From: Methylosinus trichosporium OB3b
GTDB taxonomy: Bacteria > Pseudomonadota > Alphaproteobacteria > Rhizobiales > Beijerinckiaceae
Length of the DNA: 64,000 nt
Reading direction: 5' to 3'
Assembly (NCBI RefSeq): GCF_002752655.1
Contig: NZ_CP023737.1
Location: 4,302,001 to 4,366,000 of the forward strand
The notes under the pieces are model-generated. The model searched no databases. It was not told the DNA's origin and worked only from the letters and a program-made list of their open reading frames with translations. Below, one piece after another: positions 1 to 64,000 of the stretch. The position numbers and the translations under genes were made by a program. Positions within the stretch are counted from its first letter, which is position 1, and every line of letters starts with the position of its first letter.

Positions 1-445
1 CCAGCAGGATCAGTCGCTCGAACGGCGAGCGCGTCGAATGGGCGCGGTCGAGCAGGATCGCCGCGCCCATGGAATGGGCGAGCGCATGCCAGGGGCGCGG
101 ACAGGAGAGTGTCAGCGTCTCGCCGATAAAAGCGTCGAGGTCGCGCTGATAGAGAGCGAAATCGTCGATATGGCCCTTGCGCGGATCGGCGAGGTCACGC
201 TCCGAGCCGCCCTGGCCGCGCCAGTCCATCGTCGCGACATGATAGCCGCGCCCGAGCAATTCGCCGATTGTCTCGAAATATTTCTCGATGAACTCGGCGC
301 GGCCCGGAAACAGCGCGATGGTGCCGCGCGCCTCGCCAGCGGGCGCGAAGGTGGCGACGCGCAACGCGCGCCCATCCGAAGCGTGAATGGCGAAGACCGA
401 GCCGCCGGGCGGAACCGGATTATGCGGCGTTGCGACGAGCTCCAC
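1..445 (-). CDS. Alpha/beta hydrolase, lysophospholipase-like (3' end cut by window)
   Basis: Reading the minus strand from a GTG at 445 gives an open frame of about 148 codons that runs off the window. It shows an N-terminal beta-strand region, a GRAEFIEKYFE oxyanion-region motif, a MDWRGQGGS loop and the nucleophile elbow HSMGA near residue 130. This is the pattern of PldB-like monoacylglycerol lipases and lysophospholipases. The acid and histidine of the triad would lie beyond the edge. A purine-rich AGGAG precedes the GTG by about 8 bases, which decided the start. It sits downstream of rimM, where trmD is usual in related genomes. The exact substrate cannot be told. Confidence 0.8.
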   Translation of the reverse strand, partial: MELVATPHNPVPPGGSVFAIHASDGRALRVATFAPAGEARGTIALFPGRAEFIEKYFETIGELLGRGYHVATMDWRGQGGSERDLADPRKGHIDDFALYQRDLDAFIGETLTLSCPRPWHALAHSMGAAILLDRAHSTRSPFERLILL

Positions 446-523
446 GGGCGTCTCCTGCGATCCGTGCGATTCTCTTGGGTTGCGATTATCGCATGGCGAG
501 GGGAACGGAAAAAGACGTCAGCG

Positions 524-1045
524 TCAGGACGCGGCTTCGTCGTCCTCGCTCTCCGGCGGTTCTACGAGCACGCGTCCGCCGGAGACATCGACGATCGGAA
601 CCACGGCCTTGGTGAAGGGGAGGAGCAAGGTCTCGCCGCCTTGTGGCGGCGCGATCTCCAAAATATCGCCCGCGCCGAAATTGCGCACCGCGATCACGAC
701 GCCGAGCGTCTCGCCGGCGCGCGTCTCGGCTCTGAGGCCTTCGAGATCGGCGAGATAGAATTCGTCCTCGTCCGGCGCCGGAAGCGCCTCGCGCGGAACA
801 TAGAGCTCGACGCCTCTCAGCGCTTCGGCGGCGCTGCGCTCGCTCACCCCTTGCAGGCGCGCGACGAACATGTCCTTGCCGAGCGAGCGCAGCGAGGCGA
901 TGACGAAGCGGCGCTGGCCGCTCGCGTCGAAGAGCGGGCCATAAGTCGAGATCGCCGCCGGATCGGCGGTGAAGCTCTGCAGGCGAATCTCGCCGCGCAC
1001 GCCATGCGCGGCGCCGAGCCGGCCGAGAAGCACGGCGTTCTTCAT
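524..1045 (-). CDS. rimM: Ribosome maturation factor RimM
   Basis: 173 aa. RimM binds ribosomal protein S19 and assists late 30S head maturation. The N-terminal RimM domain begins VLLGRLGAAHGVRGE and is followed by the PRC-barrel half with EFYLADLEGL near residue 100 and a C-terminal LPFTKAVVPIVDV strand, all typical. The frame is open upstream of this ATG, but that part is read through an intergenic repeat and is low-complexity arginine, so the ATG at 1045 that begins the conserved domain was chosen. It follows rpsP in the same direction with a repeat-filled spacer of about 105 bases. Confidence 0.95.
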   Translation of the reverse strand: MKNAVLLGRLGAAHGVRGEIRLQSFTADPAAISTYGPLFDASGQRRFVIASLRSLGKDMFVARLQGVSERSAAEALRGVELYVPREALPAPDEDEFYLADLEGLRAETRAGETLGVVIAVRNFGAGDILEIAPPQGGETLLLPFTKAVVPIVDVSGGRVLVEPPESEDDEAAS

Positions 1046-1062
1046 GCGCGCGCAGAAGCGAG

Positions 1063-1145
1063 CGTCATTGCGAGGCGCGACCACGACGAAGCCGTCCAGA
1101 CGCCGCGCTGCGGCTCTGGATTGCTTCGCTGCGCTCGCAATGACG
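1063..1145. repeat. Palindromic intergenic repeat between rpsP and rimM
   Basis: The ends CGTCATTGCGAG and CTCGCAATGACG are inverted copies, and the interior carries further complementary stretches (GCTGCGCTCG, CCGCGCTGCGG). Elements with these ends are, from memory, abundant between genes of Bradyrhizobium-like alphaproteobacteria. Here it lies inside a ribosomal-protein operon and would form a stem in the transcript. Confidence 0.75.
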
Positions 1146-1151
1146 GCGTCG

Positions 1152-1505
1152 TCACGCGGAGGCCGCGGCCTCGGCGGCCGCAGCGGCGGCGGCGGCGCGC
1201 TCCTGGGCCTTCTTCTTCGGCTGCGCCTTCTGCGGATTGTTGCGCGCCTCGCGCTTGCCGACGCCGACGCTCTCGAGCAGGCGCTCGACACGGTCGGTCG
1301 GCTGCGCGCCCTTGGCGATCCATTCCTTCGCCTTTTCGGCGTCGAGCACGAGACGATCGGCGGCGTCCTTCGGCTTCAAGGGATCGAAAGTGCCGAGCTT
1401 CTCGATGAAGCGGCCGTCGCGGGGCGAGCGCGCATCGGCGACGACGACGCGATAGAAGGGACGCTTCTTGGCGCCGCCGCGGGAGAGTCTGATCTTCAGG
1501 GACAT
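1152..1505 (-). CDS. rpsP: 30S ribosomal protein S16
   Basis: 117 aa. Begins [19 protein letters not shown] and contains [18 protein letters not shown], the diagnostic S16 N-terminal half, followed by the [19 protein letters not shown] segment. A long Ala/Lys-rich C-terminal tail is usual in alphaproteobacteria. Start chosen at the conserved MSLKIRL rather than the upstream in-frame ATG, which would be read through a repeat. Lies between ffh (upstream) and rimM (downstream), all on the same strand. Confidence 0.97.
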
Positions 1506-1520
1506 GTCGGTTCCTTTTTC

Positions 1521-1588
1521 AGTGAGTGGTGAGTGGTGAGTAGTGAGTGGGCGGAGCTGTTCACTACTCGCCACTCACTACTCACTTT
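1521..1588. repeat. GTGAGTGG/ACTCACTA inverted and direct repeat
   Basis: Short direct repeats of GTGAGTGG/GTGAGTAG (1523-1550) face an inverted set ACTACTCGCCACTCACTACTC (1563-1583) across GGCGGAGCTGTT. The transcript between ffh and rpsP could fold into a long imperfect hairpin here. A differently spelt but similarly built element lies just upstream of ffh. Confidence 0.7.
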
Positions 1589-1590
1589 TC

Positions 1591-3135
<1,545 letters not shown>

Positions 3136-3152
3136 GCGTGTCTCCTGGTGGG

Positions 3153-3220
3153 AGCGAGTAGCGAATGGCGAGTAGCGAATAGAGCCGAAGCTCGTTTTAT
3201 ACGCTATTCGCCATTCGCGT
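3153..3220. repeat. GCGAGTAGCGAAT palindromic repeat upstream of ffh
   Basis: Two direct copies of GCGAGTAGCGAAT (3155-3180) are followed by an inverted partner CTATTCGCCATTCGCG (3203-3218). The transcript leader of ffh could form a stem here. The element resembles the one between ffh and rpsP in build, though the sequence differs. Confidence 0.65.
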
Positions 3221-3469
3221 CTCCAAAGCAAATCGCGCCCGGGGGCGCATCGCGCTGCCGGGCGTTGGCCCTTCGCCTCGCGGGCGAATAGGCGGGTTCA
3301 AGTCATCTCTGACGAGATTGCCCGCCTTTTAGGCGGAGCAGGGCGGGGAGTCAATGTGAACTCACCGTTTGAACGCCCTATGCGGCGTTATAAGTAAGTG
3401 CGCTCCTCCGACATCCGAAGGGCGTCGTGCGCCCATTGAAAACGATGCGCGGGTCGAAGACGAGATGGT
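3221..3469. other. Non-coding spacer between ffh and the TIR-like gene
   Basis: No gene recognised. A short inverted repeat GGCGGGTT/GCCCGCC (about 3291-3327) may be a hairpin. Base composition falls toward AT from about 3350 on, which marks one border of the AT-rich island. No tRNA or clear attachment repeat was found. Confidence 0.5.
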
Positions 3470-4972
3470 TTATGCCGGAGGCAGGTAGTTCCTTAGCCAT
3501 TCAATTACAGGGCCGGCGTGTCTGCTGAGTGATTGGGCGATGTCATCCCACCCCTTTACAGAGGAGGAGATGTCCTTACCTTTGAGGAATGCCGCATAGA
3601 TGGCGTTTACCGTACTTGCTTGACCATAGTTGTGGAGTTTCACGGGATCAGGTGCATCGATAGGATCTGGGCGAGGTAGTAAAGATGAAGATAACTCATC
3701 GTCAGCCTTGCCGGGCACCATCTCGAGCGTTGGCGCGTGTTGCACTTCTAAGAGAGCCGTTGAAACATCTGACTCGAATACATTTGGAGTATGGTCCGCG
3801 ACTTCGCGAGCGAAACTTTCTACGGCATCTCGTGGTAGTGGTTCCGAAAGTGTTCCGCGCTTAACATCATCGTAAAAGCGTCCGACTCCTTCATAGTACG
3901 GACGGAGAGCTGTGTTGAGCTCAAGAATGCGATTTAGGCGCTCCGCAAAATCTCGACTCAGTATGTCTGCATCTGCCTCAAACATGCCACGTAGGACGCG
4001 CGCCTCGCAATCGGCCACGATAAAATTGCCAACCCCTGCCGCCATTGGCAAGTCCGACAGGTATCGCTCAAGAGTCCGAAGGTATCCTTCTCGTACGTTG
4101 TAGGATCGCGTCTTTAGATCGGCAGTTAAACGCTCAGCCATCTCGCGACAGGCATTCAATCGTTGCGCGTGGTCTTTTTTGCTTTCCGAATGAACAAACG
4201 AAGGCGTGTTTTCCGAGCCTGGGACAACACCGATTGTGTAGGAAGTGGTCCACCCAAAGGTAAATGGAGCAGATATGCTTTCTAGCGGCTTTTTAACGTC
4301 TAATTCGGATGTAATTTTCGAGAGAATTACGGTCTTTTGCTCGGTGTATGAAAGTCCAACTAGCGAAGCATAGTCTGTTTCGACGCCAAACTGACCTGGA
4401 TCTAGTGGTTCAACGAGAAAGTGGTATAGCTTTACTTTAGAATCGTGTGCTTGACCAATAGCTGCTTTCATTTCAGCATCACAATATAGTGAGTTTTTGA
4501 ATGCATGAGAGAGGATGGTTATGATAATTGACGATTCGTAAAAATGCTTTTCAAAGTACGTTTGCGCGGGCATCGGTTCAGATGATATTGAATTTCTGAA
4601 GGCTGAAAATGTATTATATCCTTCCAGCTCAAGCAATACGCTAATATTTCGAGCTGTATCTCGATCGCTGTCGGCGCATATAACAAATATCGCCCTTTTA
4701 TTTACAGGCAATCCAGCTATGTCTATCATCTTTTTGCTAAAAGGCATTGCAAATAATACTATATTATCGACGATAATAGATAGTAACTTAAATGTTTGGC
4801 TATTCGGAAACCTGCGGCGTAATCCCGCTGCTTTATCGATAAGTGTTTCATAGAAAAGCGTATGAAACAGCTTAGCGCCGTCGCCCGAAGCGCGCTTCTT
4901 GAAACGCCGAGGCTTCCCATTGATTTTCGTTTGAGACGAACTCAATGGCTCCCTTTGATCCGCGTTGCTCAA
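3470..4972 (-). CDS. TIR-domain-like protein with helical C-terminal region
   Basis: 500 aa, not a recognised named gene. Residues about 93-225 fit a TIR fold. RAIFVICADSDRDTARNISV is box 1 with alpha-A. A strand and loop follow with an S..EP.P segment. ITILSHAFKNSLYCDAE resembles the 'lS..y..S.wC..E' box, with E167 as candidate NADase catalytic glutamate. The final strand is KLYHFLVEPL. The N-terminal 90 residues include a hydrophobic stretch LLSIIVDNIVLFAMPF. The C-terminal 270 residues are mostly helical and unassigned. The gene is clearly AT-richer than its neighbours and uses codons the flanking genes avoid, so recent transfer is likely. TIR proteins often act in phage defence by NAD cleavage. 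That role is inferred, and no defence partner gene lies beside it. Confidence 0.55.
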   Translation of the reverse strand: MSNADQREPLSSSQTKINGKPRRFKKRASGDGAKLFHTLFYETLIDKAAGLRRRFPNSQTFKLLSIIVDNIVLFAMPFSKKMIDIAGLPVNKRAIFVICADSDRDTARNISVLLELEGYNTFSAFRNSISSEPMPAQTYFEKHFYESSIIITILSHAFKNSLYCDAEMKAAIGQAHDSKVKLYHFLVEPLDPGQFGVETDYASLVGLSYTEQKTVILSKITSELDVKKPLESISAPFTFGWTTSYTIGVVPGSENTPSFVHSESKKDHAQRLNACREMAERLTADLKTRSYNVREGYLRTLERYLSDLPMAAGVGNFIVADCEARVLRGMFEADADILSRDFAERLNRILELNTALRPYYEGVGRFYDDVKRGTLSEPLPRDAVESFAREVADHTPNVFESDVSTALLEVQHAPTLEMVPGKADDELSSSLLPRPDPIDAPDPVKLHNYGQASTVNAIYAAFLKGKDISSSVKGWDDIAQSLSRHAGPVIEWLRNYLPPA

Positions 4973-5073
4973 GATAACTAACCTCTCACAAAACGTCGAT
5001 TGCCCTGCCCCGCTCTCAGCTGATTAGATCGCGGGAAAGCTGAAAATTCGCCGCTCGCCGACCTGACCGAATT

Positions 5074-5340
5074 TCAGATGTGATAAGGCAGGCCGCCGAT
5101 ATAATCCTCCAGCTCCGCGCCCGGCACGGCGTCGAACCGCCCTTCGTCGAGATCGGTGAAACCGATGCGGGCCGCCTCGCGTAGCGCCTCCAGCTTCGCC
5201 GCCTCGCGGGCGTCGCGCTGCTCGATCAGCCGCAGGCCCTCGCGCATCATCTCGCTGGCGTTCTGGTAGCGTCCGGACCTCACCAGCCGATCGATCACCT
5301 CTTCATGATGATCGGTCAACACCACATTACGCGTCGGCAT
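5074..5340 (-). CDS. ParD-like (CC2985 family) antitoxin, no toxin partner
   Basis: 88 aa. The N-terminal ribbon-helix-helix reads RNVVLTDHHEEVIDRLVRSGRYQNASEMMREGLRLIEQRD, matching type II antitoxins of the ParD family that bind DNA and neutralise ParE. The C-terminal toxin-binding tail (GRFDAVPGAELEDYIGGL) is present. A parE gene would normally overlap or follow it directly on the minus strand. The 100 bases downstream hold only stops in all frames and then the AT-rich island begins. It is therefore an orphan, either decayed or acting on a toxin elsewhere. Confidence 0.85.
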   Translation of the reverse strand: MPTRNVVLTDHHEEVIDRLVRSGRYQNASEMMREGLRLIEQRDAREAAKLEALREAARIGFTDLDEGRFDAVPGAELEDYIGGLPYHI

Positions 5341-5430
5341 GGCGGCCCTCCGGGGTTCGTCGCCTCGATCTACATAGCAGCAAAGGCATATTCGGCCAAT
5401 CGCGCGAGGGCGCGGAAGCGCGCGCGAGCC

Positions 5431-6228
5431 CTATTCGCCGCGCTCCTCCCGCACCCCCGCCGACGCCACCAGCCCTTCCTCGAACCAGCCGGTCAGCAAT
5501 TGCGCGATGCGCTCGGGCGAAGCCTCGACCTCGTCGCGAAAGCTCGCCATCTGGCAGATGTCGCCGAAGGCGTGGCCCTCGAGCGCGAGCGACAGCGCCA
5601 GAAACTCGTCCGGCTCGAGCTGGCGATAGACCGAATCGAGATCGGCGCGCCACACCGCGACATGCTCTGCGCCCGCGCTCGGCTCGGGAAGCTCCGCTTC
5701 CTCCACGGCCGCCGCATGGGTCGCCGTCACGCCGGCCGTGAGCTCCAGCAGAATGAGGCTCGGATGAAAGCCGAAGACGAGGCTCGGCCAATCTTCCGGC
5801 GCGAAGGCGGAGAGCGCGTCGAGGCGCAGCGCGTCGGCGTCCGCCGCGTCGAAAGCGTCGGTCAGCGCCCGCTCGAACCGCGCGAGATCGATCGCCCGCG
5901 CATTGTCGCGCCACCCCTCGGCGCCGCGCATGAAATCCGGAAGCCGGCTCGTATACCAGCGGGCGTTGCGCTTGCGCGAGGGCTCGGCGTCGATATAGGC
6001 GTCGGCGAGCGCATGAAACGCCTCTTCGCCGAGAAGCGTCCGCAGCGCCGGATAATCGGCGACGAGAAATTCGACGAAGCGCAGCCGATAGGCGCTCACA
6101 TAGACGCCGAACAAAGTGGTGCGGTCGGCGCGGCGCGAGTTCTTCACCGATTCGAGAATGCTCGCGCCGTCCTCATGGCCGGCGAGCACGCCGGCTTGGA
6201 AATGCGCCTGCAGCTCTGCGAGAGTCAT
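5431..6228 (-). CDS. DUF2063 (HvfC/BufC-like) partner protein of RiPP maturase
   Basis: 265 aa. The N-terminal DUF2063 domain is plain: YVSAYRLRFVEFLVADYPAL (43-62), then RTLLGEEAFHALADAYI and the RLPDFM segment. Proteins of this family (MbnC, BufC, HvfC) pair with DUF692 enzymes and help present the precursor peptide. The C-terminal half, with FGFHPSLILLEL and a helical end, fits the winged-helix-like region of the family. The ATG overlaps the stop of the DUF692 gene by four bases (6225-6228), so translation is probably coupled. Last gene of the three-gene operon. Confidence 0.9.
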   Translation of the reverse strand: MTLAELQAHFQAGVLAGHEDGASILESVKNSRRADRTTLFGVYVSAYRLRFVEFLVADYPALRTLLGEEAFHALADAYIDAEPSRKRNARWYTSRLPDFMRGAEGWRDNARAIDLARFERALTDAFDAADADALRLDALSAFAPEDWPSLVFGFHPSLILLELTAGVTATHAAAVEEAELPEPSAGAEHVAVWRADLDSVYRQLEPDEFLALSLALEGHAFGDICQMASFRDEVEASPERIAQLLTGWFEEGLVASAGVREERGE

Positions 6229-7073
6229 GCGGCTTCGCTCCTCTTGCCCTCCGCATCGGCCCGGGCCGCGATCTCGCGCAGGCGCGCGAGCTCGCTCAGC
6301 AGCTCGTCGAAGGGCGGGAAATTATCGTCGCGCTCGATCATCGCCGAGACCGGGCCGAAACGCCGCCAGGCGCGCTCATAGAGGGCGAACACTTCGTCGC
6401 AGACCGGCTGGTCATGGGTGTCGATGCGATGCGTGCCATTGTCGGTATGGCCCGCCATATGGAATTGCACGACGCGCTCGACCGGAATGGCGTCGATGAA
6501 GGCGTTCGGGTCGAAGCCGTGGTTGAAGCCCGAGACGAAGACATTGTTGACGTCGAGCAGCAGCAGGCAGTCGGCGCGGCGCGTCAGCTCGGCGAGGAAG
6601 TCCCATTCGCTCATCTCGGATTCGCGAAAGGTCACATAGGTCGAAGCGTTCTCGACGACGAGCCGGCGGCCGAGAACATCCTGCACGCGCATCACGCGCT
6701 CGGCGACATGGTCCAGCGATTCGCGCGTATAGGGAATCGGCAGCAGATCATGCAGGCTGATCCCATGCACGCCGGTCCAGGCGAGATGATCGGAAACCCA
6801 GGCGGGCTCGATGCGCTCGGCGAGCGCTTTCAACTCGCGCAGATAGTCGTGGTCCAGCGGGTCGGTGGAGGCGAGCGACATGGCGACGCCATGCATCACG
6901 ATCGGATAGTCGGCGCGCACGCGCTCCAGCATGGCGGTCGGCCGGCCGCCGCCGGTCATGTAGTTTTCCGAGATGATCTCGAACCACTCGACGGGGGGGC
7001 GGGAGGAGAGAATCTCCTCGTAATAGATGGGTCTCAGGCCGAGGCCGAATCCGAGAGGCGCGGGTCGCGTCAT
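6225..7073 (-). CDS. DUF692 multinuclear iron oxidase (MNIO), BufB/HvfB/MbnB-like RiPP maturase
   Basis: 282 aa, TIM-barrel fold. The metal-binding motifs are all present in order: FEIISENYM (31-39), MHG with H61, SDH with H96, VVEN with E141, LLDVNN with D174, HMAGH with H205 and H209, DTHDQP with D218/H220, and IERD with E247. MNIO enzymes use two or three irons and oxygen to turn cysteine side chains of a precursor peptide into oxazolone/thioamide or thiooxazole groups. The substrate here is very likely the Cys-rich peptide encoded 88 bases upstream. The ATG at 7073 follows AAGGAGAGACGACC. Product chemistry is inferred from family. Confidence 0.93.
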   Translation of the reverse strand: MTRPAPLGFGLGLRPIYYEEILSSRPPVEWFEIISENYMTGGGRPTAMLERVRADYPIVMHGVAMSLASTDPLDHDYLRELKALAERIEPAWVSDHLAWTGVHGISLHDLLPIPYTRESLDHVAERVMRVQDVLGRRLVVENASTYVTFRESEMSEWDFLAELTRRADCLLLLDVNNVFVSGFNHGFDPNAFIDAIPVERVVQFHMAGHTDNGTHRIDTHDQPVCDEVFALYERAWRRFGPVSAMIERDDNFPPFDELLSELARLREIAARADAEGKRSEAA

Positions 7074-7160
7074 GGTCGTCTCTCCTTGTGTCGCGGTCCG
7101 CGTGCGGCTTTCGCCGCGAAACCGACCGCGCCGCGACGGCGCGATCGATCGGAGGCGGCC

Positions 7161-7379
7161 TCAGTGCTTGCACTTGCCCTTGGAGCTGCAGCCCGCCTTG
7201 TGGTGCTTGCAGACGCCCTTCTTGGTCATGCACTTCGTCTTGCCGCCGCAGTGACCCTTTTCCATAGTGCATTGATGCTTGGAATGCTTGGCTGCGGCCT
7301 GCGTCGAAACGCCGCCGGCCAGAGCGAGCGCGATGGCCGTTGCGGCGAGGGTCGAGCCAGAAACGATCTTGGACTTCAT
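7161..7379 (-). CDS. Secreted Cys-, Lys- and His-rich RiPP precursor, bufferin/HvfA-like metallophore
   Basis: 72 aa. Residues 1-30 are a Sec signal peptide (MKSKIVSGSTLAATAIALAL, then AGGVSTQAAA) with probable cleavage near residue 30. The mature 42 residues hold six cysteines at 37, 44, 50, 57, 64 and 70 (gaps 6, 5, 6, 6, 5), many lysines and five histidines, with EKGHCGG and SKGKCKH turns. It has the place and build of BufA/HvfA precursors matured by DUF692 enzymes and exported to the periplasm to bind copper or other metals. The flanking residues do not match the BufA1 (DUF2282) or EGKCG patterns I remember, and the Cys spacing is nearest BufA2. The ATG follows GGGAGACCGACA. First gene of the operon. 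Confidence 0.82.
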   Translation of the reverse strand: MKSKIVSGSTLAATAIALALAGGVSTQAAAKHSKHQCTMEKGHCGGKTKCMTKKGVCKHHKAGCSSKGKCKH

Positions 7380-7450
7380 TGTCGGTCTCCCAAATTCGCC
7401 CTCCGCCCCCAAGCGGAAGCGCGAGCCGGGCCTTCGCAGGCCCAAACTCG

Positions 7451-7460
7451 AACATAGCAC
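7451..7460 (-). promoter_or_regulatory. Possible extended -10 of the RiPP operon
   Basis: On the minus strand TGCTATGTT resembles an extended -10 (TGnTATAAT) and lies about 70 bases before the precursor ATG. No good -35 hexamer stands 16-18 bases upstream. Weak call from sequence alone. Confidence 0.25.
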
Positions 7461-7641
7461 TGGGTCTTGGTTTGGAAAGAATGTTCTCCTCGGGTGAACG
7501 ACGGGAGGGGCGCTCTGCTCTTCCCTTCAAGGCGCGCAGGAGGAGAGGCGCGCCGGCGCGGTGGAGTTTCTGCCGGCGGAACGGGTTTCCAAAGGCCGCT
7601 GCGCCTTCGGTCCGGTCGCGTGGAAGGCGAGTCGCCGGACG

Positions 7642-8526
7642 CTACGCGCCGCCGCGCAGCCTCGCGATGAGGCTCGAAGTGTCCCAGCGCTTGCCGCCCA
7701 TGCGCTCGACTTCTGCGTAGAACTGGTCGATGAGCGCCGTGACCGGGAGGCTCGCGCCATTGCGGCGCGCCTCGGCCATGCAGATGGCGAGGTCTTTGCG
7801 CATCCATTCGACGGCGAAGCCGAAGTCGAACTCGCCGGCGAGCATGGTGGCGTGACGGTTCTCCATCTGCCAGGATTGCGCCGCGCCATTCTTGATGAGG
7901 TCGATCACCGCCGCGCCGTCGAGTCCCGCGCGGGTCGCGAAGTCGAGCGCTTCGGCGAGGCCCTGCACGAGCCCGGCGATACAAATCTGATTGACCATTT
8001 TGGTGAGCTGGCCGGAGCCGGGCGGCCCCATCAGCCGGCAGGCGCGGGCATAGGCGGCGACGACCGGCTCGATCTCGGCGAAGGCCTCGGGCTCGCCGCC
8101 GCACATCACGGTGAGCGCGCCTTTCTCGGCGCCGGCCTGTCCGCCGGAGATCGGCGCGTCGACGAAGCCGAGGCCCATCTCCTTCGCGCGAGCGTGCAAT
8201 TCGCGCGCGACCTCGGCGGAGGCGGTGGTGTGGTCGACGAAGACGGCGCCCGGCTTCATGCCGTGAAAGGCGCCCTCGGCCCCGATGGTCACCTGCCGCA
8301 GATCGTCGTCATTGCCGACGCAGGCGAAGATGACATCGGCGCCCGCGGCCGCGGCGCGCGGCGTCGGCGCCGTGGACGCCCCGGAAAATTGCGCGGCGAA
8401 GCGGGCCGCCTTCTCGGCGCTGCGATTATAGACGGCGACGCGATGGCCGCGCGCGACGAGATGGCCGGCCATGGGATAGCCCATCACGCCGAGGCCGAGA
8501 AAAGCGACTGTTTTCGGGGCGGTCAC
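7642..8526 (-). CDS. NAD(P)-dependent beta-hydroxyacid dehydrogenase (3-hydroxyisobutyrate dehydrogenase family)
   Basis: 294 aa. The Rossmann start VAFLGLGVMGYPMAGHL carries GxGxxG. The family pattern continues with DVIFACVGNDDDL, the substrate-site DAPISGGQAGAEKGALTVMCGG and the catalytic lysine in GSGQLTKMVNQI. Members reduce or oxidise tartronate semialdehyde, 3-hydroxyisobutyrate or related acids, and GarR/GlxR in the glyoxylate route is possible. The GTG at 8526, preceded by AGGAAAG, was chosen because the glycine motif starts ten residues later. An earlier in-frame ATG would add 74 residues unlike the family. Substrate not determinable. Confidence 0.9.
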   Translation of the reverse strand: MTAPKTVAFLGLGVMGYPMAGHLVARGHRVAVYNRSAEKAARFAAQFSGASTAPTPRAAAAGADVIFACVGNDDDLRQVTIGAEGAFHGMKPGAVFVDHTTASAEVARELHARAKEMGLGFVDAPISGGQAGAEKGALTVMCGGEPEAFAEIEPVVAAYARACRLMGPPGSGQLTKMVNQICIAGLVQGLAEALDFATRAGLDGAAVIDLIKNGAAQSWQMENRHATMLAGEFDFGFAVEWMRKDLAICMAEARRNGASLPVTALIDQFYAEVERMGGKRWDTSSLIARLRGGA

Positions 8527-8591
8527 GCGTATTGTCTTTCCTGTTGATAGGCGGCGGCGTCGGATCGAGAAGGCCGGCGCAGGCGGGCCGC

Positions 8592-9086
8592 TCACATGAA
8601 GATGAGATCGGTGTCCTCGGGTCTCGACCCCGCCGCTGTGAGCATCGCATGGACCTGTCCGCGATGATGGGTCTGATGATTGAAGACATGGGCGACGACG
8701 AGCGCGCGCGGCATGACGATATCTGTCCCGCGCGCGCCGGAGAACCAAGAAAGATCGCCGTCGAGCGCCGCTTCGTCGAGCCTATCCGCCCAGCCGATCA
8801 GGAGTTCGTCGATCTGCGCGCGCTCTGTCTTCGTGCTCGCCCAGTCGGAACGAAAAGCGGGCGAGTCGCTCAGGCCGACCGCCGGCTTAGGCCCGCCAGC
8901 GAGACGGTTCATCCACATGGCGTCGGCCCAGAGCAGGTGATTGAGAGTGCCATGGATCGAACGGAAGAAGGCGCCGCGATCCTCGCGCCGCGCCGAGTCG
9001 GATAAGCGATCGGCGGCCGCATAGAGGCTGGCGTTCTGCCAGCGGTTGTAGCGGGCCATCTTTTGCGCGAAGGCGGGTGAGATCAT
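8592..9086 (-). CDS. DinB family protein
   Basis: 164 aa. Four-helix DinB/YfiT-like putative metalloenzyme. The usual histidines are visible: H in SIHGTLNHLLWAD near residue 45, and the pair in HVFNHQTHHRGQVHAML near residue 140. MARYNRWQNASLYAAADRL at the N terminus is typical. ATG at 9086 preferred over the ATG eleven codons earlier because GGAAAG lies just before it. Related proteins act as thiol-dependent S-transferases, but the role here is unknown. Confidence 0.9.
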   Translation of the reverse strand: MISPAFAQKMARYNRWQNASLYAAADRLSDSARREDRGAFFRSIHGTLNHLLWADAMWMNRLAGGPKPAVGLSDSPAFRSDWASTKTERAQIDELLIGWADRLDEAALDGDLSWFSGARGTDIVMPRALVVAHVFNHQTHHRGQVHAMLTAAGSRPEDTDLIFM

Positions 9087-9152
9087 TTCGGCTTTCCAGT
9101 GATTGCGCCATGCGATCATGGCGCCACGACGAGGCCGCCCACGGCGGAAGCG

Positions 9153-9503
9153 TCACTTCAGCAGCGTCTCCACCACCTCCGGCGGGCGGCACAGGGCCGC
9201 TCTGCCGTCGACGACGACGATCGGCCGCTCGATCAGGACGGGATTTGCCGCGATCGCGGCGAAAATCGCCTCGTCGCCGACGGCGGGGTCGTCGAGCCCG
9301 AGCTCGGCATAGGGCGTTCCCTTCTTACGGAGGATGTCCCGAACCTTCTTCCCCATCGATTTCAGAAGTGTTTTCAGGGTCGTACTGTCCGGCGGCGTCT
9401 TCAGATAATTGACCACTTCGGGCTCCAGCCCGGCCTCCTTCAGCCGCGCGAGCACCTTGCGGGAGGTCCCGCAGGCCGGATTGTGATAGATGACGACGCC
9501 CAT
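9153..9503 (-). CDS. arsC: Arsenate reductase ArsC-like (glutaredoxin-coupled) protein
   Basis: 116 aa, thioredoxin fold. VIYHNPACGTSRKVLARL contains the catalytic cysteine in HNPxCGTSR, and ANPVLIERPIVVVDG carries the conserved ERP arginine. ArsC reduces arsenate to arsenite using glutathione and glutaredoxin. No arsenite pump or ArsR lies nearby, so housekeeping or a related Spx/YffB-type function remains possible. ATG at 9503 follows AAGGGGACTCTG. Divergent from glmM. Confidence 0.88.
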   Translation of the reverse strand: MGVVIYHNPACGTSRKVLARLKEAGLEPEVVNYLKTPPDSTTLKTLLKSMGKKVRDILRKKGTPYAELGLDDPAVGDEAIFAAIAANPVLIERPIVVVDGRAALCRPPEVVETLLK

Positions 9504-9739
9504 CAGAGTCCCCTTCGACCGGCGCGCCCGCCGTGCTATAGCGATGCGGTCCGCCCGCGTCATTAACCACCGGCGGAGAAGACGACGCGCGTTTGGTGAT
9601 TGCAGCGATATTTTTTAGGGGCGATTCTCGCCGCCGTCGAGAACGGAAGCCGGGACCGTCCGAAAATGCCCACAATCGGACGTTCATTTCCCCGCGGCCG
9701 TGCGCGGCCGGCTCATATTCCGCAGGAGAAGACAGGCAC

Positions 9740-11089
9740 ATGACGCGCAGCTACTTCGGCACCGACGGCATTCGCGGCAGGGCCAATCAGAAGATCACGC
9801 CCGAGCTGGCGATGAAGGTCGGGCAGGCCGCCGGCCTCATCTTCAATCGCGACGGCGAGCGCCGGCACCGGGTCGTGATCGGCAAGGACACGCGGCTCTC
9901 CGGCTATATGATCGAATATGCGCTGGTCGCCGGCTTCACCTCGGTGGGCATGGACGTGCTGCTGCTCGGTCCCATGCCGACGCCGGCCGTCGCCATGCTC
10001 ACCCGCTCGATGCGCGCCGACCTCGGCGTGATGATCTCCGCCTCGCACAATCTCTACGAGGACAATGGCATCAAGCTGTTCGGGCCGGACGCCTATAAGC
10101 TCTCCGACGAAACCGAGCTCGAGATCGAGAAGCTGATCGAGCGCGATCTGACCTCGCGGCTCGCCGGCCCGCAGGAGCTCGGCCGCGCCAAGCGCATCGA
10201 GGACGTGCGCGCCCGCTACATCGAATACGCCAAGCGCACGCTGCCGCGGAACATGAGCTTCGAGGGGCTGCGCGTCGTGCTCGATTGCGCCAATGGCGCC
10301 GCCTATAAGGTCGCGCCCGAGGCGCTGTGGGAGCTCGGCGCCGAGGTCATCACCATCGGCGACGCGCCCGACGGCTTCAACATCAATCGCGCCGTCGGCT
10401 CCACTGCGCCGCAGAAGCTGAAGGAGAAGGTGCGCGAGCTGCGCGCCGATGTCGGCATCGCGCTCGACGGCGACGCCGATCGCGTCATCATGGTCGACGA
10501 GCTCGGCCATGTGGTCGACGGCGACCAGCTGATGGCGGTGGTGGCGCGCAGCTGGCGTGACGAAGGCTGGCTCGCCAAGCCCGGCGTCGTCGCGACGATC
10601 ATGTCCAATCTCGGCCTCGAGCGCTATCTCGGCTCGCTCGGCCTCACGCTCGAGCGCACCGCGGTCGGCGACCGCTATGTGATCGAGCGCATGCGCGAGC
10701 GCGGCTATAATGTCGGCGGCGAGCAGTCCGGCCATGTGATCCTCTCGGATTATTCGACGACCGGCGACGGGCTCGTCACCGCCATGCAGGCGCTCGCCGC
10801 GGTCAAGAAGCTCGGCCGCCGCGTCAGCGAGGTCTGCCGCGTGTTCGAGCCGCTGCCGCAGGTGCTGAAGAACGTGCGGGTGAGCGGGCGGCTCGCGCTC
10901 GAGCAGGATGCGGTGGTGCGGGCGATCGAGGCGGGCCGGCAGAGGCTCGACGGGGCAGGGCGTCTCGTCATCCGCCCCTCGGGCACGGAGCCGGTGATCC
11001 GTGTGATGGGCGAGGGCGAGAATCCCGACCTCGTGACCAGCGTCGTCGACGACATCTGCGACGCGCTGACCCGCGCCGAGGCGGCGTGA
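9740..11089 (+). CDS. glmM: Phosphoglucosamine mutase GlmM
   Basis: 449 aa. Converts glucosamine-6-phosphate to glucosamine-1-phosphate for UDP-GlcNAc, hence peptidoglycan and lipopolysaccharide. Starts [13 protein letters not shown]. The phosphoserine loop is [20 protein letters not shown] near residue 100, the magnesium loop is [13 protein letters not shown] near 243, and GGEQSGHVI and the C-terminal [15 protein letters not shown] phosphate site are intact. ATG at 9740 follows AGGAGAAGACAGGCAC. The usual upstream ftsH/folP are absent. Confidence 0.97.
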
Positions 11090-11117
11090 GGTTTCATCGC
11101 GAGTCTGGACGCGCGTC

Positions 11118-11264
11118 CCTTCTCCCGCAAGCGAGACGCGTCAGCGAGGGGCGGATGAGGGTCCACGCCGCTGATACGACGATGTTCGGCCGCGCCCTTT
11201 TCTGAAGCGCACTCATCCGACCCGACTTCGTCGGGCCACCTTCTCCCGCAGAGCGGGAGAAGGG
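11118..11264. repeat. Two-armed 'CTTCTCCCGC' palindromic element, copy 1
   Basis: A left arm (CCTTCTCCCGC then GGATGAGGGTCC, partly degenerate) and a right arm (CTCATCCGACCCGACTTCG, then CACCTTCTCCCGCAGAGC, GGGAGAAGG) are inverted copies around a unique centre that includes GCCCTTTTCTGAAG. Similar elements lie at 13361-13540, 37568-37692 and 46503-46659. Each arm itself holds two small hairpins. Lies downstream of glmM and may serve as transcript end structure. Confidence 0.8.
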
Positions 11265-11378
11265 AGCGCCAATTCTGAGGCGTGTTCCGCCGTCCCCGAT
11301 TTACTGATCTTTCCCGCCTTGCCCGAGCCCGCAAAAAATGCCCTTAATCGGCATTTCTCGAGCAGGGGTTTTGCCCAA

Positions 11379-12932
11379 ATGTCGCTTTACATCGTCAATC
11401 CCGCAGCTGATTTTCCGACCTATTTCGGCGCCGAAATTCTCGCCGCCTCCGGCCGCCGTCCCGGCGTGATGATGGCCGATCTCTCGTCGACGACCATCGC
11501 CGCGCTGGCGCCGCCCGATCTCGACATCGAGATTTGCGACGAAGGCGTCGCCCCGGTCGATCTCGATCATCCCGCCGAATGGATCGCCATCACCGGCAAG
11601 GTCAGCCAGCGCCGCCGCATGATCGCGCTCGCCGACGAATTCCGTCGCCGCGGCAAGAAGGTCATCATCGGCGGGCCTTACGCCAGTCTCAGCCCCGATC
11701 ATCTGCGCGATCATTGCGACGTGCTGGTCTGCGGCGAGGCCGAGGAGATCGCGGGCGAGATTTTCTCCGATCTGCGCGCGGGGCGTCCGCGCGACGCCTA
11801 TTTCGGCGAGAAGCCGTCGCTGGACAAGAGCCCGCCGCCGCGCTGGGAGCTGTATCCGACCAGTCGCGCCATGCTCGGCGCCGTCCAGACCTCGCGCGGA
11901 TGCCCGTTCGAATGCGAGTTCTGCGACGTCATCCAATATCTCGGCCGCAAGCAGCGCCATAAGCCGATCGCCAATGTGATCGCCGAGCTCGACAATCTGT
12001 GGCGCCACGGTTTCCGCGCGACATTTCTGGCCGACGACAATTTCACCGCCTATCGCGCCCATTGCAAGGAGCTGCTGGAGGCGATGGCGCATTGGCGGCG
12101 CGCCGGCCACGCAATGGATTTCGTCACGCAGATCTCGATCGACGCAACGCGCGACGAGGAGCTGATGGACATGCTGGTCGAGGCCGGCGTGCATCAGGTG
12201 TTCGTCGGCATAGAGACGCCCAATGCCGAGAGCCTGCGCGAGACCGGCAAGCGCCAGAATTTGAAGATCGACATCGCCGGCGAGGTGCAGAAGCTGATCG
12301 ACCGCCGCATCTCGGTGATGGGCGGCATGATCGTCGGCTTCGATCACGACGGGCCCAATGTGTTCTCGCAGCAATATGAGTTCGCCATGTCGACGGCGAT
12401 TCCGATCTTCAGCCTCGGCGCGCTGATGGCCTCGGAGGCGACGCCGCTGCACGATCGCATCACCCGTGAAGGGCGTCTGCTGCAGGGCACGGTGGAGACG
12501 CAGGCGGTGCCCTGGGGCTCCAACATCCGCCCGGTGACGATGAGCATGGAGGAGCTGAACTTCGGCCTGCATAATCTGTGCAACGCGCTCTATGCTCCGG
12601 CCGCTTTCGGCGAGCGCATGCTGCGCTTCATCGACAGCTTCGGCCGCGCGCGCGCTCCCATGGCGGCGACGATTCCCGAGGCTTCGGCCTTCCGCGAGAT
12701 CGAGCAGGAGGCGATGCAGATCGCCGCCGATGTGCGCAAGCTCGGCGACAAGGAAGGGCGCATGTGGAACAAGGTGTGGGGAGCGGCGCTGCGCAAGCCG
12801 GAGACGGTGACGATCGTCGCGCGCATCATGTTCCAATATGCGCAGGCGCGGCACATGTTCGACAAGGGCAATTACTGGGAGCCCCAGCTCGCCTACGCCC
12901 CGCCGCGCGCGGAGGCGCATGTGGCGGCGTGA
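11379..12932 (+). CDS. B12-binding-domain radical SAM protein, DUF4070 family (HpnP-like?)
   Basis: 517 aa. The N-terminal 160 residues are a cobalamin-binding Rossmann-like domain (YIVNPAADFPTYFGAEI, VIIGGPYASLSPDHL). The radical SAM cluster motif is RGCPFECEFCDVI with C175, C179 and C182, followed by QYLGRKQRHK. VFVGIETPNAESL and MGGMIVGFDHDG are standard barrel segments. The C-terminal region fits DUF4070. The hopanoid C-2 methylase HpnP and several uncharacterised enzymes share this architecture. Without other hopanoid genes nearby the substrate is open. The ATG at 11379 starts the conserved domain, and no strong ribosome-binding site is visible. Confidence 0.85.
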   Translation: MSLYIVNPAADFPTYFGAEILAASGRRPGVMMADLSSTTIAALAPPDLDIEICDEGVAPVDLDHPAEWIAITGKVSQRRRMIALADEFRRRGKKVIIGGPYASLSPDHLRDHCDVLVCGEAEEIAGEIFSDLRAGRPRDAYFGEKPSLDKSPPPRWELYPTSRAMLGAVQTSRGCPFECEFCDVIQYLGRKQRHKPIANVIAELDNLWRHGFRATFLADDNFTAYRAHCKELLEAMAHWRRAGHAMDFVTQISIDATRDEELMDMLVEAGVHQVFVGIETPNAESLRETGKRQNLKIDIAGEVQKLIDRRISVMGGMIVGFDHDGPNVFSQQYEFAMSTAIPIFSLGALMASEATPLHDRITREGRLLQGTVETQAVPWGSNIRPVTMSMEELNFGLHNLCNALYAPAAFGERMLRFIDSFGRARAPMAATIPEASAFREIEQEAMQIAADVRKLGDKEGRMWNKVWGAALRKPETVTIVARIMFQYAQARHMFDKGNYWEPQLAYAPPRAEAHVAA

Positions 12933-12965
12933 AGAGGGGCCGTATCGAGGAGCACTGGACCTTTC

Positions 12966-13331
12966 ATGGCGATAGTCGTGTCATTGGCTGACGTCGTATT
13001 GTGGTTGCAAGCTGCGCGGCCGCATACCGATTTGGACGCGCTCGATTGGGGCGCCAATCCGCTGCGGAGAGGCGTAGATGAAATCGAGCAGATCGATTTG
13101 TTGTCATTCGGCGCCGACGCCATTCTCGCGGACGAGGTGACGCGATCCAAATTCGTGAGCGCGCTCACTGCATTGCGGGCGAGCGCTGCGACGACCGTTC
13201 GCGCGGATGTCGCGCTGTGTTTCGCCGGCGACGTCGCGGCGCAGAGTTTCTTGCTCCCGGCGGTTCTCATGCAATTCCTCTGGCGCGAGCTCGATGAGGT
13301 CGAAATGTCGGTTTACGCGTCCGAACCGTAG
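12966..13331 (+). CDS. Hypothetical protein, 121 aa
   Basis: Begins MAIVVSLADVVLWLQAARPH and ends ELDEVEMSVYASEP. No domain recognised. It is acidic overall with a hydrophobic AQSFLLPAVLMQFLW segment. GAGGAG lies about 13 bases before the ATG. It follows the radical SAM gene by 33 bases on the same strand and ends just before a repeat element. Codon use resembles the neighbours, but the opposite strand is also open, so reality is moderately likely only. Confidence 0.5.
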   Translation: MAIVVSLADVVLWLQAARPHTDLDALDWGANPLRRGVDEIEQIDLLSFGADAILADEVTRSKFVSALTALRASAATTVRADVALCFAGDVAAQSFLLPAVLMQFLWRELDEVEMSVYASEP

Positions 13332-13360
13332 AAGAAATGTCAGCCATGATCGGGCGCGCT

Positions 13361-13540
13361 CCTTCTCCCGCAGAGCGGGAGAAGGTGGCCCCGCGAAGCG
13401 GGGTCGGATGAGGGTCCGGGCCGCTCGCACGACTACTTTGAACAAATCAAATCGGTGATGCAGACCACTATGCCCTTTTCTGAAGGGCCCTCATCCGACC
13501 CGACTTCGTCGGGCCACCTTCTCCCGCAAGCGGGAGAAGG
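13361..13540. repeat. Two-armed 'CTTCTCCCGC' palindromic element, copy 2
   Basis: Left arm CCTTCTCCCGCAGAGCGGGA with GGCCCCGCGAAGCGGGGTC and GGATGAGGG. The right arm at 13488-13540 is its inverted copy. The roughly 75-base centre is AT-richer and holds GCCCTTTTCTGAAGGG. It fills the space between convergent genes (13331 on plus, 13549 on minus). Confidence 0.85.
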
Positions 13541-13548
13541 AGACGCCC

Positions 13549-15801
13549 TTATCTCGAAGTGGGAGAAGCGGCGCGCGACTTCGCCGGTATGCGCAGCATG
13601 GCGATCGTGCCGACGCCGACACGCGAGCGAATGCGTAGCGAGCCGCCGTGCAGCGCCATCAGCGAGCGCGCGATGGCGAGGCCGAGGCCGGAGCCCTTCA
13701 TGCCGTTCTCCATCACCGTCGCCGGCTGCTCGAATGGCCGGCCCAGCGCCGCGACCGCGCGCGCGTCGATGCCGCAGCCCGTGTCCTCGACGAAGATCAG
13801 CACGGCGCGATAGGAACGCCGCGCGCGCAGGCGCACGCAGCCGCCGGCCGCAGTGAATTTCAGGCTGTTGGAGACGAGCACGGCGATCGCCTTGACGATC
13901 GCGTCATGATCGCCGCAGCAGCGCAGACCCTCGCGCGCGTCGACGATCAGCTCTATGCCCTTCGCTTCGGCGGCGCGGCGCGAGCGCTCGGCCGTCGCGC
14001 GCGCGGCGCCGGAGAGATCGATCTCGCTCTCCTCGAGCCGCACGCGCCCCGCCTCGAGCCGCGACATGTCGAGTATGTCGGTCAGCACGTCGAGCAGATA
14101 GCGCCCGCCCTGATGAATATGGCTGCAATATTCGACATATTTCGGCGAGCCGAGCGCGCCGAACACCTGCGCCTGCATCATTTCCGAGAAACCGATGATG
14201 GCGTTGAGCGGCGTGCGCAGCTCATGACTCATATTGGCGAGGAATTGCGATTTGGCGAGATTGGCGGCCTCCGCCTCGCCCTTTTGCAGATGATATTGCT
14301 CGGCGAGCGTCGCCAGCTCCTGCGCCTGTCGCTCGAGCGCCTGCCGCGAGCCGATGAGATCGGCGACGCTGGCGGTGAGGCGGCGCTCCGAGTCGATCAG
14401 CTTCTCTTGATTGCGCTTCAGCGCGGTGATGTCGGCGCCGACCGAGACATAGCCGCCATCCTTGGTGCGGCGCTCGCTGATCTGCAGCCAGCGTCCATCG
14501 GCGAGGCGCGCCTCATAAATGCGCTCGTTCGCCGTCGGCGCCGCATCGCCGATGATCTCGCTCTCTTCGAGCGCCACGGCGCTCGCCATGATGCGCGCAT
14601 AGCTCGCGCCCGGAGTCGCGACATCGGCGGAGAGCCCGTGCAGCCCGAGGAATTTCGAATTGCAGACGACGAGGCGATTTTGCGCGTCCCACAGCACGAA
14701 GGCTTCGGATATCGTCTCGATGGCGTCGCGCAGCCGCATGTCGGCGGTCGCCGCGCCTTCGGCGAGCGCGCGATGCTCGGTCACATCGACGGCGATGCCG
14801 ACGAGGCGCGGGCCGGCGCCGCCCTCCTCCTCGATCAGCTCGGCGCGCATGCGCAGCCACACCCATGCGCCCACGGCGTCGGCGATGCGGAATTGATGGT
14901 CGAAGGCGCCGTGCGTGGCGGCGACGGCCTCGACTTTCTCGGCGAGATCGAGGTCCTGCGGATGCAGGCGCAGCGCGATCTCGCCGAAGGAGATCGGCCG
15001 GCGCTCGATGTCGAGGCCGAGCATTTCGAACATGGAGTCGGACCAATGGATGCGTCCGCGGGCGAGGTCCCAGTCCCAAAGGCCGCAGCGTCCGCTTCCG
15101 AGCGCGGCGTCGACGCGCCGGCGCATGGCCGCATGGGCGCGCTCGGCGAGGGCGGCGCGGCGCGTCTGTCGGCGCAGCGCCAGTCCCGCCGCCGCGGTGA
15201 CGGCGGCCGAGCCGGCGGCGACCATGGCGCAGCGGATCGTCGCGGCGCGCCAGTCGGCGAGAACGGCTTCATGCGGATGGATCAGCGCGATCTGCCCGGA
15301 GCCGTCGCTGAGATTGCGCAGCGTGGCCAGCGCGCGCGTCCCGTCGGCGAGCGTGATCCGCAGCGTCCCGGCTTTTTCGGCGAATTCGGTCAGCAGCGGC
15401 TGGGGGCCGATGAGATCGGCGAGGAGGCCGCCGATCGGCAGCGGCGGCGTCGCCGCAAGAACGCGGCCGTCCACATTGGTGACGACGGCCTGCCGTCCGC
15501 GCGCCGCCGCATAATCGGGCGGCGTCGGCGCGGCGCCGGCGCGGCGGGTCTCGATGTCCGAGGCGACCGCGCGCGCGACGATCGTGAGATCGGCGGCGGC
15601 CTCGGTCAGCGCCTTCTCATAGGATGCGCCGGCGAGGGACGCCAGAAGGGCGCCGAAGGCGACGACGCAGAGGCCTGCCGCCGTGATGACGGCGCGCGAC
15701 CGCGGCGCTCGAAGCGCGCGGGCGCGGGCGCCGCCGCGGGAGCGCGCTCCCCTCGGCTGTTCGGCGTGAGTCGTTGCGTCGGCCGCGTGTGAGCGCGACA
15801 T
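13549..15801 (-). CDS. PAS-domain sensor histidine kinase, PleC/DivJ-like
   Basis: 750 aa membrane kinase. TM1 is ITAAGLCVVAFGALLASLAG near residue 40. A sensor region then leads to TM2 near 195 (CAMVAAGSAAVTAAAGLAL). Two PAS domains follow: the first with GLWDWDLARGRIHWSDSMFE near 240, the second with AIETISEAFVLWDAQNRLV near 365. The phospho-acceptor H-box is FLANMSHELRTPLNAIIGFS with His near 524. The ATPase boxes are VLVSNSLKF, FVEDTGCGID and KGSGLGLAIARSLM. The dimerisation region with GGRYLLDVLTDILDMSRLEAGR is the PleC/DivJ type of alphaproteobacteria. No response regulator is adjacent, so the signal and target are unknown. Confidence 0.93.
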   Translation of the reverse strand: MSRSHAADATTHAEQPRGARSRGGARARALRAPRSRAVITAAGLCVVAFGALLASLAGASYEKALTEAAADLTIVARAVASDIETRRAGAAPTPPDYAAARGRQAVVTNVDGRVLAATPPLPIGGLLADLIGPQPLLTEFAEKAGTLRITLADGTRALATLRNLSDGSGQIALIHPHEAVLADWRAATIRCAMVAAGSAAVTAAAGLALRRQTRRAALAERAHAAMRRRVDAALGSGRCGLWDWDLARGRIHWSDSMFEMLGLDIERRPISFGEIALRLHPQDLDLAEKVEAVAATHGAFDHQFRIADAVGAWVWLRMRAELIEEEGGAGPRLVGIAVDVTEHRALAEGAATADMRLRDAIETISEAFVLWDAQNRLVVCNSKFLGLHGLSADVATPGASYARIMASAVALEESEIIGDAAPTANERIYEARLADGRWLQISERRTKDGGYVSVGADITALKRNQEKLIDSERRLTASVADLIGSRQALERQAQELATLAEQYHLQKGEAEAANLAKSQFLANMSHELRTPLNAIIGFSEMMQAQVFGALGSPKYVEYCSHIHQGGRYLLDVLTDILDMSRLEAGRVRLEESEIDLSGAARATAERSRRAAEAKGIELIVDAREGLRCCGDHDAIVKAIAVLVSNSLKFTAAGGCVRLRARRSYRAVLIFVEDTGCGIDARAVAALGRPFEQPATVMENGMKGSGLGLAIARSLMALHGGSLRIRSRVGVGTIAMLRIPAKSRAASPTSR

Positions 15802-16054
15802 TCGGTCGTCCCCGGAGTTGGTCGAAGAGGGGAGAAAACGCGCCGCATCCCGCCCCGAATCAACGCCATTCGAATCTGGCGGGGGAGGTTTGTCCAGAGC
15901 TTAATATGACGTAAACGCCCGCTCGGCGCCGCCCGCGGCCGCCGCGGCAAGGCGGGCGCAAGCCTCGGCTCGAGCCGCCCTGCGACCGCGGCGACGTGGC
16001 GAAATCGCCGCCGAGCGCTTATGTTCGGGCGGTCCGCCTGTTCGGAGACGCGCC

Positions 16055-16354
16055 ATGACCAAACATCTGCCCCCGATAGCCGAGGAGTCGACGCCGGAGA
16101 TCGAGATTCTGCCGCCCCCGCCACGCTCCGGAGCGCGCTCGCGCATTTGGATCGGCGGGACGAAGGGCGTGAAGGTCATCAAGGTCGGTCCCTTTGGCAG
16201 CCTGCTGCTCGCGCTCGCCTTCGCGGTCGTTCTGGCGCTCGGCTTCATCTTCCTCACCAGCGCCTTTCTGGTGCTGCTGCCGGTCGTGCTGGCGCTCGCC
16301 GCGATCTCTTATCTCACCGGCGCCTCGGGCAATCCGTTCCGCCGCCTGCCGTGA
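16055..16354 (+). CDS. Small membrane protein, unknown function
   Basis: 99 aa. A proline-rich cytoplasmic start (EIEILPPPPRSG) is followed by a conserved-looking VKVIKVGPFGSLLLALAFAV segment and two closely spaced hydrophobic helices, about residues 48-68 and 70-88. No catalytic motif. Divergent from the histidine kinase gene, with 250 bases of spacer holding both promoters. Small proteins with this GPFGSL-type segment recur in Hyphomicrobiales as far as I recall, but no role is known to me. Confidence 0.7.
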   Translation: MTKHLPPIAEESTPEIEILPPPPRSGARSRIWIGGTKGVKVIKVGPFGSLLLALAFAVVLALGFIFLTSAFLVLLPVVLALAAISYLTGASGNPFRRLP

Positions 16355-16501
16355 CAGGCCACGTCGTCTCAGAGGAGGCGGCTGGCGCCGGCGCCTCCAT
16401 CCGAATCATTCGTGAGTTCCAGCGGAGCCCGCCGCCCCTCTCCCCGCTCGCGAGGTGAGGTGAGGGGCCCGGGAGGGTTCGCGTCATCTCGAAGCGGCGT
16501 C

Positions 16502-19500
16502 TCACGCCGGCCATTTTCCCGCCGCCGCCAGCTCGCGCAGCGCCTGCGCGTCGCGGGGCGTGACGCCGGGGTGGTCGGGCGCGGCCGTCGCGGGATCGAA
16601 ATATTTCCACGAGCGCGCGCATTTGACGCCCTCGGCGCGGCGCGGGATCACGGCGACCCCGGCGACTTCGGGCAGGCGGAAGGCCTCGGCCGGGCCGTCC
16701 TCCGCGCGGATCGCGACATCCGACACGATGCAGACCTCGGCGAAATCGACGCCCTCCAGCGCCGCGCGCAGCTCGGCGTCGGCGATATGGACGATCGGCG
16801 CCGCCTCCAGCGAGGAGCCGATGCGCTTTTGCGCGCGCTCGATCTCCAGCGCGCCGGTGACCACGGCGCGGATCGCGCGAAGCTTCTCCCATTTCTCGGC
16901 GAGGGCCGCGTCGCGCCATTCCGCTGGCAGGGCCGGGAAGGTCTCGAGATGCACCGAGACGGCGTCTGGATAGCGCGACAGCCACGCCTCCTCCGCGGTG
17001 AAGGCGAGGATCGGCGCGAGCCATGAGGCCACCGCGCGGAACACATCCTCCACCACGGTCAGCGCCGCCTTGCGCCGCAGGCTCGACGGCGGGTCGCAAT
17101 AGAGCGCGTCCTTGCGGATGTCGAAGTAGAAGGCCGAGAGATCGCTGGTCAGGAAGGGCGTCAGCAGCGCGACGACCTTCTTGTAATCGAAGGCCGCATA
17201 AGCCGCTTCGACCTCCGCGCCGATCTCGGCGAGGCGATGCAGCACGAGGCGCTCGAGCTCCGGCAGATCGGCGAACGCCACGCGCTCCTCGATGCGATAA
17301 TGCGCGAGCGTGCCGAGCATCCAGCGAATGGTGTTGCGCAGCTTGCGGTAATTGTCGGTGACGCTCTTCAAAATCTCCGGGCCGATGCGCTGATCGTCGC
17401 TGTAATCGACGCTCGCCACCCACAGCCGCAGAATATCGGCGCCGGCGTCGGCGATGACCTTCTGCGGCGCGACGACATTGCCTTTGGACTTCGACATTTT
17501 ATGGCCGTGCTCGTCGAGCGTGAAGCCATGGGTCAGCACGATGTCATAGGGCGCGCGCCCGCGCGTGCCGCAGGATTCGAGCAGAGAGGAATGGAACCAG
17601 CCGCGATGCTGATCCGAGCCCTCGAGATAGAGCACTTCATCCTCGCCGCCGTCGCGTTCGCGCTTGATGCCGGCGAGGCCGGGGAAGTGAACGGAGTCCT
17701 CGAGCGTGAAGGCGTGCGTCGAGCCGGAGTCGAACCATACATCGAGCACATCGTCGATCTTCTCGTAATCGGCCGGATCATGGTCGGGCGCGAGAAAGCG
17801 CTTCGCCGCGCCTTCCTCGTACCAGGCGTCGGCTCCTTCCTTCTCGAAAGCTTCGGCGATCCGCGCATTGACGCGCGCGTCGACGAGAATCTCGTGTCCG
17901 CCCTTCTTCACGAACACGGCGATCGGCACGCCCCAGGCGCGCTGGCGCGACACCACCCAATCGGGACGATTGGCGATCATGCCGCGGATGCGGTTCTCGC
18001 CGGCCGCCGGCACCCATTGCGTGCGCGAGATCTCGTCGAGCGCGATGTCGCGCAGCGTCGGCGCATTGCTCCCTGGAGCGCCCTTCGAGACGGCGCTTCG
18101 CGCCTCCTCAGGACGAGGGGGCTGATGCGACGAGGACTCCCCAGTCCCCTCATCCTGAGGAGCCAGCGTCTCGAAGGATGGGCCGCCGGGCGCGCTCCTC
18201 GCGTCAGTGCTCAGCGAGAACGCCTTATCGAGCGCGATGAACCATTGCGGCGTGTTGCGGAAGATGACCGGCTTCTTCGAGCGCCATGAATGCGGATATT
18301 GATGCTTCAGCCGTCCGCGCGCGACGAGATTGCCGGCGCCGATCAGCGCTTGAATCACCGCCTCGTTGGCGTCGCCCTTGTCCCCCTTCTCGGTCAGCAC
18401 GCGCTTGCCCGGAAAGCCCGGCGCCTCATCGGTGTAGAAACCGTCGGCGTCGACCGTGTAGGGGATGCGCGTATCGATTCCGCGCTCGGCGAGCATGCGC
18501 CCGCTCGCCATCCAGATATCGAAGTCCTCGCGGCCATGGCCGGGCGCGGTGTGGACGAAGCCGGTTCCCGTATCGTCGGTGACATGATCGCCGTCGAGCA
18601 GCGGCACAGCGAAATCATAGCCGAGATGCGCGAGCGGATGCGCGGCGACAAAGCCGCCGAGCTCGTCGGCCGGCACGTCGCGCACACGCTCGAAGCTCTC
18701 GACCTTGGCGGATTTGAACACGTCCTCCGCGAGCTTGTCGGCGAGCACATAACTCGCGCCGACCTTGGCCCAATTGTTTTCCGGCGCCGCGGTGACGCGA
18801 TAAAGGCCATAGGCGATCTTGTGCGAATAGGAAATGGCGCGATTGCCCGGCAGCGTCCAGGGCGTCGTCGTCCAGATGACCACCGCGCCGGGACCATCCT
18901 TCACCGGAAAGGCGACATGCACCGTGTCGCTGACATGGTCCTCATATTCGACCTCGGCCTCGGCGAGCGCGGTCTTCTCCACGACGCTCCACATCACCGG
19001 CTTCGATCCGCGATAGAGCAAACCGTTCGCGGCGAATTTCATCAGCTCGCGGGCGATCTGCGCCTCGGCGGGAAAATTCATCGTCGCATAAGGATCGGCC
19101 CAGTCGCCGGTGACGCCGAGCCGCTTGAACTCCTCGCGCTGCACCGAGAGCCAATGCGCCGCATAGGCGCGGCATTCCTGGCGGAAGGCGACGATCGCCG
19201 CCGGATCGGCGAAGTCCGGCTTCTTCTTACCCTTCGCGCGATAATTCTCCTCCTCGATCTTCCATTCGATCGGCAGGCCGTGGCAGTCCCAGCCGGGCAC
19301 GTAATTGCTGTCCTTGCCGGCCATCTGGCGGCTGCGGGTCACGAGGTCCTTGAGGATCTTGTTCAGCGCGTGGCCGATATGGATATTGCCATTGGCGTAG
19401 GGCGGTCCGTCGTGCAGCACGAATTTCGGCCGGCCCTTCGCCGCCGCGCGCAGCCTGCCATAGAGATCGATCTTCTCCCAGCGGGCGAGGATGTCCGGCT

Positions 19501-19615
19501 CGCGCTGCGGCAGGCCGGCGCGCATCGGAAACTCCGTCTGCGGCAGATAGAGGCTCTTGGAATAGTCGGGGCCTTTGTCGGTGCTCTTGTCGTTCTCTGT
19601 GCTTTTGTCGTTCAT
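16502..19615 (-). CDS. ileS: Isoleucyl-tRNA synthetase, with in-frame repeat insertion
   Basis: 1037 aa. Charges tRNA-Ile. The class I signature [20 protein letters not shown] starts at residue 72, the editing domain contains [14 protein letters not shown] (248-261), and [10 protein letters not shown] is near residue 705. The anticodon-binding domain follows. Residues about 472-517 ([17 protein letters not shown] to [13 protein letters not shown]) have no counterpart in the family and are encoded by an inverted-repeat element that elsewhere here is intergenic. It sits between FIALDK and LRDIALDEI at the edge of the catalytic core, where other IleS proteins have a short variable loop. The reading frame is kept, so the enzyme is probably active. 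Confidence 0.97.
18081..18183. repeat. 'CCTTCGAGAC' palindromic element inside ileS
   Basis: Left arm CCTTCGAGACGGCGCTTCGC, then CTCCTCAGGACGAGGGG. Right arm CCCCTCATCCTGAGGAGC, then GCGTCTCGAAGG. The arms are inverted copies. The same element lies between genes at 40021-40130 and 44762-44884. Here it adds about 45 codons to ileS without a stop or frameshift. Confidence 0.88.
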
Positions 19616-19865
19616 GGCGTCGGGAACCGAAAGCGGGGCGCGGACGCGGGGTCGGCGCGGCGGACCAGAAGGGGAGGACGGGGCGCCTGCGAGCGCCGAA
19701 AAACCCGGTCGCCGCGCGAGACATCAAGCTCGAGCGCGGGCCGGGCCCATAATTCGAATGCTGCGGCGCAGGATCATGAGCCGAATATCTATCAGCCCGA
19801 GGCCGCGCCGCCTAGTGGCCTGCTGCATCGAAATCGATGGGCCCTCGCGCTCCAGGGCCGCGCTT

Positions 19866-19962
19866 GGACCGCGAGCCTTCAGGCTCGCTCTTTGCGCCCC
19901 GTCGAACCGGCTGAAAGCCACTGTGGGCGGCCTCGAGTGCGAGCCTGAAGGCTCGCGGTCCA
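19866..19962. repeat. 'GGACCGCGAGCCTTCAGGCTCG' inverted repeat pair
   Basis: GGACCGCGAGCCTTCAGGCT (19866-19885) faces an inverted copy at 19939-19962. Each copy is also palindromic around GAGCC/GGCTC. Related copies are at 24952-24974, 32227-32298 (diverged) and 40154-40217. Located between ileS and the divergent radical SAM gene. Confidence 0.8.
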
Positions 19963-20081
19963 GGGAGCGCGCTCCGGAGCAGCCGCCCCATCGTCGAAGG
20001 ATCGTTTCGCCGCGCTCGCCTTTCTTCCGAAACACCGCGAATGGCGCTAATGGGTCCGTTCGTCCGAGCCGAGAGAGCCTC

Positions 20082-20978
20082 ATGACCTTGCTTCCCATCC
20101 GCTATGTCGAGCCTGTCTTTCGTCCGCCGAGCGAAGCAGATTCGCTGATCCTTCCGGTGACCGACGGCTGCTCCTGGAACCGCTGCGCCTTCTGCGAGAT
20201 GTATACCGCGCCGCAGAAGCGCTTCCGCCCGCGCGACGAGGCGGAGGTGCTGGAGAGCCTGCGACGCTGCGGGGCCGAGCTCGGGGACAGCGTCAAGCGC
20301 GTCTTCCTCGCCGATGGCGACGCCATGACATTGTCGACGCGCCGCCTCGCGACCATTCTCGCGGCGATCCGCCGCGAGCTGCCGGGCGTGCGGCGCGTGT
20401 CGAGCTATTGCCTGCCGCGCAATGTCGGCAAGAAATCGGTCGAGGACTTGCGCGAGCTCGCCGATCTCGGCCTCTCGCTCGTCTATGTCGGCGCCGAATC
20501 CGGCGATGACGAGACGCTCGCGCGCATCGACAAGGGCGAGACCTTCGAGACGACGCGAGACGCATTGCACAAGCTCGGCGAAGCGGGGATCAAGCGCTCG
20601 GTGATGATCCTCAACGGACTGGGCGGCCGTGCGCTGTCGCGACAGCATGCGCTGGCCTCCGCCGCGCTGATGAACGCCGCGCAGCCCGAGTTTCTGGCGA
20701 CGCTCGTCGTGAGCTTTCCACGCGGCGAGACGCGCTTTCGTGAACAGTTCGGCGCGTTCGAGCCGCTCGACGTGCTCGGACTGATGCAGGAGATGGAGCT
20801 GTTCCTCTCCACGCTGGAGCTGAAGCGCAGCGTGTTCCGCAGCGATCACGCCTCCAATTGGCTGATCCTCAGAGGAACGCTCGGCGCCGACAAGCCGCGG
20901 CTGCTGGCCGAGCTGCGCGCCGCCATCGCCGCGCCCGAGGCGGCGCCGCTGCGGCCCGCCTGGGCGCGTGGGCTGTAG
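20082..20978 (+). CDS. Radical SAM protein with CX4CX2C cluster motif
   Basis: 298 aa. VTDGCSWNRCAFCEMYTAPQ near residue 25 carries three cysteines spaced CX4CX2C instead of the common CX3CX2C. Barrel motifs follow: VFLADGDAMTL, VSSYCLPRN, LSLVYVGAESGDDETL with a conserved glutamate, and IKRSVMILNGLGG. Uncharacterised radical SAM proteins of this subgroup are widespread. Substrate unknown. The ATG at 20082 starts the conserved YVEPVFRPPSEAD segment. The frame is open far upstream, but through repeat DNA. Confidence 0.88.
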   Translation: MTLLPIRYVEPVFRPPSEADSLILPVTDGCSWNRCAFCEMYTAPQKRFRPRDEAEVLESLRRCGAELGDSVKRVFLADGDAMTLSTRRLATILAAIRRELPGVRRVSSYCLPRNVGKKSVEDLRELADLGLSLVYVGAESGDDETLARIDKGETFETTRDALHKLGEAGIKRSVMILNGLGGRALSRQHALASAALMNAAQPEFLATLVVSFPRGETRFREQFGAFEPLDVLGLMQEMELFLSTLELKRSVFRSDHASNWLILRGTLGADKPRLLAELRAAIAAPEAAPLRPAWARGL

Positions 20979-21208
20979 GGCGGCGCGTCGGCGCGGATTT
21001 TAAGAAAAACATAATCAGTTCGGCTCAAGATGGCGGAATGATCGAGCTATATTCGTTGTTACGGCTCCGCTGGCAAAGCAGTTGCTGACGAGCTAGACGT
21101 ATATGAACGCCGATCTGCGTAAGAATGGCGATGCCTCTTTGTCGGGGGCGCAGCTGTTCCGGCATCGATGCGGCGGCAACGTAAGCTTGTCTTCGAGGGC
21201 TGGATAGA

Positions 21209-23089
21209 ATGCTCGCACTCGACTGTAAAGATTGTTCCAAGACAGCCGAAGGTCTGCGCGCGCTTCAGCATGATGTGCTCGAAAGCCTCGCGCGCGGCCG
21301 GTCGATCGGCGTCGTGATGGACAGGCTCTGCCGGCATGCCGAAGATCTGGCGCCGGGCGTCGTCTGCTCGGTGCTGTCCGTTGATCGGGCCGGACTGCTG
21401 CACACGCTCGCTGCGCCGAGCCTCCCGCAGCATTACTCGGCGATGATCGAAAATCTGGCGATCGGCCCGAATGTCGGCTCCTGCGGCGCTTGCGCCTGGT
21501 TCGGCGCGCCAGTGGAAAGCCGGGACGTCGCCACCGACAGCCGCTGGGCGAATTTCAGAAGCTCAGTGCTGCCGCTCGGCCTGCGCGCCTGCTGGTCGTC
21601 GCCGATCCATGCCTCCGATGGACGCGTGATCGGCACTATCGCCTTCTATTTTCCGACCTGCCGCGGTCCGAGCGAGCTCGAGAAGACGATCGTCGCGACC
21701 TGCGTGCATCTTTGCGCTCTCGCGCTCGAGAAGGAGGAGCGCAACGCGCGCATTCATCGGCTCGCTTATTATGATTCGCTCACCGGCGCCGCCAATCGCG
21801 TCGGTCTCGAGCGGCACGGCGAAATGGTGGCGGCGAAGGCGATCGACGAGGGCGCGCGCATCGCGCTCCATTGCGTCGATCTCGACAATTTCAAGGAGAT
21901 CAATGACGCCTTCGGCCATCGCGCCGGCGACCTTCTGCTGAAGATGGTCGCGGATCGCATCGCCGCGCGTCTCGCGCCCGGTGATTTTTTTGCGCGCGTC
22001 GGCGGCGACGAGTTCGTCGTCGTGCAGGCGGGCGCGCGCTCGCGCGCCTGCGTGCGCGACTATGCCGCCAAGATCGCCGAGGCGGTGAGCGCGCCTTTCG
22101 ATCTCGAGGACGCCAGCGTGACGATCGGCGTCAGCATCGGCGTCGCCTGCGCGCCGCGGGACGGCCGCGATCTTTCGACCTTGATGCAGAAGGGCGACAT
22201 CGCTCTTTATGACGCCAAGGGCGACGGCCGCGGGCGCCTGCGCTTCTTCGACAGCGAGATCGAGGCCCGCGCCGCCGCGGAGCGGCAAATTCGTCAGGAG
22301 CTGAAACAGGCGGTCGCGGGGCGCCAGCTCGAGGTGCATTTTCAGCCGATGGTGGCGCTCTCCGCCGGGCGCGTCAGCGGCTATGAAGCGCTGGTTCGCT
22401 GGCGCCATCCGAGCGGCGAGCTGCTCTCGCCGGCGCAATTCCTGCCGTTCGCGGAGAAGGCGGGATTGATGAACGAGATCGGCGAATGGACGCTGCGCGA
22501 AGCCTGCGCGCTGGCGGCGGCGCATCTGCCGCCGGACACGCGCATTTGCGTCAATCTCTCGCCGACGCAGATCGAGAAGCCGGGCTTCGCGCTGGATGTC
22601 GCGCGCGCGATCGAAGCCGCGGGCCTGCCGCCGCGGCGGCTCGAGCTCGAGATCACCGAGTCGACCATTCTGGTCGAGAACGCCGCGACGATGAGCTGCC
22701 TCGAGGACATCAGGCGATTGGGCGTCTCCATCGCGCTCGACGATTTCGGCACCGGCTGCTCGGCGCTGTCGCATCTGCGCGCCTTTCCGATCGATCGCAT
22801 CAAGATCGACCGCTCCTTCGTGCAGGAGGCGGTCGCGCGGCCAGAAACCGAGGCGATCGTGCGCATGATCATCGCGCTCGCGCGCGATCTGCATGCAGAG
22901 ACCACGGCCGAGGGCGTCGAGACGAAGGAGCAGCTGCGCATGATGCGTCGTTTGGGCTGCGACGAGATTCAGGGCTATCTGGTCAGCCCTCCGCGATCGA
23001 TCGACGATCTTCTGGCGAGCGAGCGCCGGGCCGTCGCACGCGCCTCGCGCTCGCGGAAAGCGCCGCTTCTGCAAGAAAAATCAGCCTGA
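21209..23089 (+). CDS. GAF-GGDEF-EAL cyclic di-GMP signalling protein
   Basis: 626 aa, no membrane helix. A GAF domain spans about residues 15-180 and includes the GSCGACAWFGAPVES and DSRWANFR motifs. The GGDEF domain has LTGAANRVGLE and RVGGDEFVV near 262, an intact active site. The EAL domain has GYEALVRWRHPSGE near 391, NLSPTQIE, LEITESTIL and ALDDFGTGCSALSHL, also intact. It may make and degrade c-di-GMP, with one activity dominant under control of the GAF sensor. The last 25 residues run over what looks like an antisense kinase relic. A 230-base AT-richer spacer precedes it. Confidence 0.93.
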   Translation: MLALDCKDCSKTAEGLRALQHDVLESLARGRSIGVVMDRLCRHAEDLAPGVVCSVLSVDRAGLLHTLAAPSLPQHYSAMIENLAIGPNVGSCGACAWFGAPVESRDVATDSRWANFRSSVLPLGLRACWSSPIHASDGRVIGTIAFYFPTCRGPSELEKTIVATCVHLCALALEKEERNARIHRLAYYDSLTGAANRVGLERHGEMVAAKAIDEGARIALHCVDLDNFKEINDAFGHRAGDLLLKMVADRIAARLAPGDFFARVGGDEFVVVQAGARSRACVRDYAAKIAEAVSAPFDLEDASVTIGVSIGVACAPRDGRDLSTLMQKGDIALYDAKGDGRGRLRFFDSEIEARAAAERQIRQELKQAVAGRQLEVHFQPMVALSAGRVSGYEALVRWRHPSGELLSPAQFLPFAEKAGLMNEIGEWTLREACALAAAHLPPDTRICVNLSPTQIEKPGFALDVARAIEAAGLPPRRLELEITESTILVENAATMSCLEDIRRLGVSIALDDFGTGCSALSHLRAFPIDRIKIDRSFVQEAVARPETEAIVRMIIALARDLHAETTAEGVETKEQLRMMRRLGCDEIQGYLVSPPRSIDDLLASERRAVARASRSRKAPLLQEKSA

Positions 23090-23177
23090 AGGTCTCGCCG
23101 CCGCCCGGCGTCGGCGCGAGGCGGATGACGCCGTGATGCGCGGCGACGATCTCGCGCGCCGAATCTTGCATAGTCGA
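23070..23177 (-). pseudogene. Relic of a histidine-kinase ATPase C-terminus
   Basis: The minus strand encodes QDSAREIVAAHHGVIRLAPT, then PGGGETFRLIFLAEA. This matches the last part of HATPase domains (…AREIV.AHGG.I….PGGGATF…). No upstream kinase sequence is present on that strand, so only about 35 codons of a former gene remain. It overlaps the 3' end of the EAL gene. Confidence 0.55.
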
Positions 23178-23246
23178 GACGAAGCGGAATGATCCATCGG
23201 TCCGGATCGCGGGCGCGATGGCGAAAGCGCGAAGAGGAGAGCGATA

Positions 23247-23519
23247 GTGGCGGAGGAACGGACATTCACGCGCGAGCGGCCGCAGACGGTGGGCGAGCTC
23301 ATCGCGGCGTTGCAGAAATTCCCGGCCTCCGCGCGGGTGATGGTTCCCGGCGCGCAGGACAGCGTGCATGATTGCGGCGCGCCGATGATGACGCTGGTGA
23401 TGCTCAACCGCTATCCCGACGACAAGCCGCAGCTCGGCCCGCACAAGGATGCGAGCGACATGAATGTCGACAAGGCCGTCGGCGTCGTTCTGCTCGCCGA
23501 GGCCGGCAGGGAGGTGTGA
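23247..23519 (+). CDS. Hypothetical protein, 90 aa
   Basis: Starts with a GTG at 23247 preceded by GAGGAGAGCGATA. The protein has a FTRERPQTVGELIAALQKFP segment and MMTLVMLNRYPDDKPQLGPH. The N-terminal 'TVGELIAAL.K.P..A.V' pattern is shared by small phage or plasmid proteins of unknown role. No motif assigns a function. Its stop lies seven bases from the stop of the convergent hydroxylase gene. Confidence 0.7.
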   Translation: MAEERTFTRERPQTVGELIAALQKFPASARVMVPGAQDSVHDCGAPMMTLVMLNRYPDDKPQLGPHKDASDMNVDKAVGVVLLAEAGREV

Positions 23520-23526
23520 CGCGCCC

Positions 23527-24867
23527 TCAGCGCCCCGCGCCGCGGCGGCCGGGGCGCAGCAGCGCCAGCGCCTCGCGCGCGGCGCCGACCAGCTCTGCGC
23601 CGGGGCGCGGGCGCTTGCCGCGCAGGCGCGGCTCTCTCGGCTCCTCGCCGCGCATCAGCCGCGGGCGCGCCAGATGCGGGGCCACGCCTTCGCGCATCAC
23701 CGCGCGGCGCAGCGGCCCGAGCGCCGTCATCGCCACGAAGCCGGCGCCGCGGATGAGGTCGATCGGCAGATAGGGAATGATCAGCGAGCGGTTGAGCAGA
23801 TCGACGCCATGGGTGCGGAAGCCGATGTCGGCGCGCCGCTGCAGCTCATAGCGCAGCAGCGCGCGAGACAATTCGCGCTCGTTGCGCAGATCGACGCTGG
23901 CGAGGCAATCTTCGAGATCGGCGACGTCGCGTAGGCTCAAGTTCAGCCCCTGCGCGCCGATCGGCGGAAACACATGGCAGGTCTCGCCGACGAGCGCGAG
24001 CCGCCCGGCGGTCAGTCGCGACACCTGCATTCCGCCCATGCGGAACTCGCCGATGTCGCTCTCGATCGTCATTGTCCCGAGCTTGCCATGGGCGTGATCC
24101 TCGAGCTCGTATTCGAGCTCGGCGCGCGGCTTGGCGAGGCGGCGGCGCGCATCGCGCGGGCTCATCAGCCATACGAGGCTGGAGCGATTCTCCGCCTCGC
24201 CGCACGCCGGCAGCGGCACCAGAGTGAAGGGGCCGGAGCGCGTGTGATATTCGGTCGAGATATTGTCGTGCGGCAGCTCATGGCGCAGCAGGGCGGTGAG
24301 CGCGATCTGCGGATAGGTCCATTCCTTGGTGTCGATTCCGGCGGCGTTGCGCGCGCGGCTGGCGCGGCCGTCGGCGGCGATCACGAATTGCGCCTCGATG
24401 CGGCGCCCGTCGGCGAGCCGCGCCGCGACGAGATCGCCCTCGAAATCATAATCGGCGATCTCCGCCTCGACGATCTCGATGCTTTCCGCTCGCGCGCGCT
24501 CCTGCAGGATCGCGGTCAGCTCGTCATTGGAGACATTGTAGCCGAAAGCGGGAAGATCGATCTCCTCGGCGCGCATCACCAGATCGGGCACCGGCAGCAG
24601 CTGATCGGTGTCGTCGATCATGCGGATGGTCTCGATCGGGCAGGCGGCGGCCTTCACCGCCTCGAGCGCGCCGATCGACTCGAGGAAGCGGACCGAGGCC
24701 TCGAACAGGGCGACCGTGCGGCCGGGCAGGGGCGCCGGCGGGCGTCCGGCGAGCGTCACCCGCCAGCCGGCGCGGGCGAAGGCGAGCGCGGCGGCGAGGC
24801 CCGTCGAGCCGGCGCCGGCGACGAGGATCTGCGTTTCGATGGGCGCTGCGCCCGCGGTCTCGGACAT
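23527..24867 (-). CDS. UbiH/UbiF/COQ6-family FAD-dependent hydroxylase
   Basis: 446 aa flavoprotein monooxygenase. N-terminal dinucleotide site ILVAGAGSTGLAAALAFARAG (14-34), middle FVIAADGRASRARNAAGI with the DG motif, and C-terminal GRLALVGETCHVFPPIGAQGLNLSLRDVADL, the second FAD motif with GD changed to GE. Relatives hydroxylate the ubiquinone ring. The last 60 residues are arginine-rich and not part of the core. ATG at 24867 follows AGGGAGAACCGACC. Which ring position is modified cannot be told from sequence. Confidence 0.88.
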   Translation of the reverse strand: MSETAGAAPIETQILVAGAGSTGLAAALAFARAGWRVTLAGRPPAPLPGRTVALFEASVRFLESIGALEAVKAAACPIETIRMIDDTDQLLPVPDLVMRAEEIDLPAFGYNVSNDELTAILQERARAESIEIVEAEIADYDFEGDLVAARLADGRRIEAQFVIAADGRASRARNAAGIDTKEWTYPQIALTALLRHELPHDNISTEYHTRSGPFTLVPLPACGEAENRSSLVWLMSPRDARRRLAKPRAELEYELEDHAHGKLGTMTIESDIGEFRMGGMQVSRLTAGRLALVGETCHVFPPIGAQGLNLSLRDVADLEDCLASVDLRNERELSRALLRYELQRRADIGFRTHGVDLLNRSLIIPYLPIDLIRGAGFVAMTALGPLRRAVMREGVAPHLARPRLMRGEEPREPRLRGKRPRPGAELVGAAREALALLRPGRRGAGR

Positions 24868-24951
24868 GGTCGGTTCTCCCTGTGGGGGTGAGCTTACACC
24901 ATGGCCGCAGGATCGGGAAACCGGCGTCGGCGGACATGAGGAGCGCAAGGA

Positions 24952-24974
24952 GCGAGCCTGAAGGCCCGCGGTCC
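24952..24974. repeat. 'GCGAGCCTGAAGGC' repeat copy
   Basis: GCGAGCCTGAAGGCCCGCGG followed by TCC is a near-copy of the element at 19939-19962. Only one arm is present here. Confidence 0.7.
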
Positions 24975-25068
24975 AGCGGCGCGCTCCGCCGCGTGCGCCG
25001 GCTCACATTGCGGCGATGACGCAATGGCTAATCAGAGAACCGTTGAAACGACGATTTCGGAGGCTCTC

Positions 25069-26019
25069 ATGAAACGAACCTTGCTTCTCTCGACAATGGC
25101 CGCGACGGCGCTCGGCGCCTTTCAGGCGCAGGCGGCCGACCGCATCTATGTCTCCACGCGCAATGGCGCGGATGTTCTCGGATGCGGCGCGATCGCGGCG
25201 CCTTGCCGCAGCTTCCAATTCGCGCATGACCAGATCGCCGCCGGCGGTCAGGTGCAGGTGCTCGATCCGGGCGATTACGGTCCGGTCAACATCAACAAGG
25301 CGATCAGCATCGTGAATGACGGCGTCGGCGCCGCCGGCGTGCTGAGCATGAAGCCCAATCAGACTGCGATTTATGTCGGCGCGGGCGCGTCCGACGTGGT
25401 CACGCTGCGCGGTCTCACCATCGTCGGCGCGGGGACCGGGCAGGGCGGCGGCAATGGCGTTGCGCTGATCTCGGGCCGTCTCGTTCATATGGCGAATCTG
25501 CGCGTGCGCAAGCTGCTGTTCGGCATCGTCGCCGACGCGGTCGATTTCTCTCTCGTCGATTCGACTGTCACCGATACCGATTCGGCCATCGTCGTCGACC
25601 CGACCACCGGCGGCGTCAATGGCGTCATCGAGCGCGTCACCGCCTCGCATAATATGAGCTGGGGTCTGCAGGTCGACGCCAATGTGGCCAAGGGGCCGGT
25701 GAAGGTCGAGGCGAGCGACAGCGTGTTCACGGGCAATTGCAACGGCGTGCTGGTGAGCGCCTCGGCGCGGCAGCTCGCCGATGTGACCTTGCGCGAGATC
25801 GTCTCCAGCGGCAACGCCGCCTGCTCCTCGGGCGCGGGGATCGCCGCCGTCGGCGCGAGAGCGCTCGTGCGCCTCGCGCATTCGGTCGCGGCCGACAACG
25901 CCGTGGGCGTGATGATCGGCGCGGGTCCAGCCGTCGTCGAGAGCTATCGCGACAATGATCTGCGCGGCAATGGCGTCCCCGTCGCGGGCGGCGCGCTCAC
26001 CATCGTTCCCAATCTGTGA
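25069..26019 (+). CDS. Secreted right-handed parallel beta-helix protein, paralogue 1
   Basis: 316 aa. A signal peptide MKRTLLLSTMAATALGAFQA ends near AQA-A. The mature protein starts DRIYVSTRNGAD and has a paired-cysteine CGAIAAPCRSF segment, then repeated short beta-strand turns such as VVTLRGLTIVGAG and NGVIERVTASHN, typical of pectate-lyase-like helices. The end VESYRDNDLRGNGV is shared with the next gene. No catalytic lyase residues are obvious. CGGAGGCTCTC precedes the ATG. Likely periplasmic or exported. Confidence 0.85.
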   Translation: MKRTLLLSTMAATALGAFQAQAADRIYVSTRNGADVLGCGAIAAPCRSFQFAHDQIAAGGQVQVLDPGDYGPVNINKAISIVNDGVGAAGVLSMKPNQTAIYVGAGASDVVTLRGLTIVGAGTGQGGGNGVALISGRLVHMANLRVRKLLFGIVADAVDFSLVDSTVTDTDSAIVVDPTTGGVNGVIERVTASHNMSWGLQVDANVAKGPVKVEASDSVFTGNCNGVLVSASARQLADVTLREIVSSGNAACSSGAGIAAVGARALVRLAHSVAADNAVGVMIGAGPAVVESYRDNDLRGNGVPVAGGALTIVPNL

Positions 26020-26047
26020 CGAACGAACGATCGAAAGGAACTCGACA

Positions 26048-26974
26048 ATGATTTCGCACAGCGCTTTTCACCGTTATCTTCGCATTGGCCCCGCCGTCGC
26101 CGCGCTGCTCGTCGCCGCGCCCGCGCTCGCCGCTCCGGATGTGATCTATGTCTCCGGCAAGGGCAATGACGCCAACGCCTGCGACACCATCAACCTGCCG
26201 TGCCTGACGCTGCAGGCCTCGCACAACAAGGTGGCGTCCGGCGGCACGGTGGTCATCATCGACAGCGGCGACTACAAGCCCGTCGTCATCAAGAAGTCGA
26301 TCAGCATCGTCAATGAGAGCGCCGGCGTCGCCGACATCGCGCAGCCGGCCGCTGGCGGCGACGCGATCACCATCGTCGCGGGCAAGGAAGACGTCGTGCA
26401 TCTGCGCGGGCTCTCGCTCGACGGCGCCGGCGTCGCCGCGAATGGCGTCCGGCTGAAGAGCGCGGGCTCGCTGCACATCGCCGATTGCGTCGCGCGCCGC
26501 TTCGCCACCGCGGCCTATCTCATCGCGCCGGTCACGAAGACCTCCCTCGTCCTCGACAATGCGACGGGCGCGGACAGCACGGCCGGCGTCGATATCTCGC
26601 CGCTCGACGGCGCGGTGAAGGGCGTGATCGAGAACTCGCGCTTTTCCGGCAACAAATCCTTCGGCGTTCGCGTCCAACGCGGAAGCGTGATGAGCCTCGT
26701 CGGCGGCTTCTCCACGAAGAACGACGTCGGCGTCGTCGCGAGCGGCGGCGGCGTCGTGTCGGCGCGCAACGCCGTCTCGAGCAACAACCGTTCGATCGGC
26801 TTCTCCGCGACCGACAAGGGCTCGATCCTGCGTCTCGCGCATTCGGTGGCGAGCGGCAATGCGACCGGCGCCTCGGCGGCGGCCGGCGGGCAGGTGGAGA
26901 GCTATCGCGACAATAATCTGCGCGGCAATGGCGTCGCGACCGCCGGCGTCTTCCTGGCGGTGGCGACGCAGTAA
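26048..26974 (+). CDS. Secreted right-handed parallel beta-helix protein, paralogue 2
   Basis: 308 aa, tandem paralogue of the preceding gene, 28 bases downstream. Signal peptide ends near APALAA, followed by PDVIYVSGKGNDANACD and the same two-cysteine CDTINLPCLTL segment. Repeated coils include VVHLRGLSLDGAG and GVIENSRFSGN, and the protein ends with VESYRDNNLRGNGV. Divergence between the two copies is high in the middle and low at the ends. AAGGAACTCGACA precedes the ATG at 26048. Role unknown, possibly surface or polysaccharide related. Confidence 0.85.
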   Translation: MISHSAFHRYLRIGPAVAALLVAAPALAAPDVIYVSGKGNDANACDTINLPCLTLQASHNKVASGGTVVIIDSGDYKPVVIKKSISIVNESAGVADIAQPAAGGDAITIVAGKEDVVHLRGLSLDGAGVAANGVRLKSAGSLHIADCVARRFATAAYLIAPVTKTSLVLDNATGADSTAGVDISPLDGAVKGVIENSRFSGNKSFGVRVQRGSVMSLVGGFSTKNDVGVVASGGGVVSARNAVSSNNRSIGFSATDKGSILRLAHSVASGNATGASAAAGGQVESYRDNNLRGNGVATAGVFLAVATQ

Positions 26975-26993
26975 GGCCCGAACAACGGCGCCG

Positions 26994-27040
26994 GCCGCCT
27001 CCTCTCCCCGCTTGCGCCGCTTGCGGGGAGAGGAGGCGGC
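26994..27040. terminator. Long hairpin between convergent genes
   Basis: Arms GCCGCCTCCTCTCCCCGC and GCGGGGAGAGGAGGCGGC are exact inverted copies around an 11-base loop. No T-run follows, so it is a strong stem of terminator or repeat type serving both the beta-helix gene and the LRR kinase gene. A related stem is at 28829-28880. Confidence 0.55.
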
Positions 27041-27070
27041 GACGCGATTGTTCTTGCCCGAAAGCGTGGA

Positions 27071-28336
27071 TCAGAGCCGGCGGCTCAGCTCCTGCGCTAC
27101 ATCGGCCATCGACGGGCGCCCGTGCGGCTGGAGACAGGCGCGGGCCAGCGCGCGCAGCGGCTCGGCGTCGCTCAGCGCCGCCAGCTCCTCGAGCAGCACG
27201 CCGAAGGCGCGGACCTCCACGCGCGTCCAGCGCTCGTCCCCTTCCGGCAGCGCGCTCGCGGCGCCGAAATCGGCGAGCGCGGCCTCGCCGTCGCGCCCGT
27301 CCCAGACGATATTGTGCGCATAGAGATCGCCATGCAGCACGCCGCATGCGTGCAGATGCGCGGCCGCCGTCGCGATCCCGCGCGCGAGACGCAGCGCCGC
27401 CGCCGGCTCGAGGCGCAGCGCCTCGTCATAGACGTCGCGGCTGCAGCTCGTAAAATCGGGCGGCCCGGCGAGCGCGCGCCAATGCTCTGGCAGCAGCGGC
27501 GTCATCAGTCCGGCGCGGCCCTCTGGATGGCCCACGACGCGCCCGAGCGCAGAAACGAGATGTGGATGCCCCCCGGCGGAAAGGCTCGCCGCCATCTCGC
27601 TCTCGGGCGCGCCGTCGCTGGTCATCGCGCCGCGGAACAGCTTCACCGCAACGGAGCGCCCGCGCCATGTCGCGCGAAACACATCGCCGGAGGCGCCGCC
27701 GCCGAGACGCGCGCCGAGCTCGATCTCGGCCCATGGCGCCGCCGCGGCGCGCGCGGCGGGGAGGGCGCGCTCCGCCGGATTGCCGTTCCAGGAGATCCAG
27801 GCGAGCGTCGGGATGTCGCCGAGCCAGGCGGGAAGCGTCTCGAAGCGATTGGCGGCGAGACGGATCAGCTCCAGCGCCGGCGCCTCGGCCAGCCCGCGCG
27901 GAAGCGCCGACAGCCGATTGCCGGCCAGCATCAGTTTTTGCAGCTGCGGCCGCTGCGCCAATGCATCGGGCAGGCGCTCGATGCGATTGTCGGTGAGCGT
28001 CAGCCAGCGCAGCGAAGGCGGCAGGGATTCGGCCGGTATCTCGCGCAGTCCGGCGGCGCGAAAGCCGATCTGGGCGAGGCTCTCGCAGTCGCCGAGCGCG
28101 GGCGGCAGACGCTCGAAGCGATTATTCGAAGCGAACAGAATGCGCAGCCGGCGCAGCCGGCCCATATCGTCGGGCAGCGCTGTCAGCGCGCCGCCGCCGA
28201 TATCGAGAACCTCCAGCGTGTCGGCGAGGCCGAAGACCTCCCGCGGCAGCTCCGTGAGGCCGGGCAGGCGCAGCGCCCGTGCGCCGGAGAGATCGCCGCG
28301 GCGCAGAGCGTCGAGATCGGAAGCGTGTTTCGGCAT
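27071..28336 (-). CDS. Leucine-rich-repeat protein kinase
   Basis: 421 aa. Residues about 20-190 are seven or so LRRs (LEVLDIGGGALTALPDDMGR, LRILFASNNRFERLPPALGD). A Ser/Thr-type kinase domain follows. Its glycine loop is LGGGASGDVF (211-220), the lysine is in VAVKLF (K232), the catalytic loop is HGDLYAHNIV (335-344) with D337, and ADFG is at 355-358. The kinase core is short but complete. Such bacterial LRR kinases resemble eukaryotic ones and are of unknown role. No transmembrane helix. Divergent from vsr with 36 bases between starts. Confidence 0.88.
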   Translation of the reverse strand: MPKHASDLDALRRGDLSGARALRLPGLTELPREVFGLADTLEVLDIGGGALTALPDDMGRLRRLRILFASNNRFERLPPALGDCESLAQIGFRAAGLREIPAESLPPSLRWLTLTDNRIERLPDALAQRPQLQKLMLAGNRLSALPRGLAEAPALELIRLAANRFETLPAWLGDIPTLAWISWNGNPAERALPAARAAAAPWAEIELGARLGGGASGDVFRATWRGRSVAVKLFRGAMTSDGAPESEMAASLSAGGHPHLVSALGRVVGHPEGRAGLMTPLLPEHWRALAGPPDFTSCSRDVYDEALRLEPAAALRLARGIATAAAHLHACGVLHGDLYAHNIVWDGRDGEAALADFGAASALPEGDERWTRVEVRAFGVLLEELAALSDAEPLRALARACLQPHGRPSMADVAQELSRRL

Positions 28337-28372
28337 TTCTCTTTCGCTCCGTCTCGATTATTCACAGGATCG

Positions 28373-28777
28373 ATGCAGACGGAAGACCCCGCCCGCCGCT
28401 CGGCGATCATGCGCGCGGTCAAATCGCGCGACACCTCGCCCGAGCGCGCGGTGCGAGCGCTGCTGCGCGGTTTCGCGCCGTATTATCGGCTGCACCGTAA
28501 AGACGTTCCCGGCAATCCGGATATCGCCTATGTCGGGCGAAAGCTCGCGATTTTCGTGCATGGCTGCTTCTGGCACGGCCATGATTGCGCGCGCGGCGCC
28601 CGCGCGCCCAAGGCGAACGCAGATTATTGGCGCGCCAAGATCGCCCGCAACCGCGCCCGCGACGCCGCCCATGCCGAAAGGCTCGCGGCGCTCGGCTGGC
28701 GCGCGCTGGTGGTGTGGGAATGCGAACTGAAGGACCGCGCGGCGCTGGAGAGGAAGCTGCGGGCGTTTGTGGCGTGA
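28373..28777 (+). CDS. vsr: Very-short-patch repair endonuclease Vsr
   Basis: 134 aa. Nicks 5' of the thymine in T:G mismatches formed by deamination of 5-methylcytosine. RSAIMRAVKSRDTSPERAVR, YRLHRKDVPGNPDIAYVGRK with the catalytic aspartate (D50), and IFVHGCFWHGHDC (60-72) with zinc-binding cysteines and histidine are all intact. The family normally sits beside a cytosine-5 methyltransferase, and none is present in this window. The ATG is preceded by CACAGGATCG. Confidence 0.93.
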   Translation: MQTEDPARRSAIMRAVKSRDTSPERAVRALLRGFAPYYRLHRKDVPGNPDIAYVGRKLAIFVHGCFWHGHDCARGARAPKANADYWRAKIARNRARDAAHAERLAALGWRALVVWECELKDRAALERKLRAFVA

Positions 28778-28828
28778 CTGAACGAGCGAGCGCAGCGCCG
28801 GTCTTCATGAGCTTTGAAGAGAACCGAC

Positions 28829-28880
28829 GACGCCCGCCGCCTCCTCTCGCCACGAGCGGGGAGAGGAGGCGGCGGGCGTC
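28829..28880. terminator. Long hairpin between vsr and efp
   Basis: GACGCCCGCCGCCTCCTCTC and its exact inverted copy GAGAGGAGGCGGCGGGCGTC flank GCCACGAGCGGG. It lies between convergent genes and shares the CCGCCTCCTCTC core with 26994-27040. Confidence 0.6.
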
Positions 28881-28889
28881 GCTGAAGCG

Positions 28890-29459
28890 TCAGTCCTTCG
28901 CGCGCTCGACGTAGCTGCCGTCTTCCGTCTGGATCACGATGCGCGTGCCGGCCTGAATGTGCGGGGGCACCATCACGCGGGCGCCATTGGAGGCGATCGC
29001 GGGCTTATAGGAGGAGGAGGCGGTCTGGCCCTTCATCGCCGGCTCGGTCTCGGTGATCTCGAGCGTCACGCGCGCCGGCAGCTGGATCGCCACCGCGACG
29101 CCGTTGAACAGCGACAGAATGCAGACCATGCCTTCCTGCAGCCATTGCGCCTGATCGCCGATCACGTCCTTGGGCACGATGACCTGATCATAGGTCGCGG
29201 TGTTCATGAAGGTGAAGCCGTCGTCGTCGCCGAACAAATAGCTGAAATCCTGGTCCTCGACGAAGGCGCGCTCGACCTGCTCGGTGGTCTTGTAGCGGTC
29301 GGCGACCTTCACCCCGTCGGCGAGACGGCGCATGTCGATCTGCGTCGTCGGCGTGCCCTTGCCGGGGAAGAAGCTCTCGGCCTTCAGCACCACATAGAGG
29401 TGGCCGTCCTCCTTCTCGATGATATTGCCCTTGCGGATCGAACTGGCGATGACTTTCAC
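28890..29459 (-). CDS. efp: Elongation factor P
   Basis: 189 aa. Relieves ribosome stalling at polyproline. The KOW-like domain I has PGKGTPTTQ with K34 at the tip, the residue lysylated by Epm[14 protein letters not shown] and the C-terminal OB segments ([40 protein letters not shown]) complete the family pattern. Divergent from the epmA gene, with 112 bases between starts. Confidence 0.97.
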
Positions 29460-29571
29460 GATTTTCCATCCTCGATTGCTGGCCGCGCTCGGCGGGTCTA
29501 TGAACCTTATGGGGATCGAGCCGCGCGCGCCGCTCTCGAACCTCTCGCTCTCGAACCGGTATGGCCGAGGA

Positions 29572-30624
29572 ATGACGCGAGTGTCGCCCTGGTGGGCCCG
29601 CGATGTTTACGCCGATCGCAAGCCTTTTCTCAAGGCTCGCGCCAAAATTGCCGCCGCTCTCAGGCAGTTTTTCGCCCGCGAGGGTTTTTGCGAGGTCGAG
29701 ACGGCGGCGCTGCAGCTATCGCCGGGCAATGAGACCCATATCTCCGCCTTCGCCACCGATCTCATCGACTCCGCGGGCGCGGCGAGCCGGCTCTATCTGC
29801 ATACATCTCCCGAATTCTCCTGCAAGAAGCTGCTGGCGGCGGGGGAGGAGCGCATTTTCACCTTCTCCCGCGTGTTCCGCAATCGCGAGCGCTCGGCCCT
29901 GCACCATCCCGAATTCACCATGCTGGAATGGTATCGCGCCGGCGCGCCGCCGGAGCGGGTGATGGAGGATTGCGCCGGCCTCCTCGCCGCCGCCGCCGAG
30001 GCCGTGGGCGCCGAGCGCTTCGTCCATCGTGGCTCCAGCGTCGACGCGTTCGAGGAGCCGGAGGCGATCTCCTGCCGCGAGGCCTTCGATCGCTATGCGG
30101 GGATTGACCTTGCCGCGCTGATCGGCGACCGTGACGGCCTCGCCCGCGCCGCCGTCCGCGACGGGATACGCGTCACGCCGGACGATAGCTGGTCGGACCT
30201 CTTCAGCAAGATCCTGTCCGAGAAAGTGGAGCCGCAGCTCGGCCGCTCGCGCGCGACCCTGCTATGCGATTATCCGTTGAGCGAGGCGGCGCTGGCGCGG
30301 CCCAAGGCGCAGGACCCGCGTTTCGCCGAGCGATTCGAATTATTCGCCTGCGGGGTGGAGCTCGCCAATGGTTTCGGCGAGCTGACCGATCCGATCGAGC
30401 AGCGTCGGCGCTTCGAGGAGCAGATGGAGGAGCGCCAGCGCATCTATGGCGAGCGCTATCCGATCGACGCGGATTTTTTGGCGGCGCTGGCGCAAATGCC
30501 GCCGGCGAGCGGCGTCGCCCTCGGCTTCGACCGCCTGGTGATGCTGGCGACCGGGGCGGAGCGGATCGAGCAGGTGCTGTGGACGCCGGTGGCGGAGGCA
30601 GGGACGCAAGGCGTTTCAGGATAG
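29572..30624 (+). CDS. epmA: EF-P lysine ligase EpmA (PoxA/GenX)
   Basis: 350 aa. A class II lysyl-tRNA-synthetase-like core without the tRNA-binding domain. It attaches (beta-)lysine to EF-P K34. Motif 2 is [20 protein letters not shown] and motif 3 is [13 protein letters not shown] near the end. The phrases [15 protein letters not shown] and [13 protein letters not shown] line the active site. ATG at 29572 was chosen by the preceding CCGAGGA and by family length. Divergent from its substrate gene efp. EpmB is not in the window. Confidence 0.93.
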
Positions 30625-30630
30625 GGCGTT

Positions 30631-30650
30631 TTCTCCCGCAGGCGGGAGAA
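30631..30650. repeat. TTCTCCCGC hairpin downstream of epmA
   Basis: TTCTCCCGC and GCGGGAGAA form a nine-base stem around two bases. It is the small hairpin found at the ends of the two-armed elements, here alone. Confidence 0.5.
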
Positions 30651-30769
30651 GCCGTCGCGCGTCGACAGTCGGCTGCTCATTCTGCCGACACGCGCCCGTG
30701 ACCTGTTCGTCATCGGAACGCGTTGCGAATCGGGTTCTTCTCGCAGGGGGCCAGCGAGAGGACGCTCAT

Positions 30770-31468
30770 ATGTTCCCTCATCCGGTGGAGGCCGTCGTCT
30801 TCGATATGGACGGCACGCTGCTCGACACCGAGCGGCTCTACGTCGACGCCTGGATCGATGCGGGCCGCGCTGTCGGCGTCGACATCGGCCGCGAGTTCTG
30901 TCTCGCCATGATCGGCCGGCCGATGCAGGATTGCGAGGCGCTGATGCTCGAGCGCTTCGGGCCGGACGTCCCGCTCGACGCCTTGGTCGACGCCTGCGGC
31001 GCCTTCGTCGGCGGCGCCTCGCGGGCCGGCGTTCCGCTGAAGCCCGGGGCGCGCGAGCTGGTCGAATATCTCACGGCGATGAATATTCCGCTCGCCGTCG
31101 CCACCTCCTCGCGCCGTCCGACCGCCGAGCATCATCTCGGCCGCTCCGGCCTGCTCGCCCATTTCTCCGCGCTGGTGACGCGTGACGATGTCGCGCGCGG
31201 CAAGCCGCACCCCGAATCCTATCTGCTGGCGGCGCGGGCGCTGGGCGCGCCGCCGCAGCGCTGTCTCGCCATAGAGGATTCGCCGACCGGCCTGCGCTCG
31301 GCCGTGGCCGCAGGCGCCATGACCATTCTCGCGCCCGATCTGATCGCGCCCTCGCCCGAGGAGCGGGGACTCTGCCTCGCGGTCGTGGACGGTCTGGGCG
31401 AAGCCTTGGCGCTGCTGCGGGCGCATGAGCGCGGCCGGCGGCTGGCCGTGGCGGCGGCGCCGGGCTGA
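30770..31468 (+). CDS. HAD-superfamily phosphatase, beta-phosphoglucomutase-like
   Basis: 232 aa. Motif I is VVFDMDGTLLDTERLY near residue 10 with both aspartates, motif II is VATSSRRPT near 110, and motif III plus IV is RGKPHPESYLLAA and CLAIEDSPTGLRSAV near 175. The helical cap follows motif I. Such enzymes dephosphorylate sugar phosphates or 2-phosphoglycolate. Substrate not clear. ATG at 30770 follows GAGAGGACGCTCAT. Confidence 0.9.
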   Translation: MFPHPVEAVVFDMDGTLLDTERLYVDAWIDAGRAVGVDIGREFCLAMIGRPMQDCEALMLERFGPDVPLDALVDACGAFVGGASRAGVPLKPGARELVEYLTAMNIPLAVATSSRRPTAEHHLGRSGLLAHFSALVTRDDVARGKPHPESYLLAARALGAPPQRCLAIEDSPTGLRSAVAAGAMTILAPDLIAPSPEERGLCLAVVDGLGEALALLRAHERGRRLAVAAAPG

Positions 31469-31594
31469 GGCGCTTCGGCCGCGCTTCCCGGGCGCAGCCG
31501 CCGGCGACGCGATGCGAAGGCGCGCGGACAATTGCAAAATAATACGAAACATCGCAATTTCAGGCGCCATGATGTTTCGGGGAGAATCCGGGAA

Positions 31595-32188
31595 TTGGTC
31601 GCGCGTCGTCTTTCGAGCCCGCTTCGGGTCGCTTCCGCCGCTTTCGCCGTCCTCTGCGCGCCGCAGGCGCTCGCGGCCGGCTGGCATTATTATGATCCCG
31701 AGTGTCCGATAGCGCTCGGCGGCTCCAAGACGATGAAATTCGTCGCCATGCAGCCGAAGAAGAATATCGATCGCGTCTGCGACGTTCTGCCCGACACGGG
31801 GGCGACCGTCATCGCGCTCGACGCTCCCGACGCCGAGCTGCGCGAGATGAATTGGGATATTCGCGTCATCCGCGACAGCGAGGCGGCCGGCGCCGGCGAG
31901 CCGTCCGAGGCCGACACGGTGCTGCGTCTGCCGTCGCAGAAATACCGGAACGGCATGGTCAATTTCGACGTGAATATCGCCGGCCCCGGCAAATATAGCC
32001 TCTATGCGCGGCTTTCCAGCGACGATGGCGCGAAGGAGTTCGTCGGGCGGCACCATTTCACGGTCGGCCTGCTCGATAATACCGAACTCTACGCTTATAT
32101 CTTCTTTGCCGGCCTCGTCGCCGCGGTCGGCGGTCGTTTCGCTTATCTGCGCCTGCGCAAGGAATCCGCGGCCACGACGAAATCCTGA
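31595..32188 (+). CDS. Membrane-anchored periplasmic protein, unknown
   Basis: About 197 aa from a TTG at 31595 that follows GGGGAGAATCCGGGAA. An earlier TTG at 31532 would add 21 residues. Signal-like segment PLRVASAAFAVLCAPQALAA, then a periplasmic beta-rich domain with GWHYYDPECPIALGGSK, a second cysteine in RVCDVLP and NFDVNIAGPGKYSLYARL. One C-terminal helix, AYIFFAGLVAAVGGRFAYL, ends before a basic tail. No family recognised. Two single cysteines might form a disulfide. Confidence 0.65.
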   Translation: MVARRLSSPLRVASAAFAVLCAPQALAAGWHYYDPECPIALGGSKTMKFVAMQPKKNIDRVCDVLPDTGATVIALDAPDAELREMNWDIRVIRDSEAAGAGEPSEADTVLRLPSQKYRNGMVNFDVNIAGPGKYSLYARLSSDDGAKEFVGRHHFTVGLLDNTELYAYIFFAGLVAAVGGRFAYLRLRKESAATTKS

Positions 32189-32226
32189 AGGCTCCGGCGC
32201 ATGTTCGGCCGATTTGACAGGGCTGA

Positions 32227-32298
32227 GAGAGCGAGCCAACAGGCTCGCGCGCTCCTGGCGCAGCCCACCTGGACCGCGAGACTGTTGGCTCGCTCTCG
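32227..32298. repeat. GAGAGCGAGCCAACAG inverted repeat
   Basis: GAGAGCGAGCCAACAG and CTGTTGGCTCGCTCTC are inverted copies about 40 bases apart, with GGACCGCGAG just before the right arm. It looks like the 'GGACCGCGAGCC' element in which CTTCAGG has changed to CAACAG in both arms, that is, with compensating change. Confidence 0.7.
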
Positions 32299-32328
32299 AG
32301 GCCCGTCGGTTTCGATGAAGCAATGACT

Positions 32329-32378
32329 AGAGCGCTTTCCGATCGAACGGAACCGTTCGATCGATCAGAATTTGCTCT
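32329..32378. repeat. 50-base 'AGAGCGCTTTCCGATCGAAC' element, copy 1
   Basis: Ends AGAGC and GCTCT are inverted, and the centre holds GATCGAACGGAACCGTTCGATC, a palindrome. A copy in the same orientation differing at only a few positions is at 41058-41107. From memory, elements of this spelling are common in Rhizobiales genomes. Confidence 0.8.
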
Positions 32379-32513
32379 CTAAATAATTCGACACCACCGC
32401 ATCGGAGCTGCGAAAACTCGCGAACTCCGACGCGGCGGCGTGGACTTCCCCCATTCGAAGCGTCGGGACGATCCGACGCGGGGCCGTCAAACGGCGCGGC
32501 CCCTCACTTCAAA

Positions 32514-33257
32514 TCAATACTTCGCGACGACCGGAGCCGGCGGCGGAGCGAACAGGTTGAAGTGATAGTTCACGCCCGCACGAACCGATTGGACGTGCAC
32601 GCGCTGCTCGAAGTTGTTGAATCCGCCCCAATCGGAAGAGCCGATGTCGGTATAGAGATACTCGACCTTAGCCGACCAGTTCGGCGCGAACAGCCACTCG
32701 AGGCCGCCGCCGGCGGTCCAGCCGGTGCCGGTCTGGCCGAGCGTGCCGAGGAGCGCATGCTTCAGACGAACGTCGCCATAGGCGAAGCCGCCCGTGCCGT
32801 AGATCAGCAGCTCGGGGCTGAACAGGGTGGTGCCGATGCGAGCGCGAACGGTGCCGAACCAGTCAACGGCGCGCGTGGTGCCGAGGAAGGACGGACCATT
32901 GTCGCCGATGTTGGCGGCCTGCATGTCGGCCTCGACGCCGACGACCCACGCCGGATGGAACTGATAGTTATAACCGACCTGGCCGCCGCCGACGACGCCG
33001 CCGTTCGAGCTGCCATTGTCGGCCACATTCGGCGCGCCCGCGACCCAGCCGGCGCCATTCCAGCCGGTGATGGAATTGCCGCGCGTGTAATTGTCGAGCC
33101 AGCCATAGCCCACATTGGCGCCGAGGTAGAAGCCCGTCCACATCGGCGGCGGCGGCGGCGGCGGCAACATCGGCGGAGCCTTGCGGCTGGGAAGGTCGGC
33201 GGCGAGCGCGGCATGGGCCGTGGTCGCAAGCAAAGCGCCGAGCAAGAACCTCTTCAT
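32514..33257 (-). CDS. Outer-membrane beta-barrel protein, Omp25/RopB-like
   Basis: 247 aa. Signal peptide MKRFLLGALLATTAHAALA, mature ADLPSRKAPP with a polyproline run, then the barrel starting MWTGFYLGANVGYGW. Alternating strands with GYNYQFHPAWVVGVEADMQ, GTVRARIGTTLF, AKVEYLYTDIG and the terminal VNYHFNLF are typical of alphaproteobacterial OmpA-like small barrels (eight strands). The last residues (APVVAKY) follow the final strand. Structural porin-like protein, exact role unknown. Confidence 0.9.
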   Translation of the reverse strand: MKRFLLGALLATTAHAALAADLPSRKAPPMLPPPPPPPMWTGFYLGANVGYGWLDNYTRGNSITGWNGAGWVAGAPNVADNGSSNGGVVGGGQVGYNYQFHPAWVVGVEADMQAANIGDNGPSFLGTTRAVDWFGTVRARIGTTLFSPELLIYGTGGFAYGDVRLKHALLGTLGQTGTGWTAGGGLEWLFAPNWSAKVEYLYTDIGSSDWGGFNNFEQRVHVQSVRAGVNYHFNLFAPPPAPVVAKY

Positions 33258-33402
33258 TTTTTCAACCTCACGATTCGACTGCCCCGTTCGCGCTTATAGC
33301 AGGCCTTACGAAATTAGACCTAGGCAATGTCGCGGAGCCGACGCAATTTCCGGCGACCGCGACTTTTTCGCCACAGTCGGGGACAGTCGATCGAGGTCGG
33401 GA

Positions 33403-34245
33403 TCAAGCCTCCGGCACGGAAAAGTCGAGCGCGATCCCGCCGGCCAGCGGCACGGCGCCGCCGGACTTGGCGTCGGCGAGCCGGTCGAGCCGAATCAGCG
33501 CCAGGCCTTCGCCGCCGACGGCCGAGCCGGTCACGCCGATCTCGACCTCGCCCGCCTTCACCGGCGTGCCCGGAGCGGGAGCGGGGCCCTGCGCATGGAA
33601 AGTGGTGACGCGCTTGCGCACCGGGCCGCGGTGTTTCATGCGCGAGACCACCTCCTGACCGAGGAAGCAGCCCTTCTTGAAGTCGACGCCGGCCAGACGG
33701 TCCATATTGGCTTCATGCGGGAAGGCGTCGCCATAATCGAAATCGATCCCGCCGTCGGGCGCGGCGGCGGCGATTCGCTTCGCGTCATAGAGCGCGCGCG
33801 GCGCGGTGGCGACGGTGACGGCCAGCGCCTTGGCGACGAGGCCGCGCCAGCCGAGCGTCGGCGCGCGCGGGTCGGCGGCGAGGGCGATGGCGTCGATCTC
33901 GGGCTTTTCCGCCGCCTCGGGAAAAGCAACGCTGGCGAATTCACCGCTGCGGTCGGTCAAGGTCACGGCGGCGCGCAGCTTGTAGAATTTCAGCCGGTCG
34001 AGCAGCGTCTCCTTCAGCGCCGCCGGGCAGTCGAGCAGGAACACGAGCCCGTCCTCGGCCGCTTTGGCGAAGATCATGAAATCGGTGATGATCTTGCCCT
34101 GGGGCGTCAGCAGCGCGGCGAAGCGCGCCTCGCCCGCCGCGAGCGAGTTCACGTCATTGGTGAGGATGCCGTGCAGGAATTTCGCCGCGTCGGGTCCGGC
34201 GACCTCGACGACGCCGCGATCCGAGAGAAGAGTGGCGCTGGCCAT
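33403..34245 (-). CDS. ygfZ: Folate-binding YgfZ/IBA57-family protein
   Basis: 280 aa. Helps maturation or repair of [4Fe-4S] enzymes through a tetrahydrofolate-bound aminomethyltransferase-like fold. LLSDRGVVEVAGPDAAKFLH and LTNDV at the start, LTPQGKIITDFMIF, and the signature GCFLGQEVVSRMKHRG near residue 192 are present. Divergent from the dihydroorotase-like gene, an arrangement seen in other alphaproteobacteria. Confidence 0.92.
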   Translation of the reverse strand: MASATLLSDRGVVEVAGPDAAKFLHGILTNDVNSLAAGEARFAALLTPQGKIITDFMIFAKAAEDGLVFLLDCPAALKETLLDRLKFYKLRAAVTLTDRSGEFASVAFPEAAEKPEIDAIALAADPRAPTLGWRGLVAKALAVTVATAPRALYDAKRIAAAAPDGGIDFDYGDAFPHEANMDRLAGVDFKKGCFLGQEVVSRMKHRGPVRKRVTTFHAQGPAPAPGTPVKAGEVEIGVTGSAVGGEGLALIRLDRLADAKSGGAVPLAGGIALDFSVPEA

Positions 34246-34421
34246 TGTCCGATGTGCTCCAAATGTCGGCGAATCGACAGGGCCGCTCGTCGCGGCTCCA
34301 GGCGCATGGCGGGTTCCGGCCGGCGTCGGAGTGCGCTAGATCGTGTCTCGAGGCGAGCGCAGCCTTCATTCGCGTCGAAGATAAGTTCGCTGCCCAGAGT
34401 CCTGCAAGCGAGGCGCCAGCT

Positions 34422-35756
34422 ATGCGCGAAACCTATGATATCATTCTGAGCGGCGGAATGCTCGTCAATCATGACGGCGTCGGCCCCCGCGACGTCGCCA
34501 TCGCCAGCGGCCGCATCGCCGAGATCGGCGATCTCTCGCGGGCCTCGGCCGGGGAGCGCGTCGATTGCGCGGGACTTCATATATTGCCGGGAGTCATCGA
34601 CAGCCAGGTGCATTTCCGTGAGCCCGGCGCGACGCATAAGGAAGATTTGGAGACCGGCGCGCGCGGCGCCGTTCTCGGCGGGGTCGTCGCCGTCTTCGAA
34701 ATGCCCAACACTCGGCCCTTGACCACCGGCGCCGCCGAGCTCGCGGACAAGGTGGCGCGGGCCAAGGGCAGGGCGCATTGCGATTTCGCCTTCTGGGTCG
34801 GCGGCACGCATGACAATATCCGGGACATCCCGGAGCTCGAGCGTCTGCCCGGCGCCGCCGGGATCAAAGTGTTCATGGGCTCCTCGACCGGCTCGCTGCT
34901 GGTCGCCGACGACGCCGGAATCGCCGCTATTCTCTCGCAGACGCGCCGGCGCGCCGCCTTCCACAGCGAGGACGAATATCGCCTCGAGGAGCGCAAGCCT
35001 CTGCGCGTTCCTGGCGATCCGACCTCACATCCCCTCTGGCGCGACGAGATCGTGGCGCTGCGCTCGACCGAGCGGCTGCTGCGCATCGCGAGAGAGAAAG
35101 GCGCGCTCGTTCATGTGCTGCATATCTCCACCGCCGAGGAGATCGAATTTCTCGCCGCACACAAGGATATCGCCAGCGTCGAGGTGACGCCGCACCATCT
35201 GACGCTCGATGCGGAGGCCTATGTGCGGCTCGGCACGCTGGCGCAGATGAATCCGCCGGTGCGCGACGCGCGGCATCGCGACGGGCTGTGGCGGGGCGTC
35301 GCGCAGGGGATCGTCGATGTGCTCGGCTCCGACCATGCGCCGCATACGCTCGAGGAAAAAGCCAAGCCCTATCCGGAGAGCCCCTCCGGCATGACCGGCG
35401 TGCAGACGCTCGTGCCCTTGATGCTCGATCATGTGAACGCCGGGCGGCTGACGCTCCAGCGTCTCGTCGATCTGACCAGCGCCGGCCCGGCGCGCCTCTT
35501 CGGCCTCGCCGGCAAGGGACGCGTCGCCGCCGGCTATGACGCCGATCTCACCGTCGTCGATCTGAAGCGCCGCGAGACTATCCGCAACGACTGGATCGCC
35601 TCGCGCTGCGGCTGGACGCCCTATGACGGGGTGGAGGTGACCGGCTGGCCGATCGGGACCTTTGTCCGCGGCGTGAAGGTGATGTGGGATGGCGAGCTGC
35701 TCGCGCCGGGGACGGGCGAGCCGATACGCTTTCAGCAGGCGCTGAGGCAGAGTTGA
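34422..35756 (+). CDS. Dihydroorotase-like amidohydrolase with QVH in place of HxH
   Basis: 444 aa. Amidohydrolase fold: GGMLVNHDGVGPRDVAI, metal loop GVIDSQVHFREPGATHKEDL, bridging lysine in GIKVFMGSSTGSL (about 147-159), histidines in VHVLHIST and EVTPHHLTLD, and the aspartate in LGSDHAPHTLEEK. Position 62 is glutamine where most dihydroorotases have histidine (HxH). From memory this QVH form is common in one alphaproteobacterial branch annotated as dihydroorotase. It likely cyclises carbamoyl-aspartate or acts as another ring hydrolase. ATG at 34422 starts the domain. Confidence 0.85.
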   Translation: MRETYDIILSGGMLVNHDGVGPRDVAIASGRIAEIGDLSRASAGERVDCAGLHILPGVIDSQVHFREPGATHKEDLETGARGAVLGGVVAVFEMPNTRPLTTGAAELADKVARAKGRAHCDFAFWVGGTHDNIRDIPELERLPGAAGIKVFMGSSTGSLLVADDAGIAAILSQTRRRAAFHSEDEYRLEERKPLRVPGDPTSHPLWRDEIVALRSTERLLRIAREKGALVHVLHISTAEEIEFLAAHKDIASVEVTPHHLTLDAEAYVRLGTLAQMNPPVRDARHRDGLWRGVAQGIVDVLGSDHAPHTLEEKAKPYPESPSGMTGVQTLVPLMLDHVNAGRLTLQRLVDLTSAGPARLFGLAGKGRVAAGYDADLTVVDLKRRETIRNDWIASRCGWTPYDGVEVTGWPIGTFVRGVKVMWDGELLAPGTGEPIRFQQALRQS

Positions 35757-35795
35757 GCTATCGACGCACGTCTGGATGAAGGCGACGCTGGTCTT

Positions 35796-36587
35796 TCACC
35801 CCGCGCCGCCGCCCTTGGCGCGTCCGCGCGTCAGCAGCGCGGATGCCGTCAGAATCAACGCGACGAAACCGAGCAGCAGGGTCGAGATCGCATTGACTTC
35901 CGGCGAGACGCCGAGCCGCACCTGCGAATAGATGCGCATCGGCAGCGTCGTCGCGCCCGGGCCGGTGGTGAAGCTGGCGATGACGAAATCATCGAGCGAC
36001 AGAGTGAAGGCGAGCAGATAGGCGCTGACGACGCTCGGCGCGATCAGCGGCAGAGTGACGAGCAGAAAGGCGCGGAAGGGCGTGGCGCCGAGATCGGCCG
36101 CGGCCTCCTCGAGCGTCGGGTCGCAGTCCTTCAGCGCGGCGTGAATCATGACAGTGGCGAAGCACATGGTGAAGGCGGCGTGCGCCAGCACCAGAGTGAC
36201 GAAGCCGCGCTCGACGTCGAGCGCGACGAAGACCAGCAGCAGACCGAGGCCGAAAACCACTTCCGGCAGCACGAGCGGCGCATAGAGCGCGCCGGCGAAC
36301 AGCGAGCGGCCCCGAAAGGCGCGAAACCGCGCCAGCGCCACCGCCGCCAGCACGCCGTTGACGGTCGCGATCAGCGCCGACAGCGCAGCGGCGGACAGGC
36401 TGACTCCGGCGGCCTGCAGCATGCGCTCGTCATGGGCGAGCGCCGCGTACCATTTGGTCGAGAAGCCGCCCCAGACGGTGACGAGCCGCGAGGCGTTGAA
36501 GCTCATCGCGGTGAGGATCGCGATCGGTCCATAGAGAAAGGCGAAGCCGAGAACGAGCGTCGCATTGCGGAGAAGGCGCGCGCTCAT
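35796..36587 (-). CDS. potI: Spermidine/putrescine-type ABC transporter permease PotI
   Basis: 263 aa with six predicted helices. Starts MSARLLRNATLVLGFAFLYGPI. The permease coupling loop is EEAAADLGATPFRAFLLVTLPLIAPS, and SLDDFVIASFTTGPG is typical of PotI. The ATG at 36587 overlaps the end of potH by four bases, so the two are co-translated. Last gene of the potG-potH-potI group. The substrate-binding protein PotF is not in the window. Confidence 0.9.
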   Translation of the reverse strand: MSARLLRNATLVLGFAFLYGPIAILTAMSFNASRLVTVWGGFSTKWYAALAHDERMLQAAGVSLSAAALSALIATVNGVLAAVALARFRAFRGRSLFAGALYAPLVLPEVVFGLGLLLVFVALDVERGFVTLVLAHAAFTMCFATVMIHAALKDCDPTLEEAAADLGATPFRAFLLVTLPLIAPSVVSAYLLAFTLSLDDFVIASFTTGPGATTLPMRIYSQVRLGVSPEVNAISTLLLGFVALILTASALLTRGRAKGGGAG

Positions 36588-37501
36588 CGCTGCCCCTCGC
36601 GCATCTGCGCGCGCTCGAAGAAGAGGATCGGAACCAGCAGCAGCGCCAGCAGAGTGACGGCGGCGGCGCAGGCCGCGGGCCAGTCGCGATTGGCGAAGAA
36701 GTCGTTCCACAAGCTGCGGCCGATCATCAGCGTGTCGGAGCCGCCGAGAAGATCGGGAATGACGAATTCGCCGACCGCGGGAATGAAGACGAGCAGCGCC
36801 CCGGCGATGATTCCGCGCCGCGACAGCGGCAGGGTGACGCGCAGAAACACAGCGGCCGGCGAGGCGCCGAGATCGGCCGCCGCCTCGCGTAAGGACGGGT
36901 CTTGTCCTTCGATCGCCGCATAGAGCGGCAGCAGCATGAAGGGCAGATAGGAATAGACGATGCCGATGACGACGGCGCCGCGCGTCGCGAACAAGGGCAG
37001 GGGCGCGTCGATCAGACCGAGCCACATCAATGCGTGATTGATGAATCCCTCATCCTTCAGCAGCGCGATCCAGGCGTAGACGCGGATGAGAAAGCTCGTC
37101 CAGAAAGGCGCGACCGCGAGGCCGATCAGCAACGGACGCCAGCGCCGCGGCGCGCGCGCGATGGCGAGCGCGAAAGGATAAGCGATGAGCAGCGAGATCA
37201 GCGTCGCCGCTCCGGCGATGCCGAGCGAGGAGAGATAGGAGTCGAGATAGAGCGAGTCCGCCGCGAGGCCGCGATAGGCGTCGAAGCCGAGCTGCGCGAG
37301 CTTTGCGACGACGCCATTCGTAAGATCGAAGACGGGCTCATAGGGCGGGCGCGCCTGCGTCGGCTGCGACAGCGAGATTTTGACGATGAGCGCGAAGGGC
37401 GCGAGGAAGAACAGCGCGATCCACGCCGCAGGCGCGGCGATGACGAGCCATTCGCCGCGCGTGAGCTTGCGGGGCTTGCCGGGGGGCGGGGACTGGCTCA
37501 T
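36584..37501 (-). CDS. potH: Spermidine/putrescine-type ABC transporter permease PotH
   Basis: 305 aa. N-terminal WLVIAAPAAWIALFFLAPFALI is helix 1. The loop REAAADLGASPAAVFLRVTLP and GEFVIPDLLGGSDTLMIGRSLWNDFF fit PotH closely. Inserted loop between helix 1 and 2 (FDLTNGVVAKLAQLGFDAY) is common in PotH/PotB. Separated from potG by a 250-base repeat-filled spacer, but the same strand and order suggest one unit. Confidence 0.92.
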   Translation of the reverse strand: MSQSPPPGKPRKLTRGEWLVIAAPAAWIALFFLAPFALIVKISLSQPTQARPPYEPVFDLTNGVVAKLAQLGFDAYRGLAADSLYLDSYLSSLGIAGAATLISLLIAYPFALAIARAPRRWRPLLIGLAVAPFWTSFLIRVYAWIALLKDEGFINHALMWLGLIDAPLPLFATRGAVVIGIVYSYLPFMLLPLYAAIEGQDPSLREAAADLGASPAAVFLRVTLPLSRRGIIAGALLVFIPAVGEFVIPDLLGGSDTLMIGRSLWNDFFANRDWPAACAAAVTLLALLLVPILFFERAQMREGQR

Positions 37502-37567
37502 CTCGAGGCGCCGAAGCAGATGTCTCGAAGCCTATCCGCTGCGACGCTCTGGCAGTGGAGGGCGCGT

Positions 37568-37692
37568 CCCTCTCCCAGAGGGAGAGGGTGGCCGCGGAGC
37601 GGCCGGGTGAGGGGTTCCCGTCTCCCTGATATTCGCGTGTTCCCCTCATCCGACCCGGCTTCGCCGGGCCACCTTCTCCCTATGGGAGAAGG
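37568..37692. repeat. Two-armed 'CTCTCCC' palindromic element, copy 3
   Basis: Left arm CCTCTCCCAGAGGGAGAGGG with GGCCGCGGAGCGGCCGGGTG. Right arm CCTCATCCGACCCGGCTTCG then ACCTTCTCCCTATGGGAGAAGG. Same build as the other two-armed elements with a short centre. Situated between potG and potH. Confidence 0.8.
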
Positions 37693-37751
37693 AGTCGCGC
37701 TCGAGCGCGCCGGGCTTTCTTTCCGCGGAGTCGTGTTGTGAAGCGTTCGCA

Positions 37752-38795
37752 TCATTCGTCCGCGAAGAGCCGCGCCGCTTCGGGCGCGATCGTCACGCAT
37801 GCGGCGTCGCCGATCGCTACGCCCGGCCCGTCATTGGCGCTGCGCGAGATGCGCAGAATTTCGCCGCCGGAAAGGCGCAGGCGGATGTGAATGGCGCTGC
37901 CGCGAAAGGCCACATCCTCGACTATTCCCTCGACCCCGTCCGGGGAGAGCGCGATGCGCTCCGGCCGCACGGCCAGCACAACCTTGGCGCCTTCGCGAAG
38001 CTCCGAGCGCGGCGCCGGAAGGCGCCCGAAGGCGCCGACGAACGCCTCGCCTGCGATGCGGCCCGAGAGAAAATTCATCTCGCCGATGAAGGAGGCGACG
38101 AAGCGCGTCGCCGGCCGCTCATAGACCTCGGCTGGCGCGCCGATCTGCTCGATGCGTCCGGCGCGCATCACCGCTATGCGGTCGGCCATCGCCATCGCCT
38201 CGTCTTGATCATGAGTGACGACGACGAAGCTCGTCTTCAGCTTCCTCTGAATTTCCTTCAGCTGAAATTGCGTTTCCTCCCGCAATTGCCGGTCGAGCGC
38301 GCCCAGGGGCTCGTCGAGCAGCAATAGGCGCGGCCCGGGCGCGAGCGCGCGCGCCAGAGCGACGCGCTGCTTCTGCCCGCCGGAGAGTTGATCGGGGCGC
38401 CGCTTCTCGACGCCGGCGAGCTTCACCATGTCGAGAAGCTCGGCGACGCGCGCGCGGATCACGCCCTTGTCCTTGCCCTGGCGGCGTAGGCCGAAGGCGA
38501 CATTCTCGAACACCGAGAGATGCGGAAACAGCGCATAGGATTGGAACATCAGATTGACCGGGCGCCGATGCGGCGGCGCGCCGCTCATATCCACGCCGGC
38601 GATCTCGATGCGTCCCGCATCCGGCGTCTCGAGGCCGGCGACGAGCCGCATCAAAGTGGTCTTGCCGCAGCCCGACGGCCCGAGCAGCGCGAAGAACTCG
38701 CCTTTTCCCACCTCGAGCGACACATCGTCCAGCGCCGTGACGGCGCTGAAGCGCTTCGACACGCCTTGGATCGAGAGTAGCGGCGCGTCGGTCAT
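37752..38795 (-). CDS. potG: Spermidine/putrescine-type ABC transporter ATPase PotG
   Basis: 347 aa. Walker A is LLGPSGCGKTTLMRLV, the Q-loop is MFQSYALFPHLSVFENVAFG, the signature is LSGGQKQRVALARAL, Walker B is LLLLDEPLGALD, and the switch is VVTHDQDEAMAMAD. The C-terminal TOBE region begins about residue 270. The ATG at 38795 was preferred to one eight codons earlier because the conserved part starts right after it. It drives the PotH/PotI pair downstream. Confidence 0.93.
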   Translation of the reverse strand: MTDAPLLSIQGVSKRFSAVTALDDVSLEVGKGEFFALLGPSGCGKTTLMRLVAGLETPDAGRIEIAGVDMSGAPPHRRPVNLMFQSYALFPHLSVFENVAFGLRRQGKDKGVIRARVAELLDMVKLAGVEKRRPDQLSGGQKQRVALARALAPGPRLLLLDEPLGALDRQLREETQFQLKEIQRKLKTSFVVVTHDQDEAMAMADRIAVMRAGRIEQIGAPAEVYERPATRFVASFIGEMNFLSGRIAGEAFVGAFGRLPAPRSELREGAKVVLAVRPERIALSPDGVEGIVEDVAFRGSAIHIRLRLSGGEILRISRSANDGPGVAIGDAACVTIAPEAARLFADE

Positions 38796-38825
38796 GCTGC
38801 TCCCGGCGATTGGACCCAAGAGCCC

Positions 38826-39515
38826 TCAGGCTCGCACGAACGCCGCCCGCCAATGGCGGACCATGACGTCGGTCGCGGGAATATCCTCGAGCGTCTCGAG
38901 ACGCAAGCCGTCGACCGCCAGCGCCTCGACCCGGCTCTTCGTCAGCGGCCAGGGCGGGCCGGCGACGTGCTGCCCCTCGTCGCGCGCCCGCGTGACGACC
39001 AGCAGCGTTCCGCCGGGCGCGACCAGCGCCGCGAGGGCCGGCGCCGCTTGGTCGAGCAGCGCGTCCGGCAGCGCCTGCAGCGTGTAGCATTCATGGACGA
39101 GATCGAAGGCGCCGCGCCACTCCGGCGGCGGCGCGAACAGATCCGCGGCGCGATAATCGACCGGGCTCTCGGGGAAGCGGCGCTTGGCCCAGAGGACCGC
39201 CGCCTCGACGAGATCGAAGGCGCAGACGCTCGCGCCGGCGGCGGCCAGCGCCTCGGCGTTGTCGCCGAGCCCGCAGCCGACGTCGAGCGCGCGGCCCGCG
39301 AGCCGGCGCCCGGCGAGCCAGGAGGCGAGCAGCGGATGCGGCGCGAGATTGGCCCAGGGCACGCCGGCCGGATCGTCCTCGGCGAGGCGATAGACCGCCT
39401 CGAACCAGTCCTTGCGCTGCGGATCGGCGGTCTCGCCGCCGGGCTGCTTGTGCGGATCGATCGCGTCGAGCCGCGCCCGCGCCGCCGTGCGGCGGGCGTA
39501 GAACTCCTCGTTCAC
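38826..39515 (-). CDS. Class I SAM-dependent methyltransferase
   Basis: 229 aa from a GTG at 39515 that overlaps the stop of holC (GTGA) and follows GGGAGAAGC. SAM motif I is ALDVGCGLGDNAEALAAAG near residue 80, motif II is the DYRAADLFAPPPEWRGAFDLVHE region, and the rest fits thiopurine-methyltransferase-like small-molecule enzymes. Alternative ATG at 39530. Substrate unknown. Translational coupling to holC suggests steady low expression rather than a shared function. Confidence 0.85.
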   Translation of the reverse strand: MNEEFYARRTAARARLDAIDPHKQPGGETADPQRKDWFEAVYRLAEDDPAGVPWANLAPHPLLASWLAGRRLAGRALDVGCGLGDNAEALAAAGASVCAFDLVEAAVLWAKRRFPESPVDYRAADLFAPPPEWRGAFDLVHECYTLQALPDALLDQAAPALAALVAPGGTLLVVTRARDEGQHVAGPPWPLTKSRVEALAVDGLRLETLEDIPATDVMVRHWRAAFVRA

Positions 39516-39979
39516 GCTTGCTTCTCCCATTTGCCGTCGTCGTTCTGGCGCCAATAGGAGAGCTGGTGGCCGGCCTCCTTCAGCGTCCGCCATTGCGCCC
39601 GCGCGTTCTGCAGCGCCGTCTCGTCATTGCCGTCGAACATCACCATGGCGCGCTGCGTCGGCGCCGCCGCCGGATCGGCGAGCACGGGCGCGGCCTCGGC
39701 GCTCTCGATGAAGACGCGCACATCGGCGCGGTTGGGATTGTCCGGCAAGAGCGTCAGAAACACCGGCTGCGATTGCGGATCGCCGTCGCGCTGCGTCCCA
39801 TGCGGCAGGAAGCTCTCGGGATCATAGGACCACAAGAGTTCGTCGATCGTCGCGAGCCGCCGGGGGCTCGCCGCCTGCACCACGGCGCGCCAGCCGCGCG
39901 CCAGCGACAGCTCCAGCAGCTTGGGCAAAGCGCTCTCCAGCGGGCGGCGCTGCAGATGATAGAACCAGACCTCGGTCAT
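39512..39979 (-). CDS. holC: DNA polymerase III subunit chi
   Basis: 155 aa. TEVWFYHLQRRPLESALPKL at the start, RGWRAVVQAASPRRLATIDELLWSYDPESFLPHG in the middle and AMVMFDGNDETALQNAR near the end are the standard HolC pattern. Chi links the clamp loader to single-strand-binding protein. Start at the ATG opening the conserved TEVWFYHL rather than five codons earlier. Confidence 0.93.
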   Translation of the reverse strand: MTEVWFYHLQRRPLESALPKLLELSLARGWRAVVQAASPRRLATIDELLWSYDPESFLPHGTQRDGDPQSQPVFLTLLPDNPNRADVRVFIESAEAAPVLADPAAAPTQRAMVMFDGNDETALQNARAQWRTLKEAGHQLSYWRQNDDGKWEKQA

Positions 39980-40020
39980 CGGGGCCTCGTCCATGAGTGG
40001 CCGGCGGGCGCGCGGCCCGC

Positions 40021-40130
40021 CCTTCGAGACGCCCGCTTCGCGGGCTCCTCAGGGCGAGGGGCTGGTGTTTTCCGGCAAAGAACAATTCCCTCATCCGGAG
40101 GAGCGCCTGCAGGGCGCGTCTCGAAGGATG
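40021..40130. repeat. 'CCTTCGAGAC' palindromic element between genes
   Basis: Left arm CCTTCGAGACGCCCGCTTCG then GGGCTCCTCAGGGCGAGG. Right arm CCTCATCCGGAGGAGCGCC then GCGTCTCGAAGG. Same element as inside ileS and at 44762-44884. Confidence 0.82.
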
Positions 40131-40153
40131 CTCCAGAGGGCGCGTCGCCCACA

Positions 40154-40217
40154 GAGCGAGCCTGAAGGCTCGCGGTCCAGGGGGCGCGCATCGGACCGCG
40201 AGCCTTCAGGCTCGCTC
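40154..40217. repeat. 'GAGCGAGCCTGAAGGCTCGC' inverted pair
   Basis: Two inverted copies of AGCGAGCCTGAAGGCTCGCG, the second reading CGCGAGCCTTCAGGCTCGCT, flank GGGGGCGCGCATCGG. Directly follows the previous element, so the whole holC-xth spacer is repeat DNA. Confidence 0.82.
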
Positions 40218-40244
40218 TTCGCAACGCGCTCGCGATGACGGGCC

Positions 40245-41021
40245 TCACTCCAGCTCGCATCGGATCGGCACATGGTCCGAGGGTTTTGCGCCGGCGCGCA
40301 GGTTCTTGTCGATCGTGACGCTCTGCAGCCGGTCGGCCGCTTGCGGCGACAAAAGCAGATGATCGATGCGGATGCCTTTGTTTCTCTGCCAGGCGCCCGC
40401 CTGATAATCCCAAAATGTGTAGAGCCCGGCGGCGTCGGTGGTCGCGCGCAGCGCCTCGGTGTAGCCGAGGTTCGTGAGCTCCTGGAATTTGGCCCGCGTC
40501 TGCGGCAGGAACAGCGCGTCGCCGGCCCAGGCGGCCGGATCATGCACGTCGCGCGCCGCAGGGATGACATTGTAATCGCCGGCGAGCACGACCGGCTCCT
40601 CGAGCGCGAGCAGGCTGGCCGCATGGGCGATGAGGCAATCCATGAAGGCGAGCTTATAGGCGTATTTTTCCGTCTCGGGCGGATTGCCGTTGGGCAGATA
40701 GATGCTGGCGACGCGCAGCGCGCCGCGATCGGTGGAGACAACGGCCTCTATGTAGCGGGCCTGCGGATCATGCTCGAATTTCGGCAGGCCGCGCACCACC
40801 TCGATCGGCGTCTTCGACAGGATGGCGACGCCGTTGAACGTCTTCTGCCCATGGGTCTCGACATTATAGCCGAGCTCCTCGATCTCGAGACGCGGGAAGG
40901 CCGCGTCCTCGCATTTGATCTCCTGAAGGCAGAGCACGTCCGGCGCGACCTCGCGCAAATAGGCGGTGAGTTGCTCCAGCCGCTGGCGGACGGAATTGAC
41001 GTTCCATGTGGCGATGCGCAA
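40245..41021 (-). CDS. xth: Exodeoxyribonuclease III
   Basis: 258 aa. AP endonuclease and 3'-5' exonuclease of base-excision repair. RIATWNVNSVRQRLEQL, LCLQEIKCED with the metal glutamate, VASIYLPNGNP, VVLAGDYNVIPAARDV and the final KPSDHVPIRCEL catalytic histidine are intact. The TTG at 41021, preceded by GGAGATCAGG, matches the family start. An ATG 12 codons upstream at 41057 has GGAAAG before it but lies at the edge of a repeat element. Confidence 0.93.
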   Translation of the reverse strand: MRIATWNVNSVRQRLEQLTAYLREVAPDVLCLQEIKCEDAAFPRLEIEELGYNVETHGQKTFNGVAILSKTPIEVVRGLPKFEHDPQARYIEAVVSTDRGALRVASIYLPNGNPPETEKYAYKLAFMDCLIAHAASLLALEEPVVLAGDYNVIPAARDVHDPAAWAGDALFLPQTRAKFQELTNLGYTEALRATTDAAGLYTFWDYQAGAWQRNKGIRIDHLLLSPQAADRLQSVTIDKNLRAGAKPSDHVPIRCELE

Positions 41022-41057
41022 GGGCCTGATCTCCGATCGGCGACCGGCCTTCGTCAT

Positions 41058-41107
41058 AGAGCGCTTTCCGATCGAACGGAATTGTTCGATCGATCAGAAT
41101 TCGCTCT
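41058..41107. repeat. 50-base 'AGAGCGCTTTCCGATCGAAC' element, copy 2
   Basis: Same orientation and almost the same sequence as 32329-32378 (differences in the centre AATT versus AACC and near the end). Palindromic centre and inverted GAGCG/CGCTC ends. Confidence 0.82.
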
Positions 41108-41134
41108 AGCGCGTGGCGGGCGGGAATGAAACGC

Positions 41135-41701
41135 TCAGCCGCGCCAGCGGATCGCCGCTTTGGCCACGCGCTCGCCGAGCAGCTCCGCCGTCTTCAGATC
41201 GGCGGGCGGCGGGCCGAATTCCGGGCCCTGATCATTGTTCGACTGCGCCATCGCGCCGAGAAAGCCGCCGAGCCGGTTGATGTCCTCGACGCTGCCCTGG
41301 CTCGAATTATTGCCCGGCATGAGGCCGAGCCCGACCCAGATCATGCCCTGCTGCGCGGCATAAACGGCGAGATGCTGCAAAGTGGCGAGCTTGTCGCCGC
41401 TCTGGCTCGCCGAATTGGTGAAGCCGGCGGCGAGCTTGTCCTTCCAACCCTGTGTCGCCCACACTTTCGAGCTCGCGTCCATGAAGGCTTTGAACGGCGC
41501 CGAGACGCCGCCCATATAGGTCGGCGAGCCGAAGATGATCGCGTCGGCGCGCGCGAGATCGTCCCAATGCGCCTCGGCGTCCGCGACGCGAACCAATTGC
41601 GCGCTCGCTCCCGAGACCGAGCCGGCGCCGCGCGCCACGGCTTCCGCCTGCTTCTCCGTATGTCCATAACCGCTGTGATAGACGATCGCGATCTGAGCCA
41701 T
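41135..41701 (-). CDS. WrbA/flavodoxin-like NAD(P)H:quinone oxidoreductase
   Basis: 188 aa. FMN phosphate loop AIVYHSGYGHTEKQAEAVA at the N terminus and the isoalloxazine loop IIFGSPTYMGGVSAPFKAFMD near residue 58 are clear. VWATQGWKDKLAAGFTNSAS and the QGMIWVGLGLMPG strand match WrbA-like flavoproteins, which reduce quinones by two electrons. Divergent from the LysR gene 92 bases away, so probably its target. Confidence 0.88.
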   Translation of the reverse strand: MAQIAIVYHSGYGHTEKQAEAVARGAGSVSGASAQLVRVADAEAHWDDLARADAIIFGSPTYMGGVSAPFKAFMDASSKVWATQGWKDKLAAGFTNSASQSGDKLATLQHLAVYAAQQGMIWVGLGLMPGNNSSQGSVEDINRLGGFLGAMAQSNNDQGPEFGPPPADLKTAELLGERVAKAAIRWRG

Positions 41702-41792
41702 GGCGGCCTCCTTCGAATAGAGAGAGGCTAGCCGAAGCGAGGCGCGGAATAATTATGTGAGCTTTGAATTTATTGTCCTATGATTTTGAACA

Positions 41793-42695
41793 ATGGATCT
41801 GCTCGAGGCCATGCGAGTCTTCGTCGCCGTCGCGGACGCCGGCAGCTTCACCGCCGCCGCCGAGCGGCTCGACCTGTCCCGCGCCATGGCAAGCAAGCAT
41901 GTGATGGACCTCGAGGCGCGCCTCGGCGTGAGGCTGCTCGACCGCACGACGCGATCGGTCGGCGTCACCGAGGCCGGCGCGGCCTATGCGACGCGCTGCC
42001 GCGAGATCCTCGACGCCATCGCGACGGCCGAGCAGGAAGCGACGAGCCGCGCCGCCGAGCCGGTCGGGCGGCTGCGGGTGAGCGCTCCTTCCTTCTTCGG
42101 CGCGCGCTTCGTCGCGCCGCTCGTCGCCGCCTTCGCCGAGCGCCACCTGCGCGTCGGCGTCGAGCTGGCGCTCGACGACAAATTCGTCGATCTCGTCGAA
42201 GAGGGTTTCGATCTCGCCATTCGCATCGGCCGGCTCGAGGACAGCTCGCTGGTTGCGAGCCGCATCGCCTCGACGCGGCTCATGATCTGCGGCGCGCCGT
42301 CCTATCTCGACCGGCGCGGCCGCCCACGCGGGCCGGCCGATCTTTCCGGCCACGAATGTCTGCGCTACAGCCATGCGACCGTCGGCGCCGCTTGGCCTTT
42401 CGACGGTCCCGACGGGCCGGAGCTGGTGCGCCTGTCGAGCCGTTTCGCCAGCAACAGCGCCGAAGCTCTGTGCGCCATGGCCGTGGCCGGCCTCGGCCTC
42501 GTCTGCGCGCCGGATTTCTATGTCGCCGAGCCGCTGCGAGCGGGAGCGCTCGAGCAGGTTCTCGCCGATCGCATGATCGAGCCGCTCGGCATTTTCATCG
42601 TGCATCCCAGTCGCCGGCACGTCCCCTCGAAAGTCAGGGCCTTCATCGAATTCCTGACACGAGAATTGGCTATGCGCCCGCCCTTCGCCGCCTGA
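41793..42695 (+). CDS. LysR-family transcriptional regulator
   Basis: 300 aa. N-terminal winged helix-turn-helix: MRVFVAVADAGSFTAAAERL, SRAMASKHVMDLEARLGVRL and DRTTRSVGVTEAGAAY. Effector domain from residue 90 has RLRVSAPSFFGARFVAPLVA and AVAGLGLVCAPDFYV. It belongs to the CrgA/DsdC-like branch that often regulates a divergent oxidoreductase. The intergenic AT-rich bases 41741-41792 probably carry its binding site. Confidence 0.92.
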   Translation: MDLLEAMRVFVAVADAGSFTAAAERLDLSRAMASKHVMDLEARLGVRLLDRTTRSVGVTEAGAAYATRCREILDAIATAEQEATSRAAEPVGRLRVSAPSFFGARFVAPLVAAFAERHLRVGVELALDDKFVDLVEEGFDLAIRIGRLEDSSLVASRIASTRLMICGAPSYLDRRGRPRGPADLSGHECLRYSHATVGAAWPFDGPDGPELVRLSSRFASNSAEALCAMAVAGLGLVCAPDFYVAEPLRAGALEQVLADRMIEPLGIFIVHPSRRHVPSKVRAFIEFLTRELAMRPPFAA

Positions 42696-42711
42696 TATCC
42701 CGGAGCGATCC

Positions 42712-43320
42712 ATGACCTTTCCGACCACCGTCGTCTTCGACGTCGGCAATGTGCTGCTCGATTGGAATCCCCGTCATCTCTATCGCAAGCTGTTCGACGA
42801 TCCCGCGGCGATGGAGATGTTCCTCGCCGAGGTTTGCACCCCGGCGTGGAATTGTGAATTGGACCGCGGCCGTCCTTTCGCCGAGGCGGTCGCCGATCTC
42901 GTCGCGCGCTTTCCCGATTTCGCCGATGCGATCCGCGCCTATGACGCGCGCTGGAGCGAGATGATCGCCGGCGAGATCGAGGGGACGGTGGCGCTGCTGG
43001 AGCGGCTCGCCGAGCGCGGCGTTCCGCTCTATGCGCTCACCAATCTCTCGGACGAAAAATATGAATCGCTCTATGAGCGCCACGCCTTCTTCCGGCGCTT
43101 CGCCGGCGTCCTCGTCTCCGGCCGCGTGAAGATGGTGAAGCCCGATCCCGCCATTTATCGGCTGCTGCTCGAGAGCTGCGAGCTTCGCGCAGAGCAGTGC
43201 CTGTTCATCGACGACTCGGCCGCGAATGTCGATGGCGCGCGGCGGGTCGGCCTGAGCGCCTTGCAGTTCGAGAGTCCGGCGCAGATCGAGCGGGTGCTCG
43301 TCGAGCTGCGCCTGCTCTGA
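42712..43320 (+). CDS. HAD-superfamily hydrolase, YihX-like
   Basis: 202 aa. Motif I VVFDVGNVLLDWNPRHLYR lacks the second aspartate of phosphatases (D-x-G form, DVGN), as in YihX and haloacid-dehalogenase-like members. Motif II is YALTNLSDEKYE, motif III is MVKPDPAIYRLLL, and motif IV is CLFIDDSAANVDGARRVG. Possibly a sugar-1-phosphate phosphatase. 17 bases downstream of the LysR gene on the same strand. Confidence 0.87.
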   Translation: MTFPTTVVFDVGNVLLDWNPRHLYRKLFDDPAAMEMFLAEVCTPAWNCELDRGRPFAEAVADLVARFPDFADAIRAYDARWSEMIAGEIEGTVALLERLAERGVPLYALTNLSDEKYESLYERHAFFRRFAGVLVSGRVKMVKPDPAIYRLLLESCELRAEQCLFIDDSAANVDGARRVGLSALQFESPAQIERVLVELRLL

Positions 43321-43329
43321 CCGCGCGCG

Positions 43330-44040
43330 TCAGGCCCGCCGCGCTCCGGCGATCTCCGCGACGATCCCCTCCGCCGCCGCGCGCTTGTCCTGCGCCTGCG
43401 TCACCGGGCGGCCGACGACGAGATGATCGGCGCCAGCGGCGATCGCCTCGGCCGGCGTCATCACCCGTTTCTGGTCGCCGAGCGCGGCGCCGGCGGGCCT
43501 CACGCCCGGCGTCACCAGCGTCATCTTCGGCCCGACGAGGGCGCGAATCGGCGCGACCTCCTGGGGCGACAGGATCAGCCCGTCGATGCCGATGTCGCGC
43601 GCCTGCGCGGCGCGGCGGGCGACGAGATCGGCGACACTCGTCGCATAGCCGGCCTCGGCGAGGTCGGAATCGTCATAGGAGGTCATCACGGTGACGGCGA
43701 GCAGCCGCAGGCCGCCGGCGCCCTGGCGCGCGGCGCGCATCGTCTGCGGAAACGCATGGACAGTGAGAAAATCCGCGCCGAGCCGCGCAATCTGCCGGGT
43801 CGCGCGCTCGACGGTCTGGCCGATGTCATGGAGCTTCAGATCGACGAAGACTTTTTTGCCCCCGCCCTTCAGCTCGTCGACGAGAGCGAGGCCCCCGCCA
43901 TAGGCCAGCTCCATGCCGATCTTGTAGAAGGAGACGGCGTCGCCGAGCGTCGCGACCAGCGCACGCGCCGCCGCGACATCCTCGACATCCAGCGCGACGA
44001 TGAGACGGTCGCGCGCCGGGATCGTCGCGCCGCCGCCCAT
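43330..44040 (-). CDS. pyrF: Orotidine 5'-phosphate decarboxylase
   Basis: 236 aa. Makes UMP from [36 protein letters not shown], the catalytic [17 protein letters not shown] and LTVHAFPQ are present, with TPGVRP and VVGRPVTQA forming the phosphate site. Convergent with the HAD gene, nine bases between stops. The start ATG at 44040 lies one base from the stop of the next methyltransferase-like gene. Confidence 0.97.
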
Positions 44041-44041
44041 G

Positions 44042-44647
44042 TCAGCCGGCCCGGCGGCTGTAGCGCCACACGCGCGCCGGCGGGATATTCGCCCACACCT
44101 GCGAGCCGACGGCCGAGAAGGAAGAGCTGTTCGGGTGGCGCTTCAGCGGCATGGGCGAGAACAGCCCATAGGTGAACTGGATCAATATGCCGCCCGGCGC
44201 CATCATGTCGAAGGCCTGGTCGAGCAGGCGCAGCCGGTCCGATTCGGGCTGGTTGAGCAGCGGCAGGCTGGAGACGACCGTCGAGATCGGCCCTTCGACC
44301 TTGCCGTCCAGCGTCTGCTTCAGCGAATAGGCGTCGCCCTGGACCACCTGGACGCCCGGAAAGCGCTGCCGCAGCAGATCGCAGAACCGGGCCTCATATT
44401 CGACGAGCAGCAGGCGCGAGGCCGGCACACCATGCTCGAGCAGAGCCTGGGTGACCGGCCCGGTGCCGGGGCCGAGCTCGACGACGGGGCCGGGCCGGGA
44501 GAGGTCGACATAGCTCGCCATGGCGCGGGCGAGCATCGGCCCGGACGGCGAGACGGCGCCGACGCCGCGGGGATTTTCCACCCATGACCGCAGAAAGCGC
44601 GCATTGTCGGCGAGAGCGGATTTCAGTGGCTCGATATTCAGTGACAC
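44042..44647 (-). CDS. PmtA-like phospholipid N-methyltransferase family protein
   Basis: 201 aa. [40 protein letters not shown] (SAM motif I), [28 protein letters not shown] and the [11 protein letters not shown] segment are the pattern of alphaproteobacterial PmtA-type or rRNA-adenine-methylase-like proteins. PmtA converts phosphatidylethanolamine to phosphatidylcholine. Activity is not certain. GTG at 44647 chosen because conserved sequence begins soon after, and an ATG at 44689 would add 14 residues. Upstream of pyrF on the same strand. Confidence 0.85.
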
Positions 44648-44761
44648 GCTGAGACAGCCCCTCGATCGATTAAAATCGCGCGCGACCATGTACGAGGTCG
44701 CCCGCTCGGTCAATGGCGAGCGCTCATTTGCGCAGGAGAATCGGGTGAAGGCAAAACCTCC

Positions 44762-44884
44762 GACCCTCGTCCTGAGGAGCCCGCGAAGCGGGCGTCTCGA
44801 AGGACGGCAACAGGGAGAAACCTGAAGATTTCCCCCCGGCCGTTCTTCGAGACGCCGCCTGCGGCGGCTCCTCAGAACGAGGGT
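44762..44884. repeat. 'CCTTCGAGAC' palindromic element, third copy
   Basis: GACCCTCGTCCTGAGGAGCC then GGGCGTCTCGAAGGAC in one arm. TTCTTCGAGACGCCGCCTGC then GGCTCCTCAGAACGAGGG in the other. The arms are inverted, with a unique 30-base centre. Fills the spacer upstream of the methyltransferase and downstream of dnaJ. Confidence 0.82.
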
Positions 44885-44916
44885 TGAGAATCGAGTCCTT
44901 TACCAGATTCCCCCGT

Positions 44917-46035
44917 TCATTTGCCGAACAGCTCCTTCATCTTCGCGAAGAAGCCGGTCGCCTCCGGATGCGTGTGATGCGAGGATTCCTCCTCGAATTC
45001 GGTGAGCAATTCGCGCTGGCGCTTATTGAGGCTCTGCGGCGTCTCGACGCTGATCTGCACATAGAGATCGCCGCTCTCGCGCCCGCGCAGCACCGGCATG
45101 CCCTTAGCTTTCACCTTGATCTGCTTGCCGGTTTGCGCGCCCTCGGGGATTTTGATGTCGGTCTCGCCGCCGTCGATCGTGTGGACGGTGATCTTGCCGC
45201 CGAGCGCGGCGCGCACCATCGAGATCGGCACGCGGCAATAGAGATCGGCGCCGTCGCGCTGGAAGAAGCTGTGCGGCTTAACCGAGAGGAAAATATAGAG
45301 ATCGCCGGGCGGGCCGCCGCGCATGCCAGCCTCCCCTTCGCCGGCGAGGCGGATGCGGGTGCCGTCCTCGACGCCGGCCGGCACATTGACCGACAGCGTG
45401 CGCTCGATGGTGGTGCGCCCCGTGCCCGAGCAGACCGAGCAAGGATTGTCGATGATCTCGCCGCGGCCCTGGCAGGTCGGGCAGGTCCGTTCTATGGCGA
45501 AAAAGCCCTGCTGCGCGCGCACGCGGCCGTGGCCGGCGCAGGTCGGGCAGGTCTTGGGCTTGGAGCCCTTCTTGGCGCCGGTGCCTTCGCAGGCGGTGCA
45601 GGAGATCGAGGTCGGCAGCTTCAGCGTCGCCGCCTTGCCGTGAAAGGCCTCCTCGAGCGTGATCTCCATATTGTAGCGCAGGTCCGAGCCGCGCTCGCGC
45701 CCGGAGCCGCGGCCGCCGCTGCGCCGCCCCATGACCTCGCCGAAGAGATCGTCGAAAATGTCGGCCATCGAGGCGGCGAAGCCGTCGCCGGCGCCGAAGC
45801 CGCCGCCCTGCTCGAAGGCGGCGTGGCCGAAACGGTCATAGGCGGCGCGTTTCTGGGCGTCGGAGAGGCATTGATAAGCCTCGTTGATCTCCTTGAAGCG
45901 CGCCTCGGCTTCGGCGTCGCCGGGATTGCGGTCCGGATGATATTGCATCGCGGCCTTGCGAAAGGCGATCTTGAGCTCGACGTCGGTCGAAGTCTTGGCG
46001 ACGCCGAGGATTTCATAGAAGTCGCGTTTGGACAT
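44917..46035 (-). CDS. dnaJ: Chaperone protein DnaJ
   Basis: 372 aa. J domain with [18 protein letters not shown] and the HPD in YHPDRNPGD. Gly/Phe region [18 protein letters not shown]. Four zinc repeats [24 protein letters not shown] and CSVCSGTG. C-terminal substrate domain with [19 protein letters not shown]. Stimulates DnaK. It is not directly joined to dnaK here, because a kinase relic and a repeat lie between. ATG at 46035 starts the J domain. Confidence 0.97.
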
Positions 46036-46230
46036 GGGGTCGATCGATGGCAGTTGGAGAGCCGTCCTGCGGACGCGAGGCGCCTGAGGAGCGCAGACGG
46101 CTGATATAGGAACTCGGGCAAATCTGTTACCACGGTTCCCGGGCGACGCCAAAGCCGTCTCCGCGACGGAGAACCGCGGCGCGAGGTTCGCGTTTCGAGG
46201 AGATCGGGCGAGCGCGCGATCGCTCCGGGT

Positions 46231-46454
46231 TCATTTTTCCGACGGCCTCGCCTCGAGGCGGGGCAGACGGCCCAATAATTCCACGACACAATCTTCTGGA
46301 CTGCGGCCGGCCGTGTCGATGACGATAGGGTCGCGCGGCCAGGGGTCCGGCCGGCTCCATCGTGTCGATGCGAAGGTAGCTCGAGGCGTCGCGCCAGCAA
46401 TCTCGAGATGGTCGTCTTGCCCGATCCAGGAAGGCCGCTGAACACGACGAGCAT
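46231..46454 (-). pseudogene. Remnant of a P-loop ATPase/kinase gene
   Basis: The minus strand starts with MLVVFSGLPGSGKTTISRLL and ARRLE in one frame (Walker A intact). The next frame supplies YLRIDTMEPAG. A third frame supplies PWPRDPIVIDTAGRSPEDCV followed by VELLGRLPRLEARPSEK and a stop. These are the N- and C-terminal parts of the small AAA-type kinase family in which the middle of about 100 codons is missing. Two frame changes and a deletion within about 75 codons make it non-functional. Confidence 0.75.
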
Positions 46455-46502
46455 GAGACGCCGATCCAGAAAAAACGATAACCCGACTCTCGACGCGCGA
46501 CT

Positions 46503-46659
46503 CCTTCTCCCACTCGTGGGAGAACGTGGCCCCGCGAAGCGGGGTCGGATGAGGGCGCCCGAGTTTAGCGCGTCGTCGAATGTCAGCGGACTGCGACAGG
46601 GGCCCTCATCCGACCCTCGCTGACGCGAGGGCCACCTTCTCCCGCTCTGCGGGAGAAGG
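46503..46659. repeat. Two-armed 'CTTCTCCC' palindromic element, copy 4
   Basis: Left arm CCTTCTCCCACTCGTGGGAG, then GGCCCCGCGAAGCGGGGTCGG. Right arm CCTCATCCGACCCTCGCTGA, then CACCTTCTCCCGCTCTGC and GGGAGAAGG. It lies between the kinase relic and dnaK. Confidence 0.83.
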
Positions 46660-46679
46660 GAGCGCCCTTTTCTGCGACC

Positions 46680-48584
<1,905 letters not shown>

Positions 48585-48864
48585 ATCGCCGTTCCTTTCA
48601 TTCCAAATTTCGCCGGGTCCCGAAGCGGCCCGGCAAGAGCGGCCGGACGTGCGGCGGCTCGATCGAGCGGCCCGCCGGCCGTCGGCCGTTCACCGTCCCT
48701 TCAGATTGTATTGGGTCTCCATCGGCGCAAGAGCGAGGCGCATATAGAATGAAGCTCTTCGCGGCGGCAAGCGCCGCCCTCGCGCCACTCGCTCGAAGCG
48801 AATTCCATTCCGGTTCGGCTCGAGCCTATCCTGCGCGAGTGATTCGCGGCTGAAGGGGGTTGTT

Positions 48865-49434
48865 GTGGAGACGCTCGTTCCGTTGCTCGGCGCGGTGACG
48901 TCGCTCGGCGACCCCGGCTTTGTCGTCGCCGCCTCCGGCGGGCTGATCGCGGCGCTGCTCGCGGTCGGCGATCGCCGCACCGCCGTCGCTCTCGCCGCCG
49001 CTGTGGCGACCAGCGCCGGCGTCACCGCCGCCGCCAAGATCGGCTTCATGGCCTCGAGCGTCGCCGCCGTGCACAGCCCGAGCGGACATGCGGCCTCGGC
49101 GACGACCTTCTTCCTCTGTCTCGGCGCCATCGCCGCGGCGCAAAAGCCGCGGGCGGCGGCCGTTCTCTGCGCCGTCTTCGCTCTTCTCGTCGCCGCGAGT
49201 CGCGTGGCTCTCGGCGTTCACAGCCCTGGCGAAGCCGTGATCGGCGTCGCCATCGGCTTTTGCGCTTTTACGCTGTTCCGCAAGATGAAGGCGCCGCGCC
49301 CGATCCTCGGCCGGGGGCCGGTCGTCGTCTGCTTCGCGGCCGCGCTCGGACTGCATGCGCTCATCGGCGAAGGCGTCGCCTTCGAGCAGCCGCTGGAGCA
49401 TGTCGCCGCCGCGCTCGGCCGGCTGGCGCGGTGA
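48865..49434 (+). CDS. PAP2-family membrane phosphatase
   Basis: 189 aa with about six hydrophobic segments. HSPSGHAASATT (76-87) and SRVALGVHSPGEAVIG (near 113-128) are the second and third acid-phosphatase motifs with both histidines. The first motif KxxxxxxRP is poor (a lysine in AAAKIGFMASS), so the active site is slightly unusual. Likely dephosphorylates undecaprenyl or phosphatidic lipids. GTG start follows GAAGGGGG. Confidence 0.8.
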   Translation: METLVPLLGAVTSLGDPGFVVAASGGLIAALLAVGDRRTAVALAAAVATSAGVTAAAKIGFMASSVAAVHSPSGHAASATTFFLCLGAIAAAQKPRAAAVLCAVFALLVAASRVALGVHSPGEAVIGVAIGFCAFTLFRKMKAPRPILGRGPVVVCFAAALGLHALIGEGVAFEQPLEHVAAALGRLAR

Positions 49435-49446
49435 GCAAGCTTTCGA

Positions 49447-51027
49447 TCAGAACGGGTGATATTGGTAGAGCCAGTTCTCGGACAGAATCTCGTCGCCGTT
49501 GCGTAGGAAGAGACGCATCTCCACCGGTTCGGAGCCGGCGACGGTCAGATCGAATTGCGCGCGCCAATGGCCCGGCACGCCGTCGAACACCGCCTCGGTG
49601 AAGACATAAGAGAAGGTCCCGCGCGAAGCCCAGAGCACGGGCTCCGGCTTCACGCCGAACGGCAGCTTCTCCAGCGGCCCGCCCAGAAACTCCACCATGA
49701 ATTTGCGCACGCCCTTGGGCCGCGGCTTGCCCGGCTGGCCGCCATTGCCGAGCCGCGTCGCCACGCAGCGGGCGAGGGGAGTGGGGTTGGGCTCGTCGGC
49801 GAGCCAGTGCAAACGATAGGAGAATTCGAAGGCGGAGCCGGCGACCGCTGGCTGCTGCGGCACCCACATGGCGACGATATTGTCGTGAATCTCGTCGTCG
49901 GTCGGAATCTCGACGAGCTGCACCGCGCCCTTGCCCCAATCGCCCTTGGGCTCGACCCACACGCTCGGCCGGCGATCATAGAACACGCCGTCGAGATAAT
50001 GATCGAAATTGCGGTCGCGCTGCATCAGGCCGAAGCCTTTGGGATTCTCGTCGCCGAAGGCGGAGGCCATCACCCGGCCGGGATTGTTGAGCGGACGCCA
50101 CAGCCGCTCGCCGGCGCCGGTCCACATGGAGAGGCCGTCGGAATCATGCACCTCCGGCCGCCAGTCGACGCCGGTCGGCTTCACCGTCTCCGAGAACCAA
50201 TACATGGAGGTGAGCGGGGCGATGCCGAAGCGCTTGAAATCGCCGCGCAGATGCAGCGCGCAATCGACATCCATGGTCACGCCGCCGTCGCGCTTGGCGA
50301 TGATGCGGAAGGCGCCGACGATCGAGGGACCTTCGAGCAGCAGATGGAGATGGAGTCCGTCCGCCGTCTCCGGCCCGATATAGACATTGGTGAAGTCGGG
50401 AAATTCTTCCGAGCGCCCCGACTCCCATGTGTCGAGCGCGACGCCGCGGGCCGAGAGCCCATATTGGCGCAGCGCGCCGATGGCGCGGAAATAAGACGCG
50501 CCGAGGAAGGCGGCCCAGTCGTTCTTATGCCAGTCGAGCGGCCCGTCGACCGGCTCCTGTATGCGAAAGCCCGCGAAGCCTGCGCCCTTGGGGAGCTGAT
50601 GGGCGATCGAATCGGCGGGCATCTCGAAATAGGTCTGGCTGTAGAGGATCTCGCGCGCCTCGCCGTTCTCGACCGCATGCATGCGCACCGATTTGCGGAA
50701 GAACATGCCGAGATGGAAGAATTCGACCGGATAGCGGCCCGCGCCGATCCTCAGCGCATAATCCGTGTCGTAGTGAATCTTGCCCCAGGCCTCGTAGTCG
50801 ATCTTGCCGGTGATCTCTGGGTCGGGCTGCAATGGCGGGTGATAGGGCTCGGCGATGCGGCGCCGCGCGGTCTCCTTCAGCCTTTCGAAGGTGAATGGCT
50901 CGGCCGGGCCGAATTGCAGTCTGCCGGGCGGCGGCGCGGCCTCGGCCTCGCTCACGCCGAGCGCGGGAAAGGCGGTCGTCGCCGCCGCGGCCTCGAGGAA
51001 GGAGCGGCGATCCAGCTTCTCGGTCAT
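49447..51027 (-). CDS. Glucan biosynthesis protein OpgD/OpgG (MdoD/MdoG)
   Basis: 526 aa periplasmic protein for osmoregulated periplasmic glucans. A Tat-type signal DRRSFLEAAAATTAFPALGV suggests OpgD rather than OpgG. Core motifs: FTFERLKETARRRIAEPYHP, YPVEFFHLGMFFRKSV, FAGFRIQEPVDGPLDWHKND, MYWFSETVKPTGVDWRPEVHDSDGLSMW, LMQRDRNFDHYLDGVFYDRRPSVWVEP. Ends NWLYQYHPF. Convergent with the PAP2 gene, 12 bases between stops. The membrane glucosyltransferase OpgH is not in the window. Confidence 0.93.
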   Translation of the reverse strand: MTEKLDRRSFLEAAAATTAFPALGVSEAEAAPPPGRLQFGPAEPFTFERLKETARRRIAEPYHPPLQPDPEITGKIDYEAWGKIHYDTDYALRIGAGRYPVEFFHLGMFFRKSVRMHAVENGEAREILYSQTYFEMPADSIAHQLPKGAGFAGFRIQEPVDGPLDWHKNDWAAFLGASYFRAIGALRQYGLSARGVALDTWESGRSEEFPDFTNVYIGPETADGLHLHLLLEGPSIVGAFRIIAKRDGGVTMDVDCALHLRGDFKRFGIAPLTSMYWFSETVKPTGVDWRPEVHDSDGLSMWTGAGERLWRPLNNPGRVMASAFGDENPKGFGLMQRDRNFDHYLDGVFYDRRPSVWVEPKGDWGKGAVQLVEIPTDDEIHDNIVAMWVPQQPAVAGSAFEFSYRLHWLADEPNPTPLARCVATRLGNGGQPGKPRPKGVRKFMVEFLGGPLEKLPFGVKPEPVLWASRGTFSYVFTEAVFDGVPGHWRAQFDLTVAGSEPVEMRLFLRNGDEILSENWLYQYHPF

Positions 51028-51115
51028 TGTGGTCGATCCTCACGCGGGCCGAAGCGTTCGGGCGAGCGTGGTGGGAGCCGCCGTCCGGCCGATGGTCGTT
51101 GGGGGATGCGGGCGA

Positions 51116-51349
51116 TCAGCGGATCGGCTCGTGGCGGACCGCGGTGCGCATAAAGAAATACAGGCCGACCAAGCCGGCGAGCGCAAATACGATCTCGATG
51201 CCGCGGCTGATCGCCGGATCGAGCTGGAACAGGCCGCCCAGCGCCCAGCCGGCCGCCCAGGAGGCGCCGACCAGCTCCGTGCCGACGAGAATCGCCACGG
51301 CGACCAGCGTCGACAGATGCACAAGGTTCAGGGGCTTCTTGCTGCTCAT
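51116..51349 (-). CDS. Small two-helix membrane protein
   Basis: 77 aa. Starts MSSKKPLNLVHLSTLVAVAI. Helix 1 about 9-30 (includes GTELVGASWAAGWALG) and helix 2 about 47-64 (IEIVFALAGLVGLYFFMR). Basic tail. No family function known to me, conserved-looking small protein typical of Hyphomicrobiales. It follows opgD/G on the chromosome but lies upstream of it on the same strand, 88 bases away, so may be co-transcribed. Confidence 0.75.
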   Translation of the reverse strand: MSSKKPLNLVHLSTLVAVAILVGTELVGASWAAGWALGGLFQLDPAISRGIEIVFALAGLVGLYFFMRTAVRHEPIR

Positions 51350-51476
51350 GCGACGGGGGACTCCGCGCTCATCGTCTCTCCCGAAGCTGCTATACGATCG
51401 ACCGCAGCTGCGCAAGCGCCACGGCCGGGCGGCGCGGAGGACGCATGTCGCTCCCGTCCGCCGCACGAGGCCGCGC

Positions 51477-51653
51477 TCATTCCTTCTCCTGGGCGCGCCG
51501 CGATCGGATGATCGCCGATCCGACGCTCCAGCCGCCGATCGCGCCGACTATCGTCCCTGCGATCGCCACGCCGAAGCCCAATGCGCTTCCCACATAGGCG
51601 CCGATGAGCGCGCCAACCCCTGCGAAAGCCAGCGCTGTTGCCGACAATTCCAC
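51477..51653 (-). CDS. Small glycine-rich membrane protein
   Basis: 58 aa from the GTG at 51653, which follows AGGGAGCTTTCGG. Two hydrophobic stretches contain spaced glycines (FAGVGALIGAYVGSALGFG and VGAIGGWSVGSAI), a glycine-zipper look. Basic end RSRRAQEKE. An ATG at 51695 would add 14 residues. No function assigned. Confidence 0.65.
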   Translation of the reverse strand: MELSATALAFAGVGALIGAYVGSALGFGVAIAGTIVGAIGGWSVGSAIIRSRRAQEKE

Positions 51654-51951
51654 CCGAAAGCTCCCTTCTGATCGGGTCACGCCGCGCCGCCCCATGACGG
51701 GAGCGCAGCGGTCCGGCGATTCCTGTAGCCTCTCCTTATCAGGACGCGGACGCCGCGGATATTCCGCCGCGACCGCTCGTCGCCATGATTGCCGCGGCCA
51801 CACCATAAATTGCTCTCGCTCCGCGCCAAAGCGCGAATAATCGATCCTGAGTCCAGAAAATCGGACGCGCCGCCGCCCATGTTCCGACGTTGCGCGGGAT
51901 TGGCGATTTCGGGACGACGCAGTAGAACCGTCGAGCGGAGCGGGCGGAGGA

Positions 51952-52245
51952 GTGGAGAGATTGGATGCGAGCGTCGCGTCGCCGGCCGTCAGGCTGCTCG
52001 TCTGTCTCGGACCCCGCTGTGACGAGCGAGGCGGCGGCGAGGCTCTGCTCGCGGCGCTGCGGGAGGCGCTGACCGTAGCCTATGCCGAGGAATGGGCGGC
52101 CGGGCGGATCGTCGTCTCGACGCGAGATTGTCTGCGTCACTGCACTCGCGAGCCGATAGCGCGCGTCGAGCCCTCGGGCGACGTCTTCTCCAATCCGCGA
52201 ATCGAGGAGCTTTTAGCGCTCGTCGCCGAGGCGCTGGCGGCGTGA
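51952..52245 (+). CDS. Thioredoxin-like [2Fe-2S] ferredoxin domain protein
   Basis: 97 aa. RLLVCLGPRCDERGG near residue 14 and STRDCLRHCTREPIARVEPS near 57 supply four cysteines in the C-x4-C…C-x3-C spacing of small thioredoxin-like ferredoxins. The strand between them and the ending NPRIEELLALVAEAL fit. GTG start follows GGGCGGAGGA. Partner unknown. It could bind a [2Fe-2S] cluster. Confidence 0.8.
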   Translation: MERLDASVASPAVRLLVCLGPRCDERGGGEALLAALREALTVAYAEEWAAGRIVVSTRDCLRHCTREPIARVEPSGDVFSNPRIEELLALVAEALAA

Positions 52246-52311
52246 GCCGCCGATTTTATCCCTCGACACGAGCCCAAAGGCTGGCAGGGGACGCGCTCTA
52301 TTCTGTCCGCT

Positions 52312-53787
<1,476 letters not shown>

Positions 53788-54038
53788 CAATGGTCCTGGT
53801 CGCGGCGATGTCGGTGAATTCTATCGTAACGCGCGCGCAGGCCGCGACGGGCGCGTGCGTGTCGCTCAGGCGGTTTCGTCGTGACGCGACGACCGAATGT
53901 TCCGCTGACGCTGTGCTCGGGCGATCCGAGAGCAAGACGTGCGCCATGCTTGGAGCCGAACGGGCTCAAAGTCAATGAATTTGACGCGGCCGGCCGCGTC
54001 CTCCCGCCGCTCCGGCGGGGCCGCAGCCGCGCGGCGGC

Positions 54039-54293
54039 TCAATTTCGCCCGTTGTCGCAGGGCGAAACCGGGGCGGCGGCGCGCGCCGCCGCGGCCGATG
54101 GCAGCGAGCCCGTCGCCGTCATGTCGACGCCGACGCCGCGGAAATCCTGCGGGCCGGCCGGCGGACGCCTGTCGGGGTGCACGAAGGCGATGGCGGGAAG
54201 CTCGCCTTTTTGTAACATTGACGACAGCAGGTCCGCGCCGAGCACGCTGGCGAGCGCCAGCAGGGTGCAATAGAGCGCGACTCTCTCGATCAT
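54039..54293 (-). CDS. Hypothetical small membrane-anchored protein
   Basis: 84 aa. Starts MIERVALYCTLLALASVLGA, an N-terminal hydrophobic segment, then LLSSMLQKGELPAIAFVHPD and an Ala/Gly-rich tail. The ATG at 54293 follows GGGAGAGGCTCG. No family known to me. The long tail is compositionally plain, so function is open. It is the only candidate gene between the helicase and clpS. Confidence 0.5.
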   Translation of the reverse strand: MIERVALYCTLLALASVLGADLLSSMLQKGELPAIAFVHPDRRPPAGPQDFRGVGVDMTATGSLPSAAAARAAAPVSPCDNGRN

Positions 54294-54762
54294 CGAGCCT
54301 CTCCCGTCACGAAAAATGTCCCGGTCGTCGACATGAGCGCCCCGTTGCTCCAGTCGCGGTAGAGATTGACGCTTTGCGGTTAAGGACGCGTTGACGCGCC
54401 CGCCGAAGCCGCGGCCCGGCACGGAAACGGGCATGGAACCGACTTGGAAACCGACTTGGAAACGGATTGGAAAGCCTCGCGGAGGGCGAGGCGGCTCCTC
54501 ACTTGTTCCGCGGCGAATGCACATTATCTCCCTTCGTGATTTGTCGTTTCGCCCTTCCGCTGCGGAAGGCCCGCCCCGATTTTTTCCGTCGTTCCGCTTT
54601 TGGGTCTTGCCAATGCCCCTGCGAGAAAGAAAACTCACCGGGTCCCCGCTTCGCCCTCCGCGCGATCGCCGGCAGAGCCCGGGCGGTACGGAGAATGCTA
54701 CGAACCCGTTCGGCAGGCCTGTCGAGGGCCCTTCATCGGAAAGGGGAAAAAGGAAGGCCGAG
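54294..54762. other. Spacer upstream of clpS, mostly unassigned
   Basis: About 470 bases without a recognised gene. Short imperfect direct repeats of GGAACCGACTT / GGAAACCGACTT / GGAAACGGATT lie near 54435-54474. A TA-rich stretch around 54520-54545 could hold a promoter for clpS-clpA. No terminator or RNA gene could be set. Confidence 0.5.
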
Positions 54763-55188
54763 GTGACCGTGAACGATGAATTTTCGCTCGACAGTTCTGA
54801 ACCCCGCGTGACGCGGCGCGGCGCGCCTCCTCGCGCCGCCGGGCGGACACGTGCGAGCAAGGAGCCACGCAAGAGCGGCGGCGGCGATGGCGGCGCCGGA
54901 ACAGCGCTGATCACCCGTACTCGAACACAGACGCGGCGTCCCAACATGTACCGCGTTCTCTTGCTCAACGACGATTACACGACTCAGGAGTTCGTGGTGA
55001 TCGTGCTGCGCAAATACTTCAACAAGTCTCTAGAAGAGGCGACACGCATCATGCTGCATGTGCATAATCACGGCGTCGGCGAATGTGGGGTCTACACCTA
55101 CGAGGTCGCCGAGACCAAAGTGACGCAAGTGATGGATTATGCGCGCAAGCATCAGCACCCGCTTCAGTGCATCATGGAAAAGAAGTGA
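54763..55188 (+). CDS. clpS: ClpS adaptor of the ClpAP protease
   Basis: 141 aa from GTG 54763 (139 if the GTG at 54769 is used), with AGGAAGG before it. The core [20 protein letters not shown] begins about residue 66 and carries the N-degron-binding [27 protein letters not shown] and the QHPLQC end are typical. A disordered basic N-terminal arm of about 60 residues ([20 protein letters not shown]) is longer than in ClpS of Escherichia coli. It ends 15 bases before clpA, so they form one operon. Confidence 0.94.
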
Positions 55189-55203
55189 GGGCGGACGAAA
55201 ACG

Positions 55204-57666
55204 ATGCCGACATTCTCGCGCAACCTCAAGCAGTCTCTCGATCGCGCTCTCGCTTCGGCGAGGGAACGCCATCATGAATATGCGACGCTCGAGCATCTCC
55301 TGCTCAGCCTCATCGATGACACCGACGCGGCCGCCGTGCTGCGCGCCTGCTCGGTCGATCTCGATCTTCTGGGCAAGAATCTGCGCGACTACATCGACCG
55401 CGAATTGGACAATCTGGTCAATGAATCGGCAGGCGATTGCAAGCCGACCGCCGGTTTCCAGCGTGTCGTGCAGCGCGCCATCATCAGCGTGCAGTCCTCC
55501 GGCCGCGAGGATGTGAACGGCGCCAATGTGCTCGTCGCTCTGTTCGCCGAGCGCGAGAGCCACGCCGTCTACTTCCTGCAGGAGCAGGACATGACGCGCT
55601 ATGACGCGGTCAATTACATCAGCCACGGCATCGCCAAGCGACCGGGCCTCTCCGACGGCTCGCGCGCGCCGCGCGGCGTCGAGGACGAGGCCGACCGCGG
55701 CGACACGCGCGAGCAGCGCGAAGGCGAGCCGCGCAAGAAGGAAGGCGCGCTCGAGGCCTATTGCGTCAATCTCAACCGCAAGGCGCGCGACGGGCGCATC
55801 GATCCTCTGATCGGACGCGAGTCCGAGGTGCTGCGCACGATCCAGGTGCTGTGCCGCCGGCAGAAGAACAATCCGCTGCTCGTCGGCGATCCCGGCGTCG
55901 GCAAGACCGCGATCGCCGAAGGCCTCGCCCGCAAGATCATCCAGAACGAGGTTCCGGACGTGCTGTCGAGCGCGACCGTCTTCGCTCTGGACATGGGCAC
56001 GCTGCTCGCCGGCACGCGCTATCGCGGCGATTTCGAGGAGCGGCTGAAGCAGGTCATCAAGGAGATCGAGAACCACAAGAACGCGATCCTCTTCATCGAC
56101 GAGATCCATACGGTGATCGGCGCCGGCGCCACCTCCGGCGGCGCGATGGACGCCTCCAATCTGCTGAAGCCGGCGCTGGCGCAAGGCACGCTGCGCTGCA
56201 TCGGCTCGACCACCTATCGCGAATATCGCCAATATTTCGAGAAGGACCGCGCGCTGGTGCGTCGCTTCCAGAAGATCGACGTCAATGAGCCGTCGATCCC
56301 GGATGCGATCGAGATCATGAAGGGGCTGAAGCCCTATTTCGAGGAGTTCCACAAGATCCGCTACACCACCGAGGCGGTGAAGGCGGCGGTGGAATTGTCG
56401 GCGCGCTACATTCATGATCGCAAGCTGCCGGACAAGGCGATCGACGTCATCGACGAGACCGGCGCCGCGCAGATGCTGCTGCCCGAATCGAAGCGCAAGA
56501 AGACGATCGGCTTGAAGGAGATCGAGACGACGATCTCGACCATGGCCCGCATCCCGGCCAAGACCGTCTCCAAGGACGACGCCGAGGTGCTCGCCCATCT
56601 CGACGAGACCTTGAAGCGCGTCGTCTATGGACAGGACAAGGCGGTCACCGCTCTGACCTCGGCGATCAAGCTCGCCCGCGCCGGCTTGCGCGATCCCGAG
56701 AAGCCGATCGGCTGCTATCTCTTCTCCGGCCCGACCGGCGTCGGCAAGACCGAAGCGGCGCGTCAGCTCGCGACCTCGCTCGGAATCGAGCTCGTGCGCT
56801 TCGACATGTCCGAATATATGGAGCGTCACACCGTCAGCCGTCTGATCGGCGCCCCTCCCGGCTATGTCGGCTTCGACCAGGGCGGCTTGCTCACCGACAG
56901 CATCGACCAGCATCCGCATTGCGTGCTGCTGCTCGACGAGATCGAGAAGGCGCATTCCGATCTCTACAACATCCTGCTGCAGGTGATGGACCACGGGAAG
57001 CTCACCGATCATAATGGCAAGCAGATCGACTTCCGCAATGTCATTCTGATCATGACCACCAATGCGGGCGCCGCCGATCTCGCGCGCACGCCGATCGGCT
57101 TCACCCGCGCGAAGGTTCATTCGTCCGACGACAATGAGGCGATCAATCGCCTGTTCGCGCCGGAGTTCCGCAATCGTCTCGACGCGATCGTGACCTTCGG
57201 CCATCTGCCGGAAGAAGTGATCGCCCGCGTCGTCGACAAGTTCGTGATGCAGCTCGAGGCGCAGCTCGCCGACCGCAATGTGACGATCGAGCTCACCGAC
57301 GAAGCGCGCGCCTGGCTGGTCGAGCACGGTTATGATCAGGCGATGGGCGCGCGGCCGATGGCGCGCGTGATTCATCAGAGCATCAAGACGCCGCTCGCCG
57401 ACGAGGTTCTGTTCGGCCGGCTGAAGAATGGCGGCGCGGTGCGCGTGGTGGTGGTGACGGATGAGAGCGGCGCCAAGACGCTCGGCTTCGTCTTCCCCGA
57501 AGGGCCGGTGCTGCCGCGTCCCGAGCGCGACATCATCGAGGCGGGCAAGAAGCGCGCGAGCGCCGACGGCGAGCCGCGGCGCGCGCGCAAGGCCAAGGAC
57601 GCCGATCTGGACAAGAGCGAAAGCGCGCGCCCGCGCAGCGTCCCCGAGACGCCGCTCAAGAACTGA
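55204..57666 (+). CDS. clpA: ATP-dependent Clp protease ATP-binding subunit ClpA
   Basis: 820 aa AAA+ unfoldase. N-domain begins [20 protein letters not shown] and includes [17 protein letters not shown]. First Walker [16 protein letters not shown] near 221, [13 protein letters not shown] near 297. Second Walker [17 protein letters not shown] near 509, and [13 protein letters not shown] near 579. The IGF-type ClpP-binding loop region follows, with [13 protein letters not shown]. The C-terminal 50 residues are basic. Partner of ClpS immediately upstream. Confidence 0.97.
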
Positions 57667-57692
57667 GCGCGTCATCATCGCAGACATCGAGA

Positions 57693-57720
57693 GGCGGCCC
57701 TTCGCGGGGCCGCCTTTTTT
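57693..57720 (+). terminator. Rho-independent terminator of clpS-clpA
   Basis: GGCGGCCC and GGGCCGCC pair perfectly around TTCGCG, followed by six T. It lies 27 bases after the clpA stop and is the clearest intrinsic terminator in the window. Confidence 0.88.
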
Positions 57721-57825
57721 CATACCTTCTGTTAACCATCCCGAATCTAGAGTGGGACAGTCGCTTTTTGCGCGAGGGTCGCGGAGCGTCGCGTCGCTCG
57801 CGCCGAACCGGTCCGACCTCTGGCG

Positions 57826-58956
57826 ATGCGAATCTGTCACATTATCGAATCTTCGAGCGGTGGGAGCGCCCAGGTCGTCCTCGATCTGCTGCGCGCCGGA
57901 TGCGCGGCGGGCGACGATCAGACGCTGATCTATTCGCCCATGCGCGCCGAGCCGCGCTTTCTTCGATCGCTCGAGGCGCTGCGCGGCGATGTCGGCATTC
58001 ATGCATTGCCGATGCAGCGGCGCGTCGGTTGGCGTGACGTCGTCGTCGCTTGGCGGTTGATGCGCCTCCTGCGCGCGCTCGGCCCCTTCGACGTCATCGC
58101 GTCGCACAGCTCCAAGGCCGGCGCGCTGGCGCGCATGGCCGGCGTGGCTCTGCCGGGCGCCGCGCAAATCTACACCCCGCACGCTTTCATCACCATGGCG
58201 CCCGATGCGTCGGCGATTTATGGCGTCATCGAATGGCTGGCGAGCTGGTTCTGCGACGCGATCGTCGTCGGCTCGCAGCAGGAATGGAATCATGCGCGCG
58301 AGGCGCTGCGCATCTCCGCCGCGCGTCTGCGCCTCGTGCCCATGGGCGTCGATCTCTCCGTCCCGGTCGATCGCGATGCGGCGCGGCTCGCGCTCACGGC
58401 GGGGGAGGGCGAATTCATCGTCGGCTTCATCGGCCGGCTCGTGCCGCAGAAGAATCCCGAGCGTCTCGCCGACGTCTTCGCGCTCGTCGCCGCGGCCGAG
58501 CCGCGCGCGCGCTTCGTCATCGTCGGCGACGGGCCGTTGCGCGATGCGCTGCAGGACCATATTGCGCAGCGCGGCGTCGCCGATCGCACGCGGCTCGTCG
58601 GCGGATGCGACGCGCGCGCGCTGACGCCGGGCTTCGATTGTCTGGTTTGCACCAGCGACTATGAATCCTACGGCTTGATCTTTCCGGAGGCGCTCGCCGC
58701 CGGCGTTCCGATCGTCACCCCGCCGGTCGGCGTCGCGCGCGAAGCCGCGAGCGAGGGCGCGACCGGCGTCGTGACGGGTTTCGACGCGGCGGACATCGCC
58801 GCCGGCGTGCTGAAGCTGGCAAGGCTCGACTCCGAGGCGCGCACGCGCATGTCGGAACATTGCCGCGCGCATTCGCGGCGCTTCGATTTCGCCGAGACGG
58901 CGCGACGCACGCGCGCGCTGTATCAGAGCTTCGTGAAACGTCGGAGTGATTCATGA
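57826..58956 (+). CDS. GT4-type glycosyltransferase
   Basis: 376 aa. N-terminal MRICHIIESSSGGSAQVVLD is the acceptor side. The donor half has FIVGFIGRLVPQKNPERLAD and the E-x7-E motif SYGLIFPEALAAGVPIVTPP. The motif VPMGVDLSVPV links the halves. GT4 enzymes transfer sugars to lipid-linked or polysaccharide acceptors. Acceptor unknown. It starts 106 bases after the clpA terminator, and its last four bases overlap the next gene (ATGA). Confidence 0.9.
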   Translation: MRICHIIESSSGGSAQVVLDLLRAGCAAGDDQTLIYSPMRAEPRFLRSLEALRGDVGIHALPMQRRVGWRDVVVAWRLMRLLRALGPFDVIASHSSKAGALARMAGVALPGAAQIYTPHAFITMAPDASAIYGVIEWLASWFCDAIVVGSQQEWNHAREALRISAARLRLVPMGVDLSVPVDRDAARLALTAGEGEFIVGFIGRLVPQKNPERLADVFALVAAAEPRARFVIVGDGPLRDALQDHIAQRGVADRTRLVGGCDARALTPGFDCLVCTSDYESYGLIFPEALAAGVPIVTPPVGVAREAASEGATGVVTGFDAADIAAGVLKLARLDSEARTRMSEHCRAHSRRFDFAETARRTRALYQSFVKRRSDS

Positions 58957-59453
58957 TTCGCCGAACAGACGCAGCAACGCGCTCGCTCGTTTGCATCTTT
59001 GCCGCGATTCAGCTCGCCTGTGTCGAAGCGCGAGCCGAGGCGGGCCGGGTCTGGATGGTGATCATCGAGGACCAGCCGCCACATTGGGCGTCGCTCGCTT
59101 ATGGCGTCCCCGAGACCGATGATGCGTTCGGCTCGTTTCGCTGCAAATCCCAGAGCGGCGAGGTCATCCTCTTCATCGCCGAGACCAGCGGCAAGCTCGT
59201 CGCCGGCAGGCCCGCCTCGGCGACGCTCGCAGCCGGCGAGGTCCGCGCGACGATCGCCGGCAAGCTCCTGCCGAACGAGGACGCCGGCGTGCCGAGCTTC
59301 GAGGGGCGCATCGCGGCCGAGGATCCGATTTTCCTGGCCATGACGAGCGCAAAGACGCTCGAGGCGACGATTGGTTCGGCAAAGCAGTCGGCGCCGCTCA
59401 AGGGCGCCGCCGACAAGGTGAAGCGTTTCATGGCCGCTTGCAAGAAGCGCTGA
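58953..59453 (+). CDS. Secreted hypothetical protein coupled to the glycosyltransferase
   Basis: 166 aa. Signal peptide LVCIFAAIQLACVEARAEA, mature GRVWMVIIEDQPPHWASLAY, one cysteine in FRCKSQSGE and one near the end. The middle is a beta-rich domain with AETSGKLVAGRPASATLAAG. No family known to me. Overlaps the glycosyltransferase stop by four bases, so translation is coupled. Its stop forms a TGATCA palindrome with the uvrA stop on the other strand. Confidence 0.75.
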   Translation: MIRRTDAATRSLVCIFAAIQLACVEARAEAGRVWMVIIEDQPPHWASLAYGVPETDDAFGSFRCKSQSGEVILFIAETSGKLVAGRPASATLAAGEVRATIAGKLLPNEDAGVPSFEGRIAAEDPIFLAMTSAKTLEATIGSAKQSAPLKGAADKVKRFMAACKKR

Positions 59454-62400
59454 TCACTGCTCCTGCGCGGCGCGCTTGCGGCGCGGCGCCGACGCCGGCT
59501 TCGCCTTTTCCGCGCGCGGCGGACGGCGCTTCAGCACCTCGTCGAGATAGCGGCCCGTATGGCTGCTCGGCGCCGCGACGATCGCCGATGGCGGGCCTTC
59601 CGCGACGATCTCGCCGCCGCCGTCGCCGCCCTCGGGACCGAGATCGAGGATCCAATCAGCCGTCTTGATCACCTCGAGATTATGCTCGATCACGACGACG
59701 CTATTGCCTTGGTCGACGAGCTCGTGCAGCACTTCGAGCAGCTTTGCGACATCGTGGAAATGCAGGCCCGTCGTCGGCTCGTCGAGAATATAGAGCGTGC
59801 GTCCGGTCGAACGCCGCGCCAGTTCCTTGGCGAGCTTGATGCGCTGCGCCTCGCCGCCCGACAGAGTCGTCGCCTGCTGGCCGACGCGCACATAATCGAG
59901 GCCGACGCGCTTCAAGGTCTCCATCTTGTCGCGGATCGCCGGCACCGCCTTGAACAGATCGCTCGCCTCCTCGACCGTCATGTCGAGGACGTCGGCGATC
60001 GACTTGTCGCGATATTTCACCTCCAGCGTCTCGCGGTCGTAGCGCTTGCCCTTGCACACGTCGCAAGTGACATAGACGTCCGGCAGAAAGTGCATCTCGA
60101 TCTTGATGACGCCGTCGCCCTGACAGGCTTCGCAGCGGCCGCCTTTTACGTTGAAAGAGAAACGCCCCGGCGCATAGCCGCGCGCCTTGGCTTCGGGAAG
60201 GCCGGCGAACCATTCGCGGATCGGCGTGAAGGCGCCCGTATAGGTCGCCGGATTGGAGCGCGGCGTGCGGCCGATCGGCGATTGATCGATATCGATGATC
60301 TTGTCGATATGCTCGAGCCCGTCGATCTTGTCGAAAGGCGCCGGATGCTCATGCGCATTGTTGAGGCGCCGCGCCACCGCTTTGTACAGCGTCTCGATGA
60401 CGAGAGTGGATTTTCCGCCGCCGGAGACGCCGGTGACGGCGGTGAACAGGCCGAGCGGAATCTTCGCCTCGACATTTTTCAGATTATTGCCGCGCGCTCC
60501 GGAAATCTTCAGCCAGCGAGCGGGATCCGGCTTGCGCAGCGCATGGCGTAGCGTCACCTGCCGCGCGCCGGTCAAATATTGGCCGGTGAGTGAATTCTCG
60601 TCGTCCATGATCTCCTGCGGCGCGCCTTTGGAGACGATTCGGCCGCCATGCACGCCGGCGCCTGGGCCGACATCGACGACATAATCGGCGGCGAGAATCG
60701 CATCCTCGTCATGCTCGACGACGATGACGCTGTTGCCGAGATCGCGCAGCCGCCGCAGCGTGTCGAGCAGACGATCATTGTCGCGTTGATGCAGGCCGAT
60801 CGACGGCTCGTCGAGCACATAGAGCACGCCGGTGAGGCCGGAGCCGATCTGCGAGGCGAGACGAATGCGCTGGCTCTCTCCGCCGGACAATGTGCCGGAG
60901 GCGCGCGACAACGTCAGATAGTCGAGCCCGACGTCGACGAGGAAGGTGAGTCGGTCGCGAATCTCCTTCAATATGCGATGGGCGATCTCATTGCGCTTGG
61001 CGTCGAGCTTTTCCGGCAATGCGCGAAACCAGTCGAGCGCCGCGCGCACGGAGAGATCGGACACCTCGCCGATGTGGCGCGCATCGATCTTCACCGCCAG
61101 CGCCTCGGGCTTCAAGCGATAGCCGAGACACGCCTTGCACGGCTCGGCCGACATATAACGGCCGATCTCCTCGCGCGCCCATTCGCTGTCGGTTTCGAGG
61201 AAGCGCCTCTGCAGATTGCTGACGACGCCCTCGAACGGCTTCGTCACATCATAGGCGCGTGCGCCATCGTCATAAGAGAAGCGAATCTCCTCCTTGCCGG
61301 AGCCGTGCAGCAGCACGTCGCGCACCGCCTTGTCGAGCTTCTCGAAAGGCGTGTCCATGCGAAATTTGTAATGGCGGCCGAGCGACTCCAGAGCCTGCAT
61401 GTAATAGGGCGAGGAGGATTTCGCCCAAGGCGCGATGGCGCCTTTGCGCAGGCTGAGCTTCTGATCGGGAACGACGAGATCGGCGTCGATCACCTGCTCT
61501 TGTCCGAGGCCGCTGCAGACGGGGCAGGCGCCGAAGGGATTGTTGAAGGAGAACAGCCGCGGCTCGATCTCCGGAATGGTGAAGCCGGAGACGGGGCAGG
61601 CGAATTTCGACGAGAAGACGATGTGGTCGGGTGCGTAATGCGTCGAGGCGTAGGCGGCCGGCGCATTCGGCGCCTCGCTCACTGCCGATTGCCGATCCGC
61701 GAATTCGACCACAGCCAAACCATTGGCCAATTCCAGCGCCGTCTCGAAACTATCGGAGAGGCGCGCGCCGATGTCGCTGCGCACGACGATGCGGTCGACG
61801 ACGATGTCGATGTCGTGCTTCAGCTTCTTGTCGAGTGGCGGCGTGTCGGCGATCTCGTGATAGGCGCCGTCGATCTTCAAGCGCTGAAAGCCGCGCTTCG
61901 TATATTCGGCGATCTCTTTTCGATATTCGCCCTTGCGGCCGCGCACCACCGGCGCGAGCAGATAGAGCCGCGTCCCCTGCGGCAGCGCCAGCACGCGATC
62001 GACCATTTGCGAGACGGTCTGACTCTCGATCGGCAGGCCCGTCGCCGGCGAATAGGGGATGCCGACGCGCGCCCAGAGCAGACGCATGTAATCGTGAATC
62101 TCGGTCACCGTGCCGACGGTGGAGCGCGGATTTTTCGACGTCGTCTTCTGCTCGATGGAGATGGCCGGGGAGAGCCCGTCGATCTGGTCGACATCGGGCT
62201 TCTGCATCATCTCGAGGAATTGCCGCGCATAGGCGGAGAGCGACTCCACATAGCGACGCTGGCCTTCCGCATAGATGGTGTCGAAAGCGAGCGAGGATTT
62301 GCCCGAGCCCGAGAGGCCGGTGAAAACCACGAATTTGTCGCGCGGAATGACGAGGTCGACATTCTTGAGATTATGCTCGCGCGCGCCGCGAATGGCGATG

Positions 62401-62468
62401 ACCTTGCCGTCGAACAGATCGTCGAGCGTGGTCTCTGCAGCGGATTTCTTCGAGCTTCGCATGGGCAT
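59454..62468 (-). CDS. uvrA: UvrABC excision nuclease subunit A
   Basis: 1004 aa from ATG 62468. Walker A motifs [20 protein letters not shown] (near residue 35) and [20 protein letters not shown] (near 685). Zinc fingers [10 protein letters not shown] region (with the CPVSG start) and [10 protein letters not shown]…[12 protein letters not shown] signatures [16 protein letters not shown] and [16 protein letters not shown], with DEPTTGLH. The C-terminal basic tail [20 protein letters not shown] is extra. The frame is open upstream through a repeat-like spacer, so the ATG near the conserved start was chosen. Convergent with the secreted protein with zero spacer. Confidence 0.97.
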
Positions 62469-62768
62469 GACCTGGATGAAGCAGCGGGCGGTCTCACCCT
62501 CCCCTCGAGGGGGAGGGGCGCCCCGAAGGCGTGGGGTGGGGTGAAATGCGCCCATTGTCTTAGGTTGCCACGATCTTACGCCCTCCGTCTCCTCTTGCCA
62601 TGCTGCGACGCAGTAATCCACAGCCTCGACACACGCGCGCGTCCCGCCGCCGTTTCTAGGGCGAGGCATGGGAGGTTCGGAACGCCGCGGCGGCGTTGAG
62701 AGGAAAGGTTGGTCGGAGCCGCAACGTTTCGGACCACGGTAGGTTTTTCTGTTTCAGATCGCAGGATT
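62469..62768. other. Spacer between uvrA and the DUF1501 gene
   Basis: 300 bases without a recognised gene. It holds a purine/pyrimidine block CTCCCCTCGAGGGGGAGGGG (near 62500-62520, self-complementary) and a GTGGGGTGGGGTG stretch, both of repeat type. Bases after 62700 are AT-richer, as is the next gene. Confidence 0.5.
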
Positions 62769-63965
62769 TTAGATTAGTCCAACATCTATCGGTTGCGCGG
62801 CCGCGAAAACGTGCTCCACATCTTTCTTATTAAGTCCGAACATCCGTTGAAACAGGCCGCCGAGCAGCGAACGATAGTCGGTCAGAACGGGGTAGTCGCG
62901 ATTCTCGAACAGATGCCGCTGATCGACGTCTATCTGTTCGCCCATGATGCGACCGCCTCTGACGCCACCGCCGAGCACCCAATAGACACTGCCGTGACCG
63001 TGGTCGGTTCCACGACTCCCATTCTCTCGAAAAGTGCGCCCGAACTCCGACAGGACAACGATGACAGTATTATCCCATTGCGGGCCGATTTGCTCCGCAA
63101 AACGCTTGAGACCTCGCCCAAGTTCGCGGATTCTGTCTGCGAGATAGCCGTCGGCCGCTCCTTGGTTTGCATGCGTGTCCCAGCCGCCTACGTCGACAAA
63201 GCCCAAATTAAACCGATCACGCATCAAACGACCGATACGGTCCGCAGAAAGCTCGAAGTGTTTCGGTACGGCAACGGTTCGGCCTGGCTGTGTCTCCTGC
63301 TCGACAACCGTTTGATAGATTTCATTGCGGACGCGAAAACCTTCCTGCACTTGCTGCGAGAGTCGGCTATCCGAGTACATCGTGGCGATAAGTTTCTCTT
63401 GGCGCGAATCGATGCCGGGCTTGCTGAGGTTGTTGATCGCAAAATTGGGAATCGCGTCGCCGCCATGAAATGCGAGGGGCACTTGATCGGTGAATGAGAT
63501 GGGTCGAGCTCGTGTCAGGACACTGGCGAGCCGCGCCATGAAACCGGAGAGGTAATCACGGGTCTGGCTGGTCTGCAGGCCAAGCTCGATCGCGTCCTGG
63601 GTCTCGAAGTGACTACGCGTCAAATCATGGATGCCAGCGAAAGGCACGAATGCCACTTGACCTTGCTGAAACAAAGGAAATATCGTTTCTCGTAAGGCGG
63701 GATGGAGCCCCCAATTCTGATCTAGAGGCAAAGCGGACGTCGCGACGAGCGGATCCGGACGTGCGATTGCCAATCGCGGGCGCGCTTCATAGTAGAAGTC
63801 GCTGCTGACGGGGATAACAACATTCGCGGCGTCATAACCGCCTCGCAGGAACACGATGAGCAGCCGAGCGTTAGTTTGCGGCGCCGCCCAGACTCGCCCG
63901 GCGCTAGTCATGGGCGCGATCGACGCCGCAAATCCTTGGATCAGTTGACGGCGATTGAGACTCAT
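62769..63965 (-). CDS. DUF1501 domain protein with Tat-type signal
   Basis: 398 aa. Signal LNRRQLIQGFAASIAPMTSA with an RR motif. The DUF1501 core includes LLIVFLRGGYDAANVVIPV, GLHPALRETIFPLFQQGQVAF, GGWDTHANQGAADGYLADRI, VIVVLSEFGRTFRENGSRGTDHGHGSVYWVLGG and DYRSLLGGLFQRMFG. The family resembles alkaline-phosphatase-like periplasmic proteins and usually stands next to a DUF1800 gene, which could lie just beyond the window. The gene is AT-richer than its neighbours, so it may be acquired. Substrate unknown. Confidence 0.88.
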   Translation of the reverse strand: MSLNRRQLIQGFAASIAPMTSAGRVWAAPQTNARLLIVFLRGGYDAANVVIPVSSDFYYEARPRLAIARPDPLVATSALPLDQNWGLHPALRETIFPLFQQGQVAFVPFAGIHDLTRSHFETQDAIELGLQTSQTRDYLSGFMARLASVLTRARPISFTDQVPLAFHGGDAIPNFAINNLSKPGIDSRQEKLIATMYSDSRLSQQVQEGFRVRNEIYQTVVEQETQPGRTVAVPKHFELSADRIGRLMRDRFNLGFVDVGGWDTHANQGAADGYLADRIRELGRGLKRFAEQIGPQWDNTVIVVLSEFGRTFRENGSRGTDHGHGSVYWVLGGGVRGGRIMGEQIDVDQRHLFENRDYPVLTDYRSLLGGLFQRMFGLNKKDVEHVFAAAQPIDVGLI

Positions 63966-64000
63966 GCTGCCCTCACTGGACGATTCAGTACATGAATTCA

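Follow-up and report, generated by a model that had tools for sequence, protein, structure and literature searches.

What kind of peptide is encoded by a 72-residue open reading frame with six cysteines that lies directly upstream of a DUF692 (MNIO) enzyme and its DUF2063 partner in Methylosinus trichosporium OB3b, the methanobactin model methanotroph? The original prediction took it for the precursor of a new or divergent class of metal-binding, cysteine-modified RiPP, and here we follow up that claim in the 64,000-nucleotide stretch that carries the locus (the window) and in sets of related genomes. Our preferred explanation, to which we give a probability of roughly 0.65, is that the locus represents a bufferin-type RiPP operon in its minimal form, bufA-bufB-bufC, that its precursor is a core variant of Buf2 in which the BufA2 leader would have been kept while the core became different and rich in lysine and histidine, and that the product would buffer periplasmic copper.

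The bufA-like precursor gene occupies positions 7161-7379 of the minus strand and encodes 72 amino acids (MKSKIVSGSTLAATAIALALAGGVSTQAAAKHSKHQCTMEKGHCGGKTKCMTKKGVCKHHKAGCSSKGKCKH), an assignment based on the open reading frame, the cysteine positions and the orthologues described below. After a gap of 87 nt comes bufB for the MNIO bufferin maturase (6225-7073, minus strand, 282 aa), and it overlaps by 4 nt the bufC-like DUF2063 gene for the PME-type 1 partner (5431-6228, minus strand, 265 aa). Reading frames and Pfam matches thus agree with the predicted layout of a 72-residue peptide, a DUF692 enzyme and an overlapping DUF2063 protein on one strand, and the translation places the cysteines at 37, 44, 50, 57, 64 and 70, precisely as claimed. 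Inspection of the neighbouring genes, again as predicted, found no DoxX, sigma factor or transporter gene adjoining bufABC; downstream lie a ParD gene and a TIR-domain gene, and upstream a 3-hydroxyisobutyrate-type dehydrogenase gene and a DinB gene. The ParD antitoxin gene (5074-5340, minus strand) directly follows bufC, with no ParE partner noticed in the list of reading frames, and a 90% identical ParD relative also follows bufC in another genome (G009). The TIR-domain gene (3470-4972, minus strand; PF13676, 32.7 bits) is probably acquired DNA, since its GC content is 0.47 against 0.66 for the window. In the region upstream of bufA (7380-7641, minus strand), an alignment of nine Methylosinus upstream regions revealed a block common to most of them, TTTCAAATC ... 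GTGYTATGGTC, which looks promoter-like; no regulator site was recognised in this nine-sequence alignment.

By NCBIfam cut-off the enzyme is a bufferin maturase: it scores 381.8 bits against the MNIO_BufB model NF050167 (cut-off 310) and 372.6 bits over almost the entire PF05114 (MbnB_TglH_ChrH) model. Its partner matches DUF2063 (PF09836) with an N-terminal domain at 62.7 bits (cut-off 27.2), and its 265 residues fit a full-length PME-type 1 protein composed of DUF2063 and an RRE (PMC12452194). The kinship with metal-binding, cysteine-modified RiPPs that had been proposed therefore stands as far as the MNIO/DUF2063 operon is concerned, whereas the link to HvfA is weak, the HvfB model giving BufB 272.1 bits (cut-off 360) and the HvfC model giving the BufC-like protein 14.9 (cut-off 142). 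Among 38 BufBs aligned from the loci collected earlier, the set that also underlies the enzyme tree and the leader and core comparisons below and precedes the loci opened later, 36 carry the motif ERDD, with an aspartate after the catalytic aspartate (the exceptions being ERDN in G006 and ERDE in G144b), and none has an Arg-Arg pair. This second aspartate has been tied to Cys-Lys (BufA2) substrates, and the pattern is reported for BufA2 enzymes (PMC12668002).

The precursor itself is a less comfortable fit to its family. A leader or signal sequence spans approximately residues 1-30, with the cleavage site placed by eye between STQAAA and KHSKHQC, and a Lys/His-rich core with all six cysteines spans residues 31-72. 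Against the BufA2 model NF050166 the precursor reaches 16.8 bits (18.1 in the genome search), far below the cut-off of 60; the 42 mature residues had no match in NCBIfam, where the core of a canonical BufA2, run as a control, scored 74.1, and a Pfam search of the core returned noise only. EGKCG repeats are absent, EKGHCGG being the only approach to them, and DUF2282 (PF10048) does not match, so that the original prediction was right on both counts; comparison with the BufA2 and HvfA models likewise gave no good match and left the core outside every NCBIfam family. Membership in the HvfA/oxazolin group or in Buf1 is rejected on these family models. The cysteine spacing of 6-5-6-6-5 had been called close to BufA2, yet set against the canonical 5-5-6-5-12/13 it agrees only from Cys2 through Cys3 to Cys4 (5, 6), and the remaining spacings differ. 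Lysine follows two of the six cysteines (Cys57 and Cys70), compared with five of six in a canonical example from G005. An AlphaFold model built on five sequences has low confidence along its whole length, gives no fold and is mostly unstructured apart from one leader helix (mean pLDDT 49.3, pTM 0.23), values that, given so shallow an alignment, are no proof of disorder.

Where such a precursor comes from is answered by treating leader and core separately. Over 33 distinct precursors, the mean pairwise leader identity between the Lys/His type (KH) and BufA2 is 0.62, the same as among BufA2 leaders themselves (0.62), whereas core identity is 0.31 between KH and BufA2 and 0.63 among BufA2. Profile comparison of KH with BufA2 gives a match of 98.3% at full length (residues 1-58) and 28.9% for the cores alone; the KH cores compared with those of a still more His-rich type (HH, with CHHKxxCHHK) give 85.5%. 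Nine KH and eight HH members match the BufA2 model with E-values no better than 4.7e-5 and 1.9e-4, from which we judge that all of them stay below its cut-off; for ten canonical members the E-values go down to 4.9e-28. The BufB tree (42 sequences) unites the KH enzymes in a single clade (98/97), which lies within the enzymes from canonical BufA2 loci; the sister group of the KHx/HH enzymes (96/91) consists of the BufBs of G120, G284 and G360, which have a canonical BufA2 just upstream. One group of BufBs thus stands downstream of three kinds of core: canonical BufA2, Lys/His and more His-rich. Grouping the KH, KHx and HH enzymes into a single clade gives a p-AU of 0.165 and so is not rejected; the data do not show that KH/HH cores arose twice independently. 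Because leader, enzyme and part of the cysteine spacing derive from BufA2, the precursor is a core variant of Buf2; of the predicted "new or divergent class" the divergent six-cysteine core stands, and a wholly new class is rejected on the BufA2-like leader and enzyme.

Nor is the precursor a singleton; it is one of a family in two genera, with members that are still more His-rich. Eight of nine relatives in its genus (g1, taken as Methylosinus) carry an orthologue in which all six cysteines are invariant, upstream of a BufB that is 80-95% identical, and this together with the constraint on the core argues for a real gene and not a chance reading frame. The precursor gene is under constraint as far as substitution patterns tell: core dN/dS is 0.17-0.53 for the window copy against its eight orthologues, in each case above that of the leader, and 0.05-0.21 in six comparisons of the G003 copy with others, where it is not always above the leader's, although the pairs hold few differences (2 to 17 non-synonymous ones in the core). 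The ninth relative, G006, has a BufB that is 74% identical and no precursor upstream of it, as if the substrate had been lost, which indicates that precursor and BufB are not strictly coupled. The frame upstream of that BufB (locus L055) looks by eye like the end of glmS, and the enzyme is the one with the ERDN motif.

With the nine KH precursors as the query, 59 of 397 genomes sampled from the larger family matched (E up to 0.01), and at least one locus was opened in 57 of them (nine g1, 32 of genus g18, which is inferred to be Methylocystis, G018 and 15 more); the other two, G013 and G221, matched only weakly, at E near 0.007 and 0.006, and where a genome had multiple matches not all were covered. 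The inspected loci cover every matching g18 genome (32). In 31 of them a BufB of the window's group (76-81% identity) lies beside the match, and the precursor upstream belongs to the KH type in eight (usually with a His-rich tail), to the HH type in another 20 and to canonical BufA2 in three. Two of the eight, G310 and G330, have KH and HH precursors in tandem. The 32nd, G238 (L123), encodes an orphan KH-like peptide with five cysteines (HCKTQKHHCKARVHCKTQKSHCKGMSSCKGK); the surrounding 5 kb contain no BufB, and the genome is counted in neither group. Outside these two genera 16 matching genomes were opened, of which 15 have canonical BufA2 (G018 and 14 others, with BufB and BufC adjoining in those 14 loci) and G194 has no bufferin. 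KH and HH cores upstream of BufB are thus seen in 37 genomes of two genera only (nine g1 including the window, and eight plus 20 g18). A sample of the order (347 genomes, family members included) gave matches at E up to 1e-5 in the host genome (G000), G026, G700 and G605, that in G700 being a weak match to a canonical BufA2 and that in G605 having no plausible reading frame; a sample of the phylum (398 genomes) matched only in G000 and G026, and a scan of contigs from named genomes returned four loci, of which three bear the label Methylosinus and the fourth Methylocystaceae. In five g18 genomes (L093, L095, L096, L110, L112) and in G026 (L018) a further precursor lies upstream of the main one; this companion shares its leader and has two or three cysteines. 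In G026 (L048) the precursor upstream of BufB would, if cleaved after AYA, start with Lys-Gly-His, and an N-terminal start of this kind is a Cu/Ni-binding pattern.

A match to pmoA was found in 34 of the 37 KH/HH genomes (all except G257, G310 and G335), in a family where 51 of 397 genomes have one. A link between these cores and pMMO in general is nevertheless weakened by ten pmoA-positive genomes of genus g65, nine of which the KH alignment did not match and one of which (G261) has a canonical BufA2; since none of the ten showed a KH/HH core, pMMO as such does not require cores of this kind.

The rest of the host genome (5.18 Mb, 4 contigs) bears on what the enzyme pair may do. It contains two MNIO genes, the BufB and an MbnB that is only 27% identical to it, almost identical to PDB 7tcr and accompanied by the 30-residue M. 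trichosporium OB3b MbnA as given in PMC3621798. The window's BufC-like gene is the only DUF2063 gene over the cut-off, and the genome profile search found no DUF2282 over the cut-off. Two further BufA2 genes (genome C1:1822541 and C1:2389848; plus strand of their loci, L039 3542-3802 and L040 3849-4115) exceed the cut-off with 93.6 and 82.2 bits and are canonical orphans, since tblastn detected no BufB or BufC within the 8 kb surrounding each of them. As the genome has no other BufB or DUF2063 match above the cut-off, BufBC of the window is the only candidate found for modifying these peptides, if they are modified; it probably does so, and three precursors may share a single enzyme pair, a situation also raised for other genomes (PMC12452194). 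The BufA2 cut-off was reached in none of 14 control genomes, an unexpected outcome given that Caulobacter vibrioides, listed among the controls of the DUF2063 and DUF2282 searches, has a Buf2 system (PMC12452194).

Set beside the systems that are already described, Buf2 (BufA2/BufB2/BufC2; Buf_6/12Cys; NF050166 and NF050167) has in common with the locus the leader, the A-B-C order, the BufB family, the DUF2063 partner, six cysteines and the Cys2-3-4 spacing, and it differs in that the window core is not recognised by the BufA2 model, is spaced 6-5-6-6-5 instead of 5-5-6-5-13, is Lys/His-rich, lacks CKG...CKGxGW and is seen in two genera only. The Buf_EGKCG/oxazolin (HvfA) group, fontiphorin and captophorins share an MNIO with DUF2063, a Sec-type leader and one Lys-Cys (KC50), but the window precursor has no EGKCG repeats and its enzyme, below the HvfB cut-off, has ERDD and no Arg-Arg. 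Buf1 (DUF2282) bufferins follow the same logic of an exported RiPP operon with MNIO and DUF2063; the window has neither a DUF2282 match nor an adjoining sigma/anti-sigma or DoxX gene. Methanobactin (MbnABC), in the same genome, is likewise an MNIO-modified cysteine peptide for copper, but it serves copper uptake and not buffering, its MNIO is the 27% identical enzyme, its MbnA has no signal peptide and MbnC takes the place of DUF2063 (PMC12452194). The PMC12538549 cluster is of another MNIO/DUF2063 kind and not of the window type.

MNIO-PME1 pairs turn cysteines into 5-thiooxazoles and their products generally bind copper (PMC12452194, PMC12668002), and it is by analogy with bufferins and these other products that we infer the modification, export, copper role and function of the window peptide. 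BufC, a DUF2063 protein probably with an RRE, would bind the cytoplasmic precursor by its signal-peptide leader, BufB would carry out the four-electron oxidation of several core cysteines to 5-thiooxazoles, and the Sec system would export the peptide, after which thiooxazole thiolates and His/Lys side chains of the mature core could bind periplasmic copper and so buffer it in a cell that imports copper by methanobactin for pMMO. The leader is the likely recognition element; the signal peptide is thought, on preliminary evidence from Buf1, to be part of the recognition sequence (PMC12452194, PMC12668002), and with FonBC, from another subgroup, no leader position was essential on its own (PMC12668002). 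The fit of substrate to enzyme is uncertain, because only two of six cysteines are followed by lysine despite the Cys-Lys signature of the enzyme, and FonBC left substrates unprocessed when a charged residue followed the cysteine (PMC12668002). The main text of PMC12811070, a copper transcriptome of M. trichosporium OB3b, does not name DUF692 or DUF2063, and a term search of PMC9601215 returned no mention.

It could be argued that the precursor is just a sequence-drifted BufA2 with the same modifications and function, and that the NCBIfam model is too narrow; leader, enzyme and Cys2-3-4 spacing are shared, and six cysteines are found in 90% of Buf2 precursors (PMC12452194). We consider this unlikely, as the core is without CKGxxxCKGxGW and the last spacing of x12/13 and has Lys/His in their place, which does not resemble gradual drift, as the new cores are themselves conserved (mean identity HH-HH 0.80, KH-KH 0.70), and as canonical BufA2 persists beside the Lys/His type in the same genomes. 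The choosiness of FonBC, of a different subgroup, about residues beside the cysteine (PMC12668002) would also suit a peptide that is exported as an unmodified, metallothionein-like metal binder, with BufBC mainly devoted to the two orphan BufA2s for which the genome offers no other BufB or DUF2063 over the cut-off; however, the position directly upstream of bufB in eight of nine genus relatives, the Lys/His- or His-rich precursors upstream of bufB in 28 further genomes and the conserved, likely recognition leader make this quite improbable.

The metal is a separate matter, and a His/Lys-rich core might bind Zn, Ni or Fe or act outside copper homeostasis. His-rich cores such as CHHKxxCHHKxxCHHHKG do exist and resemble Zn/Ni sites. 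Some bufferin relatives have been suggested to act on other metals (PMC12452194), but copper binding is general for MNIO-PME1 products (PMC12668002) and KH/HH cores are seen only in two genera with pmoA, and we regard a role away from copper as improbable. The locus is best read as a methanotroph-specific BufA2 derivative, whose putative cysteine-derived thiooxazoles would, together with His/Lys, buffer periplasmic copper.

In the literature searched no description of KH/HH precursors came up, but PMC12452194 states that its supplement holds hundreds of precursors left unclassified; judged from sequence, what would be novel here is not the machinery, which is known, but the metal-binding part, a probably copper-holding variant outside the family models tried. 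A wider reading is possible but doubtful as a whole, namely that type II methanotrophs have given one bufferin maturase a second, purpose-built family of substrates with Lys/His-rich cores, combining thiooxazole with imidazole ligands, that these would form a periplasmic store or donor of copper for methane monooxygenase and not a detoxification sink, opposite to methanobactin import, and that a fixed leader with a replaced core would let one BufBC process three different precursors. If the preferred explanation is right, the methanobactin model methanotroph possesses, for conditions of copper excess, another MNIO-peptide system, and nature has provided a series of cores (canonical, Lys/His and His-rich) under almost one enzyme, which would let one ask whether a bufferin maturase needs the leader or the core, and what histidine ligands do to copper handling near methane monooxygenase.
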